A stretch of 64,000 bases of DNA from Acidimicrobiales bacterium (GTDB taxonomy: Bacteria; Actinomycetota; Acidimicrobiia; Acidimicrobiales; MedAcidi-G1), in the NCBI GenBank assembly GCA_016845305.1, contig JAERSW010000041.1, positions 1 to 64,000 of the forward strand. The letters are read 5' to 3'. Shown one piece after another: positions 1-64,000 of the stretch (within the stretch, counting starts at the first letter, position 1; each line of letters starts with the position of its first letter). The position numbers and the translations under genes were made by a program. The notes beneath the pieces are model-generated. The model had not been told where the DNA came from. It saw only the letters and a list, made by a program, of their open reading frames with translations, and ran no database searches.

Positions 1-1
1 C

Positions 2-286
2 CGCGAGCAGAAGCGGATGCTGCAGCGCCAGGGCGAGGTGGACGCCGACGGCGAGCCGATCCGCCAGCGCCGCCAGCAGCAGAACCGCCAGCCCGAGGAG
101 CGCACCGGCGTCGTCCAGTTCGGCCGCGAGGTGCGGGCCGAGCTGCGCAAGGTGGCCTGGCCGTCCCGTGCGGAGACCGGCAACTACACCGCCGTGGTCA
201 TCGTGACCATCATCGCCATCACGGCCATCGTGGCCGGACTCGACTGGGTCTTCTCCCAGTCCGTCCTGGAGCTGTTCGACGTCTGA
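2..286 (+). CDS. secE: SecE, preprotein translocase small subunit (5' end outside window)
   Basis: SecE is the small membrane subunit that clamps SecY in the SecYEG export channel. The frame is open from base 2 through the left edge; the first ATG in view is at 17 (89 residues from there), so the true start may lie outside. A Gln/Arg-rich hydrophilic stretch is followed by the family hallmark ELRKVAWPSRAE (about residues 42-53 from that ATG) and one hydrophobic transmembrane segment (about 57-80). The stop overlaps the nusG start (TGATG), the usual secE-nusG coupling. Confidence 0.93.
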   Translation, partial: REQKRMLQRQGEVDADGEPIRQRRQQQNRQPEERTGVVQFGREVRAELRKVAWPSRAETGNYTAVVIVTIIAITAIVAGLDWVFSQSVLELFDV

Positions 287-1128
287 TGAGCACCACCGAG
301 GATCCCATCGTGAGCACCGAGACCCCCATCGCCGACGCCGAGGCCACCGACTCCCATCTCGCCGAGGAGGCCGGGCTCGCCGAGGAGGCCGCGCCCACCG
401 CGGCCGACCTGCTGCCCACCGGCACCCGTGCCCCCGTCGAGGCGCCGGCCGAGGCGCCCACCTCTGATGAGGCCCCGTCTGACGAGGCCCCGTCCTCCGA
501 GATCGGCGCCGACGAGGTCCTCGACGAGGACGACCTGTTCGCCGAGGACATCGAGCCGGAGCCCAAGCGCGAGAGCGCCTACGACCGTCCCGGCAACTGG
601 TACGTCGTGCACACCCAGTCGGGCTACGAGAAGAAGGTCAAGCAGAACCTCGAGGCCCGCCGCGACTCGATGCACCTCGAGGACCGGATCCTCGAGGTCG
701 AGATCCCGATGGAGGACGTCGACGAGTTCCGCAACGGGAAGAAGGTGACCGTCTCCAAGAAGGTCTTCCCCGGCTACCTGCTGGTGCGCTGCTTCCTAGA
801 CGACGAGAGCTGGTCGGCCATCCGCGACACGCCGGGCGTGGTCAACTTCGTGGGCTCTGGCGGCAAGCCGTCCCGGCTGCGCCGCAAGGAGGTCGAGAAC
901 TTCCTGCCGGTGGCCGACGAGTCCGAGGCCGTGGTGCCGAAGCGCTCCAAGGCCCGCTTCGGCTTCGGCGTCGGCGAGACGGTGCGCGTCAAGGAGGGGC
1001 CGTTCGCCGACTTCTCCGGTGCCATCCAGGAGATCAACGAGGACCAGCTCAAGGTCAAGGTGCTGGTCAACATCTTCGGCCGGGAGACCCCGGTCGAGTT
1101 GGAGTTCGCGCAGGTCGCGCAGCTGTAG
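286..1128 (+). CDS. nusG: Transcription termination/antitermination factor NusG
   Basis: NusG binds RNA polymerase and links it to Rho or to the ribosome. The protein is 280 residues, about 100 longer than a minimal NusG because of an acidic, Ala/Glu/Asp-rich N-terminal extension (about 1-95). The NGN domain starts near residue 103 with NWYVVHTQSGYEKKVKQNL and includes FPGYLLVRC; a C-terminal KOW domain follows (VGETVRVKEGPFADFSGA). The ATG overlaps the secE stop by one base. N-terminal extensions of this kind are common in actinobacterial NusG. Further in-frame start codons exist inside the extension, but the overlap favours this one. Confidence 0.95.
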   Translation: MSTTEDPIVSTETPIADAEATDSHLAEEAGLAEEAAPTAADLLPTGTRAPVEAPAEAPTSDEAPSDEAPSSEIGADEVLDEDDLFAEDIEPEPKRESAYDRPGNWYVVHTQSGYEKKVKQNLEARRDSMHLEDRILEVEIPMEDVDEFRNGKKVTVSKKVFPGYLLVRCFLDDESWSAIRDTPGVVNFVGSGGKPSRLRRKEVENFLPVADESEAVVPKRSKARFGFGVGETVRVKEGPFADFSGAIQEINEDQLKVKVLVNIFGRETPVELEFAQVAQL

Positions 1129-1322
1129 GGCACCGGCGCCGGGCCCGTCCGGCGTGACCCGCACCACGCTCCGGACGAGCGTCGCGGGTTGCCGATCGAC
1201 GGACGCCGGACCAGACTTGACCGTTCCCCGAACGGCCCCGCCACCACGGCGGACCGTTCAGCGGGCGGCCCCCGCACCGGCGGGCGCCCCCACCACGAGA
1301 GACGAACCGGGATACCAGAGAC

Positions 1323-1748
1323 ATGGCGAAGAAGCAGATCGCAGCGGTCGTGAAGATCCAGATTCCGGCCGGCCAGGCGTCGCCCGCCCCGCCGGTGGGT
1401 ACGGCGCTCGGCCCCCACGGCGTGGCCATCATGGACTTCTGCAAGGAGTACAACGCCAAGACCGAGGACAAGCGCGGCCAGATCGTCCCCGTCGAGATCA
1501 CCATCTACGAGGACCGTTCGTTCACCTTCGTCACCAAGACGCCGCCCACCTCGTTCCTGATCCGCCAGGCCGCCGGCCTGGAGAAGGCCTCCCAGAACCC
1601 GGGCCGCGAAGAGGCCGGGACGATCAGCTGGGCCCAGGTGACCGAGATCGCCGAGGCCAAGATGCCCGACCTGAACGCCAACGACCTCGAGGGCGCCAAG
1701 CTGCAGGTCGCCGGCACCGCCCGCAGCATGGGGATCGCCGTCGGCTGA
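1323..1748 (+). CDS. rplK: 50S ribosomal protein L11
   Basis: L11 binds 23S rRNA at the GTPase-associated centre and is the target region of thiopeptides. The 141 residues match the usual family length. The N-terminal domain begins [17 protein letters not shown] with the [12 protein letters not shown] proline/glycine segment; the rRNA-binding C-terminal domain ends ARSMGIAV. A 194-base gap separates it from nusG; I found no convincing -35/-10 pair there, only a short hairpin near 1221-1235. rplA follows after 147 bases. Confidence 0.97.
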
Positions 1749-1895
1749 GCCGGCGGCCTGCCCGACCGCCCCTGCCGGGGCACCGCACAACCGAATCCGA
1801 AGGGTCGCCGCCACGGCGGTTCCGTCGACGGGGAGGACCTCGCCCCGCCGGAGCCAACGACCCGCCCGAGGGAGCCGATCGAAGGAGATGGCGAC

Positions 1896-2591
1896 ATGAG
1901 CAGGAATGGAAAGCGCTACACGGACGCTGCGGCACGGTTCGACCGTGACCAGCAGTACTCGGCGACCGAGGCCCTCGAGCTGGCCTCGTCGCTGGCCGGT
2001 GCCAAGTTCGACGAGGGCATCGACCTGCTGGTCCGCCTCGGCGTCGACCCCCGCAAGACCGACGAGATGGTCCGTGGCACCGTCGCGCTGCCCGAGGGCA
2101 CCGGCAAGGACGTCCGGGTCGCCGTGTTCGCCCAGGGCGAGGCGGCCAACGCGGCCCGCGAGGCCGGTGCCGACCACGTGGGCGCCGACGACCTGGCCGC
2201 CGAGGTCGAGGGCGGGATGCTGGACTTCGACGTGGCCATCGCCACCCCCGACATGATGCCGACGGTCGGCAAGCTGGGCCGGGCGCTCGGCCCCCGTGGC
2301 CTGATGCCCAACCCCAAGTCGGGCACGGTCACCGACGACGTGGCCAAGGCGGTCGGCGAGTTCAAGGGCGGCAAGGTCGAGTTCCGCACCGACCGGTACG
2401 GGAACGTCCACCTGCCCATCGGCAAGGCCAGCTTCGACGGGGCCGCCCTGACGGCCAACCTGACCGCCGCCATCGACGAGCTGGTGCGCCTCAAGCCGTC
2501 GTCGGCCAAGGGTCGCTACCTCAAGAAGGTCTCGGTGTCCTCGACCATGGGCCCCGGCATCCGCATCGACCCGCTCCGGGTCGACCAGTAA
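1896..2591 (+). CDS. rplA: 50S ribosomal protein L1
   Basis: L1 forms the mobile L1 stalk that helps tRNA leave the E site; in other bacteria it also represses the rplK-rplA message. The 231 residues are typical. The signature [19 protein letters not shown] lies near the middle (from about residue 128), followed by [15 protein letters not shown]. An AAGGAGATG-type ribosome-binding site lies a few bases before the ATG. It sits in the standard order rplK-rplA-rplJ-rplL. Confidence 0.97.
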
Positions 2592-2655
2592 CCGCCCCCG
2601 TCCGGCCTCGCTGCCGGGCATGGGGTGACACGGTGGGGAGACCGGCGGTCGCCGG

Positions 2656-2661
2656 TAGCCT
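2656..2661 (+). promoter_or_regulatory. Possible -10 box (TAGCCT) for rplJ-rplL
   Basis: This TANNNT hexamer lies in the 328-base gap between rplA and rplJ. The same TAGCCT hexamer is used before infA, rplM and the UDG gene in this window. No good -35 is seen at 16-18 bases. If it is used, the transcript would carry a leader of about 250 bases before rplJ, where the L10 autoregulatory structure would be expected. No other gene is seen in this gap. Confidence 0.4.
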
Positions 2662-2919
2662 GACCGACACAATCGACACGCTCACCGAAGACCTCCGGGT
2701 TGCGCCCAGGCGCAGAACGAGGCCTCGGCCCGCCGGCACGGTCCGGTGGTGCCCGGCCCGCCCGAGCAGGAGAGCCCTCCTGACCGATCGGGGTCGGAGC
2801 CATCCCCCGGGGTGGCCCGTCACCGTCGTCTACGGCCTCCGCCGTCCGAGGTGTGCGTGACCGGCCTCCGGGCCGGTGACCAGACCGAAGAACCGATCGA
2901 GATCAACAGGAGAGGAGTG

Positions 2920-3579
2920 GTGAGCGTGGGAGACGTCCGTGCCGAGAAGGTGGCGGTCGTGGCCGAGGTCCGGGAGAAGCTCTCGACCGCCGACGCCGCT
3001 GTCCTGACCGAATACCGGGGACTCGACGTCCCGGCCCTGGCTGCCCTGCGCGACGCCCTGCGCGAGGCCGGCGGCGAGTACAAGGTGTACAAGAACACCC
3101 TGGTGCGCTTCGCCGTCGAGGAGCTGGGCCTGGAGATCGACGACCTGCTGACCGGCCCGACGGCCATCGCCTTCGCCGGCGAGAAGGCCGACGGCACCGC
3201 CGGTGACCCGGTGGCCGTGGCCAAGGCGCTCAAGGAGTTCTCCAAGACCCACGAGGCCCTCGTCATCAAGGGCGGGCTGCTCGACGAGAAGCGCCTGACC
3301 GCCGAGGAGATCTCCGCCCTGGCCGAGATCGCGCCCCGCGAGGTGCTGCTGGCCCAGCTGGCCGGCGCCATGGCCGCCCCGATGCAGCAGTTCGCCGCTC
3401 TGCTCAAGGCGCTGCCCCAGAACATGGCCTACGCGCTGCAGGCCCTCATCGAGCAGGGAGGCGCCCCCGGTGCCCCGACTGCCGACGAGGCGCCCGCCGA
3501 GGCCGCACAGACCGATGCCGAGGGGGCCGATGAGGCCGCCGACGCCGAGGAACCCGTCAGCCGCGACGAAGAGGAGTGA
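2920..3579 (+). CDS. rplJ: 50S ribosomal protein L10
   Basis: L10 anchors L7/L12 dimers to the ribosome stalk. I place the start at the GTG at 2920 (219 residues), 7 bases after an AGGAG; a GTG at 2917 is the alternative. The frame stays open further upstream, but that stretch does not look like L10. The body has the family pattern ([32 protein letters not shown]). The last 35 or so residues form an acidic Ala/Glu/Asp tail absent from most L10 proteins. rplL starts 2 bases after the stop. Confidence 0.93.
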
Positions 3580-3581
3580 TC

Positions 3582-3965
3582 ATGGCGACGAAGGAAGAGA
3601 TCCTGGATGCGATCGCCGGGATGACCGTGCTCGAGCTGAGCGAACTGCTGTCGGACTTCGAGGAGAAGTTCGGCGTGACGGCGGCGGCCCCCGTGGCCGT
3701 GGCCGCGGCCGCCCCCGCGGGCGGTGGCGATGCCGGTGGCGACGAGGAGGAGAAGGATTCCTTCGACGTCGTGCTGGCCGGTGCCGGCGACAAGAAGATC
3801 CAGGTCATCAAGGAGGTCCGTGCGCTGACCAACCTGGGCCTGAAGGACGCCAAGGACCTGGTCGACGGTGCTCCGGCGACGGTGCTCGAGGGCGCCTCGA
3901 AGGAGGACGCCGAGAAGGCCAAGGAGGCCCTCGAGGGCGCCGGCGCCAGCATCGAGCTCAAGTAG
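3582..3965 (+). CDS. rplL: 50S ribosomal protein L7/L12
   Basis: L7/L12 is the multicopy stalk protein that recruits translational GTPases. It is 127 residues from the ATG at 3582, which has GAAGAGGAG just upstream; an in-frame GTG at 3576 lies inside that ribosome-binding site and is unlikely. The N-terminal dimerisation domain is followed by an Ala/Gly-rich hinge (about 30-52) and the C-terminal factor-binding domain with [20 protein letters not shown]. It is followed by a strong hairpin and the rpoB promoters. Confidence 0.97.
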
Positions 3966-4012
3966 TCCCCTTTCGGAGGGAACGGTTCGGCGCTCGCCGC
4001 CGGACCGCCAAC

Positions 4013-4060
4013 GGACCCCGGGGTCCCGTCGACGACGGGCCCCGGGGTTCCGTCGTTTTC
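4013..4060 (+). terminator. Terminator or attenuator hairpin between rplL and rpoB
   Basis: Two GC-rich arms (4013-4030 and 4034-4051) are complementary apart from single-base bulges and a 3-base loop, and are followed by GTCGTTTT. The position after rplL and before rpoB fits partial termination, which lowers rpoBC expression relative to the stalk proteins in many bacteria. The two promoters below lie downstream of it. Confidence 0.75.
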
Positions 4061-4124
4061 CCGGGGCCGCCCCTCGGGGCCATCCTCCGGAATCGGGCTC
4101 GATGTTTCGATCCCGTGACGGTGC

Positions 4125-4154
4125 TTGACCCTGGCGCGACGCTGCCGGTACCGT
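4125..4154 (+). promoter_or_regulatory. Promoter P1 upstream of rpoB
   Basis: TTGACC (4125-4130) and TACCGT (4149-4154) are separated by 18 bases, a good match to an actinobacterial housekeeping sigma promoter. Transcription would begin near 4161, about 170 bases before the rpoB GTG. Confidence 0.7.
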
Positions 4155-4202
4155 TCGCGCTGGAACGACCCTTCGGGGTCCGTCCGCGCTGCCCCGTAGG
4201 GG

Positions 4203-4232
4203 TTGTGCCCTCCGGCGCGCGGGCGTTAGGAT
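4203..4232 (+). promoter_or_regulatory. Promoter P2 upstream of rpoB
   Basis: TTGTGC (4203-4208) and TAGGAT (4227-4232) are separated by 18 bases, giving a predicted start near 4239 and a leader of about 95 bases. With P1 it makes a tandem pair that could drive rpoBC independently of the ribosomal stalk genes. Confidence 0.65.
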
Positions 4233-4333
4233 CCGTCGTTGCCGTGGTCGCGCCTGTCGTTCGTGCCGTTTTCGTGCACGCCGTCGACGCGCCCGGTGCG
4301 CCCACGTCCGTGTTTCCTGGCCAGGAGTTCTAG

Positions 4334-7300
4334 GTGTCTGCTCGCCCCCTCGTCCGGGACCGTTACTCGTTCGGCAATCTGGAGGAAGTCCTTCCTCTCC
4401 CCAACCTGATCGACATCCAGAAGAAGTCCTTCGACTGGTTCCGTCTTCAGGGCATCGCCGACACGTTCCGGGACCTCAGCCCCATCCAAGACTTCAGCGA
4501 GACGCTCTCGCTCGAGCTGGAGTTCGACCCGAACGACGAGGACCTGTGCCCGCCGCCGAAGTTCTCGGTGGAGGAGTGCAAGGAGAAGGACATGACCTTC
4601 TCCGCCCCGATCTTCGTCCGGGCCTCGTTCAAGAACCAGAACACGGGTGAGATCAAGGAGCAGACGGTCTTCATGGGGGACTTCCCGATGATGACCGAGA
4701 AGGGCACCTTCGTCATCAACGGCACCGAGCGCGTCGTGGTGTCGCAGCTCGTCCGCTCGCCGGGCGTCATCTTCCAGCCCGGTGACCGCTACCGGCTGCG
4801 GAACATGAGCAAGCACCAGCTGGTGACCGGCACCATCCACCCGTCGCGTGGCGAGTGGATCGAGTTCGACGTCGAGCAGAAGCCCGGCAAGGACGTCACC
4901 GCCGGGACCAAGGTGTCGCGCAAGCGCCGCCTCTCGATGTTCACCCTGCTGCGGGCCCTCGGCTACGACGAGGAGAACGAGCCGGAGTTCCTGGAGCGCT
5001 TCGTCCGCCACTTCGACTTCCTCGAGGGCCAGTGGGAGAAGGACCGCCTGCCGGAGGGTTGGCGGGCCGCCGTCGAGGCCGGCGAGGCCAGGCCGCCCCA
5101 GGACGAGGCCCTGCTCGAGATCTACAAGCGGGTCCGCCCCGGCGAGCCGCCGTCGGTGGAGTCCGCCCGCGCCTACCTCCGCAACTCCTTCTTCGAGTCC
5201 CGCCGCTACGACCTGTCCCGGGTCGGCCGGTACAAGTTGGACCGGAAGCTCGGCCCGGAGATCGAGAAGATCGAGGAGCTCTTCGGCCTCGAGCTGGAGC
5301 GCCCCGAGCCCGGGTCCCCGGTGCTGGTCCGCTCCGAGGTGCTGGCCACCTGCACCTACCTGCTGCACCTCGCCAAGGGCGAGCCCGGCTACCGCCTCGA
5401 CGACCAGGACCACTTCGCCAACCGTCGCATCCGCTCGGTCGGCGAGTTGATCCAGAACCAGCTCCGCATCGGCCTCAGCCGCATGGAGCGCGTGGTCCGC
5501 GAGCGCATGACGACCATGGACGTGGAGGCCATCGCCCCGCAGAGCCTGGTCAACATCCGCCCGGTGGTCGCCGCCATCAAGGAGTTCTTCGGAACCAGCC
5601 AGTTGTCGCAGTTCATGGACCAGGTGAACCCGCTGTCGGGCCTCACCCACCGCCGTCGTCTGTCGGCGCTCGGTCCCGGTGGCCTGTCCCGTGAGCGGGC
5701 CGGCTTCGAGGTCCGCGACGTGCACTTCTCGCACTACGGCCGCATGTGCCCCATCGAGACCCCCGAGGGTCCGAACATCGGCCTCATCGGCGGCCTCGCC
5801 ACCTACGGCCGGGTCAACGAGTTCGGCTTCATCGAGTCCCCCTACCGCATCGTCGTGGACGGCAAGGTCACCGACGAGGTGCGGTACCTGGCCGCCGACG
5901 ACGAGGAGGAGTTCGTCGTCGCCCAGGCCAACGCGCCGCTCAACCCGGACGGCACGTTCCGCAACGACCGCGTCCTCGTGCGCCGGTCGCCGCAGGCCGC
6001 CTCGCTGAACGACCTCAAGCTCCAGCTCGAGCAGGACATCTTCTTCGGTGCCACCACCGAGATCTCCTTCGTGCCGCCCAGCGAGGTCCAGCTCATGGAC
6101 GTCTCGCCGCGGCAGATCGTCTCGGTGGCCACGGCGCTCATCCCGTTCCTCGAGCACGACGACGCCAACCGGGCGCTCATGGGCGCCAACATGCAGCGAC
6201 AGGCCGTCCCGCTGATCCGTTCCGAGGCCCCGTACATCGGGACCGGCATCGAGGCCAGCGCCGCCCACGACGCGGCCGACATGATCCTGGCCGACGAGGC
6301 CGGCACGGTCACCGCCGTGGACGGCACGTCGATCACCGTCGACTACGCCAAGGCCGGGAAGCGGACCCACGACCTCCTCAAGTACGTGCGGTCCAACCAG
6401 GACACCTGCATCAACCAGAAGAGCCGCGTCGTCCCCGGGCAGAAGGTCAAGAAGGGCCAGTTGCTGGCCGACGGTTCGTCCACCGACGCCGGCGAGCTGG
6501 CGCTGGGCAAGAACCTGCTCGTGGCCTTCATGTCCTGGGAGGGCTACAACTTCGAGGACGCCATCATCCTCTCGGAGCGCCTGGTGAAGGACGACGTGCT
6601 CACGTCGATCCACATCCACGAGCACGAGATCGACGCCCGCGACACCAAGCTGGGCGCCGAGGAGATCACCGGGGACATCCCGAACCTCTCCGACGAGATC
6701 CTGGCCGACCTCGACGAGCGTGGCATCGTGCGGGTCGGTGCCGAGGTGTCGCCCGGCGACGTCCTGGTCGGCAAGGTCACCCCGAAGGGCGAGACCGAGC
6801 TGACCCCCGAGGAGCGCCTCCTCCGGGCCATCTTCGGCGAGAAGTCCCGCGAGGTGCGCGACACATCGTTGAAGGTCCCGCACGGCGAGACCGGCAAGGT
6901 CATCGACGTCAAGGTCTTCAACCGCGACGACGGCGACGAGCTGCCCCCCGGCGTCAACCAGCTGGTCCGGGTCTACGTGGCCCAGAAGCGCAAGATCAGC
7001 GTGGGCGACAAGCTGGCCGGCCGCCACGGCAACAAGGGCGTCATCTCGCGGATCCTCCCCGTGGAGGACATGCCGTACATGGCCGACGGCACCCCCGTCG
7101 ACATCATCCTCAACCCGCTGGGCGTCCCGTCCCGGATGAACGTCGGGCAGGTGCTCGAGGCCCACCTCGGCTACTGCGCCCGGTGGGGCTGGGAGATCGA
7201 TGGCGACGCCGTCGGCGACGCCCCCGTCCGCGGCACCGAGAAGAAGACCCGCCCGTCGACCGAGCCCTCGGTCCACGTGGCCACCCCGGTCTTCGACGGC

Positions 7301-7954
7301 GCCCACTGGGACGAGGAGGACCGCTCCGGCCGCCACCCCACGATCCAGAAGATCCTGGGCAACCTGCGGCCCGAGTCGGTCGACGGCGACCGCCTGGTCC
7401 AGCTCGACGGCAAGACCACCCTCTACAACGGTCGGACCGGCGAGGCCTACGACAGCCCGATCATGGTCGGGTTCGTCTACATCCTGAAGCTGGCCCACCT
7501 CGTGGACGACAAGATCCACGCCCGGTCGACCGGCCCGTACTCGATGATCACGCAGCAGCCCCTGGGCGGCAAGGCCCAGTTCGGCGGACAGCGGTTCGGC
7601 GAGATGGAGGTCTGGGCGCTGGAGGCCTACGGGGCCGCCTACTGCCTGCAGGAACTCCTGACCATCAAGTCCGACGACACCCTCGGCCGGGTCAAGGTGT
7701 ACGAGGCCATCGTCAAGGGCGACAACATCCCGGAGCCGGGCATCCCCGAGAGCTTCAAGGTGCTCATCAAGGAGATGCAGTCGTTGTGCCTCGACGTCGA
7801 GGTCCTGGCCGAGGACGGCCACGAGATCGAGATGCGGGACTTCGACGACGACCTGTACCAGGCCACCGAGTCCCTGGGCATCGACCTGACCCGCCCCGAG
7901 CGGGGATCCGACGAAGAGGACGAGCGCCGCGCCGCCGGCCTGCTCGCCCGCTGA
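4334..7954 (+). CDS. rpoB: DNA-directed RNA polymerase beta subunit
   Basis: The beta subunit of RNA polymerase, 1206 residues from a GTG start. The rifampicin region is at residues 420-446: [12 protein letters not shown]429, H439 and S444 (E. coli D516, H526, S531) keep the sensitive-type residues, while the usual Asn at E. coli position 518 is Val431. The catalytic-region motifs [20 protein letters not shown] and [19 protein letters not shown] are intact. rpoC starts 40 bases downstream. Length and motif order are normal for Actinobacteria. Confidence 0.99.
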
Positions 7955-7994
7955 CCCGCCCCGCACGCACCAGAACGAGACGCAGGAAGACACA

Positions 7995-12047
<4,053 letters not shown>

Positions 12048-12064
12048 GACGATGACCCGGCCCG

Positions 12065-12091
12065 CCGGACCGACCTGTGACGTCGGTCCGG
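12065..12091 (+). terminator. Hairpin after rpoC
   Basis: A perfect 10-bp stem (12065-12074 with 12082-12091) with a 7-base loop lies 18 bases after the rpoC stop; flanking GCCCG/CGGGC can extend it past a small bulge. There is no T run directly after it, so this may be one of the U-poor hairpins common in high-GC genomes. Confidence 0.5.
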
Positions 12092-12105
12092 TCGGGCGCG
12101 GACGT

Positions 12106-12133
12106 TTGACCGGATCGGAGCCACCCGTAGACT
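12106..12133 (+). promoter_or_regulatory. Promoter of the str operon (rpsL)
   Basis: TTGACC (12106-12111) and TAGACT (12128-12133) are 16 bases apart; reading the -35 one base earlier gives 17. The predicted start is near 12140, leaving a leader of about 125 bases before rpsL. Confidence 0.65.
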
Positions 12134-12265
12134 CGTCCGCTGTTCGGTTCCGCGTCCGGGACCGACCCCGGACCGGGCCCGCCGAGGGTGGACCGGCCCG
12201 ACCAGGTTTCCAAACGCAGAGTTCCAATCGACGGGTCCCGACGGGGCCCACCACGAGGTGACGTA

Positions 12266-12637
12266 GTGCCCACCATCCAGCAGCTGGTCCGCAAGGGCCG
12301 CCAGAGCAAGCGCCGCAAGGAAGCCACCCCGGCGCTGAAGGGCGCGCCCCAGCGTCGTGGCGTCTGCACCCGCGTGTACACCACCACGCCGAAGAAGCCG
12401 AACTCCGCCCTGCGCAAGGTGGCCCGTGTCCGGCTCACCAGCGGCATCGAGGTCACCGCCTACATCCCCGGCGAGGGCCACAACCTGCAGGAGCACTCCA
12501 TCGTGCTGGTGCGCGGCGGTCGTGTGAAGGACCTGCCGGGCGTCCGCTACAAGGTCATCCGTGGCACGCTCGACACCTCCAGCGTCGGCCAGCGTCGCCA
12601 GGCCCGGAGCCGCTACGGCGCCAAGAAGGAAGGCTGA
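12266..12637 (+). CDS. rpsL: 30S ribosomal protein S12
   Basis: S12 is the decoding-centre protein. I choose the GTG at 12266 (123 residues), which gives the family N-terminus [13 protein letters not shown]; the frame is open upstream but without S12 similarity. The conserved [17 protein letters not shown] and [11 protein letters not shown] loops carry the usual streptomycin-sensitivity lysines and no resistance-type change is evident. rpsG follows after 2 bases. Confidence 0.96.
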
Positions 12638-12639
12638 CC

Positions 12640-13110
12640 ATGCCACGCAAGGGCCCCGCCGATCGTCGGGAACTGACCCCGGACCCCGTCTACCGGTCCA
12701 CCGCGGTCACCCAGCTCGTCAACAAGGTCCTCCAGCGCGGCAAGCGCTCGACGGCCGAGCGCATCGTCTACTCGGCGCTCTCCACCGTGGAGTCCAAGAC
12801 CGGCTCCGAGCCGGTCACCACGCTGAAGCGGGCCATCGACAACGTCCGCCCGCAGCTCGAGGTGCGCAGCCGCCGCGTCGGTGGTGCGACCTACCAGGTC
12901 CCGGTCGAGGTGCGTCCCCGCCGGGCCAACACGCTCGCCGTCCGCTGGCTGGTCAACTACTCGCGGGACCGCCGCGAGCGGACCATGGCCGAGCGTCTGG
13001 CCAACGAGATCATGGATGCCGCGAACGGCCTGGGTTCCTCGGTGAAGCGCCGGGAGGACCTGCACAAGATGGCCGAGTCGAACAAGGCGTTCGCCCACTA
13101 CCGCTGGTAG
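12640..13110 (+). CDS. rpsG: 30S ribosomal protein S7
   Basis: S7 nucleates assembly of the 30S head and lines the E site. The 156 residues are the standard length. It opens [18 protein letters not shown], with the beta-hairpin segment [17 protein letters not shown] near residue 85, and ends FAHYRW. The start is 2 bases after rpsL, so the two are translationally coupled. A 173-base gap before fusA holds no feature I can name. Confidence 0.97.
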
Positions 13111-13283
13111 GCGGTCCCCGCACCGACCCTTCCATCGAGACCGGCCCCGGCGCGCCGCAACGGCGATCCGTCAGGCCGTCGCCGTGACGCTCCGGCCGAC
13201 GCGGCGAGCCGTCCCACCCCAGTGGCCCGGGACGCAGAACCGACAACGATCCGAAACCACGACGAACCCCCACGAGCACTGAG

Positions 13284-15371
13284 ATGGCGAAGCGACACCC
13301 CCTCGAGAAGACCCGCAACATCGGGATCATGGCCCACATCGACGCGGGCAAGACCACGACGACGGAGCGGATCCTCTACTACACCGGCGTCAACTACAAG
13401 ATCGGCGAGGTCCACGACGGCGCCGCCACCATGGACTGGATGGAGCAGGAGCAGGAGCGGGGGATCACCATCACCTCGGCGGCCACCAGCTGCTTCTGGA
13501 ACGACCACCGGATCAACATCATCGACACCCCGGGCCACGTCGACTTCACCGTCGAGGTGGAGCGTTCGCTGCGCGTGCTCGACGGTGCGGTCGCCGTGTT
13601 CGACGGCGTGGCCGGCGTGGAGCCCCAGACCGAGACGGTGTGGCGCCAGGCCGACAAGTACAACGTGCCCCGCATGTGCTTCATCAACAAGATGGACCGC
13701 ACGGGCGCCGACTTCTACTACGTGCTGGGCACCATCCGCGAGCGCCTCGGCTGCAAGGCGGCGGTCCTGCAGCTGCCCGTGGGCGCCGAGTCCGACTTCG
13801 CCGGCATCATCGACCTGGTCGAGATGAACGCCCTCATCTGGCAGGGCGAGGACCTGGGCGCCTCGTGGGACGTCGTGGACATCCCCGAGGACCTGGTGGA
13901 CACCGCCGAGGAGTACCGGGCCGAGCTGATCGACGTGCTGTCCGAGTTCGACGAGAACATCCTCGAGAAGTTCGTCGGCGAGGAGGAGATCACCGCCGAG
14001 GACGTCCGGAACGCCGTGCGGACCGGGACCCTGGCCGGCGACTGCGTGCCGATCCTCACCGGCACCGCCTTCAAGAACAAGGGCGTGCAGCCGCTGCTGG
14101 ACGCCGTGGTCGAGTACCTGCCCTCGCCCATCGACCTCCCTCCGGTGGAGGGCGTGCACCCCCGTTCGGGCGACGCCCTGGAGCGCGACGCCGAGGACTC
14201 GGCGCCGTTCGCCGCCCTGGCCTTCAAGATCATGACCGACCCCCACGTCGGCAAGCTCACCTACTTCCGGGCTTACAGCGGCGTGCTGGACAAGGGCTCG
14301 GCGGTGCTCAACAGCCGCACCGAGAACAAGGAGCGGATCGGGCGCATCCTGGAGATGCACGCCAACGACCGCGAGGACCGCGACGACGTCCGCACCGGCG
14401 ACATCGTGGCCGGCATCGGCCTCAAGAACACCCGGACCGGCGACACCCTGTGCGACCCGGACCATCCGATCGTGCTCGAGCAGCTCGAGTTCCCGGAGCC
14501 GGTGATCCACGTGGCCGTGGAGCCCCGCTCCAAGGCCGACCAGGACAAGATGGGCAAGGCGCTGGGCGCGCTGGCCGAGGAGGACCCGACCTTCACCGTC
14601 CGCAGCGACGAGGAGACCGGGCAGACCATCATCGGCGGCATGGGCGAGTTGCACCTCGAGGTGCTGGTCGACCGCATGCTCCGCGAGTTCCGCGTCGACG
14701 CCAACGTCGGCAAGCCGCAGGTGGCCTACCGCGAGACCATCACCAAGGCGGTCACCGACCACCGGTACACCCACAAGAAGCAGACCGGTGGTTCGGGCCA
14801 GTTCGCCGAGATCGTGGCCAGCCTGGAGCCGTTCACCGACGAGGAGGACACCTACCTCTTCGAGGACAACGTCACCGGTGGCCGCATCCCCAAGGAGTAC
14901 ATCCCGTCGGTGGACGCCGGCGTGCAGCTGGCCACCACCAACGGCCCGCTGGCCGGCTACCAGGTCCTCGGGATCAAGGTGGCCCTGAACGACGGCAAGT
15001 CCCACGACGTGGACTCGTCGGAGATGGCCTTCAAGATCGCCGCCCAGGCGTGGTTCCGGGAGGCCATGCGGATGGCCAAGCCGGTCCTGCTCGAGCCCGT
15101 GATGTCCGTCGAGGTCGTCACGCCCGAGGAGTACATGGGCGACGTGGTGGGCGACCTGAACTCCCGACGCGGCCGCGTGGGCCAGATGGAGGCCCGTGGG
15201 GCCAACCAGGTGGTCAGCGCTCAGGTGCCGCTGTCGGAGATGTTCGGTTACGCTACCGACCTGCGTTCGCGCACCCAGGGACGCGCGACCTACACCATGC
15301 AGTTCGACTCGTACCAGCAGACGCCCGCGTCGGTGCAGGAGGAGATCACCCGCCGGATCCACGGCGAGTGA
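13284..15371 (+). CDS. fusA: Elongation factor G
   Basis: EF-G is the GTPase that drives ribosomal translocation and, with RRF, recycling. The 695 residues are typical. GTP-binding motifs are in order: [15 protein letters not shown] (G1), [10 protein letters not shown] (G2), [16 protein letters not shown] (G3) and NKMDR (G4), followed by domains II-V, with [15 protein letters not shown] in domain III. It is the third gene of the str operon; tuf begins 101 bases later. Confidence 0.98.
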
Positions 15372-15472
15372 CCGGCGGGGACCCGGTCCCGGGCCCCCGA
15401 ACGACGAGTCCCAGAGCAAGTCTCAGAAAACAAGTCTCCAGTACAGAGAGAAACCGAGGAAGAAGAAGCGAC

Positions 15473-16663
15473 ATGGCCAAGGCCCAGTTCGAGCGCACCA
15501 AGCCCCACGTGAACGTGGGGACCATGGGTCACATCGACCACGGGAAGACGACCCTCACCGCGGCGATCACCAAGGTCCTGTCGGACCGTGACCCGAACTC
15601 CACCTCCTTCACGGAGTTCGAGAACATCGACAAGGCTCCCGAGGAGCGGGAGCGCGGCATCACGATCAACGTGAGCCACGTCGAGTACGAGACCCCCAAC
15701 CGGCACTACGCCCACGTCGACATGCCGGGCCACGCCGACTACATCAAGAACATGATCACCGGTGCCGCCCAGGTGGACGGCGCCATCCTGGTCGTGTCGG
15801 CCGCCGACGGCCCGATGCCCCAGACCCGTGAGCACGTGCTCCTGGCCCGCCAGGTCGGCGTGCCGAAGATCATCGTGGCGCTGAACAAGTGCGACATGGT
15901 CGACGACGAGGAGTTGCTCGAGCTGGTCGAGATGGAGGTGCGCGAGCTCCTCGACGAGTACGACTTCCCCGGTGACGACACCCCGGTCGTGCGGGTCTCG
16001 GCGCTCCAGGCCCTCGAGGGCGACGAGTCGGCCGGCGACCAGATCGTCGACCTGATGAGCCAGGTCGACGAGTACATCCCGCAGCCCGAGCGCGACGTCG
16101 ACAAGCCCTTCCTGATGCCGATCGAGGACGTGTTCTCGATCACCGGACGCGGCACCGTGGTGACCGGTCGTGTCGAGCAGGGCGTCGTCAACACCGGCGA
16201 CAGCATCGAGATCATCGGTATCAAGGACACCCAGACCACGACCTGCACCGGCGTGGAGATGTTCCGCAAGCTGCTCGACCAGGGCGAGGCCGGCGACAAC
16301 ATCGGCGCCCTGCTGCGCGGCATCGACAAGGAGGAGGTCCAGCGTGGCCAGGTCCTGGCCAAGCCGGGCTCGATCACGCCGCACACCAACTTCGAGGCCG
16401 AGGTCTACGTGCTGACCAAGGAGGAGGGTGGCCGTCACAAGCCGTTCTTCTCGAACTACCGGCCGCAGTTCTACTTCCGGACCACCGACGTGACCGGCAT
16501 GATCGAGTTGCCCGAGGGCACCGAGATGTGCATGCCCGGCGACAACACGACCATGACCGTCGAGCTCATCGCTCCGATCGCCATGGACGAGGGCCTGCGG
16601 TTCGCCATCCGTGAGGGTGGCCGCACCGTGGGTGCCGGCGCCGTCACCAAGATCCTCAAGTAG
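15473..16663 (+). CDS. tuf: Elongation factor Tu
   Basis: EF-Tu delivers aminoacyl-tRNA to the ribosome. It is 396 residues from the ATG at 15473, which follows a purine-rich GAGGAAGAAGAAG stretch. Motifs: [44 protein letters not shown] (Met where Cys is usual) and [19 protein letters not shown]. Domains II and III are complete, ending [11 protein letters not shown]. The short leader contains AAGTCTC twice. rpsJ follows 14 bases later. Confidence 0.98.
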
Positions 16664-16677
16664 GCAGGACGTCACCG

Positions 16678-16998
16678 ATGCCTGCTGGGCAGAAGATCCG
16701 CATCCGCCTCAAGGCCTACGACCACGAGGTCATCGACCAGTCGACGAAGAAGATCGTCGAGACGGCTCGACGGACCCAGGCGGACCTGCGGGGTCCCGTG
16801 CCGCTGCCGACCGAGAAGCACCGCTACACGGTCATCCGCGGTCCGTTCAAGGACAAGGACTCCCGGGAGCACTTCGAGATGCGCATCCACAAGCGCCTGC
16901 TCGACATCCTGGATCCCTCGCCCAAGACGGTCGACTCGCTGCAGCGCCTGGACCTTCCGGCCGGCGTCGACATCGAGATCAAGATCCAGCAGGTCTGA
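16678..16998 (+). CDS. rpsJ: 30S ribosomal protein S10
   Basis: S10 is a 30S head protein that also pairs with NusB in antitermination. It is 106 residues, opening [20 protein letters not shown] and carrying the conserved loop [20 protein letters not shown]. Normally S10 is the first gene of its own operon, directly before rplC. Here it is attached to the end of the str operon, followed by a perfect terminator and then a reverse-strand gene, so it is cut off from rplC. Confidence 0.97.
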
Positions 16999-17031
16999 GG
17001 CCTCCCGGGCCTCGGGTCCGGACGAACGAGT

Positions 17032-17067
17032 GCGGAAGCGCCCCTCGAGGGGCGCTTCCGCCGTTTT
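17032..17067 (+). terminator. Intrinsic terminator after rpsJ
   Basis: A perfect 13-bp stem (17032-17044 with 17049-17061), TCGA loop, then CGTTTT. It lies between the convergent genes rpsJ and the AI-2E-family gene, whose stop codon overlaps its last base. The T run is on the plus strand, so it mainly serves the str-rpsJ transcript. Confidence 0.9.
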
Positions 17068-18224
17068 CAGGCCGGGTCGCCGGCGGGGTCGTCCTTGGGG
17101 GTCGCTGCCGGGGCTCGGTCGCCGTGGCCGCGGCGGAGGCTGGAGGCCTCCTGGAGGTGCTCGGCCACCTCGTGCCGCTCGGCCTCCGCGGCGATGACCG
17201 CCTGGATGGTGGCCGCGGCGGGCAGGGCCAGCAGGGCGCCGACCACGCCGAGGACGGCCGATCCGGCGATGACCGCCCCGAAGGCCACGGCCACGTGGAG
17301 CTGCATGGTGTGGGCGGTGACCCGGGGGGCGAACAGGTAGTTCTCGACCTGCTGGTACACGGCGATGACCACGACCACCCACAGGCCGTCGGCCGGTTCG
17401 CCGAGCAGGGCGATGACGAGCGGCAGGGCGCCGGCGATGAAGGTGCCGACGACGGGCACGAACTGGGACATGATCCCGACCCACAGGGCCAGGGCGAGCG
17501 CCGACGGGAGGCCGATCACCTCGAAGGCCCCCCAGTGCAGCAGCGACGAGACGAGGGCCAGGACGCTCCTCGACAGGATGTAGCCGCCGGTCTTCTCGAT
17601 GGCCAGGTCCCAGACCTCCAACACGTGGCGCTGGTGCTTCTCGGCCACGAACGAGCAGACCAGGCGACGCAGCTTGGGGCCCTCGGCCACCAGGTAGAAG
17701 GTGAACAGCCCCACGGTGAACAGCTGGAAGAGCACGTTGACGACCGTGGTCCCGAACCGGGCCAGGTCGTCGGCCACGTCGCCCAGCCAACCGGCCAGTG
17801 CCCCCGTGTCGTAGTCGGCCCGGAGGTCGGCGGTCGCGTTCTCGATGCCGAAGGCGTCCTCCAGCCACTCGTCCACGTCGGACAGGTAGGCGGGCACGTT
17901 CTCGCTGAACTCGGTCACCTGGTCGGCCAGCAGGCTGCCCACCTGGACGCCGAAGCCCCCGAGGGCGCTGACGAGGCCGACCATGACCAGCGCGGTGCCC
18001 AGCCCCCGGCGGACGCCCAGGCGTTCGAGGCGGTTGACGGCCGGCTCGAGGGCGAACGACAGGAAGAACGACACCAGGAGGACCATCAGGAGCGGGCGCA
18101 GCGACTCCAGCACGCCCCGCAGGTAGTACATGGCGGCCAGGCCGCCCAGCAGGGCGAGGATGGCCCGGCGGGCCCACGGTGGGAGGTGCCGGTCGACGGC
18201 GCTCGTGGTGGCCGGTTCGGTCAC
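17067..18224 (-). CDS. AI-2E family transporter (PF01594-type membrane protein)
   Basis: A polytopic membrane protein of about 385 residues of the AI-2E/YdiK/PerM family, whose members act as exporters or cation:proton antiporters; the substrate cannot be read from the sequence. Visible: hydrophobic helices near the N-terminus (AILALLGGLAAMYYL, LLMVLLVSFFLSFALEPAVN), a soluble middle segment, and the C-terminal cluster with GIMSQFVPVVGTFIAGALPL and VYQQVENYLFAPRVT typical of the family. I choose the GTG at 18224; the frame continues upstream but becomes Arg/Pro-rich noise. The gene lies between rpsJ and rplC, on the opposite strand, where no gene is normally found. Confidence 0.85.
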   Translation of the reverse strand: MTEPATTSAVDRHLPPWARRAILALLGGLAAMYYLRGVLESLRPLLMVLLVSFFLSFALEPAVNRLERLGVRRGLGTALVMVGLVSALGGFGVQVGSLLADQVTEFSENVPAYLSDVDEWLEDAFGIENATADLRADYDTGALAGWLGDVADDLARFGTTVVNVLFQLFTVGLFTFYLVAEGPKLRRLVCSFVAEKHQRHVLEVWDLAIEKTGGYILSRSVLALVSSLLHWGAFEVIGLPSALALALWVGIMSQFVPVVGTFIAGALPLVIALLGEPADGLWVVVVIAVYQQVENYLFAPRVTAHTMQLHVAVAFGAVIAGSAVLGVVGALLALPAAATIQAVIAAEAERHEVAEHLQEASSLRRGHGDRAPAATPKDDPAGDPA

Positions 18225-18372
18225 GGTTCCTGGGTTGCTCCGGAGGTGTCGGTGGCGCCGAGATCGTTGGAATGACGGGGATCTCGGCCCTCGGTGCGAC
18301 GCTAGTGTTCGTTTCCCCGTCGCCCGGGGATGCCCGGGCGGCCCGCCGTGGCCCATCGGTCCGGCGGCCTGC

Positions 18373-18414
18373 CTCCGGAAGGTGGCCTCCGGCAGGTGGC
18401 CTTTGGCGGGTGGC
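18373..18414. repeat. Three tandem 14-bp repeats
   Basis: CTCCGGAAGGTGGC, CTCCGGCAGGTGGC and CTTTGGCGGGTGGC follow one another directly in the 458-base gap between the AI-2E-family gene and rplC. They lie just upstream of the predicted rplC promoter and could be a regulator site or simple slippage. Apart from these and the promoter, the gap holds nothing I can identify. Confidence 0.7.
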
Positions 18415-18446
18415 GCGCGCCACACGGATGGCCGGAACGGCGCCGG

Positions 18447-18475
18447 TTGTGGCCGCCGACGGGCCGCCGTATCGT
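18447..18475 (+). promoter_or_regulatory. Promoter of the rplC-led S10 operon
   Basis: TTGTGG (18447-18452) and TATCGT (18470-18475) with 17-base spacing. The predicted start near 18482 gives a leader of about 200 bases before rplC, long enough for an L4-type autoregulatory structure, though none was recognised. Confidence 0.6.
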
Positions 18476-18682
18476 TGTCCCCTGCGATTCGGGCAGACCC
18501 CCGCTGGTCGGCCCGCTTCGCGAACTGACGTCCGTGAAGGCGCCGGGCCCCGTGGGCCGGGTGAACCGCACGGCACAACCGAATCACTGCTCCGCCGGGC
18601 CCTGCCCGTGCGGAGCGTTCGCGTGAAGGGCCCACCAGGGGCCGCCCGCCGGCAGTCACCGGCGCCAGTCGCAGGAGCCATC

Positions 18683-19321
18683 ATGGCCAACAAGGCAATC
18701 GTCGGCGAGAAGGTCGGCATGACACAGGTGTGGGACGAGGACAACCGCGTCCTCCCCGTCACCGTGTTGCGCATCCGACCGAACCGCGTCGTCCAGGTCA
18801 AGACCACGGAGCGGGACGGGTACTCCGCCCTCCAGGTCACCGTCGGCCGCAAGGACGCCGACAAGCTCACCCGCCCCGAGGCCGGCCACTTCGCCGCCGG
18901 CGGCGTCGAGGCCGGCGAGCGCCTCGTCGAGCTCCGCCTCGACGACGTGGACGGCTACGAGGTCGGCCAGGAGATCACCGTCGAGTCCCTCGCCGAGCAG
19001 GCCCGGGTCGACGTCACCTCGGTCAGCAAGGGCAAGGGCTTCGCCGGCGCCATGAAGCGCCACGGATTCTCCGGCCAGCGGGCCTCGCACGGCGCCCACA
19101 AGGTGCACCGCAAGCCGGGCGCCGTCGGCCAGTGCGCCACCCCGTCCCGCGTCTTCAAGGGCAAGCGCCTGCCGGGCCGCATGGGCAACCGCAGGACCAC
19201 GATGCTGAACCTCGAGGTCGTGCAGGCCGACGCCGAGCGCGAGCTGCTGCTCGTCCGGGGCTCGGTCCCCGGCCCCCGTGGCGCCACCGTCCTCATCCGC
19301 GACGCCGTGAAGGGAGGCTGA
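18683..19321 (+). CDS. rplC: 50S ribosomal protein L3
   Basis: L3 is an early assembly protein near the peptidyl-transferase centre. The ATG at 18683 follows CAGGAG by 6 bases and gives 212 residues starting MANKAIVGEKVGMTQVW. The frame is open upstream without L3 similarity. The conserved GFAGAMKRHGFSGQRASHG loop is present. It is the first gene of the operon here because rpsJ has been separated from it. L4 starts 2 bases after the stop. Confidence 0.96.
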   Translation: MANKAIVGEKVGMTQVWDEDNRVLPVTVLRIRPNRVVQVKTTERDGYSALQVTVGRKDADKLTRPEAGHFAAGGVEAGERLVELRLDDVDGYEVGQEITVESLAEQARVDVTSVSKGKGFAGAMKRHGFSGQRASHGAHKVHRKPGAVGQCATPSRVFKGKRLPGRMGNRRTTMLNLEVVQADAERELLLVRGSVPGPRGATVLIRDAVKGG

Positions 19322-19323
19322 CG

Positions 19324-20004
19324 ATGCCGAAGATCGACGTCCGCAGCCGGACCGGCGCCGCCGCCGGGTCCGTCGACCTCGACGAGGCCACGTTCGGCAT
19401 CGAGCCGAACACCGCGGTGATGCACCAGGTCGTGACCGCCCAGCTGGCCGCCCGTCGTGCCGGCACCCAGAGCACGCTGACCCGGGCCGAGGTCCGGGGT
19501 GGCGGTGCCAAGCCGTGGCGCCAGAAGGGCACCGGCCGGGCCCGCCAGGGATCCATCCGCTCGCCGCAGTGGCGTGGCGGCGGCGTGGCCCTCGGCCCGA
19601 AGCCCCGCAGCTACGCCCAGAAGACCCCCAAGAAGATGGTCAGCCTCGCCCTGCGCTCCGCGCTGAGCGACCGGGCCGCCGAGGGGAAGGTCGTCGTGGT
19701 TGACGACTGGTCGTTCGAGGCGCCCCGCACGAAGGACGCCGTGGCCGCCCTGGGCGCCCTCGGCGTGGACGGGCGGGCCGTGGTCGTCGCCGAGCGGGAC
19801 GACGTGAACACCTGGAAGAGCTTCGCCAACCTGTCCCAGGTCCACGTGCTGTCGCCCGGCGAGCTGAACGCCTACGACGTGCTGGTGGCCGACTGGGTGG
19901 TCTTCACCACGGCCACCCTGCCCACCGCCCCGGCCCCGAAGGCGGCCGCCGCTCCGGCGCCCGCCCCGGTGGTCGCCGACGACGAAGCGGGAGAAGAAGA
20001 GTGA
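19324..20004 (+). CDS. rplD: 50S ribosomal protein L4
   Basis: L4 lines the peptide exit tunnel through its extended loop and in many bacteria autoregulates the S10 operon. It is 226 residues; the loop motif GGGAKPWRQKGTGRARQGS is intact. The C-terminus carries an additional Ala/Pro stretch ending in acidic residues (DDEAGEEE). The stop overlaps the rplW GTG by four bases. Confidence 0.96.
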   Translation: MPKIDVRSRTGAAAGSVDLDEATFGIEPNTAVMHQVVTAQLAARRAGTQSTLTRAEVRGGGAKPWRQKGTGRARQGSIRSPQWRGGGVALGPKPRSYAQKTPKKMVSLALRSALSDRAAEGKVVVVDDWSFEAPRTKDAVAALGALGVDGRAVVVAERDDVNTWKSFANLSQVHVLSPGELNAYDVLVADWVVFTTATLPTAPAPKAAAAPAPAPVVADDEAGEEE

Positions 20005-20291
20005 AGGACCTGCGCGACGTCATCGTGAAGCCGGTCGTGTCGGAGAAGTCCTACGCCCTGCTCGAGGAGAACGTCTACACCTTCGAGGTCGCCAAGGCGG
20101 CCTCCAAGCACGAGATCCGCGACGCGGTCGAGTCGATCTTCGACGTGACCGTGCTCAAGGTGAACACCCTGAACCGCGACGGCAAGCGCAAGCGCAACCG
20201 GCGCCTGCCGACCTACGGCAAGCGCCCGGACGTCAAGCGGGCCTACGTCACCCTCGTCGAGGGTGACTCGATCGAGTTGTTCGAGGTCTAG
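20001..20291 (+). CDS. rplW: 50S ribosomal protein L23
   Basis: L23 sits at the tunnel exit and docks trigger factor and SRP. It is 96 residues from a GTG that overlaps the rplD stop (GTGA). The sequence has the family core [19 protein letters not shown] and the basic loop [19 protein letters not shown]. It lies in the standard order rplD-rplW-rplB. Confidence 0.96.
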
Positions 20292-20295
20292 GAAC

Positions 20296-21132
20296 ATGCC
20301 GCAGCGCAAGCGCAAGCCGACCAGTCCCGGCCGCCGGTTCCAGACCGTCGCCGACTTCTCGGACATCACCAAGACCGTCCCCGAGCGGTCGCTGACCGAG
20401 GCCAAGTCGAGCACCGGTGGCCGCAACAACTACGGCCGCAAGACGGCCCGCCACCGTGGTGGCGGCCACAAGCGCCAGTACCGGGTCATCGACTTCCGTC
20501 GGAACAAGGACGGCGTGCCGGCCAAGGTCGCCGCCGTCGAGTACGACCCGAACCGCAGCTGCCGGATCCTGCTGCTCCACTACCACGACGGCGAGAAGCG
20601 CTACATCCTGGCGCCGAAGGGCGTCGAGGTCGGCGAGACGCTGCAGTCCGGCCAGGGCAGCGAGATCAAGGCCGGCAACGCCCTGCCGCTGCGCTACATC
20701 CCGGTCGGTACGACCATCCACAACGTCGAGCTGCAGCCGGGCGGCGGCGGCAAGATGGCTCGCAGCGCCGGCTCCAGCGTGCAGCTGGTGGCCAAGGAGG
20801 GCGACTTCGCCACCCTGCGCCTGCCCAGCACCGAGATGCGCCGGGTGCGCATCGACTGCCGGGCCACCGTCGGCGAGGTCGGCAACCAGGAGCACGAGCT
20901 CACCAAGATCGGCAAGGCCGGTCGCAACCGCTGGAAGGGCGTCCGCCCGCAGACCCGCGGCGTGGCCATGAACCCGGTCGACCATCCGCTGGGTGGTGGC
21001 GAGGGCAAGTCGTCGGGTGGTCGCCACCCGGTGTCGCCGTGGGGCAAGCCCGAGGGGCGGACCCGCCAGCGCAACAAGCAGTCCGACAAGTTGATCGTGC
21101 GTCGCCGTCGTCGGCGCGGGTCGCGGAGGTAA
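20296..21132 (+). CDS. rplB: 50S ribosomal protein L2
   Basis: L2 is required for subunit association and peptidyl-transferase activity. I take the ATG at 20296 (278 residues, [17 protein letters not shown]), 4 bases after rplW. The C-terminal signature [20 protein letters not shown], containing the essential His region, is intact, and the protein ends in a basic run. rpsS begins 6 bases later. Confidence 0.96.
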
Positions 21133-21138
21133 TCGGCG

Positions 21139-21416
21139 ATGCCGAGGAGTCTCAAGAAGGGTCCGTTCGTGGACGACCACCTGCTCAAGAAGGTGGACGT
21201 GCTGAACGAGTCCGGCGAGAAGAAGGTCATCCGGACGTGGTCCCGTCGGTCCACGATCGTGCCCGACATGGTCGGCCACACGATCGGCGTGCACGACGGC
21301 CGCAAGCACGTCCCGGTGTACGTCACCGAGTCGATGGTCGGCCACAAGCTGGGCGAGTTCGCCCCCACCCGGACCTTCCGGCACCACGCCGGCCAGGAGA
21401 AGGGCGGGCGTCGCTG

Positions 21417-21417
<1 letters not shown>
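21139..21417 (+). CDS. rpsS: 30S ribosomal protein S19
   Basis: S19 is a 30S head protein contacting the A-site finger. The 92 residues are standard, from [18 protein letters not shown] to the conserved [16 protein letters not shown]. Its stop overlaps the rplV ATG (TGATG), indicating coupled translation. Confidence 0.97.
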
Positions 21418-22117
<700 letters not shown>

Positions 22118-22118
<1 letters not shown>

Positions 22119-23050
22119 TGGGCCAGAAGGTCAATCCGTACGGCTTCCGCCTGGGGATCACCACCGACTGGAAGTCGCGGTGGTTCGCCAGCCGGCAGAA
22201 GTACGCCGACAACCTCGTCGAGGACTGGGAGGTCCGCGACTACCTGATGACCGAGCTGCCGCACGCCGCGATCAGCCGGGTCGAGCTGGAGCGCACCGGC
22301 GACAAGCTGCGGGTCGACGTCCACACGGCCCGTCCGGGCATCGTCATCGGCCGCAAGGGTTCCGAGGCCGACCGCCTGCGGGCCGGCCTGGGCAGGATCA
22401 CCGGCAACCACACGGTCACCCTGAACATCCAGGAGATCAAGGAGCCGGAGCTGGACGCCGCCCTGATCGCCCAGGGCGTGGCCGACCAGCTGGCCGGCCG
22501 GGTGGCCTTCCGTCGGGCCATGAAGCGGGCCGTCCAGAACGCCCAGAAGGCCGGCGCGCTGGGCATCCGGGTCCAGTGCTCGGGCCGCCTGGGTGGCGCC
22601 GAGATGTCCCGCACCGAGTGGTACCGCGAGGGTCGGGTCCCGCTGCACACGCTGCGGGCCGACATCGACTACGGCTTCCGCGAGGCCCGCACCACGTACG
22701 GCCGCATCGGCGTGAAGGTGTGGATCTACAAGGGCGACATCCTCCCCTACAAGAGCGTGCTCGAGGACAAGATCACCAAGGAGGCCGCCATGGCCGCCGG
22801 TGAGACCTCCGGGCAGAACAAGCCGCGGACCGTCGTGTCGTCGGCCGCGGCCCGCCGCCGCACCGAGGCCGCCGAGACGGCCGAGGCCACCCCCGAGGCC
22901 GCCCCGGAGTCCACGGAGGCCGAGCCGGCGCCGCTGGTCAAGGAGGGCGACGCCGAGTTCGAGAAGCTGCTCGCCGAGGAGGAGGCCATCGAGGCCACCA
23001 CCCGGGACAGCCACGAGACGCCGCACTTCCGCGGTGGGGACGGTGACTGA
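22118..23050 (+). CDS. rpsC: 30S ribosomal protein S3 with acidic tail
   Basis: S3 forms part of the mRNA entry channel. The body opens [18 protein letters not shown], has the KH-domain loop [17 protein letters not shown] and the C-terminal [15 protein letters not shown]. Total length is 310 residues, longer than the roughly 210-280 usual, because of a C-terminal tail rich in Glu, Ala, Thr and Pro (about 245-310). The start overlaps the rplV stop. Confidence 0.96.
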
Positions 23051-23059
23051 GCCGTGTTG

Positions 23060-23470
23060 ATGCCGAAGAAGGTCCGCCACCGCAAGCACCATCGTGGCCG
23101 GATGAAGGGCGCCTCCAAGGGCCAGACCGAGGTCACCTTCGGTGAGTTCGGGATCCAGGCCCTCGAGCCGGGTTGGATCACCGCCCGCCAGATCGAGGCC
23201 GCCCGTATCGCCATGACCCGCCACATCAAGCGTGGCGGCAAGGTGTGGATCAACGTCTTCCCGGACAAGCCCATCACCGAGAAGCCGGCCGAGACCCGGA
23301 TGGGCTCGGGCAAGGGCAACCCCGAGAAGTGGGTGGCCGTCGTCAAGCCGGGCCGGGTGCTGTTCGAGTTGTCGTACCACGACGCCGAGGTGGCCCGTGC
23401 CGCCCTGGACCGCGCCATCCAGAAGCTGCCCATCAAGGCCCGCTTCGTCGAGCGCGAGGAGGGCTTCTAG
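23060..23470 (+). CDS. rplP: 50S ribosomal protein L16
   Basis: L16 organises the A-site region of the 50S subunit. The ATG at 23060 gives 136 residues beginning [17 protein letters not shown]; a GTG two codons upstream is in frame but adds nothing conserved. The family block [19 protein letters not shown] is intact. It lies between rpsC and rpmC as expected. Confidence 0.95.
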
Positions 23471-23472
23471 CC

Positions 23473-23703
23473 ATGGCCAAGAACCAGTCCCTGACCGAGC
23501 TCGGCGACACCGACCTCCTGGAGCGCCTGTCGGGTGCCAAGGAGGAGCTGTTCAACCTCCGGTTCCAGTTGGTCACCGGCCAGCTCGAGAACCATGCCCG
23601 GGTCGGGCAGGTCAAGAAGGACGTGGCCCGCATGCTGACCGAGCTGCGGGCCCGCGAGATCGAGGCCGCGGCGGCTGCCGCCGGCGAGGAGGTGGCCGAC
23701 TGA
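23473..23703 (+). CDS. rpmC: 50S ribosomal protein L29
   Basis: L29 is a small helical protein next to L23 at the tunnel exit. It is 76 residues from the ATG at 23473, two bases after the rplP stop. The typical ELFNLRFQLVTGQLEN segment is present, with a short Ala/Glu-rich C-terminal tail. The stop overlaps the rpsQ ATG. Confidence 0.95.
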   Translation: MAKNQSLTELGDTDLLERLSGAKEELFNLRFQLVTGQLENHARVGQVKKDVARMLTELRAREIEAAAAAAGEEVAD

Positions 23704-23981
23704 TGGCCGAGACGACCGAAGTCACGCCCCGCCCCAACCGCCGCAAGGTGCGTGAGGGCCTCGTGGTGTCCGACGTGCAGGACAAGACGGCCATCGTGGA
23801 GACGGTCGACCGGGTCCGGCACCGTCGCTACGCCAAGACCGTCCAGCGCACCAAGCGCCTCCACGTCCACGACGAGGAGAACCAGCTGAACGTGGGCGAC
23901 CGGGTCCGGGTCCAGGAGACCCGCCCGCTGTCCAAGCTGAAGCGCTGGCGCCTGGTCGAGATCCTCGAGAGGGCGAAGTAA
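23703..23981 (+). CDS. rpsQ: 30S ribosomal protein S17
   Basis: S17 is an early-binding 30S protein with an OB fold. It is 92 residues: [19 protein letters not shown], then [17 protein letters not shown] and the conserved [20 protein letters not shown]. It overlaps both neighbours by one base (TGATG with rpmC, TAATG with rplN). Confidence 0.96.
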
Positions 23982-24349
23982 TGATCCAGCAGGAGACCCG
24001 ACTCCGGGTCGCGGACAACTCGGGCGCCCGCGAGGTGCTCTGCATCAAGGTGCTGGGCGGCTCGAAGCGCCGCTACGCCTCGATCGGCGACGTCTTCACC
24101 GCCACGGTGAAGGACGCCAACCCGGGTGCCGCGGTGAAGAAGGGCGAGGTCGTCAAGTGCGTCGTCGTCCGGACCAAGAAGGAGCGGCGTCGTCCGGACG
24201 GGAGCTACATCCGGTTCGACGAGAACGCCGCCGTGCTCATCAACGACCAGAACCAGCCCCGGGGGACCCGCATCTTCGGCCCCGTCGGGCGCGAACTGCG
24301 GGACCGCAAGTTCATGCGGATCGTCTCGCTGGCTCCGGAGGTGCTCTGA
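23981..24349 (+). CDS. rplN: 50S ribosomal protein L14
   Basis: L14 lies at the subunit interface and contacts L19. The 122 residues are the standard length, beginning [19 protein letters not shown] and including [19 protein letters not shown]. It overlaps rpsQ and rplX by one base each. Confidence 0.97.
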
Positions 24350-24657
24350 TGAAGATCCGCAAGGACGACAAGGTGCAGGTCCTGTCCGGCAAGGACCGGG
24401 GCCACGTGGGCGTGGTCCTCAAGGCCCTGCCCGCCGAGAACAAGGTGATCGTGGACGGCGCCAACATCGCCAAGCGCCACCAGAAGCCGACCAACGCCAC
24501 CATGCAGGGCGGCATCATCGACAAGGCCATGCCGTTGGACGCGTCCAACGTGGCCGTCGTCAGCCCCAAGGACGGCAAGCCCACCCGCGTCGGCTACCGG
24601 TTCACCGAGGCCGGCGAGAAGGTGCGGATCTGCAAGCGGACGGGGGTGGACCTCTGA
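24349..24657 (+). CDS. rplX: 50S ribosomal protein L24
   Basis: L24 is an assembly initiator of the 50S subunit with a KOW motif ([19 protein letters not shown]). It is 102 residues, from MKIRKDDK to the basic [10 protein letters not shown]. It overlaps rplN and rplE by one base on either side. Confidence 0.97.
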
Positions 24658-25229
24658 TGGCCGAGACCATGGTGGAGGCGCCCATCCGCATGCGGGAGCG
24701 CTACGACGCCGAGATCCGCGACGCCCTGAAGGACGAGCTGGGCCTGGCCAACGTGATGCAGGTTCCGAAGCTCACCAAGATCGTGGTCAACATGGGCGTC
24801 GGCGACGCCGCCCAGCAGGCCAAGCTCCTGGACGGGGCGGTGGCCGACCTGACCGCCATCACCGGCCAGAAGCCGCTGGTGACCCGGGCCCGCAAGTCGA
24901 TCTCGAACTTCAAGCTCCGCGAGGGCCAGGCCATCGGCGCCAAGGTGACCCTCCGCGGCGACCGCATGTACGAGTTCCTGGATCGCCTGGTCACCCTGGC
25001 GATCCCCCGCATCCGCGACTTCCGGGGCCTCAGCCCCAGGTCGTTCGACGGGAACGGGAACTACACGTTCGGCGTGACCGAACAGCTGATCTTCCCGGAG
25101 ATCGACTACGACAAGGTCGATCGCACCCGGGGTATGGACATCACGATCGTGACGTCCGCGTCCGACGACGCCGGTGGGCGGGCACTGCTCGCCGCGTTCG
25201 GTTTCCCGTTCCGGAAGGAAGGGCAGTAG
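24657..25229 (+). CDS. rplE: 50S ribosomal protein L5
   Basis: L5 binds 5S rRNA and the P-site tRNA elbow. It is 190 residues with the family pattern [39 protein letters not shown] and a C-terminal [11 protein letters not shown] block. The first 10 or so residues ([10 protein letters not shown]) are not conserved. The stop overlaps the GTG of the S14 gene. Confidence 0.97.
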
Positions 25230-25414
25230 TGGCCAAGAAAGCACTGGTCAACAAGCAGCAGAAGACCCCGAAGTTCAAGGTTCGGGCCTACACCCGCTGT
25301 CGCCGTTGCGGCCGGCCGCGTTCGGTGTACCGGGCCTTCAACCTGTGTCGGGTCTGCCTGCGCAACATGGCACACGCCGGGGAGATTCCCGGGCTGACGA
25401 AGTCGAGCTGGTGA
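25229..25414 (+). CDS. rpsZ: 30S ribosomal protein S14, zinc-binding type Z
   Basis: S14 of the short (61-residue) zinc-ribbon type. Both cysteine pairs are present (CRRC and CRVC), so this is the zinc-dependent C+ form; it ends GLTKSSW as in the family. A GTG start overlaps the rplE stop. Its intact zinc site contrasts with the missing second zinc site of RpoC in the same window. Confidence 0.96.
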
Positions 25415-25426
25415 GGAGGATCTGAC

Positions 25427-25831
25427 ATGACCATGACCGATCCCGTCGCCGACATGCTGACCCGCATCCGCAACGCCAACCAGGCGATGCACGACGGCGT
25501 CAAGATGCCCTCGTCGAAGCAGAAGGTGGCCCTGGCCGACGTCCTGAAGGCCGAGGGGTACATCCGCGACTACGACGTGGCCGAATCCACGTCGGGTCCC
25601 GGCAAGGTGCTGAGCATCGAGATGAAGTACTCCCCGGAGCGGGAGCGCGTCATCAGCGGCGTGCAGCGGGTGTCCAAGCCCGGCCTGCGCGTGTACAGCG
25701 CCTCCAACAGGATCCCCCGCGTGCTGGGAGGCCTCGGCGTCGCCGTGATCTCCACCAGCCGCGGGCTGATGAGCGACCGCGAGGCTCGCCGCCGGAAGAT
25801 CGGCGGCGAGGTCCTCTGCTACGTCTGGTAA
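25427..25831 (+). CDS. rpsH: 30S ribosomal protein S8
   Basis: S8 is a primary 16S rRNA binder and, in E. coli, the regulator of the spc operon. It is 134 residues beginning [18 protein letters not shown], preceded by GAGGAT at a good distance; an ATG two codons later is an alternative start. The C-terminal [19 protein letters not shown] block is conserved. Confidence 0.96.
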
Positions 25832-25845
25832 GGGGAGGCGACGAC

Positions 25846-26385
25846 ATGTCCCGCATCGGGAAGGCCCCCATCCCCGTGCCGTCCGGCGTCGAGGTGACCA
25901 TCGACGGTCGCCGGGTCGCCGTGAAGGGCCCCAAGGGCGAGCTGGACCTCGAGGTCCCCGGCGAGATCACCGTCCGTCAGGACGGTGGGGAGCTGCTCGT
26001 CGAACGCCCCGACGACGAGCGCCAGAACCGTGCCCTGCACGGCCTGGCCCGCTCGCTGGTCAACAACATGGTGGTCGGCGTGTCCGAGGGCTTCTCCAAG
26101 GAGCTCCAGATCGTCGGCGTCGGCTACCGCGCCGCGGCGAAGGGCTCCGACGGCCTCGAGCTGCAGCTCGGCTTCAGCCATCCGGTGAACGTGACGGCCC
26201 CCGCCGGCATCACGTTCGACGTGCCGGAGCCGACCCGCATCATCGTCTCGGGCACCGACAAGCAGGTCGTCGGCCAGGTGGCCGCCGACATCCGCTCGTA
26301 CCGCAAGCCGGAGCCCTACAAGGGCAAGGGCGTGCGCTACCTCGGCGAGCACGTGGCCCGCAAGGCCGGAAAGGCGGCGAAGTGA
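25846..26385 (+). CDS. rplF: 50S ribosomal protein L6
   Basis: L6 lies near the factor-binding site and the sarcin-ricin loop. It is 179 residues: [17 protein letters not shown] at the N-terminus and the C-terminal rRNA-binding block [25 protein letters not shown] ribosome-binding site precedes the ATG. The stop overlaps the rplR GTG by four bases. Confidence 0.97.
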
Positions 26386-26738
26386 GCACCACGGATCGTT
26401 CCAAGGCGCGTCAGCGTCGGCACCGCCGGGTCCGCAAGTCGGTCGTCGGCACCGAGGCCCGTCCCCGCCTGGCGGTGTTCCGCTCGGCGAAGCACATCTC
26501 GGCCCAGGTCATCGACGACGGGGCGGGCCGCACCGTGGCCGCCGCGTCGACCGAGCAGGCCGGCGTCGCCGACGGCGTGACCGGGGTGGCTGCGGCCACC
26601 GAGGTCGGCCGTCTGGTCGCCGAGCGTGCCCGCGAGGCAGGGATCGCCACCGTGGTCTTCGACCGGGGTGGGTACAAGTACCACGGCAGGGTGGCGGCGC
26701 TGGCCGATGCCGCCCGCGACGCCGGACTGGAGTTCTAG
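26382..26738 (+). CDS. rplR: 50S ribosomal protein L18
   Basis: L18 binds 5S rRNA with L5 and L25. It is 118 residues from a GTG overlapping rplF. It has the basic N-terminus [28 protein letters not shown], and the C-terminal [20 protein letters not shown] signature. The stop overlaps the rpsE GTG. Confidence 0.97.
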
Positions 26739-27334
26739 TGGCACAGCACGATCGACAGCAGAGCAACCCCCGCCTGAGCGACGACGCGTCGCTGCGGGAG
26801 TCGCGCGTCATCCACATCAACCGCGTGGCCAAGGTGGTCAAGGGCGGTCGCCGGTTCTCGTTCACCGCCCTGGTGGTGATCGGCGACGGCGCCGGCCGGG
26901 TCGGCCTGGGCTACGGCAAGGCCAAGGAGGTCCCGCTGGCCATCCAGAAGGGGACCGAGGAGGCCAAGCGCAACCTGTTCAAGGTGCCGCTGGCCGGTTC
27001 GACGATCGTCCACCCGGTGATGGGCATCATGGGCGCCGGCCGCGTCCTGCTGCAGCCCGCCGCTCCCGGTACCGGCGTGATCGCCGGCGGTGCGGCCCGG
27101 GCCATCCTCGAGGAGGCTGGCATCCACGACGTGCTGTGCAAGTCGCAGGGTTCCCCGAACCACATCAACGTGGCCCGGGCGACCATCGCCGGCCTGCAGG
27201 CCCTGCGTCGGCCCGACGAGGTGGCCCGCCTGCGCGGCCTCGACCCGGAGGAGTTCGTGCCGGGCGCCCTGCTCGAGGCCTACCGCCGCACCGAGGCCGG
27301 TGTGGGCGTGGGCGCTTCGCGGGACGGTGAGTGA
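26738..27334 (+). CDS. rpsE: 30S ribosomal protein S5
   Basis: S5 takes part in decoding fidelity and mRNA unwinding. It is 198 residues: the dsRNA-binding-like N-terminal half ([34 protein letters not shown]) and the C-terminal half with [17 protein letters not shown]. The GTG start overlaps the rplR stop. The C-terminus has a short extension after the usual end. Confidence 0.97.
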
Positions 27335-27335
27335 G

Positions 27336-27530
27336 ATGGCGCAGCTCGTCGTCACCCAGGTCCGGAGCGCCATCGGCGCCAAGCCCAAGCAGCGCGGCAC
27401 CCTGCGTGCCCTCGGCCTGGGCCGCATCGGACGCAGCAACACCCTGCCCGACCGCAGCGAGATCCGGGGCATGATCGCCCGGGTGCCGCACCTGGTCCGG
27501 GTCGAGGAACTCGAGAACGGGGAGGCCTGA
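27336..27530 (+). CDS. rpmD: 50S ribosomal protein L30
   Basis: L30 is a small 50S protein. It is 64 residues from the ATG at 27336 and carries the family pattern [20 protein letters not shown] and [16 protein letters not shown]. It sits between rpsE and rplO as usual, one base from each. Confidence 0.96.
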
Positions 27531-27531
27531 G

Positions 27532-28017
27532 ATGAAGGTCCATGATCTGCAGCCGGCTCCCGGCTCCCGCAAGCGCGGCAAGCGCGTCGCCCGCGGCATC
27601 GGCGGCAAGGGCGGCAAGACCGCCGGCCGCGGCCACAAGGGCCAGCGGGCCCGCAACACGGTCCGGGTCGGCTTCGAGGGCGGCCAGATGCCGCTGCACA
27701 TGCGGATCCCGAAGCTCAAGGGCTTCAAGAACCCGTTCCGGGTGGAGTACCAGGCCGTGAACCTGGACACCCTCCAGGAGTGCGGCCTCGACGACGTGTC
27801 GCCCGAGGCCCTGCACGGCCTGGGCCTGGTCGGCAAGAAGTCGCTGGTCAAGGTGCTGGGACGCGGCGAGCTGTCGCGGGCCGTCACCGTGAAGGCCCAC
27901 GCCTTCTCGGCGTCGGCCGAGGCGGCCATCACCGCCGCCGGTGGCTCCGTCGAGAAGCTCCCGCTGCCCTTCGCCGTGCGTCCGCCGGCCAGCGGCAACG
28001 CCCTGATGAACCGCTGA
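27532..28017 (+). CDS. rplO: 50S ribosomal protein L15
   Basis: L15 is a late-assembly 50S protein with an extended N-terminal arm. It is 161 residues: [20 protein letters not shown], the Gly-rich [20 protein letters not shown] arm, and [19 protein letters not shown]. It precedes secY by 61 bases. Confidence 0.97.
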
Positions 28018-28078
28018 GCGACGGTCTCCGACCCCGCCACACACCCTCCGAACCACCAGAGAGCCGACAGGAGTCCAC

Positions 28079-29401
28079 GTGCTGTCCAGCATGCTGAACA
28101 TGTTCCGGGTGGCCGATCTGCGCAAGCGGATCGTCTTCACCCTCCTCATGATCCTGCTGTACCGGGTCGGCGCGTTCATGCCCGCCCCGGGCATCGACGT
28201 GGAGCAGGTCCAGTTGCTGCGCGACCGGGCCGACCAGGGCGGCGTGCTGGCCTTCCTGCAGCTGTTCTCCGGTGGCTCGCTGACCAGCTTCGCCGTGTTC
28301 GCCCTCGGCGTGATGCCCTACATCACGGCGTCGATCATCATGCAGGTGCTCGGCGTGGTGGTGCCCCGCATCGAGCAGTGGCAGCAGCAGGGCGCGGTGG
28401 GCCAGCGCAAGATCACCCAGTGGACCCGCTACCTGACGGTGGGCATCGCCGTCATCCAGTCCACGAGCTTCGCCTTCCTGTTCAACGACCAGGGCAACTC
28501 GATCTCCGGGTCGACGGGCGCCAACCTGCTGCCCGACTTCCACATCGGCACGGTCAGCGTGGTGGTGCTCACCCTCACCGCCGGCACGGCGCTGCTCATG
28601 TGGATGGGCGAGCTGATCACCCAGAAGGGGATCGGCAACGGCATGTCGCTGCTCATCATGATCTCCATCGTGAGCGGCTTCCCGGCCCAGGGGTCGCTGA
28701 TCCACGCCGAGAACGGCGCCGTGGCCTCGGTCGTGGTGCTGGCCGTCCTGATGCTGATGGTGGCGGCCATCGTGTTCGTGGAGCAGGGCCAGCGGCGCAT
28801 CCCGGTCCAGTTCGCCAAGCGGGTGGTGGGGCGTCGCATGTACGGCGGCCAGAACACCTACATCCCGCTGAAGGTCAACCAGTCGGGCGTGATCCCGATC
28901 ATCTTCGCCTCGTCGGTCCTGTACCTGCCGGTGCTGGTCGCCGCCGCCCTGCCGTGGGACGGCCTGCGGGGCTGGATCGACGACAACCTGGCCCAGCCCG
29001 ACAACGTCTTCTACTTCGTGATCACCGGGCTGCTGATCGTGGGCTTCGCCTACTTCTACACGGCCATCACCTTCGATCCGGTGAAGCAGGCCGACACCAT
29101 CCGCAAGCAGGGCGGCTTCGTGCCCGGCATCCGGCCCGGCCACCAGACCGAGCGCTACCTGGCCCGGATCCTGTCCCGCATCACCCTGCCCGGCGCGCTG
29201 TTCATCGCCGCCGTGGCCCTGCTCCCGTCGATCCTCATCAACATCTTCCTCGACACCAGTGCCGGGGTGGGTGGTGGCGGTGCGGCCGGCTTCGGCTTCA
29301 TCGGCATCTCGATCCTGATCGCCGCCGGCGTGTCGCTGGAGACCATGAAGCAGGTCGACTCGCAGCTGACCATGCGCAACTACGAGGGCTTCCTCAAGTA
29401 G
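28079..29401 (+). CDS. secY: SecY, protein translocase channel
   Basis: SecY is the pore subunit of the SecYEG export channel. It is 440 residues with about ten hydrophobic helices. Signatures: FNMFRVADLRKRI-like start, GVMPYITASIIMQVLGVV (plug-region helix), GIGNGMSLLIM, NQSGVIPIIFASSVLYLP and the C-terminal loop GFVPGIRPGHQTERYL. The GTG start has ACAGGAG about 7 bases upstream. adk starts 2 bases after the stop. Confidence 0.97.
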   Translation: MLSSMLNMFRVADLRKRIVFTLLMILLYRVGAFMPAPGIDVEQVQLLRDRADQGGVLAFLQLFSGGSLTSFAVFALGVMPYITASIIMQVLGVVVPRIEQWQQQGAVGQRKITQWTRYLTVGIAVIQSTSFAFLFNDQGNSISGSTGANLLPDFHIGTVSVVVLTLTAGTALLMWMGELITQKGIGNGMSLLIMISIVSGFPAQGSLIHAENGAVASVVVLAVLMLMVAAIVFVEQGQRRIPVQFAKRVVGRRMYGGQNTYIPLKVNQSGVIPIIFASSVLYLPVLVAAALPWDGLRGWIDDNLAQPDNVFYFVITGLLIVGFAYFYTAITFDPVKQADTIRKQGGFVPGIRPGHQTERYLARILSRITLPGALFIAAVALLPSILINIFLDTSAGVGGGGAAGFGFIGISILIAAGVSLETMKQVDSQLTMRNYEGFLK

Positions 29402-29403
29402 TC

Positions 29404-29988
29404 GTGGCCGTCCGTCTCGTCATCCTCGGCCGGCAGGGTTCCGGCAAGGGCACCCAGGCCGCCCGCCTGGTCGATGCCTATGGCCCGGTGCACGTGTCGA
29501 CCGGCGACATGCTGCGGGCCGCCATGGCCGCCGGCACCGAGCTGGGACGCCAGGCCCGGGCCCTCGTCGACGCCGGCGAGCTGGTGGGCGACGACGTGGT
29601 CAACGGCATCGTGGCCGAGCGCCTGGCCGAGGCCGACGTGGTCGAGCGGGGCTTTCTGCTCGACGGCTACCCCCGGACCCCCGACCAGGCGGCCGCCCTG
29701 GAGGGCTTCCTCGCCGAGGCCGGCACCCCGCTGGACGGCGCCCTGAACCTGGACGTGCCCGTCGACGAGGTCACGGCCCGCATGATGGCCCGGGGTCGCG
29801 CCGATGACACCGAGGAGGGCATCCGCCGCCGCCTCGACCTGTACGAGTCGGAGACCGCGCCGCTGCTGGCCTGGTTCGACGACCGCGGCCTGCTCGACGT
29901 GGTCGACGGCCTGGGCGACGAGGAGTCGGTGTTCGCCCGCCTGACCGATGCCGTGGACGGTCGCCTGAGCGTCGGAGACGCCTCATGA
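29404..29988 (+). CDS. adk: Adenylate kinase (short, LID-less form)
   Basis: Adenylate kinase interconverts 2 ADP with ATP and AMP. It is 194 residues from GTG, immediately after secY. The P-loop reads [10 protein letters not shown], with Gln where most adenylate kinases have Pro. The AMP-binding [10 protein letters not shown] and [11 protein letters not shown] segments are present. Between [10 protein letters not shown] and the C-terminal helices the LID domain is missing, as in other actinobacterial short forms. The usual map gene does not follow; infA comes next. Confidence 0.94.
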
Positions 29989-30024
29989 CCTGCGGTTCTG
30001 TCCGTCACACCCCCGCCGCGGGGG

Positions 30025-30053
30025 TTGGCCCGTCGGAGGGCCTCCGGTAGCCT
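30025..30053 (+). promoter_or_regulatory. Promoter upstream of infA
   Basis: TTGGCC (30025-30030) and TAGCCT (30048-30053) with 17-base spacing, predicted start near 30060. A small C5/G5 hairpin (30010-30024) lies just before it and may end the secY-adk transcript. So infA-rpmJ-rpsM-rpsK-rpsD-rpoA-rplQ can be transcribed separately. Confidence 0.6.
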
Positions 30054-30184
30054 CGTCTACTGGCCTGTGCCGGGTGTGCGCCCTTGGGAGCAGCCCCCGG
30101 ATCCGGGCCAGGTGGCGACGTCCGACCGGTCCAGCCGATCACCCGTCCACCGAACCAGTCCGACATTCGACCAGGAGCACCACA

Positions 30185-30409
30185 CTGCCGAAGCCCAAGG
30201 AAGACGCGATCGTGATGGAGGGAACGGTGGTCGAGCCGTTGCCCAACGCCATGTTCCGCGTCGAGTTGGAGAACGGCCATAACGTGCTGGCCCACATCTC
30301 CGGGAAGATGCGGATGCACTACATCCGGATCCTCCCCGGCGACAAGGTCCAGGTGGAGCTCACCCCGTACGACCTCCAACGAGGTCGGATCACCTACCGC
30401 TACAAGTAG
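30185..30409 (+). CDS. infA: Translation initiation factor IF-1, probable CTG start
   Basis: IF-1 blocks the A site during initiation. The OB-fold core [37 protein letters not shown] and GRITYRYK is complete. There is no ATG, GTG or TTG at the expected N-terminus; the CTG at 30185 lies 7 bases after AGGAG (30173-30177) and gives 74 residues, close to the usual 72-73, with the normal KEDAI-type lead-in. A GTG at 30212 or ATG at 30215 would remove about ten residues and lack a well-placed AGGAG. CTG is therefore my best start, with moderate confidence; the gene itself is certain. Confidence 0.9.
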
Positions 30410-30430
30410 CGGGTCGAGCGAGAGAAGAAC

Positions 30431-30544
30431 ATGAAGGTCCGAGCGAGCGTCAAGCGCATCTGTGAGAAGTGCCGGGTCATCCGGCGCCACGGACGCGTGC
30501 AGGTCATCTGCAGCAACCCCCGCCACAAGCAGCGTCAGGGCTAG
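30431..30544 (+). CDS. rpmJ: 50S ribosomal protein L36
   Basis: L36 is a 37-residue zinc-ribbon protein of the 50S subunit. It runs from [14 protein letters not shown] to HKQRQG with the zinc ligands C11, C14, C27 and H32 present, so it is the C+ form. It lies between infA and rpsM in standard order, 12 bases before rpsM. AGAGAAGA precedes the ATG. Confidence 0.97.
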
Positions 30545-30556
30545 AGGAAGACACCC

Positions 30557-30934
30557 ATGGCACGAATCTCCGGCGTCGACATCCCCCGCGAGAAGCGGGT
30601 GCAGATCTCGTTGACGTACATCCACGGCATCGGCCGCACGTCGGCCCTCCACATCTGCGAGGCCACCGGGGTCGATCCGACCGCCCGGGTCCGCGACCTC
30701 ACCGACGACGAGGTCACGGCCATCCGTGCCTTCGTCGACCAGCAGTTCAAGGTGGAGGGCGACCTCCGCCGCGAGGTGTCGCAGAACATCAAGCGCAAGA
30801 TGGACATCGGCTGCTACCAGGGCCTCCGCCACCGTCGTGGCCTCCCGGTCCGCGGCCAGCGCACCCACACCAACGCCCGCACCCGCAAGGGCCCGCGCAA
30901 GACGGTCGCGAACAAGAAGCAGGTCACGAAGTAA
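30557..30934 (+). CDS. rpsM: 30S ribosomal protein S13
   Basis: S13 is a head protein at the subunit bridge B1. It is 125 residues: [36 protein letters not shown], and the basic C-terminus [28 protein letters not shown] precedes the ATG. The TAA stop overlaps the rpsK ATG. Confidence 0.97.
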
Positions 30935-31332
30935 TGGCGAAGCCGGCAGCCGGGGGTCGACGCCCCCGCAAGAAGGAGCGCAAGAACGTCCCGCACGGCG
31001 TGGCGCACATCAAGAGCTCGTTCAACAACACGATCATCACCATCACCGACCAGGGTGGGAACACCCTGGCGTGGGCCTCGGCCGGCAACGTCGGCTTCAA
31101 GGGCTCCCGCAAGTCCACCCCGTTTGCCGCCCAGATGGCCGCCGAGCAGTGCGCCCGCCGGGCCATGGAGCACGGCGTGCGCAAGGTCGACGTGGTGGTC
31201 CGCGGTCCGGGCTCCGGCCGGGAGACCGCCATCCGCACCATCCAGAACACCGGCATCGAGGTGACGGGCATCAAGGACGTCACCCCGATTCCCCACAACG
31301 GCTGCCGGCCGCCCAAGCGACGGAGGGTCTGA
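30934..31332 (+). CDS. rpsK: 30S ribosomal protein S11
   Basis: S11 forms part of the platform at the mRNA exit. The ATG at 30934 overlaps the rpsM stop and gives 132 residues. Conserved blocks: [38 protein letters not shown] and the C-terminal [15 protein letters not shown]. The frame is open upstream without S11 similarity. Confidence 0.97.
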
Positions 31333-31335
31333 CAG

Positions 31336-31953
31336 ATGTCCCGTTACACCGGCCCCCGGGCCCGCGTCTCACGGCGCCTGGGCACCAACATCTTCGGCAC
31401 CAAGGGCGAGATCGTGGCGCTGGACAAGCGCCCGTACCCGCCCGGTGAGCACGGTCGGACCCGGCGCCGGGGCAACCCGTCCGAGTACCTGCTGCAGCTC
31501 CAGGAGAAGCAGAAGGCCCGCCTGTCGTACGGCCTGACCGAGAAGCAGTTCCGTCGGATCTACGACGAGGCCAACCGCCGCCAGGGCGTGACCGGCGAGA
31601 ACATGCTCCAGTACCTGGAGCTGCGCCTCGACAACGTCGTGTACCGGGCCGGCATGGCCGCCACCCGGCCGCAGGCCCGCCAGCTGGTCAACCACGGCCA
31701 CGTGGACGTGAACGGCTCCCGGGTCGACATCCCGAGCTACCGCTGCCGCAAGGGCGATGTGGTCACCCTGCGCGACAAGGCCCGCAAGATGGTCGTCGTC
31801 CAGTGGAACATCGACGTGCTGGACCGCCAGGCCCCGGCCTGGATGGACATCGCCGACGGCGGCCACGAGGCCACTGTGCGCGAGGTCCCGATCCGCGAGC
31901 AGATCGACGTCCCGGTCCGCGAGCAGCTGATCGTCGAGCTCTACTCCAAGTAG
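31336..31953 (+). CDS. rpsD: 30S ribosomal protein S4, zinc-free type
   Basis: S4 nucleates 30S assembly and lies in the mRNA entry channel. It is 205 residues with MSRYTGPRARVSRRLGTN, RPYPPGEHGRTRRRGNPSEY and the S4 RNA-binding block RPQARQLVNHGHVDVNG. The N-terminal region lacks the cysteine cluster found in zinc-binding S4, so this is the C- form. rpoA follows after 74 bases. Confidence 0.97.
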   Translation: MSRYTGPRARVSRRLGTNIFGTKGEIVALDKRPYPPGEHGRTRRRGNPSEYLLQLQEKQKARLSYGLTEKQFRRIYDEANRRQGVTGENMLQYLELRLDNVVYRAGMAATRPQARQLVNHGHVDVNGSRVDIPSYRCRKGDVVTLRDKARKMVVVQWNIDVLDRQAPAWMDIADGGHEATVREVPIREQIDVPVREQLIVELYSK

Positions 31954-32027
31954 CCCCACCCCGGGGCGGTGCCACGGGCGCCGCCTCCACCCCCGTACTC
32001 CCCCCGAACACGCGAGAAGGACATCCC

Positions 32028-32966
32028 ATGCTGGTCATTCAGCGACCGACCGTGAACCCGGTGGCCGACGCCGACGGCAACCGGCAGCAGTTCTCCATCG
32101 AGCCCCTGGAGCCCGGCTTCGGCCACACCCTGGGCAACTCCCTGCGGCGCACCCTGCTGTCGTCCATCCCGGGCGCGGCCATCACGCAGGTCAAGTTCGA
32201 CGACGCCCTGCACGAGTTCGGCACCATCGACGGCGTCCGCGAGGACGTCACCGACATCGTGCTGGCCCTCAAGGACGTGGAGCTGCGCTGCCACAGCGAC
32301 GAGCCGGTCACCCTGCGCATCGACGTGACCGGCGAGGCCGAGGTGACGGCCGCCGCCCTGGAGACCAACGAGCAGGTCGAGGTCCTGAACCCGGGCCTGC
32401 ACCTGGCCTGGGTGGAGGCCAAGGGCCGTCTGGCCCTGGAGCTGACCGTCGAGGTCGGCCGCGGCTACCTCGGTTCGGACCGCAGCGCGGGCGACGCGGT
32501 GATCGGCGTGATCCCGGTCGACGCCCTGTTCTCGCCGGTGCGCCGGGTCTCCCTCGAGGTGTCCCCGGTGTCGATCGGCCAGGCCCGCGACATGGACCGC
32601 CTGGTGCTGGACGTCACCACCGACGGTTCGATCACCCCGGCGGCGGCCATGGCTTCGGCCGGCGCCACGCTGACCACGCTGTTCCAGCTGGTGGAGGGCA
32701 TGAGCACCGAGGCCCGCGGCCTCGAGCTGGGCGAGCAGGAGGAGTTGGGGACCGGGTCCCCGGACATGGACCTGCTCATCGAGGACCTCGACCTGTCGGA
32801 GCGTCCCCGCAACTGCCTGAAGCGCGCCCAGGTCGACACCGTGGCCCAGCTGCTGGACAAGACGGAGGACGACCTGCTGGCCGTCACCAACTTCGGCCAG
32901 AAGTCGCTGGACGAGGTCATCGAGAAGCTCGACGAGCGCGGTCTGGCGCTCAAGGTGAGGGGCTGA
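32028..32966 (+). CDS. rpoA: DNA-directed RNA polymerase alpha subunit
   Basis: The alpha subunit dimerises to start polymerase assembly and its C-terminal domain contacts UP elements and activators. It is 312 residues from the ATG at 32028. The N-terminal domain (1-230) has [19 protein letters not shown]; the C-terminal domain (about 250-312) has [18 protein letters not shown] and [14 protein letters not shown]. It is followed after 4 bases by rplQ. Confidence 0.98.
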
Positions 32967-32970
32967 GACC

Positions 32971-33324
32971 ATGCCCGCCACCCCGAGGAAGGGGCGTCGC
33001 TTCGGCGGCAGCTCCGCCCACCAGAAGTCGATGATGGCCAACCTGGTCGCGTCGCTGATCGCCGCCGAGGCCATCACGACCACCGAGGCCAAGGCCAAGG
33101 CCATGCGGCCCATCGCCGAGAAGATGATCACCAAGGCGCGCAAGGGCGGCGTCCACAACCACCGCCAGGTGGTCTCGTTCCTCCGGGACCGGGAGATGGC
33201 GTCGAAGCTGTTCGACGAGATCGGGCCGCGCTACGCCGACCGTCCGGGTGGCTACACCCGGATCCTGAAGGTCGGCCCCCGCCACGGGGACAACGCCCCG
33301 ATGGCGCGCATCGAGCTGGTCTGA
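32971..33324 (+). CDS. rplQ: 50S ribosomal protein L17
   Basis: L17 lies close to the tunnel exit. It is 117 residues with the family pattern [39 protein letters not shown] and [20 protein letters not shown]. It is the end of the alpha operon proper; truA follows after 31 bases, probably on the same transcript. Confidence 0.97.
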
Positions 33325-33355
33325 CCCGGCTCTCCCGGCGTCGACTGGCCCTCCC

Positions 33356-34135
33356 GTGCGGGTCCGGGGCGATGTCGCCTACGACGGGGCCCCGTTCCAC
33401 GGGTTCGCCGTCAACGAAGGCGTCCCCACCGTCGCCGGCCTGCTGAACGGGGCGCTGTCCCGCGTCCTGCGGTCCGACGTCGCCGTCACGTGTGCCGGTC
33501 GGACCGACCGCGGCGTGCACGCCGTCGGCCAGGTGGTCAGCTTCGACCTGCCGGACGACGTCGACCTCTCCCGCGGCCTGGAGTCGGTCCGGCACGCCGT
33601 GAACCGCCAGGTCGGCCCGTCGGTGGTCGTGACCGGCCTGTCGGTGGTCGACGACGGGTTCGACGCCCGCTTCAGCGCCACGGGCCGCACCTACCGCTAC
33701 CGGATCCTCGACCGGCCCGACGGCGACCCGTTCACCGCCACCCGAGCCTGGCACGTGCCCGAGGCCCTCGACGTGGCCGCCATGGAGGCCGCCGCCTCGT
33801 TGCTGGTCGGACAGCACGACTTCTCGTCGTTCTGTCGGCGGCCGTTGCCCCGGCCTGACGGGACGGAGGCCAGCCTGGTGCGGAGGGTCACCGGCGCCTC
33901 GTTCCGGCGTGTCGCCGACGGACTGTCAGGCGTCGAGCTGCTGGAGTTCGAGGTGTCGGCGTCGGCCTTCTGCCACCAGATGGTGCGGTCCATCGTCGGC
34001 ACGCTGGTCGCCGTCGGTCGGGGTCGCATGGAGGCCTCGTCGATGCCCGACGTGCTGGCCGCCCGGGACCGCCATGCCGCCGGCGAACCCGCCCCGTCCC
34101 ACGGCCTCACCTTCTGGTCCGTCGACTACCCCTGA
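33356..34135 (+). CDS. truA: tRNA pseudouridine synthase TruA (38-40)
   Basis: TruA makes pseudouridine at positions 38-40 of tRNA anticodon stems. It is 259 residues from GTG. The catalytic Asp lies in AGRTDRGVHAVGQV (about residue 51), and the core strands GRTYRYRIL and FCHQMVRSIVGTLVAVG are present. In many actinobacteria truA is followed directly by rplM-rpsI; here a reverse-strand ATPase gene intervenes. Confidence 0.95.
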   Translation: MRVRGDVAYDGAPFHGFAVNEGVPTVAGLLNGALSRVLRSDVAVTCAGRTDRGVHAVGQVVSFDLPDDVDLSRGLESVRHAVNRQVGPSVVVTGLSVVDDGFDARFSATGRTYRYRILDRPDGDPFTATRAWHVPEALDVAAMEAAASLLVGQHDFSSFCRRPLPRPDGTEASLVRRVTGASFRRVADGLSGVELLEFEVSASAFCHQMVRSIVGTLVAVGRGRMEASSMPDVLAARDRHAAGEPAPSHGLTFWSVDYP

Positions 34136-34153
34136 GCGCCGCTCGGTCGGGTC

Positions 34154-35425
34154 TCAGGCGGTGAGCAGGGCGGCGGGGACGACGCCGATCCCGTCGGAGC
34201 GCCGGTAGGCGTCGCGGCCGGTGGTGACCACGATGGCGTCGAGGAGGTCGTCGCCGATGGTGGTGGCCAACCACCGCAGGTGTCGGACGTCGTCGTCGCC
34301 CACGGTGGCCGAGAGCTTGACCTCGATGGCCACGATCCGTCCGTCGGTTCGCTCCACGATCAGGTCCACCTCGTGTTCGCCGCCCCGGGTCCGGAGGTGC
34401 CGCACCCTCGCCTCGGCGGCCTGGGCGTAGGCGCGGACCGAGAGGGTCAGGAGCGACTCGAAGAGGGCGCCGAGGAGCGTCCCGTCACGCGGGATCGGTG
34501 GCCCGGCGGGCGTGCCGTCGAGGAGGGCATCGGCGTCGACGCCGAGGAGCCGTGCGGCCAGTGCCGGATCGGCCAACTGGTGGACGGGCGAGGCGCCGAG
34601 CCTGCGGAGCCGGTTCCGGGTGGGCGACCAGGCGGGCACCTCCTCGATCATCCACAACTGTTCCAGGGTCGCCCGGTAGGGGATGGTGGTGGCCTTGGCC
34701 GGCTTGTCGTGTTCGCCGGACGAGGCGGCGTCCCGGATGGCGTCGTAGGAGGTGGTGGTCGACGACGCCGCGGCGTAGGCGGTCAGCCATCGGCGCAGCG
34801 CGCCCTGGTTGCGGACCCGGTGGCCCGCCTCGACGAACTCGCGCTCGACGATCCGGTCGAGGTAGCCGTCGAGTTGGCTGCGGAGGAGGCGACCCGAGAG
34901 CTCGCGGATGGCCGGGAATCCCGACCGGACGATCTCATCCGCATAGTCCTCGACGGTGAGCGAGGTGGTGCCGTCGAGGTCGGAGCGGTCGCCGGCCAGC
35001 AGGTCGGCCAGCCGGACCGTCGGCTGCTCGACCGCCCGCTCGGCGAGGGACAGCGGGCGCATCCGGACGGTGACGATCCGTCCTGCGCCCGAATGGGTGG
35101 GTGCCTCGGACGGTGCGGCCGAGCCGGTCAGGAGGAAGCGGCCGGGCGACGGGTCCTCGTCGACGGCGCGGCGGACGAGGTCCCACGACTCGGGGATTCG
35201 CTGCCATTCGTCGATCAGGACCGGCGGTTCTCCGATCACCAGGCGCTCCGGAGCGGCGTCGAGGACCTCGCGTCGGCCGGGGTCGTCGAGTCGGTGGATG
35301 GTGCCCGCGCGGCGCGACGCCGTTGCCGTCTTGCCCACGGCCTTCGGCCCCTCGACCGAGATCGCCGGGAGCCCGCCGACCAATTCGTCGAGTTCGGCGT
35401 CGACGATCCTCGGTCGGTAACCCAT
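34154..35425 (-). CDS. AAA ATPase of the AAA_14/DUF4143 type
   Basis: A 423-residue protein with an N-terminal P-loop ([13 protein letters not shown], about residues 25-37), a Walker B-like [13 protein letters not shown] and sensor-like [11 protein letters not shown], then a C-terminal DUF4143 region ending in a nuclease-like [21 protein letters not shown] block. Proteins of this architecture are widespread, mobile-looking single genes of unknown function. The ATG at 35425 is only 6 bases from a TATGGT -10, suggesting a leaderless message. It is inserted on the opposite strand between truA and rplM. The frame is open 40 codons upstream through the iterons, but that part is not protein-like. 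Confidence 0.85.
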
Positions 35426-35431
35426 CTGGGA

Positions 35432-35437
35432 ACCATA
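35432..35437 (-). promoter_or_regulatory. -10 box (TATGGT, minus strand) of the AAA/DUF4143 gene
   Basis: On the minus strand TATGGT ends 6 bases before the ATG at 35425, the same spacing as other leaderless genes in this window. It lies across the start of the first 23-bp repeat, so any protein bound to the repeats would cover the promoter. Confidence 0.5.
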
Positions 35438-35501
35438 CCAGATGGACGGCACAAACCATACGAAATGGACGGCACGAACCAGTCGAAACGGACGGTACCG
35501 T
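35433..35501. repeat. Three tandem 23-bp repeats (iterons)
   Basis: Three contiguous 23-base units at 35433-35455, 35456-35478 and 35479-35501. Units 1 and 2 differ at 3 positions; unit 3 is more diverged but keeps the GGACGG core. The period of about two helical turns would place bound proteins on one DNA face. They cover the promoter of the AAA/DUF4143 gene and end about 58 bases before the rplM -35. Confidence 0.85.
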
Positions 35502-35559
35502 GGCGCCGTCGACGGGGTGGACCCGATGTGTGGCGCGCGTCCCACGGGGGCGGGGCGGG

Positions 35560-35588
35560 TTGCCGGGGTTCGGCGCCCCCCGTAGCCT
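35560..35588 (+). promoter_or_regulatory. Promoter of rplM-rpsI
   Basis: TTGCCG (35560-35565) and TAGCCT (35583-35588) with 17-base spacing; predicted start near 35595, leader about 93 bases. A separate promoter is needed here because the AAA gene disconnects rplM from truA. Confidence 0.6.
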
Positions 35589-35687
35589 TGACCCCCGGTC
35601 CGAGCGCGTGCGCCGACCTCCGTGGAACGCCCGGGCGGGCGCTCCGCACCGAAGCCTCCAGACAGTCACCCGAACAGGGCGGTCACC

Positions 35688-36140
35688 GTGTCCACCTACA
35701 CCCCCAAGGCCAGCGAGATCGAGCGCGCCTGGCACGTCGTCGACGCCGAGGGCCTCATCCTCGGCCGCATGGCGTCCGAGGTCGCCGCCATCCTGCGCGG
35801 CAAGCACAAGCCGACGTTCGCCCCCCACATCGACACCGGCGACCACGTGGTGATCGTCAACGCCGACAAGGTGGTGCTGACCGGCGCCAAGGCGACCGAC
35901 AAGAACGTCTACGACCACTCGGGCTACCCGGGCGGCCTCAAGACCCGCGCCTACGGCGCCGTCCTGGCCGACAAGCCCGAGGAGGCCGTCCGCCGGACCA
36001 TCCGGGGGATGCTGCCCAAGAACCGCCTGGGTCGCCAGCAGCTCACCAAGCTGAAGGTGTACCGCGGCGCCGACCATCCGCACGAGGCGCAGCAGCCGCA
36101 GCCGCTGGCCCTCGACCACACCCGGGCCCGCACGGCCTGA
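35688..36140 (+). CDS. rplM: 50S ribosomal protein L13
   Basis: L13 is an early assembly protein of the 50S subunit. The GTG at 35688 gives 150 residues starting [20 protein letters not shown]. Conserved blocks: [33 protein letters not shown] and [19 protein letters not shown]. rpsI follows after 26 bases. Confidence 0.97.
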
Positions 36141-36166
36141 GCCGACGGTTCCCACAGGAGCATCCG

Positions 36167-36559
36167 ATGCCCAGCCCCCTGATCCAGTCCACCGGTCGTC
36201 GCAAGGAGTCCGTGGCCCGCGTGCGGCTGCGTCCCGGCAACGGCACGGTCACCGTCAACGGTCGTTCGGCCGAGGACTACTTCCCGTCGGAGAGCCACCG
36301 CCTGGTGTTCACCGAGCCCCTGCGGGTGACGGCCACCGAGGGCGCCTACGACATCGACGCCACCCTGCACGGCGGCGGCGTGAGCGGCCAGGCCGGCGCC
36401 ATGCGCCTCGGCATCGCCCGTGCGCTCGAGGCCCTCGACCCGGAGCGTCGTCCGGCGCTGAAGCAGGCCGGCCTGCTGACCCGGGACGACCGCAAGAAGG
36501 AGTCCAAGAAGTACGGACTCCACAAGGCCCGCAAGGCGCCGCAGTACTCCAAGCGCTGA
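36167..36559 (+). CDS. rpsI: 30S ribosomal protein S9
   Basis: S9's C-terminal tail reaches the P-site tRNA. The ATG at 36167, with ACAGGAG upstream, gives 130 residues: [19 protein letters not shown] at the start, [19 protein letters not shown] in the middle, and the basic end [12 protein letters not shown] with the terminal Lys-Arg typical of S9. Confidence 0.97.
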
Positions 36560-36607
36560 CCTGCGCCAGTCGTCGGTCGGCGTCCCCGTCGACCGACCAC
36601 CGCCTCC

Positions 36608-36613
36608 TACGCT
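36608..36613 (+). promoter_or_regulatory. -10 box (TACGCT) for a leaderless glmM message
   Basis: TACGCT ends 7 bases before the glmM ATG, so transcription would begin at or next to the start codon. No clear -35 is seen. Confidence 0.45.
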
Positions 36614-36620
36614 GCCCGTC

Positions 36621-37988
36621 ATGACCGGCGGCGCGCCCCTGCGCTTCGGCACCGACGGCGTCCGCGCCCGGGCCGGCACCGTGCTCGACGAGCCGACGGT
36701 GCGCGCCCTGGGCCGTGCCGCGGCCGCCCACCTGGGCTCGGCGACGGTCGTCGTCGGCCGCGACACCCGCGAGTCCGGGCCGGACCTCGCCCGTGCGCTG
36801 GCCGAGGGCCTTGTCGCCGGTGGCGCCTCGGTGTCGTCCCTCGGCGTGGTGCCGACGCCGGCGGTGGCCCACGCCTGCCGGGTCGACGGGGTGGCCGGGG
36901 CGGTGGTGACGGCCTCGCACAACCCGTGGCACGACAACGGGATCAAGTTCTTCGCCGCCGGGGGCCGCAAGCTCGACGACGCCGCCCAGGACGCCGTGCA
37001 GGCCGCGTGGGACGCCGAGCCGAGCCTGGATGCGGCCGGCGATCCGACGTCGTTCGTGGATCCGGTCGATCCGGTCGACGGGGGTCGGGCCTGGGCCGAC
37101 GCCCTGGTGGCGGCCGGGGCGGCCGACGGGGGTGGCCCGAGCCCGCTGGACGGCCTGTCGCTGATCGTGGACTGCGCCAACGGGGCCATGGCGCCGTTCG
37201 CCGCCGACGTGCTCCGCCGCCTCGGCGCCGACGTGGACGTGCTGCACGCCTCGCCGGACGGTCGCAACATCAACGAGGCCTGCGGGTCGACCCATCCCGA
37301 CGACCTGCGGACCGCCGTGGTCGCCGCCGGAGCCGATGCCGGCCTGGCGTTCGACGGCGATGGCGACCGGGTGGTGGCCGTCGGTGACGACGGGCGCCTC
37401 CTCGACGGTGACGACCTGATGGCCGTCTGCGGCGTGGACCTGCACGACCGCGGCCTGCTGGCCGGCGGCACCGTCGCCGTGACGGTCATGTCCAACCTGG
37501 GCCTGCGTCGGGCACTCGACGACCACGGCATCGACGTGCACGAGACGCCGGTGGGCGACCGCCACGTGCTCGAGGCCCTCGACGCCTACGGCTGGGTGCT
37601 GGGCGGCGAGCAGTCGGGGCACGTGGTGTTCCGCGACCTGGCCACCACCGGTGACGGCCTGCTGACTGGCATCCGGGCGCTGGTCGCCGCGCAGCGGGTG
37701 GGGCGCACCCTCGGCGGTCGGGTGGCCGACCTGGTGGTGCGGGCGCCGCAGGTCCTCCACGCCGTGCCGGTCGCCGGCGACGGCGCCGCTGTGGTGGTCC
37801 GCATGGCCGACGAGCTGGCCGAGGCCACCGCCCAGCTGGGCAGCGCCGGACGGGTCCTGGTGCGCCCGTCGGGCACCGAGCCGGTGGTGCGGGTCATGGT
37901 CGAGGCCTTCGACGCCGCCGAGGCCGCCGCGGTGGCCGACCGCCTGGTGGCCGCCACCCGACGGGCCGACGCCGCGACGAGTTCGTAG
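36621..37988 (+). CDS. glmM: Phosphoglucosamine mutase
   Basis: GlmM converts glucosamine-6-phosphate to glucosamine-1-phosphate for UDP-GlcNAc and peptidoglycan. It is 455 residues. The phosphorylated serine is S99 in TASHNPWHDNGIKFF; the Mg loop DGDGDRVVAVGDDG and the phosphate-binding RPSGTEPVVRVMVE are present. No ribosome-binding site is evident; a TACGCT -10 box lies 7 bases upstream, suggesting a leaderless message. Its TAG stop forms part of the TAGGAT -10 box of glmS. Confidence 0.97.
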   Translation: MTGGAPLRFGTDGVRARAGTVLDEPTVRALGRAAAAHLGSATVVVGRDTRESGPDLARALAEGLVAGGASVSSLGVVPTPAVAHACRVDGVAGAVVTASHNPWHDNGIKFFAAGGRKLDDAAQDAVQAAWDAEPSLDAAGDPTSFVDPVDPVDGGRAWADALVAAGAADGGGPSPLDGLSLIVDCANGAMAPFAADVLRRLGADVDVLHASPDGRNINEACGSTHPDDLRTAVVAAGADAGLAFDGDGDRVVAVGDDGRLLDGDDLMAVCGVDLHDRGLLAGGTVAVTVMSNLGLRRALDDHGIDVHETPVGDRHVLEALDAYGWVLGGEQSGHVVFRDLATTGDGLLTGIRALVAAQRVGRTLGGRVADLVVRAPQVLHAVPVAGDGAAVVVRMADELAEATAQLGSAGRVLVRPSGTEPVVRVMVEAFDAAEAAAVADRLVAATRRADAATSS

Positions 37989-37991
37989 GAT
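37986..37991 (+). promoter_or_regulatory. -10 box (TAGGAT) of glmS, built on the glmM stop codon
   Basis: The hexamer starts with the TAG stop of glmM and ends 8 bases before the glmS GTG. The spacing fits a leaderless glmS message. A -35 would lie inside glmM and is not obvious. Confidence 0.45.
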
Positions 37992-37999
37992 CAACCGTC

Positions 38000-40900
38000 G
38001 TGTGCGGCATCATCGCGGTCCTCCGCCGCCCGGCCACCCGGGACGTCCCCACCTCCGACGAGGTGCTGGCCGTGCTGTCCGGCGGCGTGGCGTCGCTGCG
38101 GGGCCTGGTCGGTGACGGTTCGGCGGACGCACTGCCCGACGCCGTCGCGCTGAGCGCGTCGGCCGAGGCCTTCGAGGCCGCCGACCGCCTGCTGGGCGGC
38201 GCCCCGGGCCTGCTGGCCCTCACCCGCGACGGCGCCCTGCCCGGCCGGATCGAGGCCGCCCTGGCCGACGTGCCCGCCCTGGTCGACGCCGTCGAGGCGG
38301 CCCTCGAGGACCACGACGGTGACGCGGCCGACGTCGAGTCGGCGAACGCCGGCCTCGTCCGGCTCCGTGACGCGGTGTGGGCCGTGGAACGCGACCGGCT
38401 CGGCACCCGGGCCGGCGTGGCCTCGCTGGCCACCTCGGGCACGCCGAGTGACGCCGGCCTGGCCGTGCTGCTGTCGGTCCAGCAGGCCCTGTCGGCCATC
38501 GACCGCCTCGAGGTCCGGGGCCGCGACTCGGCCGGGGTGCAGGTCACGGTCTGGAACCACGGCATCGCCGCCGACGACCCGGCCGTGGTGGCCCGCCTGG
38601 CCGACCCGTTGCACCGCTCGGGCAGCGTGCGGCTGCTGGAGGCCGGTGCGCTGGCCTTCGTGGTGAAGGCGGCGGCCGAGATCGGCGAGCTGGGCGACAA
38701 CACGGCGTCGATGCGCGCCGCCCTCGCCGGCGACGACCTGCTGGCCCGGGCGCTGGCCGCCCCCGACGTCGAGGGTTCGGTGCTGGGCCACACCCGCTGG
38801 GCCAGCGTGGGCCTCATCTCGGAGCCCAACGCCCACCCGGTCGACTCGACGCGGGCCGACGGCGCCACGGTCCCGCTGGTGACCGCCGTGCAGAACGGCG
38901 ACGTCGACAACCACGCCGACCTGGTGGTGTCCGAGGGCCTCAGCGTCGCCCCGGAAATCACCACCGACGCCAAGGTGGTGCCCGCCCTGTGCGCCGCCCA
39001 CCTGGCCGCCGGCCACGACCGCATGGAGGCGTTCCGCCGCACGGTCAGCGTCTTCGAGGGCTCGCTGGCCATCGGGGCGGCCACCGGCGACGCCCCGGAC
39101 CGCCTGCTCCTGGCCCTGCGGGGGAGCGGCCAGGGCCTGTACGTCGGCCTGGCCGAGGACTCCTACGTGGTGGCCAGCGAGCCGTACGGCGTGGTCGAGC
39201 TGACGTCGGACTTCGTGCGCATGGACGGCGAGACGCCGGCCGACCCGGACGATCCGGGCGCCAGCCGGGGCCAGATCGTGGAGTTGGACGGCACCCGGGC
39301 CGGGACGCTCGCCGGCATCGCCCGCCGCTCCTACGACGGCCGGGACCTGCCGGTGGGCGACGACGACGTGGCCTGTGCCGAGATCACCACCCGCGACATC
39401 GACCGGGGTGACCACCCGCACTACCTCCTCAAGGAGATCGGCGAGTCGCCCGCCTCGGTGCGGTCCACCCTGCGCGGTCGCCTGCTGGCCCCCACCGACG
39501 GTGGCGGGAGCACCGACGGGAGCCCCGACGGGAACGCCGACTGGCGGGTCCGCTTCGGCGACGCGTCCCTCGGTCCCGACCTGCGGGCCGCACTGGCCGA
39601 CGGCACGATCCGCCGCATCCTGGTCATCGGCCAGGGCACCGCGGCGGTGGCCGGCGGGTCGGTGGCCGATGCGCTGTCCGCCGAGCTGGCCGGCACCGAC
39701 GTCTGGGTCGAGGCGCTGCCGGCCACCGAGCTGTCCGGCTTCGGCCTGTCCGGCGACATGTCCGACGTGCTGGCCGTGGCCATCAGCCAGTCGGGCACCA
39801 CGACCGACACCAACCGCACCGTCGACCTGGTGCGGGCCCGGGGCGCCCGGGTGGTGGCCATCGTCAACCGCCGCAACAGCGACCTGGTCGACCGGGCCGA
39901 CGGCGTGATCTACACGTCGGATGGCCGCGACGTCGAGATGAGCGTGGCGTCCACCAAGGCCTTCTACGCCCAGGCGGTGGCCGGGATCCTGCTGGCCGTG
40001 GCCGTGGCCGACGCCGTGGGGGCGCCCGGCGATCCGGACCGCCAGGCGGTGCTGGCCGGGCTGCGCGACCTGCCGTCGGCCATGGTCGAGGTGCTGGGCC
40101 AGCGCGACCACATCGGGGCCATCGCCGCCCGGCACGCCCCGGGCCGCCGCTACTGGGCGGTGGTGGGCAGCGGTCCGAACCTGGTGGCGGCCCGCGAGAT
40201 CCGGATCAAGTTGTCGGAGCTCTGCTACAAGTCGATCGCCGCGGACGCCACCGAGGACAAGAAGCACATCGACCTGTCGTCGGAGCCGATGATCCTGGTG
40301 TGCGCCACCGGCCTGGTCGGCTCGACGGCCGACGACGTGGCCAAGGAGGTGGCCATCTACAAGGCCCACAAGGCGGCGCCCATCGTGGTCGCCGACGCCG
40401 GGTCGTCCCGCTTCCTCGGCGCCCACGACCTCGTCGCCGTGCCGCCGGTGCATCCCCGCCTGGCCTTCGTGCTGTCGACGATGGTCGGCCACCTGTTCGG
40501 CTACGAGGCGGCCCGGGCCATCGACGCCCAGGCCCGCCCGCTGCGTGCCGCCCATGCGGCGATCGAGGCCGAGGCCGAGCGCCGCCTGGCCGACGGCACG
40601 CCGGTGGACGGTTCGACCGCCGGCCCGGCCCTGCCCGATGCCCTGCCCGAGGAACTGCGCGACGAGTTGCGGACCGCCGCCTCGGCGTTCTCCGACGAGC
40701 TGCGCAACGGTCGCCTCGACGGCCACCTGGAGGCGTCCACCGCCGTGCGCCTGTCGACGCTGTTCCGGTTCGCCCTCGGCGTGGTGCCGCTGGAGTCGTA
40801 CCAGCTGGAGTTCGGGCGGGTCGGCACGCCGGCCCTCGTGCTCGACGACCTGGCCGCCGCGCTGAACGTGGCCGTCGAGGAGCTGACCCGGCCCATCGAC

Positions 40901-41515
40901 GCCATCAAGCACCAGGCCAAGACGGTGACGGTGGGCATCTCCCGGACCGACGAGACGCTGCTCGACGCCCGCCTGGCCCGCGAGGTGCTCGACGCGGGGG
41001 CGCCCCGCGACTCGCTCAGCTACCGGACGCTGCGGGCGCTCGTCGCCCTCGACCCGGCGGTGGCCGACGTGGCCGGCTACACCCGCTACCGGGTGGACGG
41101 CCTGGACGGCGATTCGCCGACGGCGGCCATCGTCGACCGGGGCGGCGTGTCGACGGGGATCCGGTCGCGCACCGACCGGGATCCGGCGCTGAAGGGCACC
41201 AAGCACCAGGTGGCCGTGGACCGCGACGTGCTCGTCACCCGGGGTGCCCGAGACGACCGCACCATCGTGCTGGTCCCCGAGGTGAAGGACCGCGAGACGG
41301 TGGGCCTCACCCTGTTGCACGTGGTGCTGCGCGACCGCCTGGCGCCGGACGTGCTGCGGGGCGTGCTGCAGGGCTACGGCAACCGCTACGGCGCCGTGCG
41401 CGACGCGGTCTGCGAGACCGAGCCCGACCTGCGCGACGACCTGCTGGCCGAGCTGCCGGTGGTCGACCTGCTGACCGAGCCGGTGCCCGACCTCGCTGAC
41501 CGGATGCGGTCCTGA
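38000..41515 (+). CDS. glmS: Glutamine-fructose-6-phosphate aminotransferase (GlmS), enlarged
   Basis: GlmS makes glucosamine-6-phosphate from fructose-6-phosphate and glutamine. It begins MCGIIAVLRR, so the nucleophile Cys2 is present. About 145 residues are inserted before RGRDSAG (173-179), which in ordinary GlmS lies near residue 25-30. HTRWASVG, the NGDVDNH oxyanion-loop equivalent, and two SIS domains (about 540-690 and 718-850) follow, with SQSGTTTDT and STKAFYAQ. The tail motif KHQAKTVTVG aligns with the LAKSVTVE end of E. coli GlmS (K974 = catalytic K603). A further 192 residues of unknown fold follow. At 1171 residues it is nearly twice the normal size. Confidence 0.93.
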   Translation: MCGIIAVLRRPATRDVPTSDEVLAVLSGGVASLRGLVGDGSADALPDAVALSASAEAFEAADRLLGGAPGLLALTRDGALPGRIEAALADVPALVDAVEAALEDHDGDAADVESANAGLVRLRDAVWAVERDRLGTRAGVASLATSGTPSDAGLAVLLSVQQALSAIDRLEVRGRDSAGVQVTVWNHGIAADDPAVVARLADPLHRSGSVRLLEAGALAFVVKAAAEIGELGDNTASMRAALAGDDLLARALAAPDVEGSVLGHTRWASVGLISEPNAHPVDSTRADGATVPLVTAVQNGDVDNHADLVVSEGLSVAPEITTDAKVVPALCAAHLAAGHDRMEAFRRTVSVFEGSLAIGAATGDAPDRLLLALRGSGQGLYVGLAEDSYVVASEPYGVVELTSDFVRMDGETPADPDDPGASRGQIVELDGTRAGTLAGIARRSYDGRDLPVGDDDVACAEITTRDIDRGDHPHYLLKEIGESPASVRSTLRGRLLAPTDGGGSTDGSPDGNADWRVRFGDASLGPDLRAALADGTIRRILVIGQGTAAVAGGSVADALSAELAGTDVWVEALPATELSGFGLSGDMSDVLAVAISQSGTTTDTNRTVDLVRARGARVVAIVNRRNSDLVDRADGVIYTSDGRDVEMSVASTKAFYAQAVAGILLAVAVADAVGAPGDPDRQAVLAGLRDLPSAMVEVLGQRDHIGAIAARHAPGRRYWAVVGSGPNLVAAREIRIKLSELCYKSIAADATEDKKHIDLSSEPMILVCATGLVGSTADDVAKEVAIYKAHKAAPIVVADAGSSRFLGAHDLVAVPPVHPRLAFVLSTMVGHLFGYEAARAIDAQARPLRAAHAAIEAEAERRLADGTPVDGSTAGPALPDALPEELRDELRTAASAFSDELRNGRLDGHLEASTAVRLSTLFRFALGVVPLESYQLEFGRVGTPALVLDDLAAALNVAVEELTRPIDAIKHQAKTVTVGISRTDETLLDARLAREVLDAGAPRDSLSYRTLRALVALDPAVADVAGYTRYRVDGLDGDSPTAAIVDRGGVSTGIRSRTDRDPALKGTKHQVAVDRDVLVTRGARDDRTIVLVPEVKDRETVGLTLLHVVLRDRLAPDVLRGVLQGYGNRYGAVRDAVCETEPDLRDDLLAELPVVDLLTEPVPDLADRMRS

Positions 41516-41528
41516 CCGGGGGCGTGGC

Positions 41529-41894
41529 GTGATCGGCATCGGGGTCGACCTGGTCGACGTCGACCGGTTCCGCGCCTCGTTGGCGCGCACCCCGTCGTTG
41601 CGCGACCGCCTGTTCCGCCCCGACGAGCGGGCCTACGCCGACGCCCACGTGGATCCGGCCGGCCGCTACGCCGTGCGCTTCGCCGCCAAGGAGGCGACGT
41701 TGAAGGCGCTCGGCCTGGGCCTCGGGGGCATGGCGCTCCACGACATCGAGGTGGTCCGCGACGGCCTAGGACCGCCGTCGCTGGTGCTGCACGGTGCGGC
41801 CGCCGAGGTGGCCGCCGGGGCGGGCGTGTCCCGCTGGCTGGTCACCCTCAGCCACACCGACCACGTCGCCCAGGCGACCGTGGTGGCCCTCTGA
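41529..41894 (+). CDS. acpS: Holo-[acyl-carrier-protein] synthase
   Basis: AcpS transfers 4'-phosphopantetheine from CoA to the carrier protein of fatty-acid synthesis. It is 121 residues, from GTG: MIGIGVDLVDVDRFR with the Mg-binding Asp, and RYAVRFAAKEATLKALGLG with the Glu/Lys pair. It sits between glmS and nnr, a neighbourhood conserved in actinobacteria. Confidence 0.96.
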   Translation: MIGIGVDLVDVDRFRASLARTPSLRDRLFRPDERAYADAHVDPAGRYAVRFAAKEATLKALGLGLGGMALHDIEVVRDGLGPPSLVLHGAAAEVAAGAGVSRWLVTLSHTDHVAQATVVAL

Positions 41895-41904
41895 CCGGGG
41901 TGTC

Positions 41905-43320
41905 GTGATCCCCGTCTGCACGCCCGACGAGATGGCGGCGGTCGACGCCGCCGCGGCCGATCCGCTCGACGTGCTGGTGGACCGGGCGGGAGCGGCGGTG
42001 GCCCGGGCCGTGCTCGACGAGCTGGGCGGCGGCTACGGCCGGCGGGTGGCGGTGCTGGCCGGGAAGGGTTCCAACGGAGCCGACGGCCGGGTGGCCGCGA
42101 CGCGCCTCGAGCGGCGCGGCGTGCGGTGCACGGTCGTCGACGCCGCCCCGACACCGGACCGCCTGCCGCCGCCGGGCGCGCACGCCGTGGACCTGGTGGT
42201 CGACGCCGCCTACGGCACCGGCCTGGGCCGCCCGTTCGAGGCGCCGGCCGTCGACGCGCCGGTGCTGGCCGTGGACCTGCCGTCGGGCCTCGACGGCCTG
42301 ACCGGCGAGGCGCTCGGCCGCCCGCTGCCGGCGGTGCGGACGGTGACGTTCGCCGCGCTGAAGCCGGGCCTGCTGTTCGGCGACGGTCCGGCGCTGGCCG
42401 GTCGGGTCGAGGTGGTCGACCTCGGCCTCGACGTGTCGGGGGCGACGGCGCAGATGCTGGAGGACGCCGACGTGGCCCGGCTCGTCCCGGCGAGGCCCGC
42501 CGACGCCCACAAGTGGGAGAGCGCCTGCTGGGTGGTGGCCGGGTCGCCCGGAATGGAGGGCGCGGCCGGGCTGGCCGCCACCGCCGCGCTGCGGGCCGGC
42601 TCCGGCTACGTCCGCCTGACCACGCCCGGCCGACGTGACGGGGGGCCGTCCGAGGTTCCCGCAGAGGTCGTGCGCACGGCCGAGGTCCCGTCCGACCCGG
42701 ACGACGTCGCCCGGTTCGCCGCGCTCGTCGTCGGCCCGGGCCTCGGGACGGGGCCTGATGCCGAGTCGACGGTCGACGCCGTGCTGGCTGCGACGTGTGC
42801 CGCCGACCGTCCGGTGGTCGTGGACGGCGACGGCCTCACGGCGCTGGCCGGGAGCGGGCACCGACCGCTGCCCGACGGGACGGTCCTGACCCCCCACGAC
42901 GGCGAGTTCGCCCGCCTGTCCGGCGGCCCGCCCGGCCCGGACCGGATCAGCGCCGCCCGCACCCTGGCTGCCGATGTCGGTGCCGTGGTCCTGCTCAAGG
43001 GCCCGACCACGGTGGTGGCCGCACCCGACGGCCGGGTCCTGCTGGCCGCCGCCGGCGACGCCCGCCTGGCCACCGCCGGCAGCGGCGACGTGCTGTCGGG
43101 CATCACCGGCGCCTTCCTGGCCCGCGGCGCCGAGCCGTTGGCGGCCGCCGCGGCCGCCGCCCACGTCCACGGCCGCCTCGTCACCCACGAGGTGGCCCAC
43201 GTCGACGCCGAGCCCGTTGCGACCACGGGGGTGGCGGCGGGCGACCTGGCGGCGAGGCTGGTGGCCGTGCTGGAGGACCTCGGCGTCGACGCTCCACGGA
43301 CCGATGGGGGACGGGCCTGA
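41905..43320 (+). CDS. nnr: Bifunctional NAD(P)HX epimerase and ADP-dependent dehydratase
   Basis: This enzyme repairs hydrated NADH and NADPH. The N-terminal YjeF_N epimerase domain (about 1-200) has VAVLAGKGSNGADG and DLVVDAAYGTGLGRP; the C-terminal carbohydrate-kinase-like dehydratase domain has VVGPGLGTGPDAEST, VLTPHDGEFARLSGG, LLKGPTTVVAAPDG and ATAGSGDVLSGITGAFLARG. It is 471 residues from the GTG at 41905. The stop overlaps the alr ATG. Confidence 0.95.
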   Translation: MIPVCTPDEMAAVDAAAADPLDVLVDRAGAAVARAVLDELGGGYGRRVAVLAGKGSNGADGRVAATRLERRGVRCTVVDAAPTPDRLPPPGAHAVDLVVDAAYGTGLGRPFEAPAVDAPVLAVDLPSGLDGLTGEALGRPLPAVRTVTFAALKPGLLFGDGPALAGRVEVVDLGLDVSGATAQMLEDADVARLVPARPADAHKWESACWVVAGSPGMEGAAGLAATAALRAGSGYVRLTTPGRRDGGPSEVPAEVVRTAEVPSDPDDVARFAALVVGPGLGTGPDAESTVDAVLAATCAADRPVVVDGDGLTALAGSGHRPLPDGTVLTPHDGEFARLSGGPPGPDRISAARTLAADVGAVVLLKGPTTVVAAPDGRVLLAAAGDARLATAGSGDVLSGITGAFLARGAEPLAAAAAAAHVHGRLVTHEVAHVDAEPVATTGVAAGDLAARLVAVLEDLGVDAPRTDGGRA

Positions 43321-44471
43321 TGCGCCCCACCTGGGTGTCGGTGGACCTGGCCGCCGTGGCCCACAACGTGGCCGCGTTCCGGGGCCTGGTCGGCGACGCC
43401 GAGCTGTGCGCCGTGGTCAAGGCCGACGGCTACGGGCACGGCGCCCCGGCCGTCGCCGCCGCGGCGGTGCAGGCCGGGGCCACGTGGCTGGCCGTGGCCC
43501 TCGTCGAGGAGGCCGCCGAGCTGCGGACCGCCGGCGTGACCGCCCCGGTGCTGGTGCTGTCCGAGCCCCGGCCCGACGAGATGGCCGAGGTGGTGGCCCT
43601 CGGCGGGGTGCGCCCCACGCTCTACACCGACGCCGGCATCGACGCCTGTGCCGCCGCCGTGGCCGCCGCCGACGCCACCGACTTCGCCGTCCACCTGAAG
43701 GTCGACACCGGCATGCACCGGGTCGGCGTCCATCCCGACGCCGCCGTGGCCGCCGCCCGCCACGTGGTCGCCGCCGGCCTCCGCCTGGAGGGCGTCTTCT
43801 CCCACTGCTCGATCGCGGACGTCCCGTGGGACCCGTTCACCGACCGGCAGGTCGAGCGGTTCGACGCCGTGCTGGCCGACCTGGCCGCCGCCGGGATCCG
43901 TCCGCCGGTCGTCCACCTGGCCAACACGGCCGCCACGCTGAGCCGCCCCGACACCCACCGGTCGCTGGTCCGGGTCGGCATCGGCGTCTACGGCGTGTCG
44001 CCCGGCTCCGCCGTCGACGAGGCCTGCCGGGACCTCGGCTTGCGCCAGGCCATGACGGTGCGCAGCGAGGTCACCCACCTGCAGGTCATCGGTCCCGGCG
44101 AGGGCGTCGGCTACGGGCACCGCTGGGTCAGCGACCGCACCACCCGCCTGGCCACCGTCCCCATGGGCTACGCCGACGGCCTGGCCCGGGCGTGGGGGCT
44201 GGGCGGCGAGGCGTTGATCGGGGGCCGCCGCCGTCCGCTGCGCGGCGTGGTGTCGATGGACGCCCTCGTGGTCGAGGTCGACGACGACGTGTCGCTCGGC
44301 GACGAGGTGGTGCTGCTGGGCCGGCAGGGCGACGACGAGATCGGCGCCACGGAGGTGGCCGACGCCATCGGCCTCATCCCGTGGGAGGTGCTGTGCTCGT
44401 TGAGCGCCCGCCCGCCCCGGCGCTATCCGGCGGCCCCGCCGGCATCGCCCGCTCCGACCGCCGGGGGCTGA
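43320..44471 (+). CDS. alr: Alanine racemase
   Basis: Alanine racemase supplies D-alanine for peptidoglycan. It is 383 residues with the PLP-binding K34 in VVKADGYGHGA and the second catalytic base Y265 in GVGYGHRWVS, plus VPMGYADGLAR. The start overlaps nnr. In related genomes alr is followed directly by tsaE; here three extra genes come between. Confidence 0.97.
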   Translation: MRPTWVSVDLAAVAHNVAAFRGLVGDAELCAVVKADGYGHGAPAVAAAAVQAGATWLAVALVEEAAELRTAGVTAPVLVLSEPRPDEMAEVVALGGVRPTLYTDAGIDACAAAVAAADATDFAVHLKVDTGMHRVGVHPDAAVAAARHVVAAGLRLEGVFSHCSIADVPWDPFTDRQVERFDAVLADLAAAGIRPPVVHLANTAATLSRPDTHRSLVRVGIGVYGVSPGSAVDEACRDLGLRQAMTVRSEVTHLQVIGPGEGVGYGHRWVSDRTTRLATVPMGYADGLARAWGLGGEALIGGRRRPLRGVVSMDALVVEVDDDVSLGDEVVLLGRQGDDEIGATEVADAIGLIPWEVLCSLSARPPRRYPAAPPASPAPTAGG

Positions 44472-44478
44472 CCGGACG

Positions 44479-45657
44479 GTGGCCCGGGTCCTGCTCGTCG
44501 AGCCGTTCCACGGCGGGTCGCACGCCGCCTGGGCCGACGGGCTGGCCCGCCACAGTCGCCACGAGGTGGTGGTGGTGTCCCACGAGGCGGCCGCCTGGCG
44601 GTGGCGGCTGCGCGGCGGGGCGGTGACGCTGGCCGACGGGGCCCGGGCCGCGGTGGCCGACCACGGTCCACCCGACGTGGTGGTGGCCTCCAGCCTGTTC
44701 GACCTGGCCGGCTTCCTCGGCCTGTCGCGGCGCTTCCTGGGCGACCCGGCGGTGGTCCGCTACGTCCACGAGAGCCAACTGCTGTACCCGGCCAATCGCC
44801 GGACGGCGGGCACCTCCGGCCCGGGCGACGAGTTCCCCCTCGTGGACTGGCGGTCGATGGTCGCCGCCGACGAGGTGTGGTTCAACTCCGGCTTCCACCG
44901 CGACGCCCTGCTGGCCGCCCTGCCCGCCCTGCTGGACCGTGCTCCCGACCAGTCGCACGCCGGTCGGCTGGACGAGGTGGCGGCCCGCTGCCACGTGGTC
45001 CCGGTGGGCGTCGACCTGGCCGACGTGCCCTCGCCGGACCGCACCGACGTCGTTCCTGGCAGAGGGGCCCCGGCCGGGAGCGCCGGGCCGCTGGTGCTGT
45101 GGAACCAGCGGTGGGACCACGACAAGAACCCGGCGGCGGTGTTCCGGTCCCTCGGGCGCCTGGCCGACGAGGGGGTGGCGTTCCGGGTGGCGGTGCTGGG
45201 CGAGAACGTCCGCGTCGATCCCCGGGAGTTCACCGAGGCCCGCGACCGCCTCGGCGACCGGGTGGTGGCGTGGGGGTTCGCCGAGCGGGCCGACTACGTG
45301 TCGTGGCTGGGCCGGTCCGACGTGGTGGTCGGGGCGGCCGACCACGAGTTCTTCGGGATCGCCGTGGTCGAGGCCATGGCCGCCGGCTGCGTGCCGGTGC
45401 TGCCCGACCGCCTGAGCTACCCGTGGCTGCTCGACGGGTTCGCCCCCGCCGACGGCACCACCCCGGTCCTGTACCCCGACGGCGGGCTCACGGACCGGCT
45501 GCGCGACGTGCTGGCCGACCCGGGCGGCTGGCGGGCCCGCCTCGCCGGGTTGGACGCGCACGTGCGGCGCTTCGACTGGCGCACCGTGGTCGACGACTAC
45601 GACGACCGGATCGAGGCGCTGGCCGCAGCGCAGGCCGCCGGCGGTCCCGCTTCCTGA
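44479..45657 (+). CDS. Glycosyltransferase with DUF3524 domain, tRNA-queuosine mannosyltransferase-like
   Basis: A 392-residue GT-B glycosyltransferase. The N-terminus ([19 protein letters not shown], then [14 protein letters not shown]) matches the DUF3524/QTMAN_N pattern of human GTDC1, which mannosylates queuosine in tRNA-Asp. [26 protein letters not shown] and the nucleotide-sugar motif [14 protein letters not shown] are typical of that group. Assignment to the family is good; the actual acceptor in this organism is unknown, and no queuosine genes are in view. It starts with GTG 7 bases after alr. The stop codon lies in a short tandem repeat. Confidence 0.8.
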
Positions 45658-45712
45658 GAAGACGGGCTTCCTGAGGAGGCCGGCCCTGAGGAGGCGGGCC
45701 CTGACCAGCCGG
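45650..45712. repeat. Four imperfect tandem repeats of 14-17 bp
   Basis: Units at 45650-45666, 45667-45683, 45684-45698 and 45699-45712 share the core CCTGAGGAGGC and shorten downstream. The first unit contains the stop codon of the glycosyltransferase gene. The array fills the gap up to the -10 box of the next gene. Confidence 0.75.
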
Positions 45713-45719
45713 CCGCGTC

Positions 45720-45725
45720 TACCGT
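45720..45725 (+). promoter_or_regulatory. -10 box (TACCGT) for a leaderless P1 peptidase message
   Basis: TACCGT ends 7 bases before the GTG at 45733, following the same pattern as other genes here. No -35 is recognised; the region upstream is the tandem repeat array. Confidence 0.45.
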
Positions 45726-45732
45726 CTGGCCC

Positions 45733-46632
45733 GTGGACCTTCGGATCGACGGCCTGCGGGTCGGCCACTGGACCGACGAGGTGGCCCGGACCGGCGTGAC
45801 GGTGCTGTTGTTCCCCGACGGCACGGTGGCGTCCGGCGAGGTGCGGGGCGGGGCGCCGGCCACCCGCGAGTTCGACCTGCTGGAGCCGACCCGCACCGTC
45901 GGCCGTCTCGACGCCCTGGTGCTGTCGGGCGGCTCCGCGTTCGGCCTGGCCGCCGCCGACGGCGTGGTCGACCACCTGGCCGACGCCGGGGTCGGCTTCC
46001 CGACGGGCGCCGGGCCGGTGCCCATCGTGGTCGGTCTGTCGCTGTTCGACCTGCTGGAGGGAGACGGCTCGGTGCGCCCCGGTCCCGCCGAGGGCCGGGC
46101 CGCCGCCGAAGCCGCCGAGGCGACGAGCGGTGGGACGGTGGCCGTCGGCAGGGTGGGTGCGGGCACCGGTGCCACGGTCGGGACGTGGCGGGGCCGTGCG
46201 CACGCCCGGCCCGGCGGGTTCGGGGTGGCGGTGGCCCGCCACGCCCACCTGACCGTGGCCGCCCTGGTGGCGGTGAACGCGGCCGGCGACGTGGGCGATC
46301 CGGCGGTCGCCGAGGCCGTCGCCGACGGCACCTTCGCCGGTTGGCCGGACGGCGCGGAGCCCTTCGGGGCGGACGGCGGCGGGGCCCGGGGCAACACCAC
46401 CATCGGGGCGGTGGTCACCGACGCCGCGCTGTCCACGGTCGACTGCCGCCTGCTGGCCACCTCGGCGCACGACGGTCTGGCCCGGGCGGTGTTCCCGGCC
46501 CACGCCCGGTCCGACGGGGACGCCTTCGTGGCCGCCGCCACCGGGACGGTCCCCATCACCGACGGGGACCTCGACGTCCTGCGGGTGCTGGCCACGGCGG
46601 CCGTCCAGCGGGCCGTCGTCCGGGCCTGCTGA
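45733..46632 (+). CDS. P1 family (S58) self-processing aminopeptidase
   Basis: A 299-residue member of the DmpA/BapA N-terminal-nucleophile family, aminopeptidases that cleave themselves to expose a Ser/Thr nucleophile. Visible: [20 protein letters not shown] at the start, the [15 protein letters not shown] block, and the processing site [17 protein letters not shown] with the likely nucleophile T222. Substrate cannot be inferred. The message appears leaderless. It lies between the glycosyltransferase and the UDG, where relatives usually have no gene. Confidence 0.85.
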
Positions 46633-46692
46633 GGGCCGGGTTCCGGCGGCGGGTCCGGTCCGGGGGGACCCGGCCGCGACGGACCCGCTGGG

Positions 46693-46698
46693 TAGCCT
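46693..46698 (+). promoter_or_regulatory. -10 box (TAGCCT) for a leaderless UDG message
   Basis: TAGCCT ends 6 bases before the GTG at 46705. It may drive the whole UDG-tsaE-tsaB-rimI-tsaD run, whose genes overlap one another. Confidence 0.5.
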
Positions 46699-46704
46699 GC
46701 CGGG

Positions 46705-47283
46705 GTGCCGACCACCCTCGCCGCCCTCGCCGAAGAGGCCTCGTCCTGCACGGCCTGCGGGTTGTCCGAGGGGCGTACCAACGTGGTCTTCGGCACCGGT
46801 TCGCCCGACGCCGAGGTCATGTTCGTGGGCGAGGGGCCGGGTGCCCGGGAGGACGAGCAGGGCGTGCCGTTCGTGGGTCGTTCCGGCCAATTGCTGGATC
46901 GCCTGTTGGCCGAGGAGATGGGCGTGGATCGTTCGGCCTGCTACATCGCCAATGTGGTCAAGTGCCGTCCGCCCGACAACCGAGACCCCCGTCCCGACGA
47001 GATCGAGGCGTGCCGTCCGTACCTGGAGCAGCAGGTGGCCCTGGTCGACCCGTCGGTCATCGTGACGCTGGGCAACTTCGCATCGAAGTTGCTGCTCGAC
47101 ACCGACACCGGGATCACGAAGTTGCGCGGGCAGGCCTACGCCTACGGCGAGCCGCCCCGCCACCTGGTGCCGACCTTCCATCCGGCGGCCGCCCTGCGCG
47201 GTGGCGCCGACGTGCTGGCCCGGATGCGCTCCGACCTGGTGCGGGCCAAGATGCTGGTCGGCCGGGCGGGGGGCGAAGGATGA
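46705..47283 (+). CDS. Uracil-DNA glycosylase, family 4 (iron-sulfur)
   Basis: Removes uracil from DNA in base-excision repair. It is 192 residues. The 4Fe-4S ligands appear as C15 and C18 (SCTACG), the Cys in [15 protein letters not shown] and the Cys in [12 protein letters not shown]. Catalytic motifs [20 protein letters not shown] and FHPAAALRG are present. GTG start, leaderless by spacing. The stop overlaps the tsaE ATG by four bases, linking it to the t6A genes. Confidence 0.92.
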
Positions 47284-47795
47284 GTGGGCTGCGTCCGCTC
47301 TGTTCGGTGGCCACGTCGTCGCCGGAGGCCACGAAGGCCGTCGCCGCGTCGCTGTCCGGCCTGGCCCGGGCCGGCGACCTGCTGGTGCTGTGCGGCGACC
47401 TGGGGGCCGGCAAGACGGCCTTCACCCAGGGGTTCGCCGCCGCGCTCGGGGTGACCGCCCCGGTGACGTCGCCCACCTTCACCCTGGCCAACCGCTACGT
47501 CGGGACGGAGCTGATCGTCCACCACCTCGACGTCTACCGCCTGGCCCACATCGACGAGGTCCGCGACCTCGGCCTCCACGAGCTGGTCGACGACCGGACG
47601 GTGACCCTCATCGAGTGGGGCGACGCCATCGCCGGCGCCCTGCCCGGCGGCTACCTCGAGGTGCGCCTGGTGCTGGGCGACGGCCCCGACGACCGCCTGC
47701 TGGAGATGCGGGTGGTGGGCTCGGACTGGGCCGACCGAGAGGTGGCCCTCCTGGTCCTCGACACCGCGAACGGCGGCGGGGAGGACCCGTGCTGA
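47280..47795 (+). CDS. tsaE: t6A biosynthesis ATPase TsaE
   Basis: TsaE is the ATPase of the TsaBDE complex that makes N6-threonylcarbamoyladenosine at tRNA position 37. It is 171 residues with the P-loop LCGDLGAGKTAFTQGFA, PVTSPTFTLANRY and HHLDVYRL, and the family tail LIEWGD. The start overlaps the UDG gene (ATGA); the end overlaps tsaB by 7 bases. Confidence 0.95.
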   Translation: MSGLRPLCSVATSSPEATKAVAASLSGLARAGDLLVLCGDLGAGKTAFTQGFAAALGVTAPVTSPTFTLANRYVGTELIVHHLDVYRLAHIDEVRDLGLHELVDDRTVTLIEWGDAIAGALPGGYLEVRLVLGDGPDDRLLEMRVVGSDWADREVALLVLDTANGGGEDPC

Positions 47796-48490
47796 TCCTC
47801 GGGATCGAGAGCGCGGGCGCCCAGGTGGGCTGCGCGGTGGGCGGCCACGAGGGCGTCCTGGCCTCGGCGCATGCCGGCCGCGGGCGTCGCCACGCCGAGG
47901 CGCTGGCCCCCCAGGTCGACTTCGTGCGCCGCCAGGCCGGCATCGAGCTGTCCGAGGTGGGGGCGGTGGCCGTCGACGTCGGCCCGGGCCTGTTCACCGG
48001 CCTGCGGGTCGGGATCGCCACCGCGGTGTCGTTGGCCCAGGCGCTCGGCGTGCCGATGATCCCGGTGCCCAGCCTCGACCTGATGGCCTTCCCGGCCCGG
48101 TGGACGTCCAAGGTGATCGTCCCGGCGCTCGACGCCCGACGCGGTGAGCTGTTCACCGCCCTGTTCCGCAAGGTGCCCGGCGGCGTCCAGCGGGTGCGCG
48201 ACGCCAACGTGTGCACGCCGGAGGAGTTGTCGGCCGAGTTGGAGGCCCTCGACGAGCCGGCGCTGCTGCTCGGCGACGGGGCGCTGCGCCACGCCGAGGC
48301 GTTCGCCGGCCTGCGGGGCATCGAGATGGCCGAGCAGGGCCTGGCCAACCCGAGTGCCCGGGCGCTCGTGCAGCTGGCCCACGCCCGGGCCATGCGCGAG
48401 GAGTTCGTGCAGCCGTGGGAGCTGGAGCCGATCTACCTGCGCCAGCCGGACGCCGAGATCAACTGGTCGACCCGGGCCGGTGGGGCGTGA
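47789..48490 (+). CDS. tsaB: t6A biosynthesis scaffold TsaB
   Basis: TsaB is the inactive ASKHA-fold partner of TsaD in t6A synthesis. It is 233 residues from GTG: ILGIESAGAQVGCAVGGHEG, then AVDVGPGLFTGLRVGIATA and a family-typical C-terminus EPIYLRQPDAEINW. It overlaps tsaE and rimI. Confidence 0.94.
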   Translation: MLILGIESAGAQVGCAVGGHEGVLASAHAGRGRRHAEALAPQVDFVRRQAGIELSEVGAVAVDVGPGLFTGLRVGIATAVSLAQALGVPMIPVPSLDLMAFPARWTSKVIVPALDARRGELFTALFRKVPGGVQRVRDANVCTPEELSAELEALDEPALLLGDGALRHAEAFAGLRGIEMAEQGLANPSARALVQLAHARAMREEFVQPWELEPIYLRQPDAEINWSTRAGGA

Positions 48491-49020
48491 TGGCCGTGGC
48501 CGCGCCGAGACGGACCACCGCCGAGGTGACGCTGCGACCCATGGGCACCGCCGATGTGGCCGCCGTGCGGGCCCTGGACGCCCTCGTCCAGCCGTCGCCG
48601 TGGTCCGAGGCGTTCCTCCGCACCCAGCTGGCCGACCCGGAGACGCGGACCCTGCTGGTCGCCGAGGGCCCTGACGGCACCCCGGTGGGCCACGCCGCGC
48701 TGGTCGTGGTGGCCGACGAGGGGCACGTCACCTCCATCGCCGTCGACCCGGCCCACCAGCGGTCCGGCGTCGGGTCGCGGCTGCTGGCCGCCCTGTGCCG
48801 CGAGGCGGTGGTCCGGGGGCTGACGGCCATGACGCTCGAGGTGCGGACCACCAACGAGGCGGCCATCGCCCTGTACCGCCGGTTCGGGTTCGCCCCGGCG
48901 GGGGTGCGGCCCGGCTACTACGCCGACCCGGACGGGTCGACCACCGACGCCCTGGTGCTGTGGGTCCACGACGTGGACGACCCGGCGTTCCGACGGGCCA
49001 TCGAGGAGGCATCCCGCTGA
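48490..49020 (+). CDS. rimI: RimI-type GNAT N-acetyltransferase
   Basis: A 176-residue GNAT protein. In E. coli RimI acetylates the N-terminus of S18; actinobacterial RimI is broader. The acetyl-CoA-binding motif is VDPAHQRSGVGSRLLAALC, followed by LEVRTTNEAAIALYRRFGF and GVRPGYYADPDG. An extension of about 15 residues precedes the domain. It is nested between tsaB and tsaD with one-base overlaps, as in Mycobacterium. Confidence 0.93.
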   Translation: MAVAAPRRTTAEVTLRPMGTADVAAVRALDALVQPSPWSEAFLRTQLADPETRTLLVAEGPDGTPVGHAALVVVADEGHVTSIAVDPAHQRSGVGSRLLAALCREAVVRGLTAMTLEVRTTNEAAIALYRRFGFAPAGVRPGYYADPDGSTTDALVLWVHDVDDPAFRRAIEEASR

Positions 49021-50066
49021 TGGGCGACCAACTGTCGGGCGACACCATCCTGGGCATCGAGACGTCGTGCGACGAGACGGCGGTCGCCGTGGTCGAGCGG
49101 GGCACCCTGGTGCGGTCGTCGGTGGTGTCCAGTCAGGTCGAGCAGCACGCCCGCTACGGCGGGGTGGTGCCCGAGGTGGCCGGCCGGGCCCACGTGCAGC
49201 AGCTGGTGCCGGTGCTGGCCGAGGCGCTGGCCACCGCCGGCATCGAGGGAACCGACGTCGAGGCCGTGGCCGCCACCACCGGGCCGGGCCTGGTGGGCTC
49301 CCTGCTGGTCGGGGTCAGCTCGGCCAAGGCCCTGTCGTTGGTGTGGGGCGTGCCGTTCGTGTCGGTCAACCACCTCGAGGCCCACCTGTACGCCTCGTTC
49401 CTCGAGGAGCCCGACCTCGAGATGCCGCTCGTCGTGCTGCTGGTGTCGGGCGGGCACACGATGCTGGTGCTGATGGAGGGCCACGGCCGGTACCGGCTGC
49501 TCGGCTCCACGCTCGACGACGCCGCCGGCGAGGCCTACGACAAGGTGGCCCGCTACCTCGGCCTCGGCTACCCGGGCGGTCCGGCCATCGACGCCCTGTC
49601 GGTCGACGGCGATCCGACGGCCTTCGACTACCCGCGGGCCATGGTCCAGGAGAACCCCGACACCCTGCCCGACGACCGTCGCTACGCCTTCTCGTTCAGC
49701 GGGCTGAAGACCGCCGTGGTCAACCACGTCCGCAACGAGCCCGACGCGCCCACCGCGGACGTGGCCGCCTCGTTCCAGGCCGCGGTGGTCGACGCCCTGG
49801 TCACCAAGGCCCGGTGGGCGGTGGAGGCCACCGGGGCGGTCGGGGCGTGCCTGGGCGGGGGCGTGGCCGCCAACTCGCTCCTGCGGGAACGGTTCGCCGC
49901 CATGTGCGACGGGGCCGGGGTGCGGGCCTTCGTGCCGTCGCGGGCCATGTGCACCGACAACGCGGCCATGGTGGCCGCCGCGGGCTGGTGGCGCCTGCAG
50001 TCCGACGGGCCCAGCCCGCTGGACGTCGGCGCCGACCCCAACCTGTCCCTCCCGCTCCTCGACTGA
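49020..50066 (+). CDS. tsaD: tRNA N6-adenosine threonylcarbamoyltransferase TsaD
   Basis: TsaD transfers the threonylcarbamoyl group to A37 of tRNA. It is 348 residues: ILGIETSCDETAVAVVERG, GVVPEVAGRAHVQQL, the metal-binding NHLEAHLYAS, LLVSGGHTMLVLMEGHG and FSFSGLKTAVVNHV. The ATG overlaps the rimI stop. It ends the overlapping UDG-to-tsaD unit and converges with the lipoprotein gene. Confidence 0.97.
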   Translation: MGDQLSGDTILGIETSCDETAVAVVERGTLVRSSVVSSQVEQHARYGGVVPEVAGRAHVQQLVPVLAEALATAGIEGTDVEAVAATTGPGLVGSLLVGVSSAKALSLVWGVPFVSVNHLEAHLYASFLEEPDLEMPLVVLLVSGGHTMLVLMEGHGRYRLLGSTLDDAAGEAYDKVARYLGLGYPGGPAIDALSVDGDPTAFDYPRAMVQENPDTLPDDRRYAFSFSGLKTAVVNHVRNEPDAPTADVAASFQAAVVDALVTKARWAVEATGAVGACLGGGVAANSLLRERFAAMCDGAGVRAFVPSRAMCTDNAAMVAAAGWWRLQSDGPSPLDVGADPNLSLPLLD

Positions 50067-50117
50067 GGGCCTGGCTCTCCGGGCGCCCGCATCCGGACGC
50101 CCCATCGGGGAAGGCGC

Positions 50118-50156
50118 CGGCCGCGCCGCCGGGGGGAGTCCCCGACGACGCGGCCG
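50118..50156. terminator. Inverted repeat between tsaD and the convergent lipoprotein gene
   Basis: Arms CGGCCGCG (50118-50125) and CGCGGCCG (50149-50156) pair perfectly, with an inner GGGGA/TCCCC pairing in the loop. There is no T run on either strand. Its place between two convergent genes fits a bidirectional U-poor terminator. Confidence 0.5.
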
Positions 50157-50178
50157 CCTCAGGCCGTTGGCAGGCGGC

Positions 50179-52731
50179 TCAGCCGCGTGCGGCGATCACC
50201 GCCTCGACGGCGGCCTCCTGGAACGCCTCCGGGTCCATGGAAAAGGCCACCATGGAGTTGGTCTCGAGGATCACCACCATGCCGACCCCGGTGTCCCGGT
50301 CGATGAACCCATTGCCACCCCAGATGCTGGCGGAGACGGGCCGGCCGGTCTCCCGGTCGATGCCGAAGCCGAGTCCCTGTCCCCAGGTCCTGCCGCCGGG
50401 GTCGACGACCATGCCGTCGTACACCCGGGCGATCCGGTCCTCGGTCATGAGGTCGATGGCCTCGGCCGACAGCACCTGCTGGTCACCGCACCGGCCGTCG
50501 CGCAGGAACATCGTCAACAGCGCCGCGACGTCGTCGGCGGTGCCGTGGGCGCCGCCCAGGATCGACGGGTTGTCGGTGGCGGCCAGCGTCGACGGGTCCC
50601 CGCCGAACCCGGTCGGGTATTCCCAGGTGGGCCCGAACGTGAACTGGCTCCACGGGTTGTTGTAGGCCAGCGTGTCCATGCCGCAGGGCTGGACGTACGT
50701 CTCGTCGACCAGCTCGGCCCACGACTTCCCCGAGGCCGCCTCGGCGATGGCTCCGGCCAACTGGAGGTCGGCGCCGGTCCACGGGAACCGGTGCTCGGTG
50801 TCCGGGGCGATCAGGTCGGCGTCGTCGTCGGGGCTGGTGGCGATCGCCTCGCCGCACGCCTGCAACGTTCCCGTGTGCTCCGCTGAGCACAGGTACGGGG
50901 CGTAGCCGCCGGAGGCGAATCCGCCCAGCATGCCGGAGCTGTGCGACAGCAGCTGGGCGACGGTCACGTCGGGCATGCCCGATCCCCACGGTGCCGCGTC
51001 CGAGATGGGGGCGTCGATGTCCAGCACGCCGTCGTCGTGGAGCTTCATCAGGATCCCCGCCGAGAACGTCTCGCTCAGGTTCCCGAGCAGGGAGATCCGT
51101 CCGGGGGCGAACTCGCCGAAGTCGGACCGGTGGACGATGCCGGCGTCGCGTTCGACCACGATCACCGTCCCCCCGTTCAGGCTGTCCCCGACGACGGTTC
51201 GCCGCACGAGCTCGTCCAGCGCCGAGAAGTCGTAGTCCCGTGGTTCGGCGACGAGGTCACCGACCACGTTGCCGCCGGCCGGGGAGTACTCGTAGATGAC
51301 GTTGGCCAACGAGGCATCGACGTCACCGGAGTCGGCGTGGCCGATCACGGTGATCTTCTGGGACCCGCAGTCGCCGAACTCGTCGCACGACAACAGGCCG
51401 GTGAAGCCCTGGTAGTCGCGGACGCCGCTCAGGAACTCGCGGACCCCGGCCCGGTCGATGACCAGTGCCCCGTCGTCGTCGAGGTAGCTGGCCGCGTCGA
51501 TGGCTTCCAGCAGCAGCGTCGTGGCGTCCACGCTGTGCGCCCAGAACGCCGCCGATGGCCGCTCTGCCCACTGGGCTACGTAGGTACCCAGGAAGGAATC
51601 GACGGTGCCGCCGATGATGGTCTGGTTCCGGTTGTTGCCGTAGCGCAGGTCCGGACCGGAGAAGTACAGGCCCTCGGACTCGGGCAGCTCCATGAAGTTC
51701 GACACCATCAGGCCGTCGGCGGCCATCAGGGTCACGCCGTCCATGCCGGCCACGTTGCCGACCTGCTGGACGATGAAGTCGCCCTCGGGCTGGAAGATCG
51801 GGAAGAACAGCATCTCCGGGGCGCCGGCGGCGATCTCGGTCAGGACCGGGACCATGTCGGTGTCGCCCTTGTTGACCGCCGTGAACCCGGTGATCGTCCC
51901 GCCGCCGGCCTCGAAGGCGTCGGCGAACGCCCGGGCCAGGCCCTGGGTGTACGGGTCGCCGTCGTGGATCGCCGCCGCCGTGGTCACCCCGAGCACGTCG
52001 AGGGCGAACCCGGCGGCCGCCGCACCCTGGTACAGGTCGTTGTGCGCGGTGCGGTAGTAGCCGGGGTAGTTGTTCTCGCCGGCCGTCCCGGCCAGGTCGC
52101 TGGTCAGCGACGGGCTGGTGTTGGACGGTGAGATCATCACCATGCCGGCCTCGGAGATCAACGGCGCGGCCGCCGCGGCCGCACCGGAGCAGCTGGTGCC
52201 GATCACGCCGACCACGTCCTCGTCGGCCACGATCGTCTGGGCGGCCGCCGCACCACCATCAGCGCTGCACAGGTCATCCAGACCGGTGCCATACGAGATC
52301 TGGAAGCCCTTGACCTTCCCGGAAGAACTGCCCATCGCATGGAGGGTGGTGTGGATGGACCGCTGGTTCGGGATGCCCAGGAAGGCCACGTCGCCGGAGA
52401 TGGCGTTCAACGACCGGATCTGGATGTCCTCACCCGGCTCGACGCGCACCACGCCGAGCGACCCGTCGCCCAGGTGGTCGGCCGGAGCCGCCTCCTCGGC
52501 GGGTTCCTCGGCGGGTTCCTCGGCCGGCGCGGCCGTCGTGGCCGGAGCGGCCGTGGTCGCCGGAGCGTCATCACTCCCGCTGTCGGCTGGAGCGGCCGTG
52601 GTGGCCGGCGCGGCCGTCGTGGCGGCCGCCGTCGATTCGTCACCCCCGTCCGAGCCACAGGCCGCGGCCACCAGGCCGAACACGGCCAGCAGCGCGACGA
52701 AGGAGAACAGGGACTTCCGTGACCACCTCAT
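50179..52731 (-). CDS. Lipoprotein: ABC-type ligand-binding domain fused to a degenerate beta-lactamase fold
   Basis: An 850-residue predicted lipoprotein: Lys/Arg start, hydrophobic core, and lipobox GLVAAACGS (Cys at about 24). A Thr/Ala/Pro/Glu-rich linker with internal repeats follows (about 25-85), then a Peripla_BP_6/LivK-like ligand-binding domain (about 90-490; GVIGTSCSGAAAAAAPLISE, YPGYYRTAHNDLYQGAAAA). From about 500 to the end is a PF00144 serine beta-lactamase/PBP4*-like fold (LLSHSSGM, AEAASGKSWAELVDE). Its catalytic positions are lost: SxxK is N551-L-S-E554 and YxN is W651-T-G653; the final HxG region also reads IWGGNGF. I infer a binding or sensing protein rather than an enzyme. 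No permease or ATPase gene is adjacent. Confidence 0.85.
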   Translation of the reverse strand: MRWSRKSLFSFVALLAVFGLVAAACGSDGGDESTAAATTAAPATTAAPADSGSDDAPATTAAPATTAAPAEEPAEEPAEEAAPADHLGDGSLGVVRVEPGEDIQIRSLNAISGDVAFLGIPNQRSIHTTLHAMGSSSGKVKGFQISYGTGLDDLCSADGGAAAAQTIVADEDVVGVIGTSCSGAAAAAAPLISEAGMVMISPSNTSPSLTSDLAGTAGENNYPGYYRTAHNDLYQGAAAAGFALDVLGVTTAAAIHDGDPYTQGLARAFADAFEAGGGTITGFTAVNKGDTDMVPVLTEIAAGAPEMLFFPIFQPEGDFIVQQVGNVAGMDGVTLMAADGLMVSNFMELPESEGLYFSGPDLRYGNNRNQTIIGGTVDSFLGTYVAQWAERPSAAFWAHSVDATTLLLEAIDAASYLDDDGALVIDRAGVREFLSGVRDYQGFTGLLSCDEFGDCGSQKITVIGHADSGDVDASLANVIYEYSPAGGNVVGDLVAEPRDYDFSALDELVRRTVVGDSLNGGTVIVVERDAGIVHRSDFGEFAPGRISLLGNLSETFSAGILMKLHDDGVLDIDAPISDAAPWGSGMPDVTVAQLLSHSSGMLGGFASGGYAPYLCSAEHTGTLQACGEAIATSPDDDADLIAPDTEHRFPWTGADLQLAGAIAEAASGKSWAELVDETYVQPCGMDTLAYNNPWSQFTFGPTWEYPTGFGGDPSTLAATDNPSILGGAHGTADDVAALLTMFLRDGRCGDQQVLSAEAIDLMTEDRIARVYDGMVVDPGGRTWGQGLGFGIDRETGRPVSASIWGGNGFIDRDTGVGMVVILETNSMVAFSMDPEAFQEAAVEAVIAARG

Positions 52732-52750
52732 GGCCACCGCCTTTCCGCCC

Positions 52751-52838
52751 GGGGGGGGGGTTCCCGCTGAACCCACCGCCTGATCGACGGACCACCCGCC
52801 GGTCCGCCGTCCGGCAAGGTCACCATCCCCGGGGGGGG
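52751..52838. repeat. Two poly-G tracts between the lipoprotein gene and groES
   Basis: Ten G residues at 52751-52760 and eight at 52831-52838 (preceded by CCCC). The first lies 20-29 bases upstream of the lipoprotein start on the minus strand, where it would be a C10 run in the leader. Such tracts can change length by slippage and are also prone to sequencing error. Confidence 0.8.
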
Positions 52839-52860
52839 TGTCAACCGTCGACCGCCCCCG

Positions 52861-52866
52861 TATCGT
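52861..52866 (+). promoter_or_regulatory. -10 box (TATCGT) of groES-groEL
   Basis: TATCGT shares its last base with the CIRCE-like operator, so the predicted start near 52873 falls inside that operator. No convincing -35 is seen. The leader to groES would be about 100 bases. Confidence 0.5.
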
Positions 52867-52892
52867 TGGCACTCGTCCGGCGAGACTGCCAA
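52866..52892. promoter_or_regulatory. CIRCE-like HrcA operator
   Basis: TTGGCACTC, nine bases, then GACTGCCAA. This matches the CIRCE layout (TTAGCACTC-N9-GAGTGCTAA), with changes that keep the outer arms paired and one internal mismatch. Its place directly after a -10 box and before groES supports HrcA repression of the chaperonin operon. Confidence 0.8.
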
Positions 52893-52972
52893 TCGGTGGT
52901 CCCGCCACGGCCAAGCCATCAGGACGCCTCCGGCCACACGGGTCCGGCGTCGTGTCGAAAGGGAACCATTCG

Positions 52973-54915
<1,943 letters not shown>

Positions 54916-54952
54916 GACCCGTCAGGGTCGCCCCGGTCGCATCCGGGTTTCT

Positions 54953-54989
54953 GGGAGCCGGGCCCTCGTGGCCCGGCTCCCGGCGTTTT
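54953..54989 (+). terminator. Intrinsic terminator after groEL
   Basis: A perfect 12-bp stem (54953-54964 with 54970-54981), 5-base loop CTCGT, then GGCGTTTT. It lies 38 bases after the groEL stop and just before the -10 box of the next gene. Confidence 0.9.
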
Positions 54990-55001
54990 CGGGCCCGCCG
55001 G

Positions 55002-55007
55002 TAGGTT
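55002..55007 (+). promoter_or_regulatory. -10 box (TAGGTT) for a leaderless message at 55014
   Basis: TAGGTT ends 6 bases before the ATG at 55014. The promoter follows directly on the groEL terminator and would drive the small unknown gene and the Nudix gene. Confidence 0.5.
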
Positions 55008-55013
55008 GGGGCC

Positions 55014-55319
55014 ATGAGCGACGCCGCCCGTCCCACCGCTGGTGCCTGGCCGGCGCCCGATGCCGCGAAGCTGGCCGGCCAGTTCGCCGAGTGGACCCGC
55101 GGCGAGACCCTCGTGGGCCGCATGCTGGCCAACCTGAAGACCGGCCGCCTGCCCGACCTGCTGGCCGAGGCCGCCGACGGTCCGCACGCCGACGCCGTGG
55201 CCGCCGTGTCGGTCCACTGGGAGGGCTGGGAGAAGGGTTCCATCGTGCCGCTGGCGGTGGCCGAGGGCCTGCGCGACGACGGCCTCGAGGCCCTGCTGGC
55301 CGCGCTGGCCGACGGGTGA
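55014..55319 (+). CDS. Small protein of unknown function
   Basis: A 101-residue acidic, Ala-rich soluble protein with no signal peptide or membrane segment. It contains AKLAGQFAEWTRGETLVGRM and HADAVAAVSVHWEGWEKGS and looks mostly helical. I do not recognise a family. Codon use is like its neighbours and its stop overlaps the start of the Nudix gene by four bases, so it is likely a real gene translated together with that hydrolase. Confidence 0.75.
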   Translation: MSDAARPTAGAWPAPDAAKLAGQFAEWTRGETLVGRMLANLKTGRLPDLLAEAADGPHADAVAAVSVHWEGWEKGSIVPLAVAEGLRDDGLEALLAALADG

Positions 55320-56074
55320 GCGCCCCGGCGTCCACCCCTCCGGGGGGCCCGGCCGACGGCGAGGCCCCGATCGTTCCCGAGGGGCGGGGCGGCCCTCAGC
55401 GCATTCCCCGCCCCGCCGACTGGCGTCCCGGCTGGCCCGCTCCGTGGGCCGACCTCGACGACCGCACCCTGTCGCTCGATCGGGTCGTCGACGCGGTGGA
55501 GGGCCGCGAGCCGTCCGGCATCCGGGGTCGTCCCCGTGGCGACGAACGATCCTCCGGCGTGCTCGTCGCGCTGTACGACCAGCCGGGCGAGGGCGCCCAC
55601 GTGGTCCTGACCCGTCGGGCGTCGCACCTGGCGTCGCACACCCACGAGGTGTCGTTCCCCGGCGGCCGCCACGACCCCGACGACGCCGACCTGTGGGCCA
55701 CCGCCCGACGCGAGGCCGCCGAGGAGGTCGAGCTCGACCCGGCGCTGCCCCGTCTCGTCGGGCGCCTCGACCCGTTGGTGACCGTGGGTAGCCGCAGCCT
55801 CATCCACCCGTTCGTGGCCGTCCTGCCCGGCCCGCCCGAGCTGACGGCCAACCCCGACGAGGTGGAGGCCGTGCTCCGGGTGCCGCTGGCCGAACTGCTC
55901 CTCGACGACGTGTACCGGGAGGAGGAGTGGTCCCGCTTCGGCGAGCCGTGGATCCTGACCTTCTTCGAGCTGGTCGGCGACACCGTGTGGGGGGCCACCG
56001 CGGCGATGCTGCGCCAACTGCTGGTGCTCGGTCTCGGCCTCGACGACCCCCGCAACTACCGTGCCGACCCATGA
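55316..56074 (+). CDS. Nudix hydrolase, CoA-pyrophosphatase type
   Basis: A 252-residue Nudix protein. The Nudix box reads SFPGGRHDPDDADLWATARR followed by EAAEEVEL, with the REAAEE core; the HEVSFPGGRHDPDD lead-in is the form seen in CoA/acyl-CoA pyrophosphatases (NudL/PCD1 group). An unusual Pro/Gly-rich extension of about 75 residues precedes the domain. The GTG overlaps the stop of the small unknown gene. Substrate is a family-level inference. Confidence 0.85.
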   Translation: MSAPASTPPGGPADGEAPIVPEGRGGPQRIPRPADWRPGWPAPWADLDDRTLSLDRVVDAVEGREPSGIRGRPRGDERSSGVLVALYDQPGEGAHVVLTRRASHLASHTHEVSFPGGRHDPDDADLWATARREAAEEVELDPALPRLVGRLDPLVTVGSRSLIHPFVAVLPGPPELTANPDEVEAVLRVPLAELLLDDVYREEEWSRFGEPWILTFFELVGDTVWGATAAMLRQLLVLGLGLDDPRNYRADP

Positions 56075-56083
56075 GGACCCCCG

Positions 56084-57529
56084 GTGCCTGACCAGATCCC
56101 CGCCACCGACGGTTCCGAGCCGGTGCCGCACATGTCGACCGACGAGTTCCGGTCGGCCGGCCGCGACACCGTCGACTTCCTGGCCGGCTACCTCGACGGC
56201 TTCCGCACCGATGCGCCGGACTCCCGTCCCGGGCCGACCGTGGCTCCCGGCGAGGTCTACGCCTCGTTGCCGTCGTCGCCGCCCGCCGAGGGCGAGCCGT
56301 TCGAGGCGATCCTGGCCGACGTCGAGCGGCTGCTCGTCCCCGGCCTGACCAACTGGCAGCACCCCGGCTTCTACGGCTTCTTCCCCGCCGACTCGTCACC
56401 CCCGTCGGTCCTCGGCGAGCTGGTGTCGGCCGGCCTCGGCCAGCAGGGGATGCTCTGGTCGACCAGCCCGGCCTGCACCGAGCTCGAGATGCTGGTGCTG
56501 GACTGGCTGGCCGAGGCCGCCGGTCTGCCCGACCGGTTCCGGTCCGGCGGCCCGGGTGGCGGCGTCATCCAGGACTCGGCCTCGTCGTCGTCGCTGTGCG
56601 CCATCCTCGCCGCCCGCGACCGGGCCGGCGGCGCCGAGGCCCTGCCCACCCTGCGGATCTACACCTCCGAGCAGGCCCACTCGTCGATCGAGAAGGACGT
56701 CCTCGTCGCCGGCTTCGCCCGCCACCAGCTGCGGTCCGTGCCCGGCGACGACGCCTTCGCCATGGACGCCGACGCGCTGGCCGCCATGGTCGCCGCCGAC
56801 GTGGCCGACGGCCACGTGCCCTGCCTGGTGGCCGCCACCGTCGGGACCACCTCGTCCGGAGCCGTCGACCCCGTGTCGGCCATCTGCGACGTGGCCGGGC
56901 CGGTGGGGGCGTGGGTGCACGTCGACTCGGCGTGGGCCGGGGCGGCCACGGTGTGCCCGGAGCACCGCCACCTGCTCGACGGCCTCGACCGGGTCGACAG
57001 CTACTGCTTCAACCCGCACAAGTGGCTGCTCACCAACTTCGACTGCTCGGCGTTCTACCTGGCCGACGTCCAGCCGCTCCACGACTCGCTGTCGATCGTG
57101 CCCGAGTACCTCCGCAACACGGCCAGCGACGCCGGCGCGGTGGTCGACTACCGCGATTGGCAGGTGCCCCTCGGGCGTCGGTTCCGGGCGTTGAAGCTGT
57201 GGTTCGTGATGCGGTCCTACGGCGTCGAGGGCCTGCGGGCCCACATCCGGGCCCACGTGGCCGCCGCCGCCGATCTGGCCGCACGGGTCGAGGCCAACCC
57301 GCGTCTCGAGCTGGCCGCCCCGCTGTCGCTGTCGCTGGTGTGCCTCCGCCACGTCGACGGCGACGACGCCACCGAGGCACTGATGGCCGCCGTCAACGCG
57401 TCGGGTCGGGCCTTCTGCACCCACACGAAGCTGGCCGACCGCTACGTGATGCGCGTCGCCGTGGGCGGCACCTGGACCACGGCCGCCCACGTCGCCGACC
57501 TCGCCGACCTCCTCGACGACCTGGCCTGA
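56084..57529 (+). CDS. PLP-dependent group II decarboxylase (aromatic-L-amino-acid type)
   Basis: A 481-residue group II decarboxylase (DOPA/tryptophan/tyrosine decarboxylase family). The PLP lysine is K313 in YCFNPHKWLLTNFD; HVDSAWAGAATVCPEHR carries the Asp that contacts PLP and SEQAHSSIEKD the stacking His. TNWQHPGFYGFFPADSSPPS and STSPACTELEMLVLDWL match aromatic decarboxylases. The precise amino acid cannot be told. GTG start 9 bases after the Nudix gene. Confidence 0.9.
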   Translation: MPDQIPATDGSEPVPHMSTDEFRSAGRDTVDFLAGYLDGFRTDAPDSRPGPTVAPGEVYASLPSSPPAEGEPFEAILADVERLLVPGLTNWQHPGFYGFFPADSSPPSVLGELVSAGLGQQGMLWSTSPACTELEMLVLDWLAEAAGLPDRFRSGGPGGGVIQDSASSSSLCAILAARDRAGGAEALPTLRIYTSEQAHSSIEKDVLVAGFARHQLRSVPGDDAFAMDADALAAMVAADVADGHVPCLVAATVGTTSSGAVDPVSAICDVAGPVGAWVHVDSAWAGAATVCPEHRHLLDGLDRVDSYCFNPHKWLLTNFDCSAFYLADVQPLHDSLSIVPEYLRNTASDAGAVVDYRDWQVPLGRRFRALKLWFVMRSYGVEGLRAHIRAHVAAAADLAARVEANPRLELAAPLSLSLVCLRHVDGDDATEALMAAVNASGRAFCTHTKLADRYVMRVAVGGTWTTAAHVADLADLLDDLA

Positions 57530-57639
57530 ATCGGCGGGCCTGACCCGGCGGCTCGGAGCCGGCCGGTGGGCTATGCCACGTGCCCGACGACCACCACGGT
57601 GGGCGCCCGCGCTCCGCGGACGGGTGCCGCGCGCGTGCC

Positions 57640-57645
57640 TAGAAT
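57640..57645 (+). promoter_or_regulatory. -10 box (TAGAAT) upstream of guaB3
   Basis: TAGAAT lies in the 209-base gap before guaB3. The predicted start near 57652 gives a leader of about 87 bases; no -35 is clear. Nothing else is seen in the gap. Confidence 0.5.
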
Positions 57646-57738
57646 CGACCCTTTCCGGAGGCCGGTCCCATGCCGCCGGCGGGGCCGCACCGGGCGGAGC
57701 AGGGCGCCGCGTCGAGGCTGCGCCGACAGGGAGTGACC

Positions 57739-58902
57739 ATGGCCGAGATCGAGATCGGACTGGGCAAGAGCGGACGTCGGGCCTACGGCTTCGACGACAT
57801 CGCCATCGTCCCCAGCCGTCGGACCCGCGACCCCGAGGACGTCGACATCTCCTGGCAGATCGACGCCTACCGGTTCGACCTGCCGCTGATGGCGTCGGCC
57901 ATGGACGGCGTGGTCAGCCCGGCCACCGCCATCGAGATCGGCCGCCTCGGCGGCGTCGGGGTGCTCAACCTCGAGGGCCTGTGGACCCGCTACGAGGACG
58001 CCGACGCCATCCTCGCCGAGATCTCCGAACAGCCCGTCGAGAAGGCCACCCAGCGGATGCAGGAGCTGTACCAGCAGCCCATCGTCCCCGAGCTGGTCAC
58101 CCAGCGGATCCGCGAGATCAACGACGCTGGCGTCGTGTCGTGCGCCTCGGTCACCCCGCAGCGCACCGCCGGCCTCATCGACCACATCACCGCCGGCGAG
58201 CTGGACATGCTCGTCATCCAGGGCACCGTCGTGTCCGCCGAGCACGTGTCGACCACCGTCGAGCCGCTGAACCTCAAGACGTTCATCCGCAGCCTCGACA
58301 TCCCCGTCATCGTCGGCGGCTGCGCCACCTACAAGGCCGCCCTCCACCTGATGCGCACCGGCGCCGCCGGCGTGCTGGTCGGCGTCGGCCCCGGCCACGC
58401 CTGCACCACCCGCGGCGTGCTCGGCCTCGGCGTCCCCCAGGCCACCGCCATCGCCGACGTGCGGGCCGCCCGCATGCGCCACCTCGACGAGACCGGCGTC
58501 TACTGCCACGTCATCGCCGACGGCGGCATGGCCACCGGCGGCGACATCTCCAAGGCCATCGTGTGCGGCGCCGACGCCGTCATGATCGGCTCGCCGCTGG
58601 CCGCCGCCGCCGAGGCGCCCGGCCACGGCTTCCACTGGGGCATGGCCACCTTCCACCCGACGCTGCCCCGCGGCGCCCGGGTCGAGACGACGACCCGCGG
58701 CACGCTCGAGGAGATCCTCCTCGGCCCGGCCAACGAGAACGACGGCAAGCTGAACCTGTTCGGCGGCCTGCGCACCTCGATGGCCACCTGCGGCTACGTC
58801 GACGTCAAGGAGTTCCAGAAGGCCGAGGTCATGGTCGCCCCGGCGCTCCAGACCGAGGGCAAGTCGCTGCAGAAGTCCCAGGGGGTGGGGATGGGCCACT
58901 AG
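57739..58902 (+). CDS. guaB3: GuaB3 family IMP dehydrogenase-related protein (probable GMP reductase)
   Basis: A 387-residue member of the IMPDH/GMP reductase superfamily without CBS domains. It opens [20 protein letters not shown] like other GuaB3 proteins, has [20 protein letters not shown], the catalytic loop Cys C222 in [16 protein letters not shown], and [20 protein letters not shown]. GuaB3 enzymes that have been tested act as GMP reductases. CAGGGAG precedes the ATG at 57739; an in-frame ATG at 57670 would add 23 non-conserved residues. guaA follows after 22 bases. Confidence 0.92.
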
Positions 58903-58924
58903 GCCCGCCGACCTCCCCGAACCC

Positions 58925-60487
58925 ATGACCAGGACGTCCGGCGGGAGCGCCCGCGCCACCGACCGCATCCTGGTCGTCGACTTCGGCGCCCAGTACGCGC
59001 AGCTCATCGCCCGCCGGGTGCGCGAGGCGAACGTCTACAGCGAGATCGTCCCCCACGACCTGACGGCCGACGAGTTCGCCGCGAAGGCCCCGTCGGGGAT
59101 CATCTTCAGCGGCGGCCCCGCCTCGGTCCACGTGGACGGCGCGCCCCGCATCGACCCCGGCGTCTACGACCTCGGCGTCCCCATCCTCGGCATCTGCTAC
59201 GGCGCCCAGCTGATCGCCCACCAGCGGGGCGGCACCGTCGGCCGCAACGAACGTGGCGAGTACGGCCGCACCGACCTGTCGGTGGCCGAGCCGGGTGCCC
59301 TGCTGGTCGACGCCGGCGCCGGCTCCCATCCGGTGTGGATGAGCCACTTCGACGCCATCACCGAGCCGCCGGCCGGCGCCACCGTCACCGCCTCGTCGCC
59401 CGACGCCCCGGTGGCCGCCTTCGAGGCCCCCGACGCCGGCCTGTACGCCGTCCAGTTCCACCCCGAGGTCCACCACACGCCGTGCGGCCAGGACCTCATC
59501 GTCCGCTTCGTCCACGACGTGTGCGGCTGCGGCGGTGACTGGACGATGGCCTCGGTCATCGAGTCGTCGGTCGACGCCATCCGCGCCCAGGTCGGCGACG
59601 GCCGGGCCATCTGCGGCCTGTCCGGCGGCGTCGACTCGGCGGTCGCCGCCGCGCTCGTGCACCGGGCCATCGGCCACCAGCTGACCTGCGTGTTCGTCGA
59701 CACCGGCCTGATGCGGGCCGGCGAGGGCGAGCAGGTCGTCGAGACGTTCCAGAAGACGCAGGGCATCGAGCTGGTCCACGTGCGGGCCGCCGACCGGTTC
59801 TTCGAGCGCCTGGCCGGCGTCACCGACCCGGAGGACAAGCGCAAGGCCATCGGCGAGCTGTTCATCCGCATCTTCGAGGAGGCGGCCGGCGGCATCACCG
59901 ACGCCAAGTTCCTCGTCCAGGGGACGCTGTACCCGGACGTCATCGAGTCGGGCACGAAGGACGCCGCCAAGATCAAGAGCCACCACAACGTGGGCGGCCT
60001 GCCCGACGACATGGAGTTCGACCTCGTCGAGCCGCTCCGCAACCTGTTCAAGGACGAGGTGCGGGCCGTCGGCTCCGAGCTGGGCCTGCCCGACGAGATC
60101 GTGTGGCGCCAGCCGTTCCCCGGTCCCGGCCTCGGCGTCCGCATCATCGGCGAGGTCACCCCGGAGGCCACCGCCATCCTGCAGGCCGCCGACCTGATCG
60201 TCCGCGAGGAGGTGCGGGCCGCCGGCCTGGAGCGCGAGATCTGGCAGGCGTTCGCCGTGCTGGCCGACATCCGGTCCGTCGGGGTGATGGGCGACGAGCG
60301 CACCTACGCCCGACCCATCATCATCCGGGCCGTCACCAGCGAGGACGCCATGACGGCCGACTGGGCCCGCCTGCCGTACGACCTCCTCGAGAAGATGTCG
60401 AGCCGCATCATCAACGAGGTCGACGGCGTGAACCGGGTGGCCTACGACATCACGTCCAAGCCGCCCGGCACCATCGAGTGGGAATAG
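58925..60487 (+). CDS. guaA: GMP synthase (glutamine-hydrolysing)
   Basis: GuaA converts XMP to GMP. It is 520 residues. The glutaminase domain has the nucleophile C91 in GICYGAQL (Ala where Met is common) and [10 protein letters not shown]; the ATP-pyrophosphatase domain has [16 protein letters not shown] and the dimerisation domain ends PPGTIEWE. It is adjacent to guaB3. No classical CBS-containing guaB is in view. Confidence 0.97.
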
Positions 60488-60511
60488 GCGGATGGGAAGA
60501 GGCGATCACCC

Positions 60512-61123
60512 GTGACCGCTGACGGTCCCGCTCCGCTCTCCGACGGCGACCGCACCGACACGATCGCCGCCTACACCTCGGCGTGCGCCTTCTTCGGTGA
60601 GCGCCTGGCCGCCGTCACCGAGCTCGACTGGGAACGCCCCACCCCGTGCGACGACTGGGACGTCGGCACGCTCGTCGCCCACGTCGTCACCGGCGAGTCG
60701 CTCGTCACCCGGGTGCTGCGCGACGGCGGCGCCTGGGAGGGCACCGTCGACCGCTCCGTGCTGGGCGCCAACCCGATGGCCGCCTGGCGGGGCACGGCGC
60801 TGGCCGCCCTCGAGTCGGCGTCGGCCGACGGGGTGCTGGACGCCCTGCACCCCCACGCCGTCGGCGACCTGCCCGGCGCGGTGATCGTCGGGTTCCGGGT
60901 CACCGAGAACCTCGTCCACGGCTGGGACCTGGCCGCTGCCTGCGGCACCGAGGTGGAGCTGCCCGAGGCGCTGGCGGCCCGCTGCCTCGACTTCTGGCTG
61001 CCGCTCGTCGGCACCGACGGCCGCATCGGCGCCGCCGGGTCGTCGTTCGGCCCGCCGGTCCTGCCGCCCGACGGCGCCCCGGCCGGCGTCCGACTGCTCG
61101 CCCTGCTCGGCCGGACGGCATGA
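60512..61123 (+). CDS. TIGR03086-like protein (mycothiol-dependent isomerase N-terminal / DinB-like fold)
   Basis: A 203-residue protein of the DinB-like four-helix metal-binding group, related to mycothiol-dependent maleylpyruvate isomerase. Typical features are ERPTPCDDWDVGTLVAHVV early on and RVTENLVHGWDLAAACG later, giving the possible metal-ligand histidines. The family is actinobacterial; the reaction is not known for most members. GTG start 24 bases after guaA. Confidence 0.78.
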   Translation: MTADGPAPLSDGDRTDTIAAYTSACAFFGERLAAVTELDWERPTPCDDWDVGTLVAHVVTGESLVTRVLRDGGAWEGTVDRSVLGANPMAAWRGTALAALESASADGVLDALHPHAVGDLPGAVIVGFRVTENLVHGWDLAAACGTEVELPEALAARCLDFWLPLVGTDGRIGAAGSSFGPPVLPPDGAPAGVRLLALLGRTA

Positions 61124-61130
61124 TCCACGG

Positions 61131-61979
61131 GTGACCGCCGTCCCTGCCCCCTCGCTCGACCACTACTCCAGCGAGCCCTTCTTCACCGAGGCCGACGGCC
61201 TGCTTGTCCCCGGCCCGCTCACCGGCGGCCCGTGGGACCCGACCATCCAGCACGGCGGCCCCGTCTCCGGGATCCTCGCCCACCTCGTCGAGACGCCGCC
61301 CACCCCGTCGCCCATGCGGACGGTGCGCCACACCGTCGACATGATGCGCGGCGTCCCGCTCACGCCGCTCCGCCCCGAGGTCGAGGTGCTGCGCTCCGGC
61401 CGTCGCATCCAGGTGGTGCGGGCCTCGCTGTTCGCCGGCCCCGACGTCACCCCGGACTCCGGCGGCGTCGAGGTGGCCCGGGCCACGTCGCTGCGCATGC
61501 GCGTCGCCGATGAGCCCAACCCCGTCGACGCCGAGAAGACCTTCCACCCCGAGGACGAACCGCACCCCGTGCCCGACGAGCCGGTGCTGCTCACCATGAC
61601 CGACGTCGGCATCCCCGCCTTCCTCACCGCTGTCGAGTTCCGCCGCTCCGGCGAGTACCGCGAGGGCGCCCCCGGCCTGGTCTGGCTGCGGATGCACAAC
61701 GAGATGGTCGACGGCCGGCCCACCAGCGCCTTCACCCGGCTGGCCACGGTGGCCGACATGGCGTCGATGGCCGCCCAGTACCTCGAGGTCGAGGCGTGGA
61801 CCACCATCAACGCCGACCTCACCGTCACCGCCTTCCGCGACCCGGTCGGCGACTGGATGGGCATCCGGGGCCTCCACAAGAACGACGGCGACGGCATCGG
61901 CCTGTCCGAGGCCGTCCTCTACGACCTCGACGGTCGGGTCGGCCGGGCCACCGCCTCGATCCTCATCGCTCCCCGCTGA
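61131..61979 (+). CDS. Acyl-CoA thioesterase-like protein (double hotdog)
   Basis: A 282-residue protein with the layout of the TesB-like/4HBT_3 thioesterase family of actinobacteria. The first half has GGPWDPTIQHGGPVSGILAH and RTVRHTVDMMRGVPL; the second has MHNEMVDGRPTSAFTRLATV, ADMASM and a WTTINADLTV strand with an Asp typical of hotdog enzymes. Substrate unknown. It starts with GTG 7 bases after the preceding gene. Confidence 0.78.
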   Translation: MTAVPAPSLDHYSSEPFFTEADGLLVPGPLTGGPWDPTIQHGGPVSGILAHLVETPPTPSPMRTVRHTVDMMRGVPLTPLRPEVEVLRSGRRIQVVRASLFAGPDVTPDSGGVEVARATSLRMRVADEPNPVDAEKTFHPEDEPHPVPDEPVLLTMTDVGIPAFLTAVEFRRSGEYREGAPGLVWLRMHNEMVDGRPTSAFTRLATVADMASMAAQYLEVEAWTTINADLTVTAFRDPVGDWMGIRGLHKNDGDGIGLSEAVLYDLDGRVGRATASILIAPR

Positions 61980-62010
61980 GAACCCCCACCCCGAGACGAC
62001 AGGAGTCCCC

Positions 62011-62850
62011 GTGACCACCGACCAGCCCCTCGTGACCGAACCCGGCGACGGCCCCGCCCACCCGGTGCGGGTCGGCAGCATGCTGTACACCCTCGTCGAC
62101 CCCGAGAAGGGCCACGAGGTCGCCTATAACCGGTGGTACGAGCGCGACCACTTCTACGGCGGCTGCATGACCGGCCCGTGGTGCATTGCCGGCAGCCGCT
62201 GGGTGGCCACCCGCGACCTCAAGGACCTGCGGTTCCCGGCCGACGGCAACTCGGTCAACGACCCGGTCGACAGGGGCTCGTACCTGGCCGTCTACTGGGT
62301 CGAGGACGGCCACCACGACGACCACTTCGCCTGGGGCGCCGACCAGGTGGTCAAGCTCTACATGGCCGGCCGCGGCTTCAACGAGCGCCGCCACGCCCAC
62401 ACCGTCCTGTACCTGCACCGCTCGAACCGGTACCGCGACGCCGACCCGGTGCCGGTCGACGTGGCCCTCGACCACGGCTACGCCGCCCTGGCGTCGGTCG
62501 TCGTCGAGCCCGCCGACGGTGCGACGGCCGACGACGTGGCCGCCTGGGTCGACGCCGAGGGCCTGCCCGCGCTGTTCGCCGAGGGCCCGGTCGCCTCGTG
62601 TGCCCAGTGGACGGCGGTGCCCCGCGACGACATGACCAGCAACGCCCCCATGGACCTCGGCTCGCCGCCCATCGGGCCCGACGCCACCATGCAGCTGTTC
62701 TTCCTCGAGGACGACCCGCGGACCTGCTGGGACCGCTTCGTGGACTACGCCGGGCGCCTCGAGGCGTCGGGCGTGGGGCGGGTCACCTCCGCCGCGCCGT
62801 TCCTGCGCACCGTCGTCGGCACCGACCGGTACGCGGACGAGCTCTGGTAG
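62011..62850 (+). CDS. Conserved-looking protein of unknown function, possibly a duplicated dimeric alpha/beta barrel
   Basis: A 279-residue soluble protein. I do not recognise a family with confidence. MLYTLVDPEKGHEVAYNRWY followed by ERDHFYGG resembles the Tyr-Asn-x-Trp-Tyr...His start of EthD/dimeric alpha-beta-barrel proteins. The second half begins a similar strand pattern (ALASVVVEPADGATADDVAA), suggesting two related domains. It is rich in His, Tyr and Trp. ACAGGAG precedes the GTG. It may share a transcript with the thioesterase-like gene. Confidence 0.7.
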   Translation: MTTDQPLVTEPGDGPAHPVRVGSMLYTLVDPEKGHEVAYNRWYERDHFYGGCMTGPWCIAGSRWVATRDLKDLRFPADGNSVNDPVDRGSYLAVYWVEDGHHDDHFAWGADQVVKLYMAGRGFNERRHAHTVLYLHRSNRYRDADPVPVDVALDHGYAALASVVVEPADGATADDVAAWVDAEGLPALFAEGPVASCAQWTAVPRDDMTSNAPMDLGSPPIGPDATMQLFFLEDDPRTCWDRFVDYAGRLEASGVGRVTSAAPFLRTVVGTDRYADELW

Positions 62851-62886
62851 GCGAACCCCCGGTGGGGGAAGGCCTGGGGAGGGCGC

Positions 62887-63819
62887 TCAGACCCCGTCGA
62901 GCGCTTCGACCACGGGGCCGAACTCGACCATGGCGTCCTCGTTGAGGCCGATGTAGGTCAGGCCCCACCGTTCCCGCCACGCCAGCAGCGTCTCCACGCA
63001 CTGGCCGGTCGAGCCGACCAGGACGTGCGGTGACGCCAGGGCCGCCTCGGCGTCCAGTCCGAGGGCGGGGGCCATCAGCTCGGCCAGGCCCAGCGGGTCG
63101 TCGGTGATCTGCGCCATGTGGACCCGGGTCTGCAGCTCGATGTCGGCGAACCGCTCGCCGGCAGCGTCGCGGATCCAGCCCAGCTTCTCGTCGGTGGCCT
63201 CGACGGTGGCCGACGCGCCGGCCCGCTCGTCGATGACGCCGGCGGCCATGTTGGCGTTCACGCCGACGATGTCGGCCTCCCGGGCGGCCAGGGTCAGCAT
63301 CTTCCGCCCGCCACCGGCCAGCAGGATCGGCGGGTGTGGCGACTGGATGCACGTGGGCTGCCCGTCGTGGCCGCGCACCGTGTAGTGCTCGCCGTCGAAG
63401 TCGAACGGGCCGTCGGCGAAGCACCGCTTCAGGATCTCGACCGACTCGGCCAGGCGGGCGATGCGGACCCCGGGGGAGTCCAGCGCGATGCCGGACTGGT
63501 CGTAGTCGGAGGTCTTCCAGCCGGCGCCCAGGCCCAGCTCGAGGCGCCCGTCCGACAGCAGGTCCAGCGTGGCGGCCTGCTTGGCCAGGAACAGCGGATG
63601 GCGGAAGTCGTTGCCCAGCACCAGCGTGGTCAGGCGCAGGTCGCGGGTCGCCTCGGCGGTCACGGCCAGGGCGATCAGCGGGGCCATCTCGGCGTCGAGG
63701 TGGTCCGACACCGACAGCGCGGAGTAGCCGAGGTCCTCGGCCCGGCGGCCGAGCTCGCGCCACTCGGCGGCCGGTCGGGGCGCCGAGGCCTGGACGCTGA
63801 AGCGGAACGAGCGGGTCAT
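62887..63819 (-). CDS. LLM-class F420-dependent oxidoreductase
   Basis: A 310-residue luciferase-like monooxygenase-fold protein of the F420-dependent type. It starts MTRSFRFSVQASAPRPAAEW and has SALSVSDHLDAEMAPLIAL, TTLVLGNDFRHPLFLAKQAA, LDLLSDGRLELGLGAGWKTS and PPILLAGGGRKMLTLAAREA, all in family order. The cofactor F420 is inferred from the subfamily; the substrate is unknown. The ATG is 8 bases from a TAGGGT -10 on the minus strand, so the message may be leaderless. It converges with the unknown gene upstream. Confidence 0.88.
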   Translation of the reverse strand: MTRSFRFSVQASAPRPAAEWRELGRRAEDLGYSALSVSDHLDAEMAPLIALAVTAEATRDLRLTTLVLGNDFRHPLFLAKQAATLDLLSDGRLELGLGAGWKTSDYDQSGIALDSPGVRIARLAESVEILKRCFADGPFDFDGEHYTVRGHDGQPTCIQSPHPPILLAGGGRKMLTLAAREADIVGVNANMAAGVIDERAGASATVEATDEKLGWIRDAAGERFADIELQTRVHMAQITDDPLGLAELMAPALGLDAEAALASPHVLVGSTGQCVETLLAWRERWGLTYIGLNEDAMVEFGPVVEALDGV

Positions 63820-63827
63820 GGCCGGCC

Positions 63828-63833
63828 ACCCTA
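63828..63833 (-). promoter_or_regulatory. -10 box (TAGGGT, minus strand) of the LLM oxidoreductase gene
   Basis: On the minus strand TAGGGT ends 8 bases before the ATG at 63819. It is the mirror of the TAGGGT that serves the divergent gene at 63912. Confidence 0.45.
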
Positions 63834-63898
63834 CGACAGCACCGTGGACGGGGCCGAAGGCGGCGCGGACCGCCCCGGGGCCCGTCACGGCCCACCGG

Positions 63899-63904
63899 TA
63901 GGGT
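63899..63904 (+). promoter_or_regulatory. -10 box (TAGGGT) for the gene at 63912
   Basis: TAGGGT ends 7 bases before the ATG at 63912, again with leaderless spacing. The 92-base divergent gap has no other feature. Confidence 0.45.
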
Positions 63905-63911
63905 GCCGCCG

Positions 63912-64000
63912 ATGACCCTGTTCGAGCCCGATCCCGTCGCCGCCCCGGCGGGGGTCCCGACCGGGGTCCCGACCGGGACGGGCGTGGCGCTCGACGACGG
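63912..64000 (+). CDS. 5' end of an unidentified gene (cut by right edge)
   Basis: Only 29 codons are visible, beginning MTLFEPDPVAAPAG and containing a short Gly-Val-Pro-Thr repeat (GVPTGVPTG) encoded by a direct DNA repeat. There is too little to identify it. The leaderless -10 spacing and the divergent layout support this as a true start. Confidence 0.6.
   Translation, partial: MTLFEPDPVAAPAGVPTGVPTGTGVALDD

Follow-up and report, generated by a model that had tools for sequence, protein, structure and literature searches.

A marine Acidimicrobiales lipoprotein joining a LivK-type binding domain to a catalytically dead hydrolase fold, one of a family of LivK fusions

A fusion gene between tsaD and groESL

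In the window (the whole 64,000-nucleotide stretch of DNA that was analysed) the gene described here lies between tsaD and groESL, in orientation opposed to both. Its frame runs for 850 codons without an internal stop, and the locus holds the following features:

50179..52731, minus strand: LivK-pseudo-beta-lactamase fusion lipoprotein (L001), 850 aa; an open frame, with the same architecture in L016/L045 and L017/L046
52657..52731, minus strand: signal peptide with lipobox-like Cys25 (aa 1-25), from the sequence; LVAGAC or LIASAC at the equivalent place in paralogues
52480..52656, minus strand: Ala/Thr/Pro-rich acidic linker (aa 26-84), from the sequence
51265..52479, minus strand: LivK domain (Peripla_BP_6, branched-chain amino acid type), about aa 85-489; PF13458, nearest solved relatives 2lbp/1usg, orthology to the stand-alone LivK of livKHMGF operons
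50182..51246, minus strand: pseudo serine-hydrolase or beta-lactamase-fold domain (BL, aa 496-850); PF00144, AlphaFold2 pLDDT 94.9, matches to 5tgf (Z 35.5) and EstG (Z 33.8)
51070..51081, minus strand: N551-L-S-E554 at the SxxK position, by alignment
50773..50790, minus strand: RFPWTG (648-653) in place of the RYGG (Tyr) motif, by alignment
52866..52892, plus strand: CIRCE-like element of groESL with 3 mismatches, in the divergent intergenic region; 0 expected in shuffles
52973..53263, plus strand: groES, a neighbour outside the proposed system
53272..54915, plus strand: groEL, a neighbour outside the proposed system

At the N-terminus, Cys25 sits within LVAAAC with Ala at -3, a lipobox-like setting. 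Both Pfam domains score above their curated cut-offs, PF13458 over aa 105-445 (E 7.8e-24, 85.4 bits against 31.7) and PF00144 over aa 521-826 (E 5.7e-23, 82 bits against 27), and Pfam finds no permease domain in the chain. An earlier note on this DNA had read the gene as encoding a lipoprotein in which a LivK-like domain is joined to a PF00144 fold that lacks its catalytic residues but keeps the landmark LLSHSSGM, beside groESL and with no adjoining transporter genes. The domain matches and the motif alignment described below bear this out, the landmark is present at 594, and tsaD stands on the other side of the gene. A beta-lactamase or resistance function was rejected, SxxK and the catalytic Tyr being missing and NCBIfam giving no match near a cut-off.

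The same fusion in other assemblies

Our scan within Acidimicrobiia found the LivK-BL fusion in three genomes of one genus, all of them MAGs. In G003 (L016 = L045, record JAAZZG010000012.1) the fusion is in frame at the tsaD-groES position, as in the window, with 92% identity to the window protein in the LivK part and 71% in the BL part; in G008 (L017 = L046, record JAKURX010000068.1) it is in frame at a different locus, with 80% and 67% identity respectively. A frameshift joining two genes in error, which the earlier note had allowed for, is rejected by these two independently assembled relatives.

Could the fusion nevertheless be a chimera of metagenome assembly? LivK copies are close repeats, which is why contigs break inside them: many MAG contigs terminate within LivK, and contig C49 has a seemingly chimeric 5' end. 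However, a chimera would not be expected to recur in frame in two independent assemblies, once at the identical tsaD-groES position, and at the DNA level the LivK of the window gene shares only 76-81% identity with its other copies in the own genome, so that it is not a collapsed repeat. We therefore hold this explanation to be very improbable. At the end of C49 itself (L010 7400-7777, G000:C49) an unrelated frame is joined to the LivK linker repeat, probably through an assembly error at the repeat. The truncated LivK genes of a first survey proved, in all cases checked, to be contig ends and not biology. LivK copies per genome are minimum counts owing to these breaks, and where a head is cut at a contig end (C1 and C38 in the own genome) its partner is not readable.

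A hydrolase fold that has lost its catalytic residues

We aligned the five BL domains of the fused clade (one each in G000, G003 and G008 and two in G014, thus four genomes) with 34 stand-alone relatives from across the order. SxxK, with its Lys, is intact in 34/34 of the stand-alone relatives, and so is the RYGG Tyr. The domains of the fused clade have Glu (three) or Asp (two) in place of this Lys, Asn (three) or Ser (two) at the Ser position, and Trp (4/5) or Phe (1/5) instead of the catalytic Tyr. The Tyr motif, which reads RFPWTG, RWPxTG or GWPATG and lacks Tyr in all five, carries a two-residue insertion relative to RYGG. The earlier note had placed SxxK at N-L-S-E (551-554), as does our alignment, and YxN at W-T-G (651-653); the lack of Tyr stands, and in our alignment the catalytic Tyr falls on F649, with W651 as the alternative, neither of them being Tyr. 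Of the substitutions whose conservation it had proposed to survey, the losses of Lys and Tyr are general, whereas Asn is found in only three of the five.

The changes reach beyond the catalytic residues. Positions 652, 655, 656, 735, 790, 800 and 809 are near invariant in the intact relatives (Tyr at 735, Trp at 790, Asp at 800, Trp at 809) and altered here, and 735, 790 and 809 vary even inside the dead clade. With so many near-invariant positions altered besides Ser, Lys and Tyr, the ancestral pocket is, by alignment, heavily remodelled. In turn, the dead clade has constants of its own (T522, G550, G604, P650, T652 and D655) and keeps an acidic residue at 554; the alignment shows no Lys or Tyr that has become conserved in the fused clade. 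As a guess, the acidic side chain that replaces Lys would suit an amine or a metal over a carboxylate.

By its predicted structure the domain folds as a serine hydrolase. AlphaFold2 (38 sequences) modelled it with pLDDT 94.9 and pTM 0.93, and the best solved match is 5tgf (Z 35.5, rmsd 2.5 over 310 residues), others among the best being EH7, EstG (7u1c, Z 33.8) and family VIII esterases; the R61 DD-peptidase (1ikg) is among the Foldseek matches. Thus the likeness to these PF00144 serine hydrolases of the class C beta-lactamase fold extends over the whole fold, and the difference lies in the replaced SxxK Lys, the replaced Tyr and the further changed positions.

Also related are the stand-alone PF00144 lipoproteins of Acidimicrobiales, which share with the BL domain 38-51% identity over its whole length and four conserved cysteines but keep SxxK and RYGG and have no LivK. 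One of them, intact with SSSK and RYGG, is encoded in the own genome (L012 4979-6700) and is 49-51% identical to the dead domain. At the equivalent groES-linked place G014 has a related gene (L057 338-2833, G014:C131) for a lipoprotein that lacks LivK and carries two dead hydrolase domains in tandem; LivK and BL heads are thus not inseparable.

The LivK head and an importer that lacks one

The closest solved relatives of the LivK domain are the E. coli leucine-binding proteins (2lbp/1usg). Among the amino-acid-contact residues of the E. coli protein, which we take to be S79, T102, D121, Y150 and E226, the alignment retains the first four and has Asp in place of E226; in the side-chain pocket W18 has become Leu and Y202 Phe. 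The head thus resembles E. coli LivK/LivJ, the partners of LivHMGF, in its Peripla_BP_6 fold and, by alignment, in its alpha-amino-acid contacts. It differs in these pocket residues and in belonging to a lipoprotein with a long linker and a second domain, encoded outside the liv operon.

In other Acidimicrobiia families the orthologous LivK (51-69% identical) stands alone, directly before livH-livM-livG-livF in the examples read. The MedAcidi-G1-like marine family of Acidimicrobiales has the importer as well, livH being found in 45 of its 48 genomes at the threshold used. We examined 30 livH loci, five of which are uninformative through a contig end within 250 bases upstream; at the 25 informative ones no LivK lies upstream of livH (within 1.5 kb or to the contig end). 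A BCAT gene occupies that place in the own genus and in one other, and at the livHMGF locus of the own genome (contig C7) livK is replaced by BCAT. In genus g3 (L230-L234) genes for an Opu ATPase and permease stand directly before livHMGF, in one operon and in the same orientation, with no gene for a binding protein, and a genome of that genus, G035, carries a chain of the OpuAC-LivK-LivK type.

Because livK is missing at the informative livH loci, and given the Opu-livHMGF operon together with the G035 chain, the fused LivK heads likely serve LivHMGF. On these grounds the LivK half of the window protein would correspond to the missing binding protein of the livHMGF importer encoded elsewhere in the genome. 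The separation is not complete everywhere: in G030, of another genus, livF is followed at a distance of about 2 kb by a LivK head (L236).

LivK fusions across the family

The window gene has company. Wherever the C-terminus of LivK is readable in the family (42/42, in 20 genomes) the chain goes on with a further domain, 250 aa or longer. The Pfam partners are SBP_bac_5 (DppA-type), Bmp, OpuAC, NMT1, a second Peripla_BP_6 and combinations of these, so mostly the binding proteins of other importers; the survey saw no second enzyme-type partner in the family. The own genome has further genes with N-terminal domains 73-76% identical to that of the window protein and other partners behind them. Several partners have transporter genes of the matching kind as neighbours, which we recognised by eye in the translations: Dpp (L010, L014, L056), an Opu ATPase and permease (L124, L128), a TauC-like permease (L022), LivF (L125) and an ATPase after a PhnD-like domain (L061). 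The last of these is a single frame of 1471 aa (L061 2798-7210, G029:C34) of the type LivK-OpuAC-Bmp-phosphonate-binding (PhnD-like), followed by an ABC ATPase gene.

By its domain order, then, the window fusion is one member of a family-wide LivK fusion set. The earlier note was right about the lipoprotein, the dead PF00144 domain and the want of adjoining transporters, and it missed both the fusion set and the link to livHMGF. It had also known of no described protein with the pairing, and we too found none: a search of open-access papers, a weak kind of absence, returned no description of such LivK fusions, of fused or tandem binding proteins of this kind or of an inactive serine beta-lactamase-like pairing. 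A genome paper on the MedAcidi-G1-like family does not mention LivK fusions (PMC10205998). The LivK-BL pairing is a new combination of known parts, and the greater surprise is the LivK fusion set.

Probable exchange of partners and history of the locus

In 11 of the 13 groES loci (genomes) of the genus tsaD abuts CIRCE-groES with no gene between them, and LivK-BL is found there only in the own genome and G003. The fusion gene was thus most likely inserted between tsaD and groES. The CIRCE-like element accompanies groES in all 13, including the 11 without the fusion gene.

The LivK tree puts the BL-bearing heads in two places, L001/L016 with L018/L019 and L017 with L020 (support 100/98 both), and the partner of L018/L019 and L020 is LivK2. 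This forces at least two changes of partner label; yet the BL domains, despite their two LivK head clades, are themselves close relatives. Partners also differ at one and the same locus, beside an AMP-ligase gene, which holds LivK-BL in G008, LivK-OpuAC-Bmp-PhnD in G029 and, in the own genome, a LivK head that is truncated where the contig stops. We read these differences as probable recombination at the LivK module.

A proposed two-headed receptor and its alternatives

How might such a protein work? We favour, with moderate confidence, a two-headed, membrane-anchored substrate-binding lipoprotein that was built by LivK recombination, one head being a LivK that feeds LivHMGF and the other a non-catalytic hydrolase fold. 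The lipobox suggests that the fusion would be held at the membrane by a lipid anchor. There, to judge from the retained contact residues, head 1 would capture an amino acid and, livK being missing from the operon, could hand it to the LivHMGF encoded elsewhere. Head 2, given where it sits in the chain and that its fold is preserved, would most likely serve at the cell surface as a module for binding (or contact) without catalysis; in the paralogues that place is taken by another importer's binding protein, for which the hydrolase fold would stand in here. The gene itself would have arisen by recombination that joined or swapped a LivK head onto different C-terminal partners, and the fusion would have entered the space between tsaD and groES in the ancestor of a few species. 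Against this proposal, no transporter adjoins the fusion gene, and the evolutionary rates of the BL domain, above those of its intact relatives, also fit relaxed constraint.

These rates could mean that the BL domain serves as a structural spacer, or that it is a weakly constrained relic without a ligand that fusion placed behind a useful LivK head. In simple NG86 estimates on few sequences, pairwise dN/dS is 0.24-0.73 for the fused-clade BL domains (all below 1) against 0.10-0.25 in the stand-alone clade, and 0.17-0.19 for the LivK half against the same two genomes (G003, G008). The variation at 735, 790 and 809 within the dead clade points the same way. However, the frame is open in all five BL copies, the acidic residue at 554 and the new constants are kept, and BL occurs on two different LivK heads and is duplicated in G014, so that we find this reading unlikely. 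Following an idea of the earlier note, the pseudo-hydrolase could instead act as a cell-wall anchor or sensor, binding peptidoglycan stem peptides, D-amino-acid peptides or beta-lactams uncleaved, with LivK taking a small ligand. In its favour are a confidently predicted fold shared with DD-peptidases and family VIII esterases, R61 included, and the Ser kept in two of the five domains. Yet esterases and EstG stand among the best matches beside peptidases, which leaves no reason to assume a specificity for peptidoglycan, not even in the ancestor, and the changes at 652, 655, 656, 735, 790, 800 and 809 indicate that the ancestral site has not been preserved. This suggestion is thereby weakened, and we rate it as quite improbable.

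Returning to the two-headed receptor, we envision, tentatively and with rather less assurance, a wider scheme for the marine family. LivK may be a shared, exchangeable head that was fused to the binding proteins of many importers and once to a dead hydrolase binding module; one lipoprotein could then serve several uptake systems, and new receptor combinations would come about by recombination of the LivK module.

Relation to known systems

As a rule, the binding protein of an ABC importer serves that importer alone or is linked to its permease. The welding of one importer's binding protein to several others' in uncultured ocean bacteria suggests that nutrients are captured in dilute water by multi-headed proteins, and the fusion family suggests a testable route for recombining uptake specificities. 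In the version with the dead hydrolase, an enzyme fold would have been recruited in nature as a receptor module. In practice, automatic annotation of such chains by their first or last domain misleads.

The nearest parallels are GlnPQ and OpuA, in which tandem substrate-binding domains are covalently linked to the translocator (PMC8025302, PMC11065425). They likewise have more than one substrate-binding domain per transporter, by which local ligand capture is multiplied, but their domains belong to the permease chain of one importer, whereas the LivK fusions are separate lipoproteins that draw on different importer classes and have no membrane domain linked. The engineered switch RG13 joins maltose-binding protein to TEM-1 (PMC3375305), thus a periplasmic binding domain to a beta-lactamase-type domain. 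Unlike the natural fusion, RG13 is man-made, insertional and catalytically active, and its enzyme is the TEM-1 lactamase.

Two minor observations concern the surroundings of these genes. In several genomes the LivK-LivK2 fusion genes are followed by a gene for a tyrosine-recombinase-like protein of about 350 aa (L009 4451-5512; also L050, L060, L122, L134 and L136); it may be an ordinary XerC/D, or it may matter for partner exchange. In addition, G/C homopolymer runs lie 5' of the fusion gene, in the window at 52751-52760 (by the ribosome-binding site) and 52831-52838 (behind TTGACA), and their lengths vary among the three groES-linked loci (window, L045 and L057), possibly through slippage.
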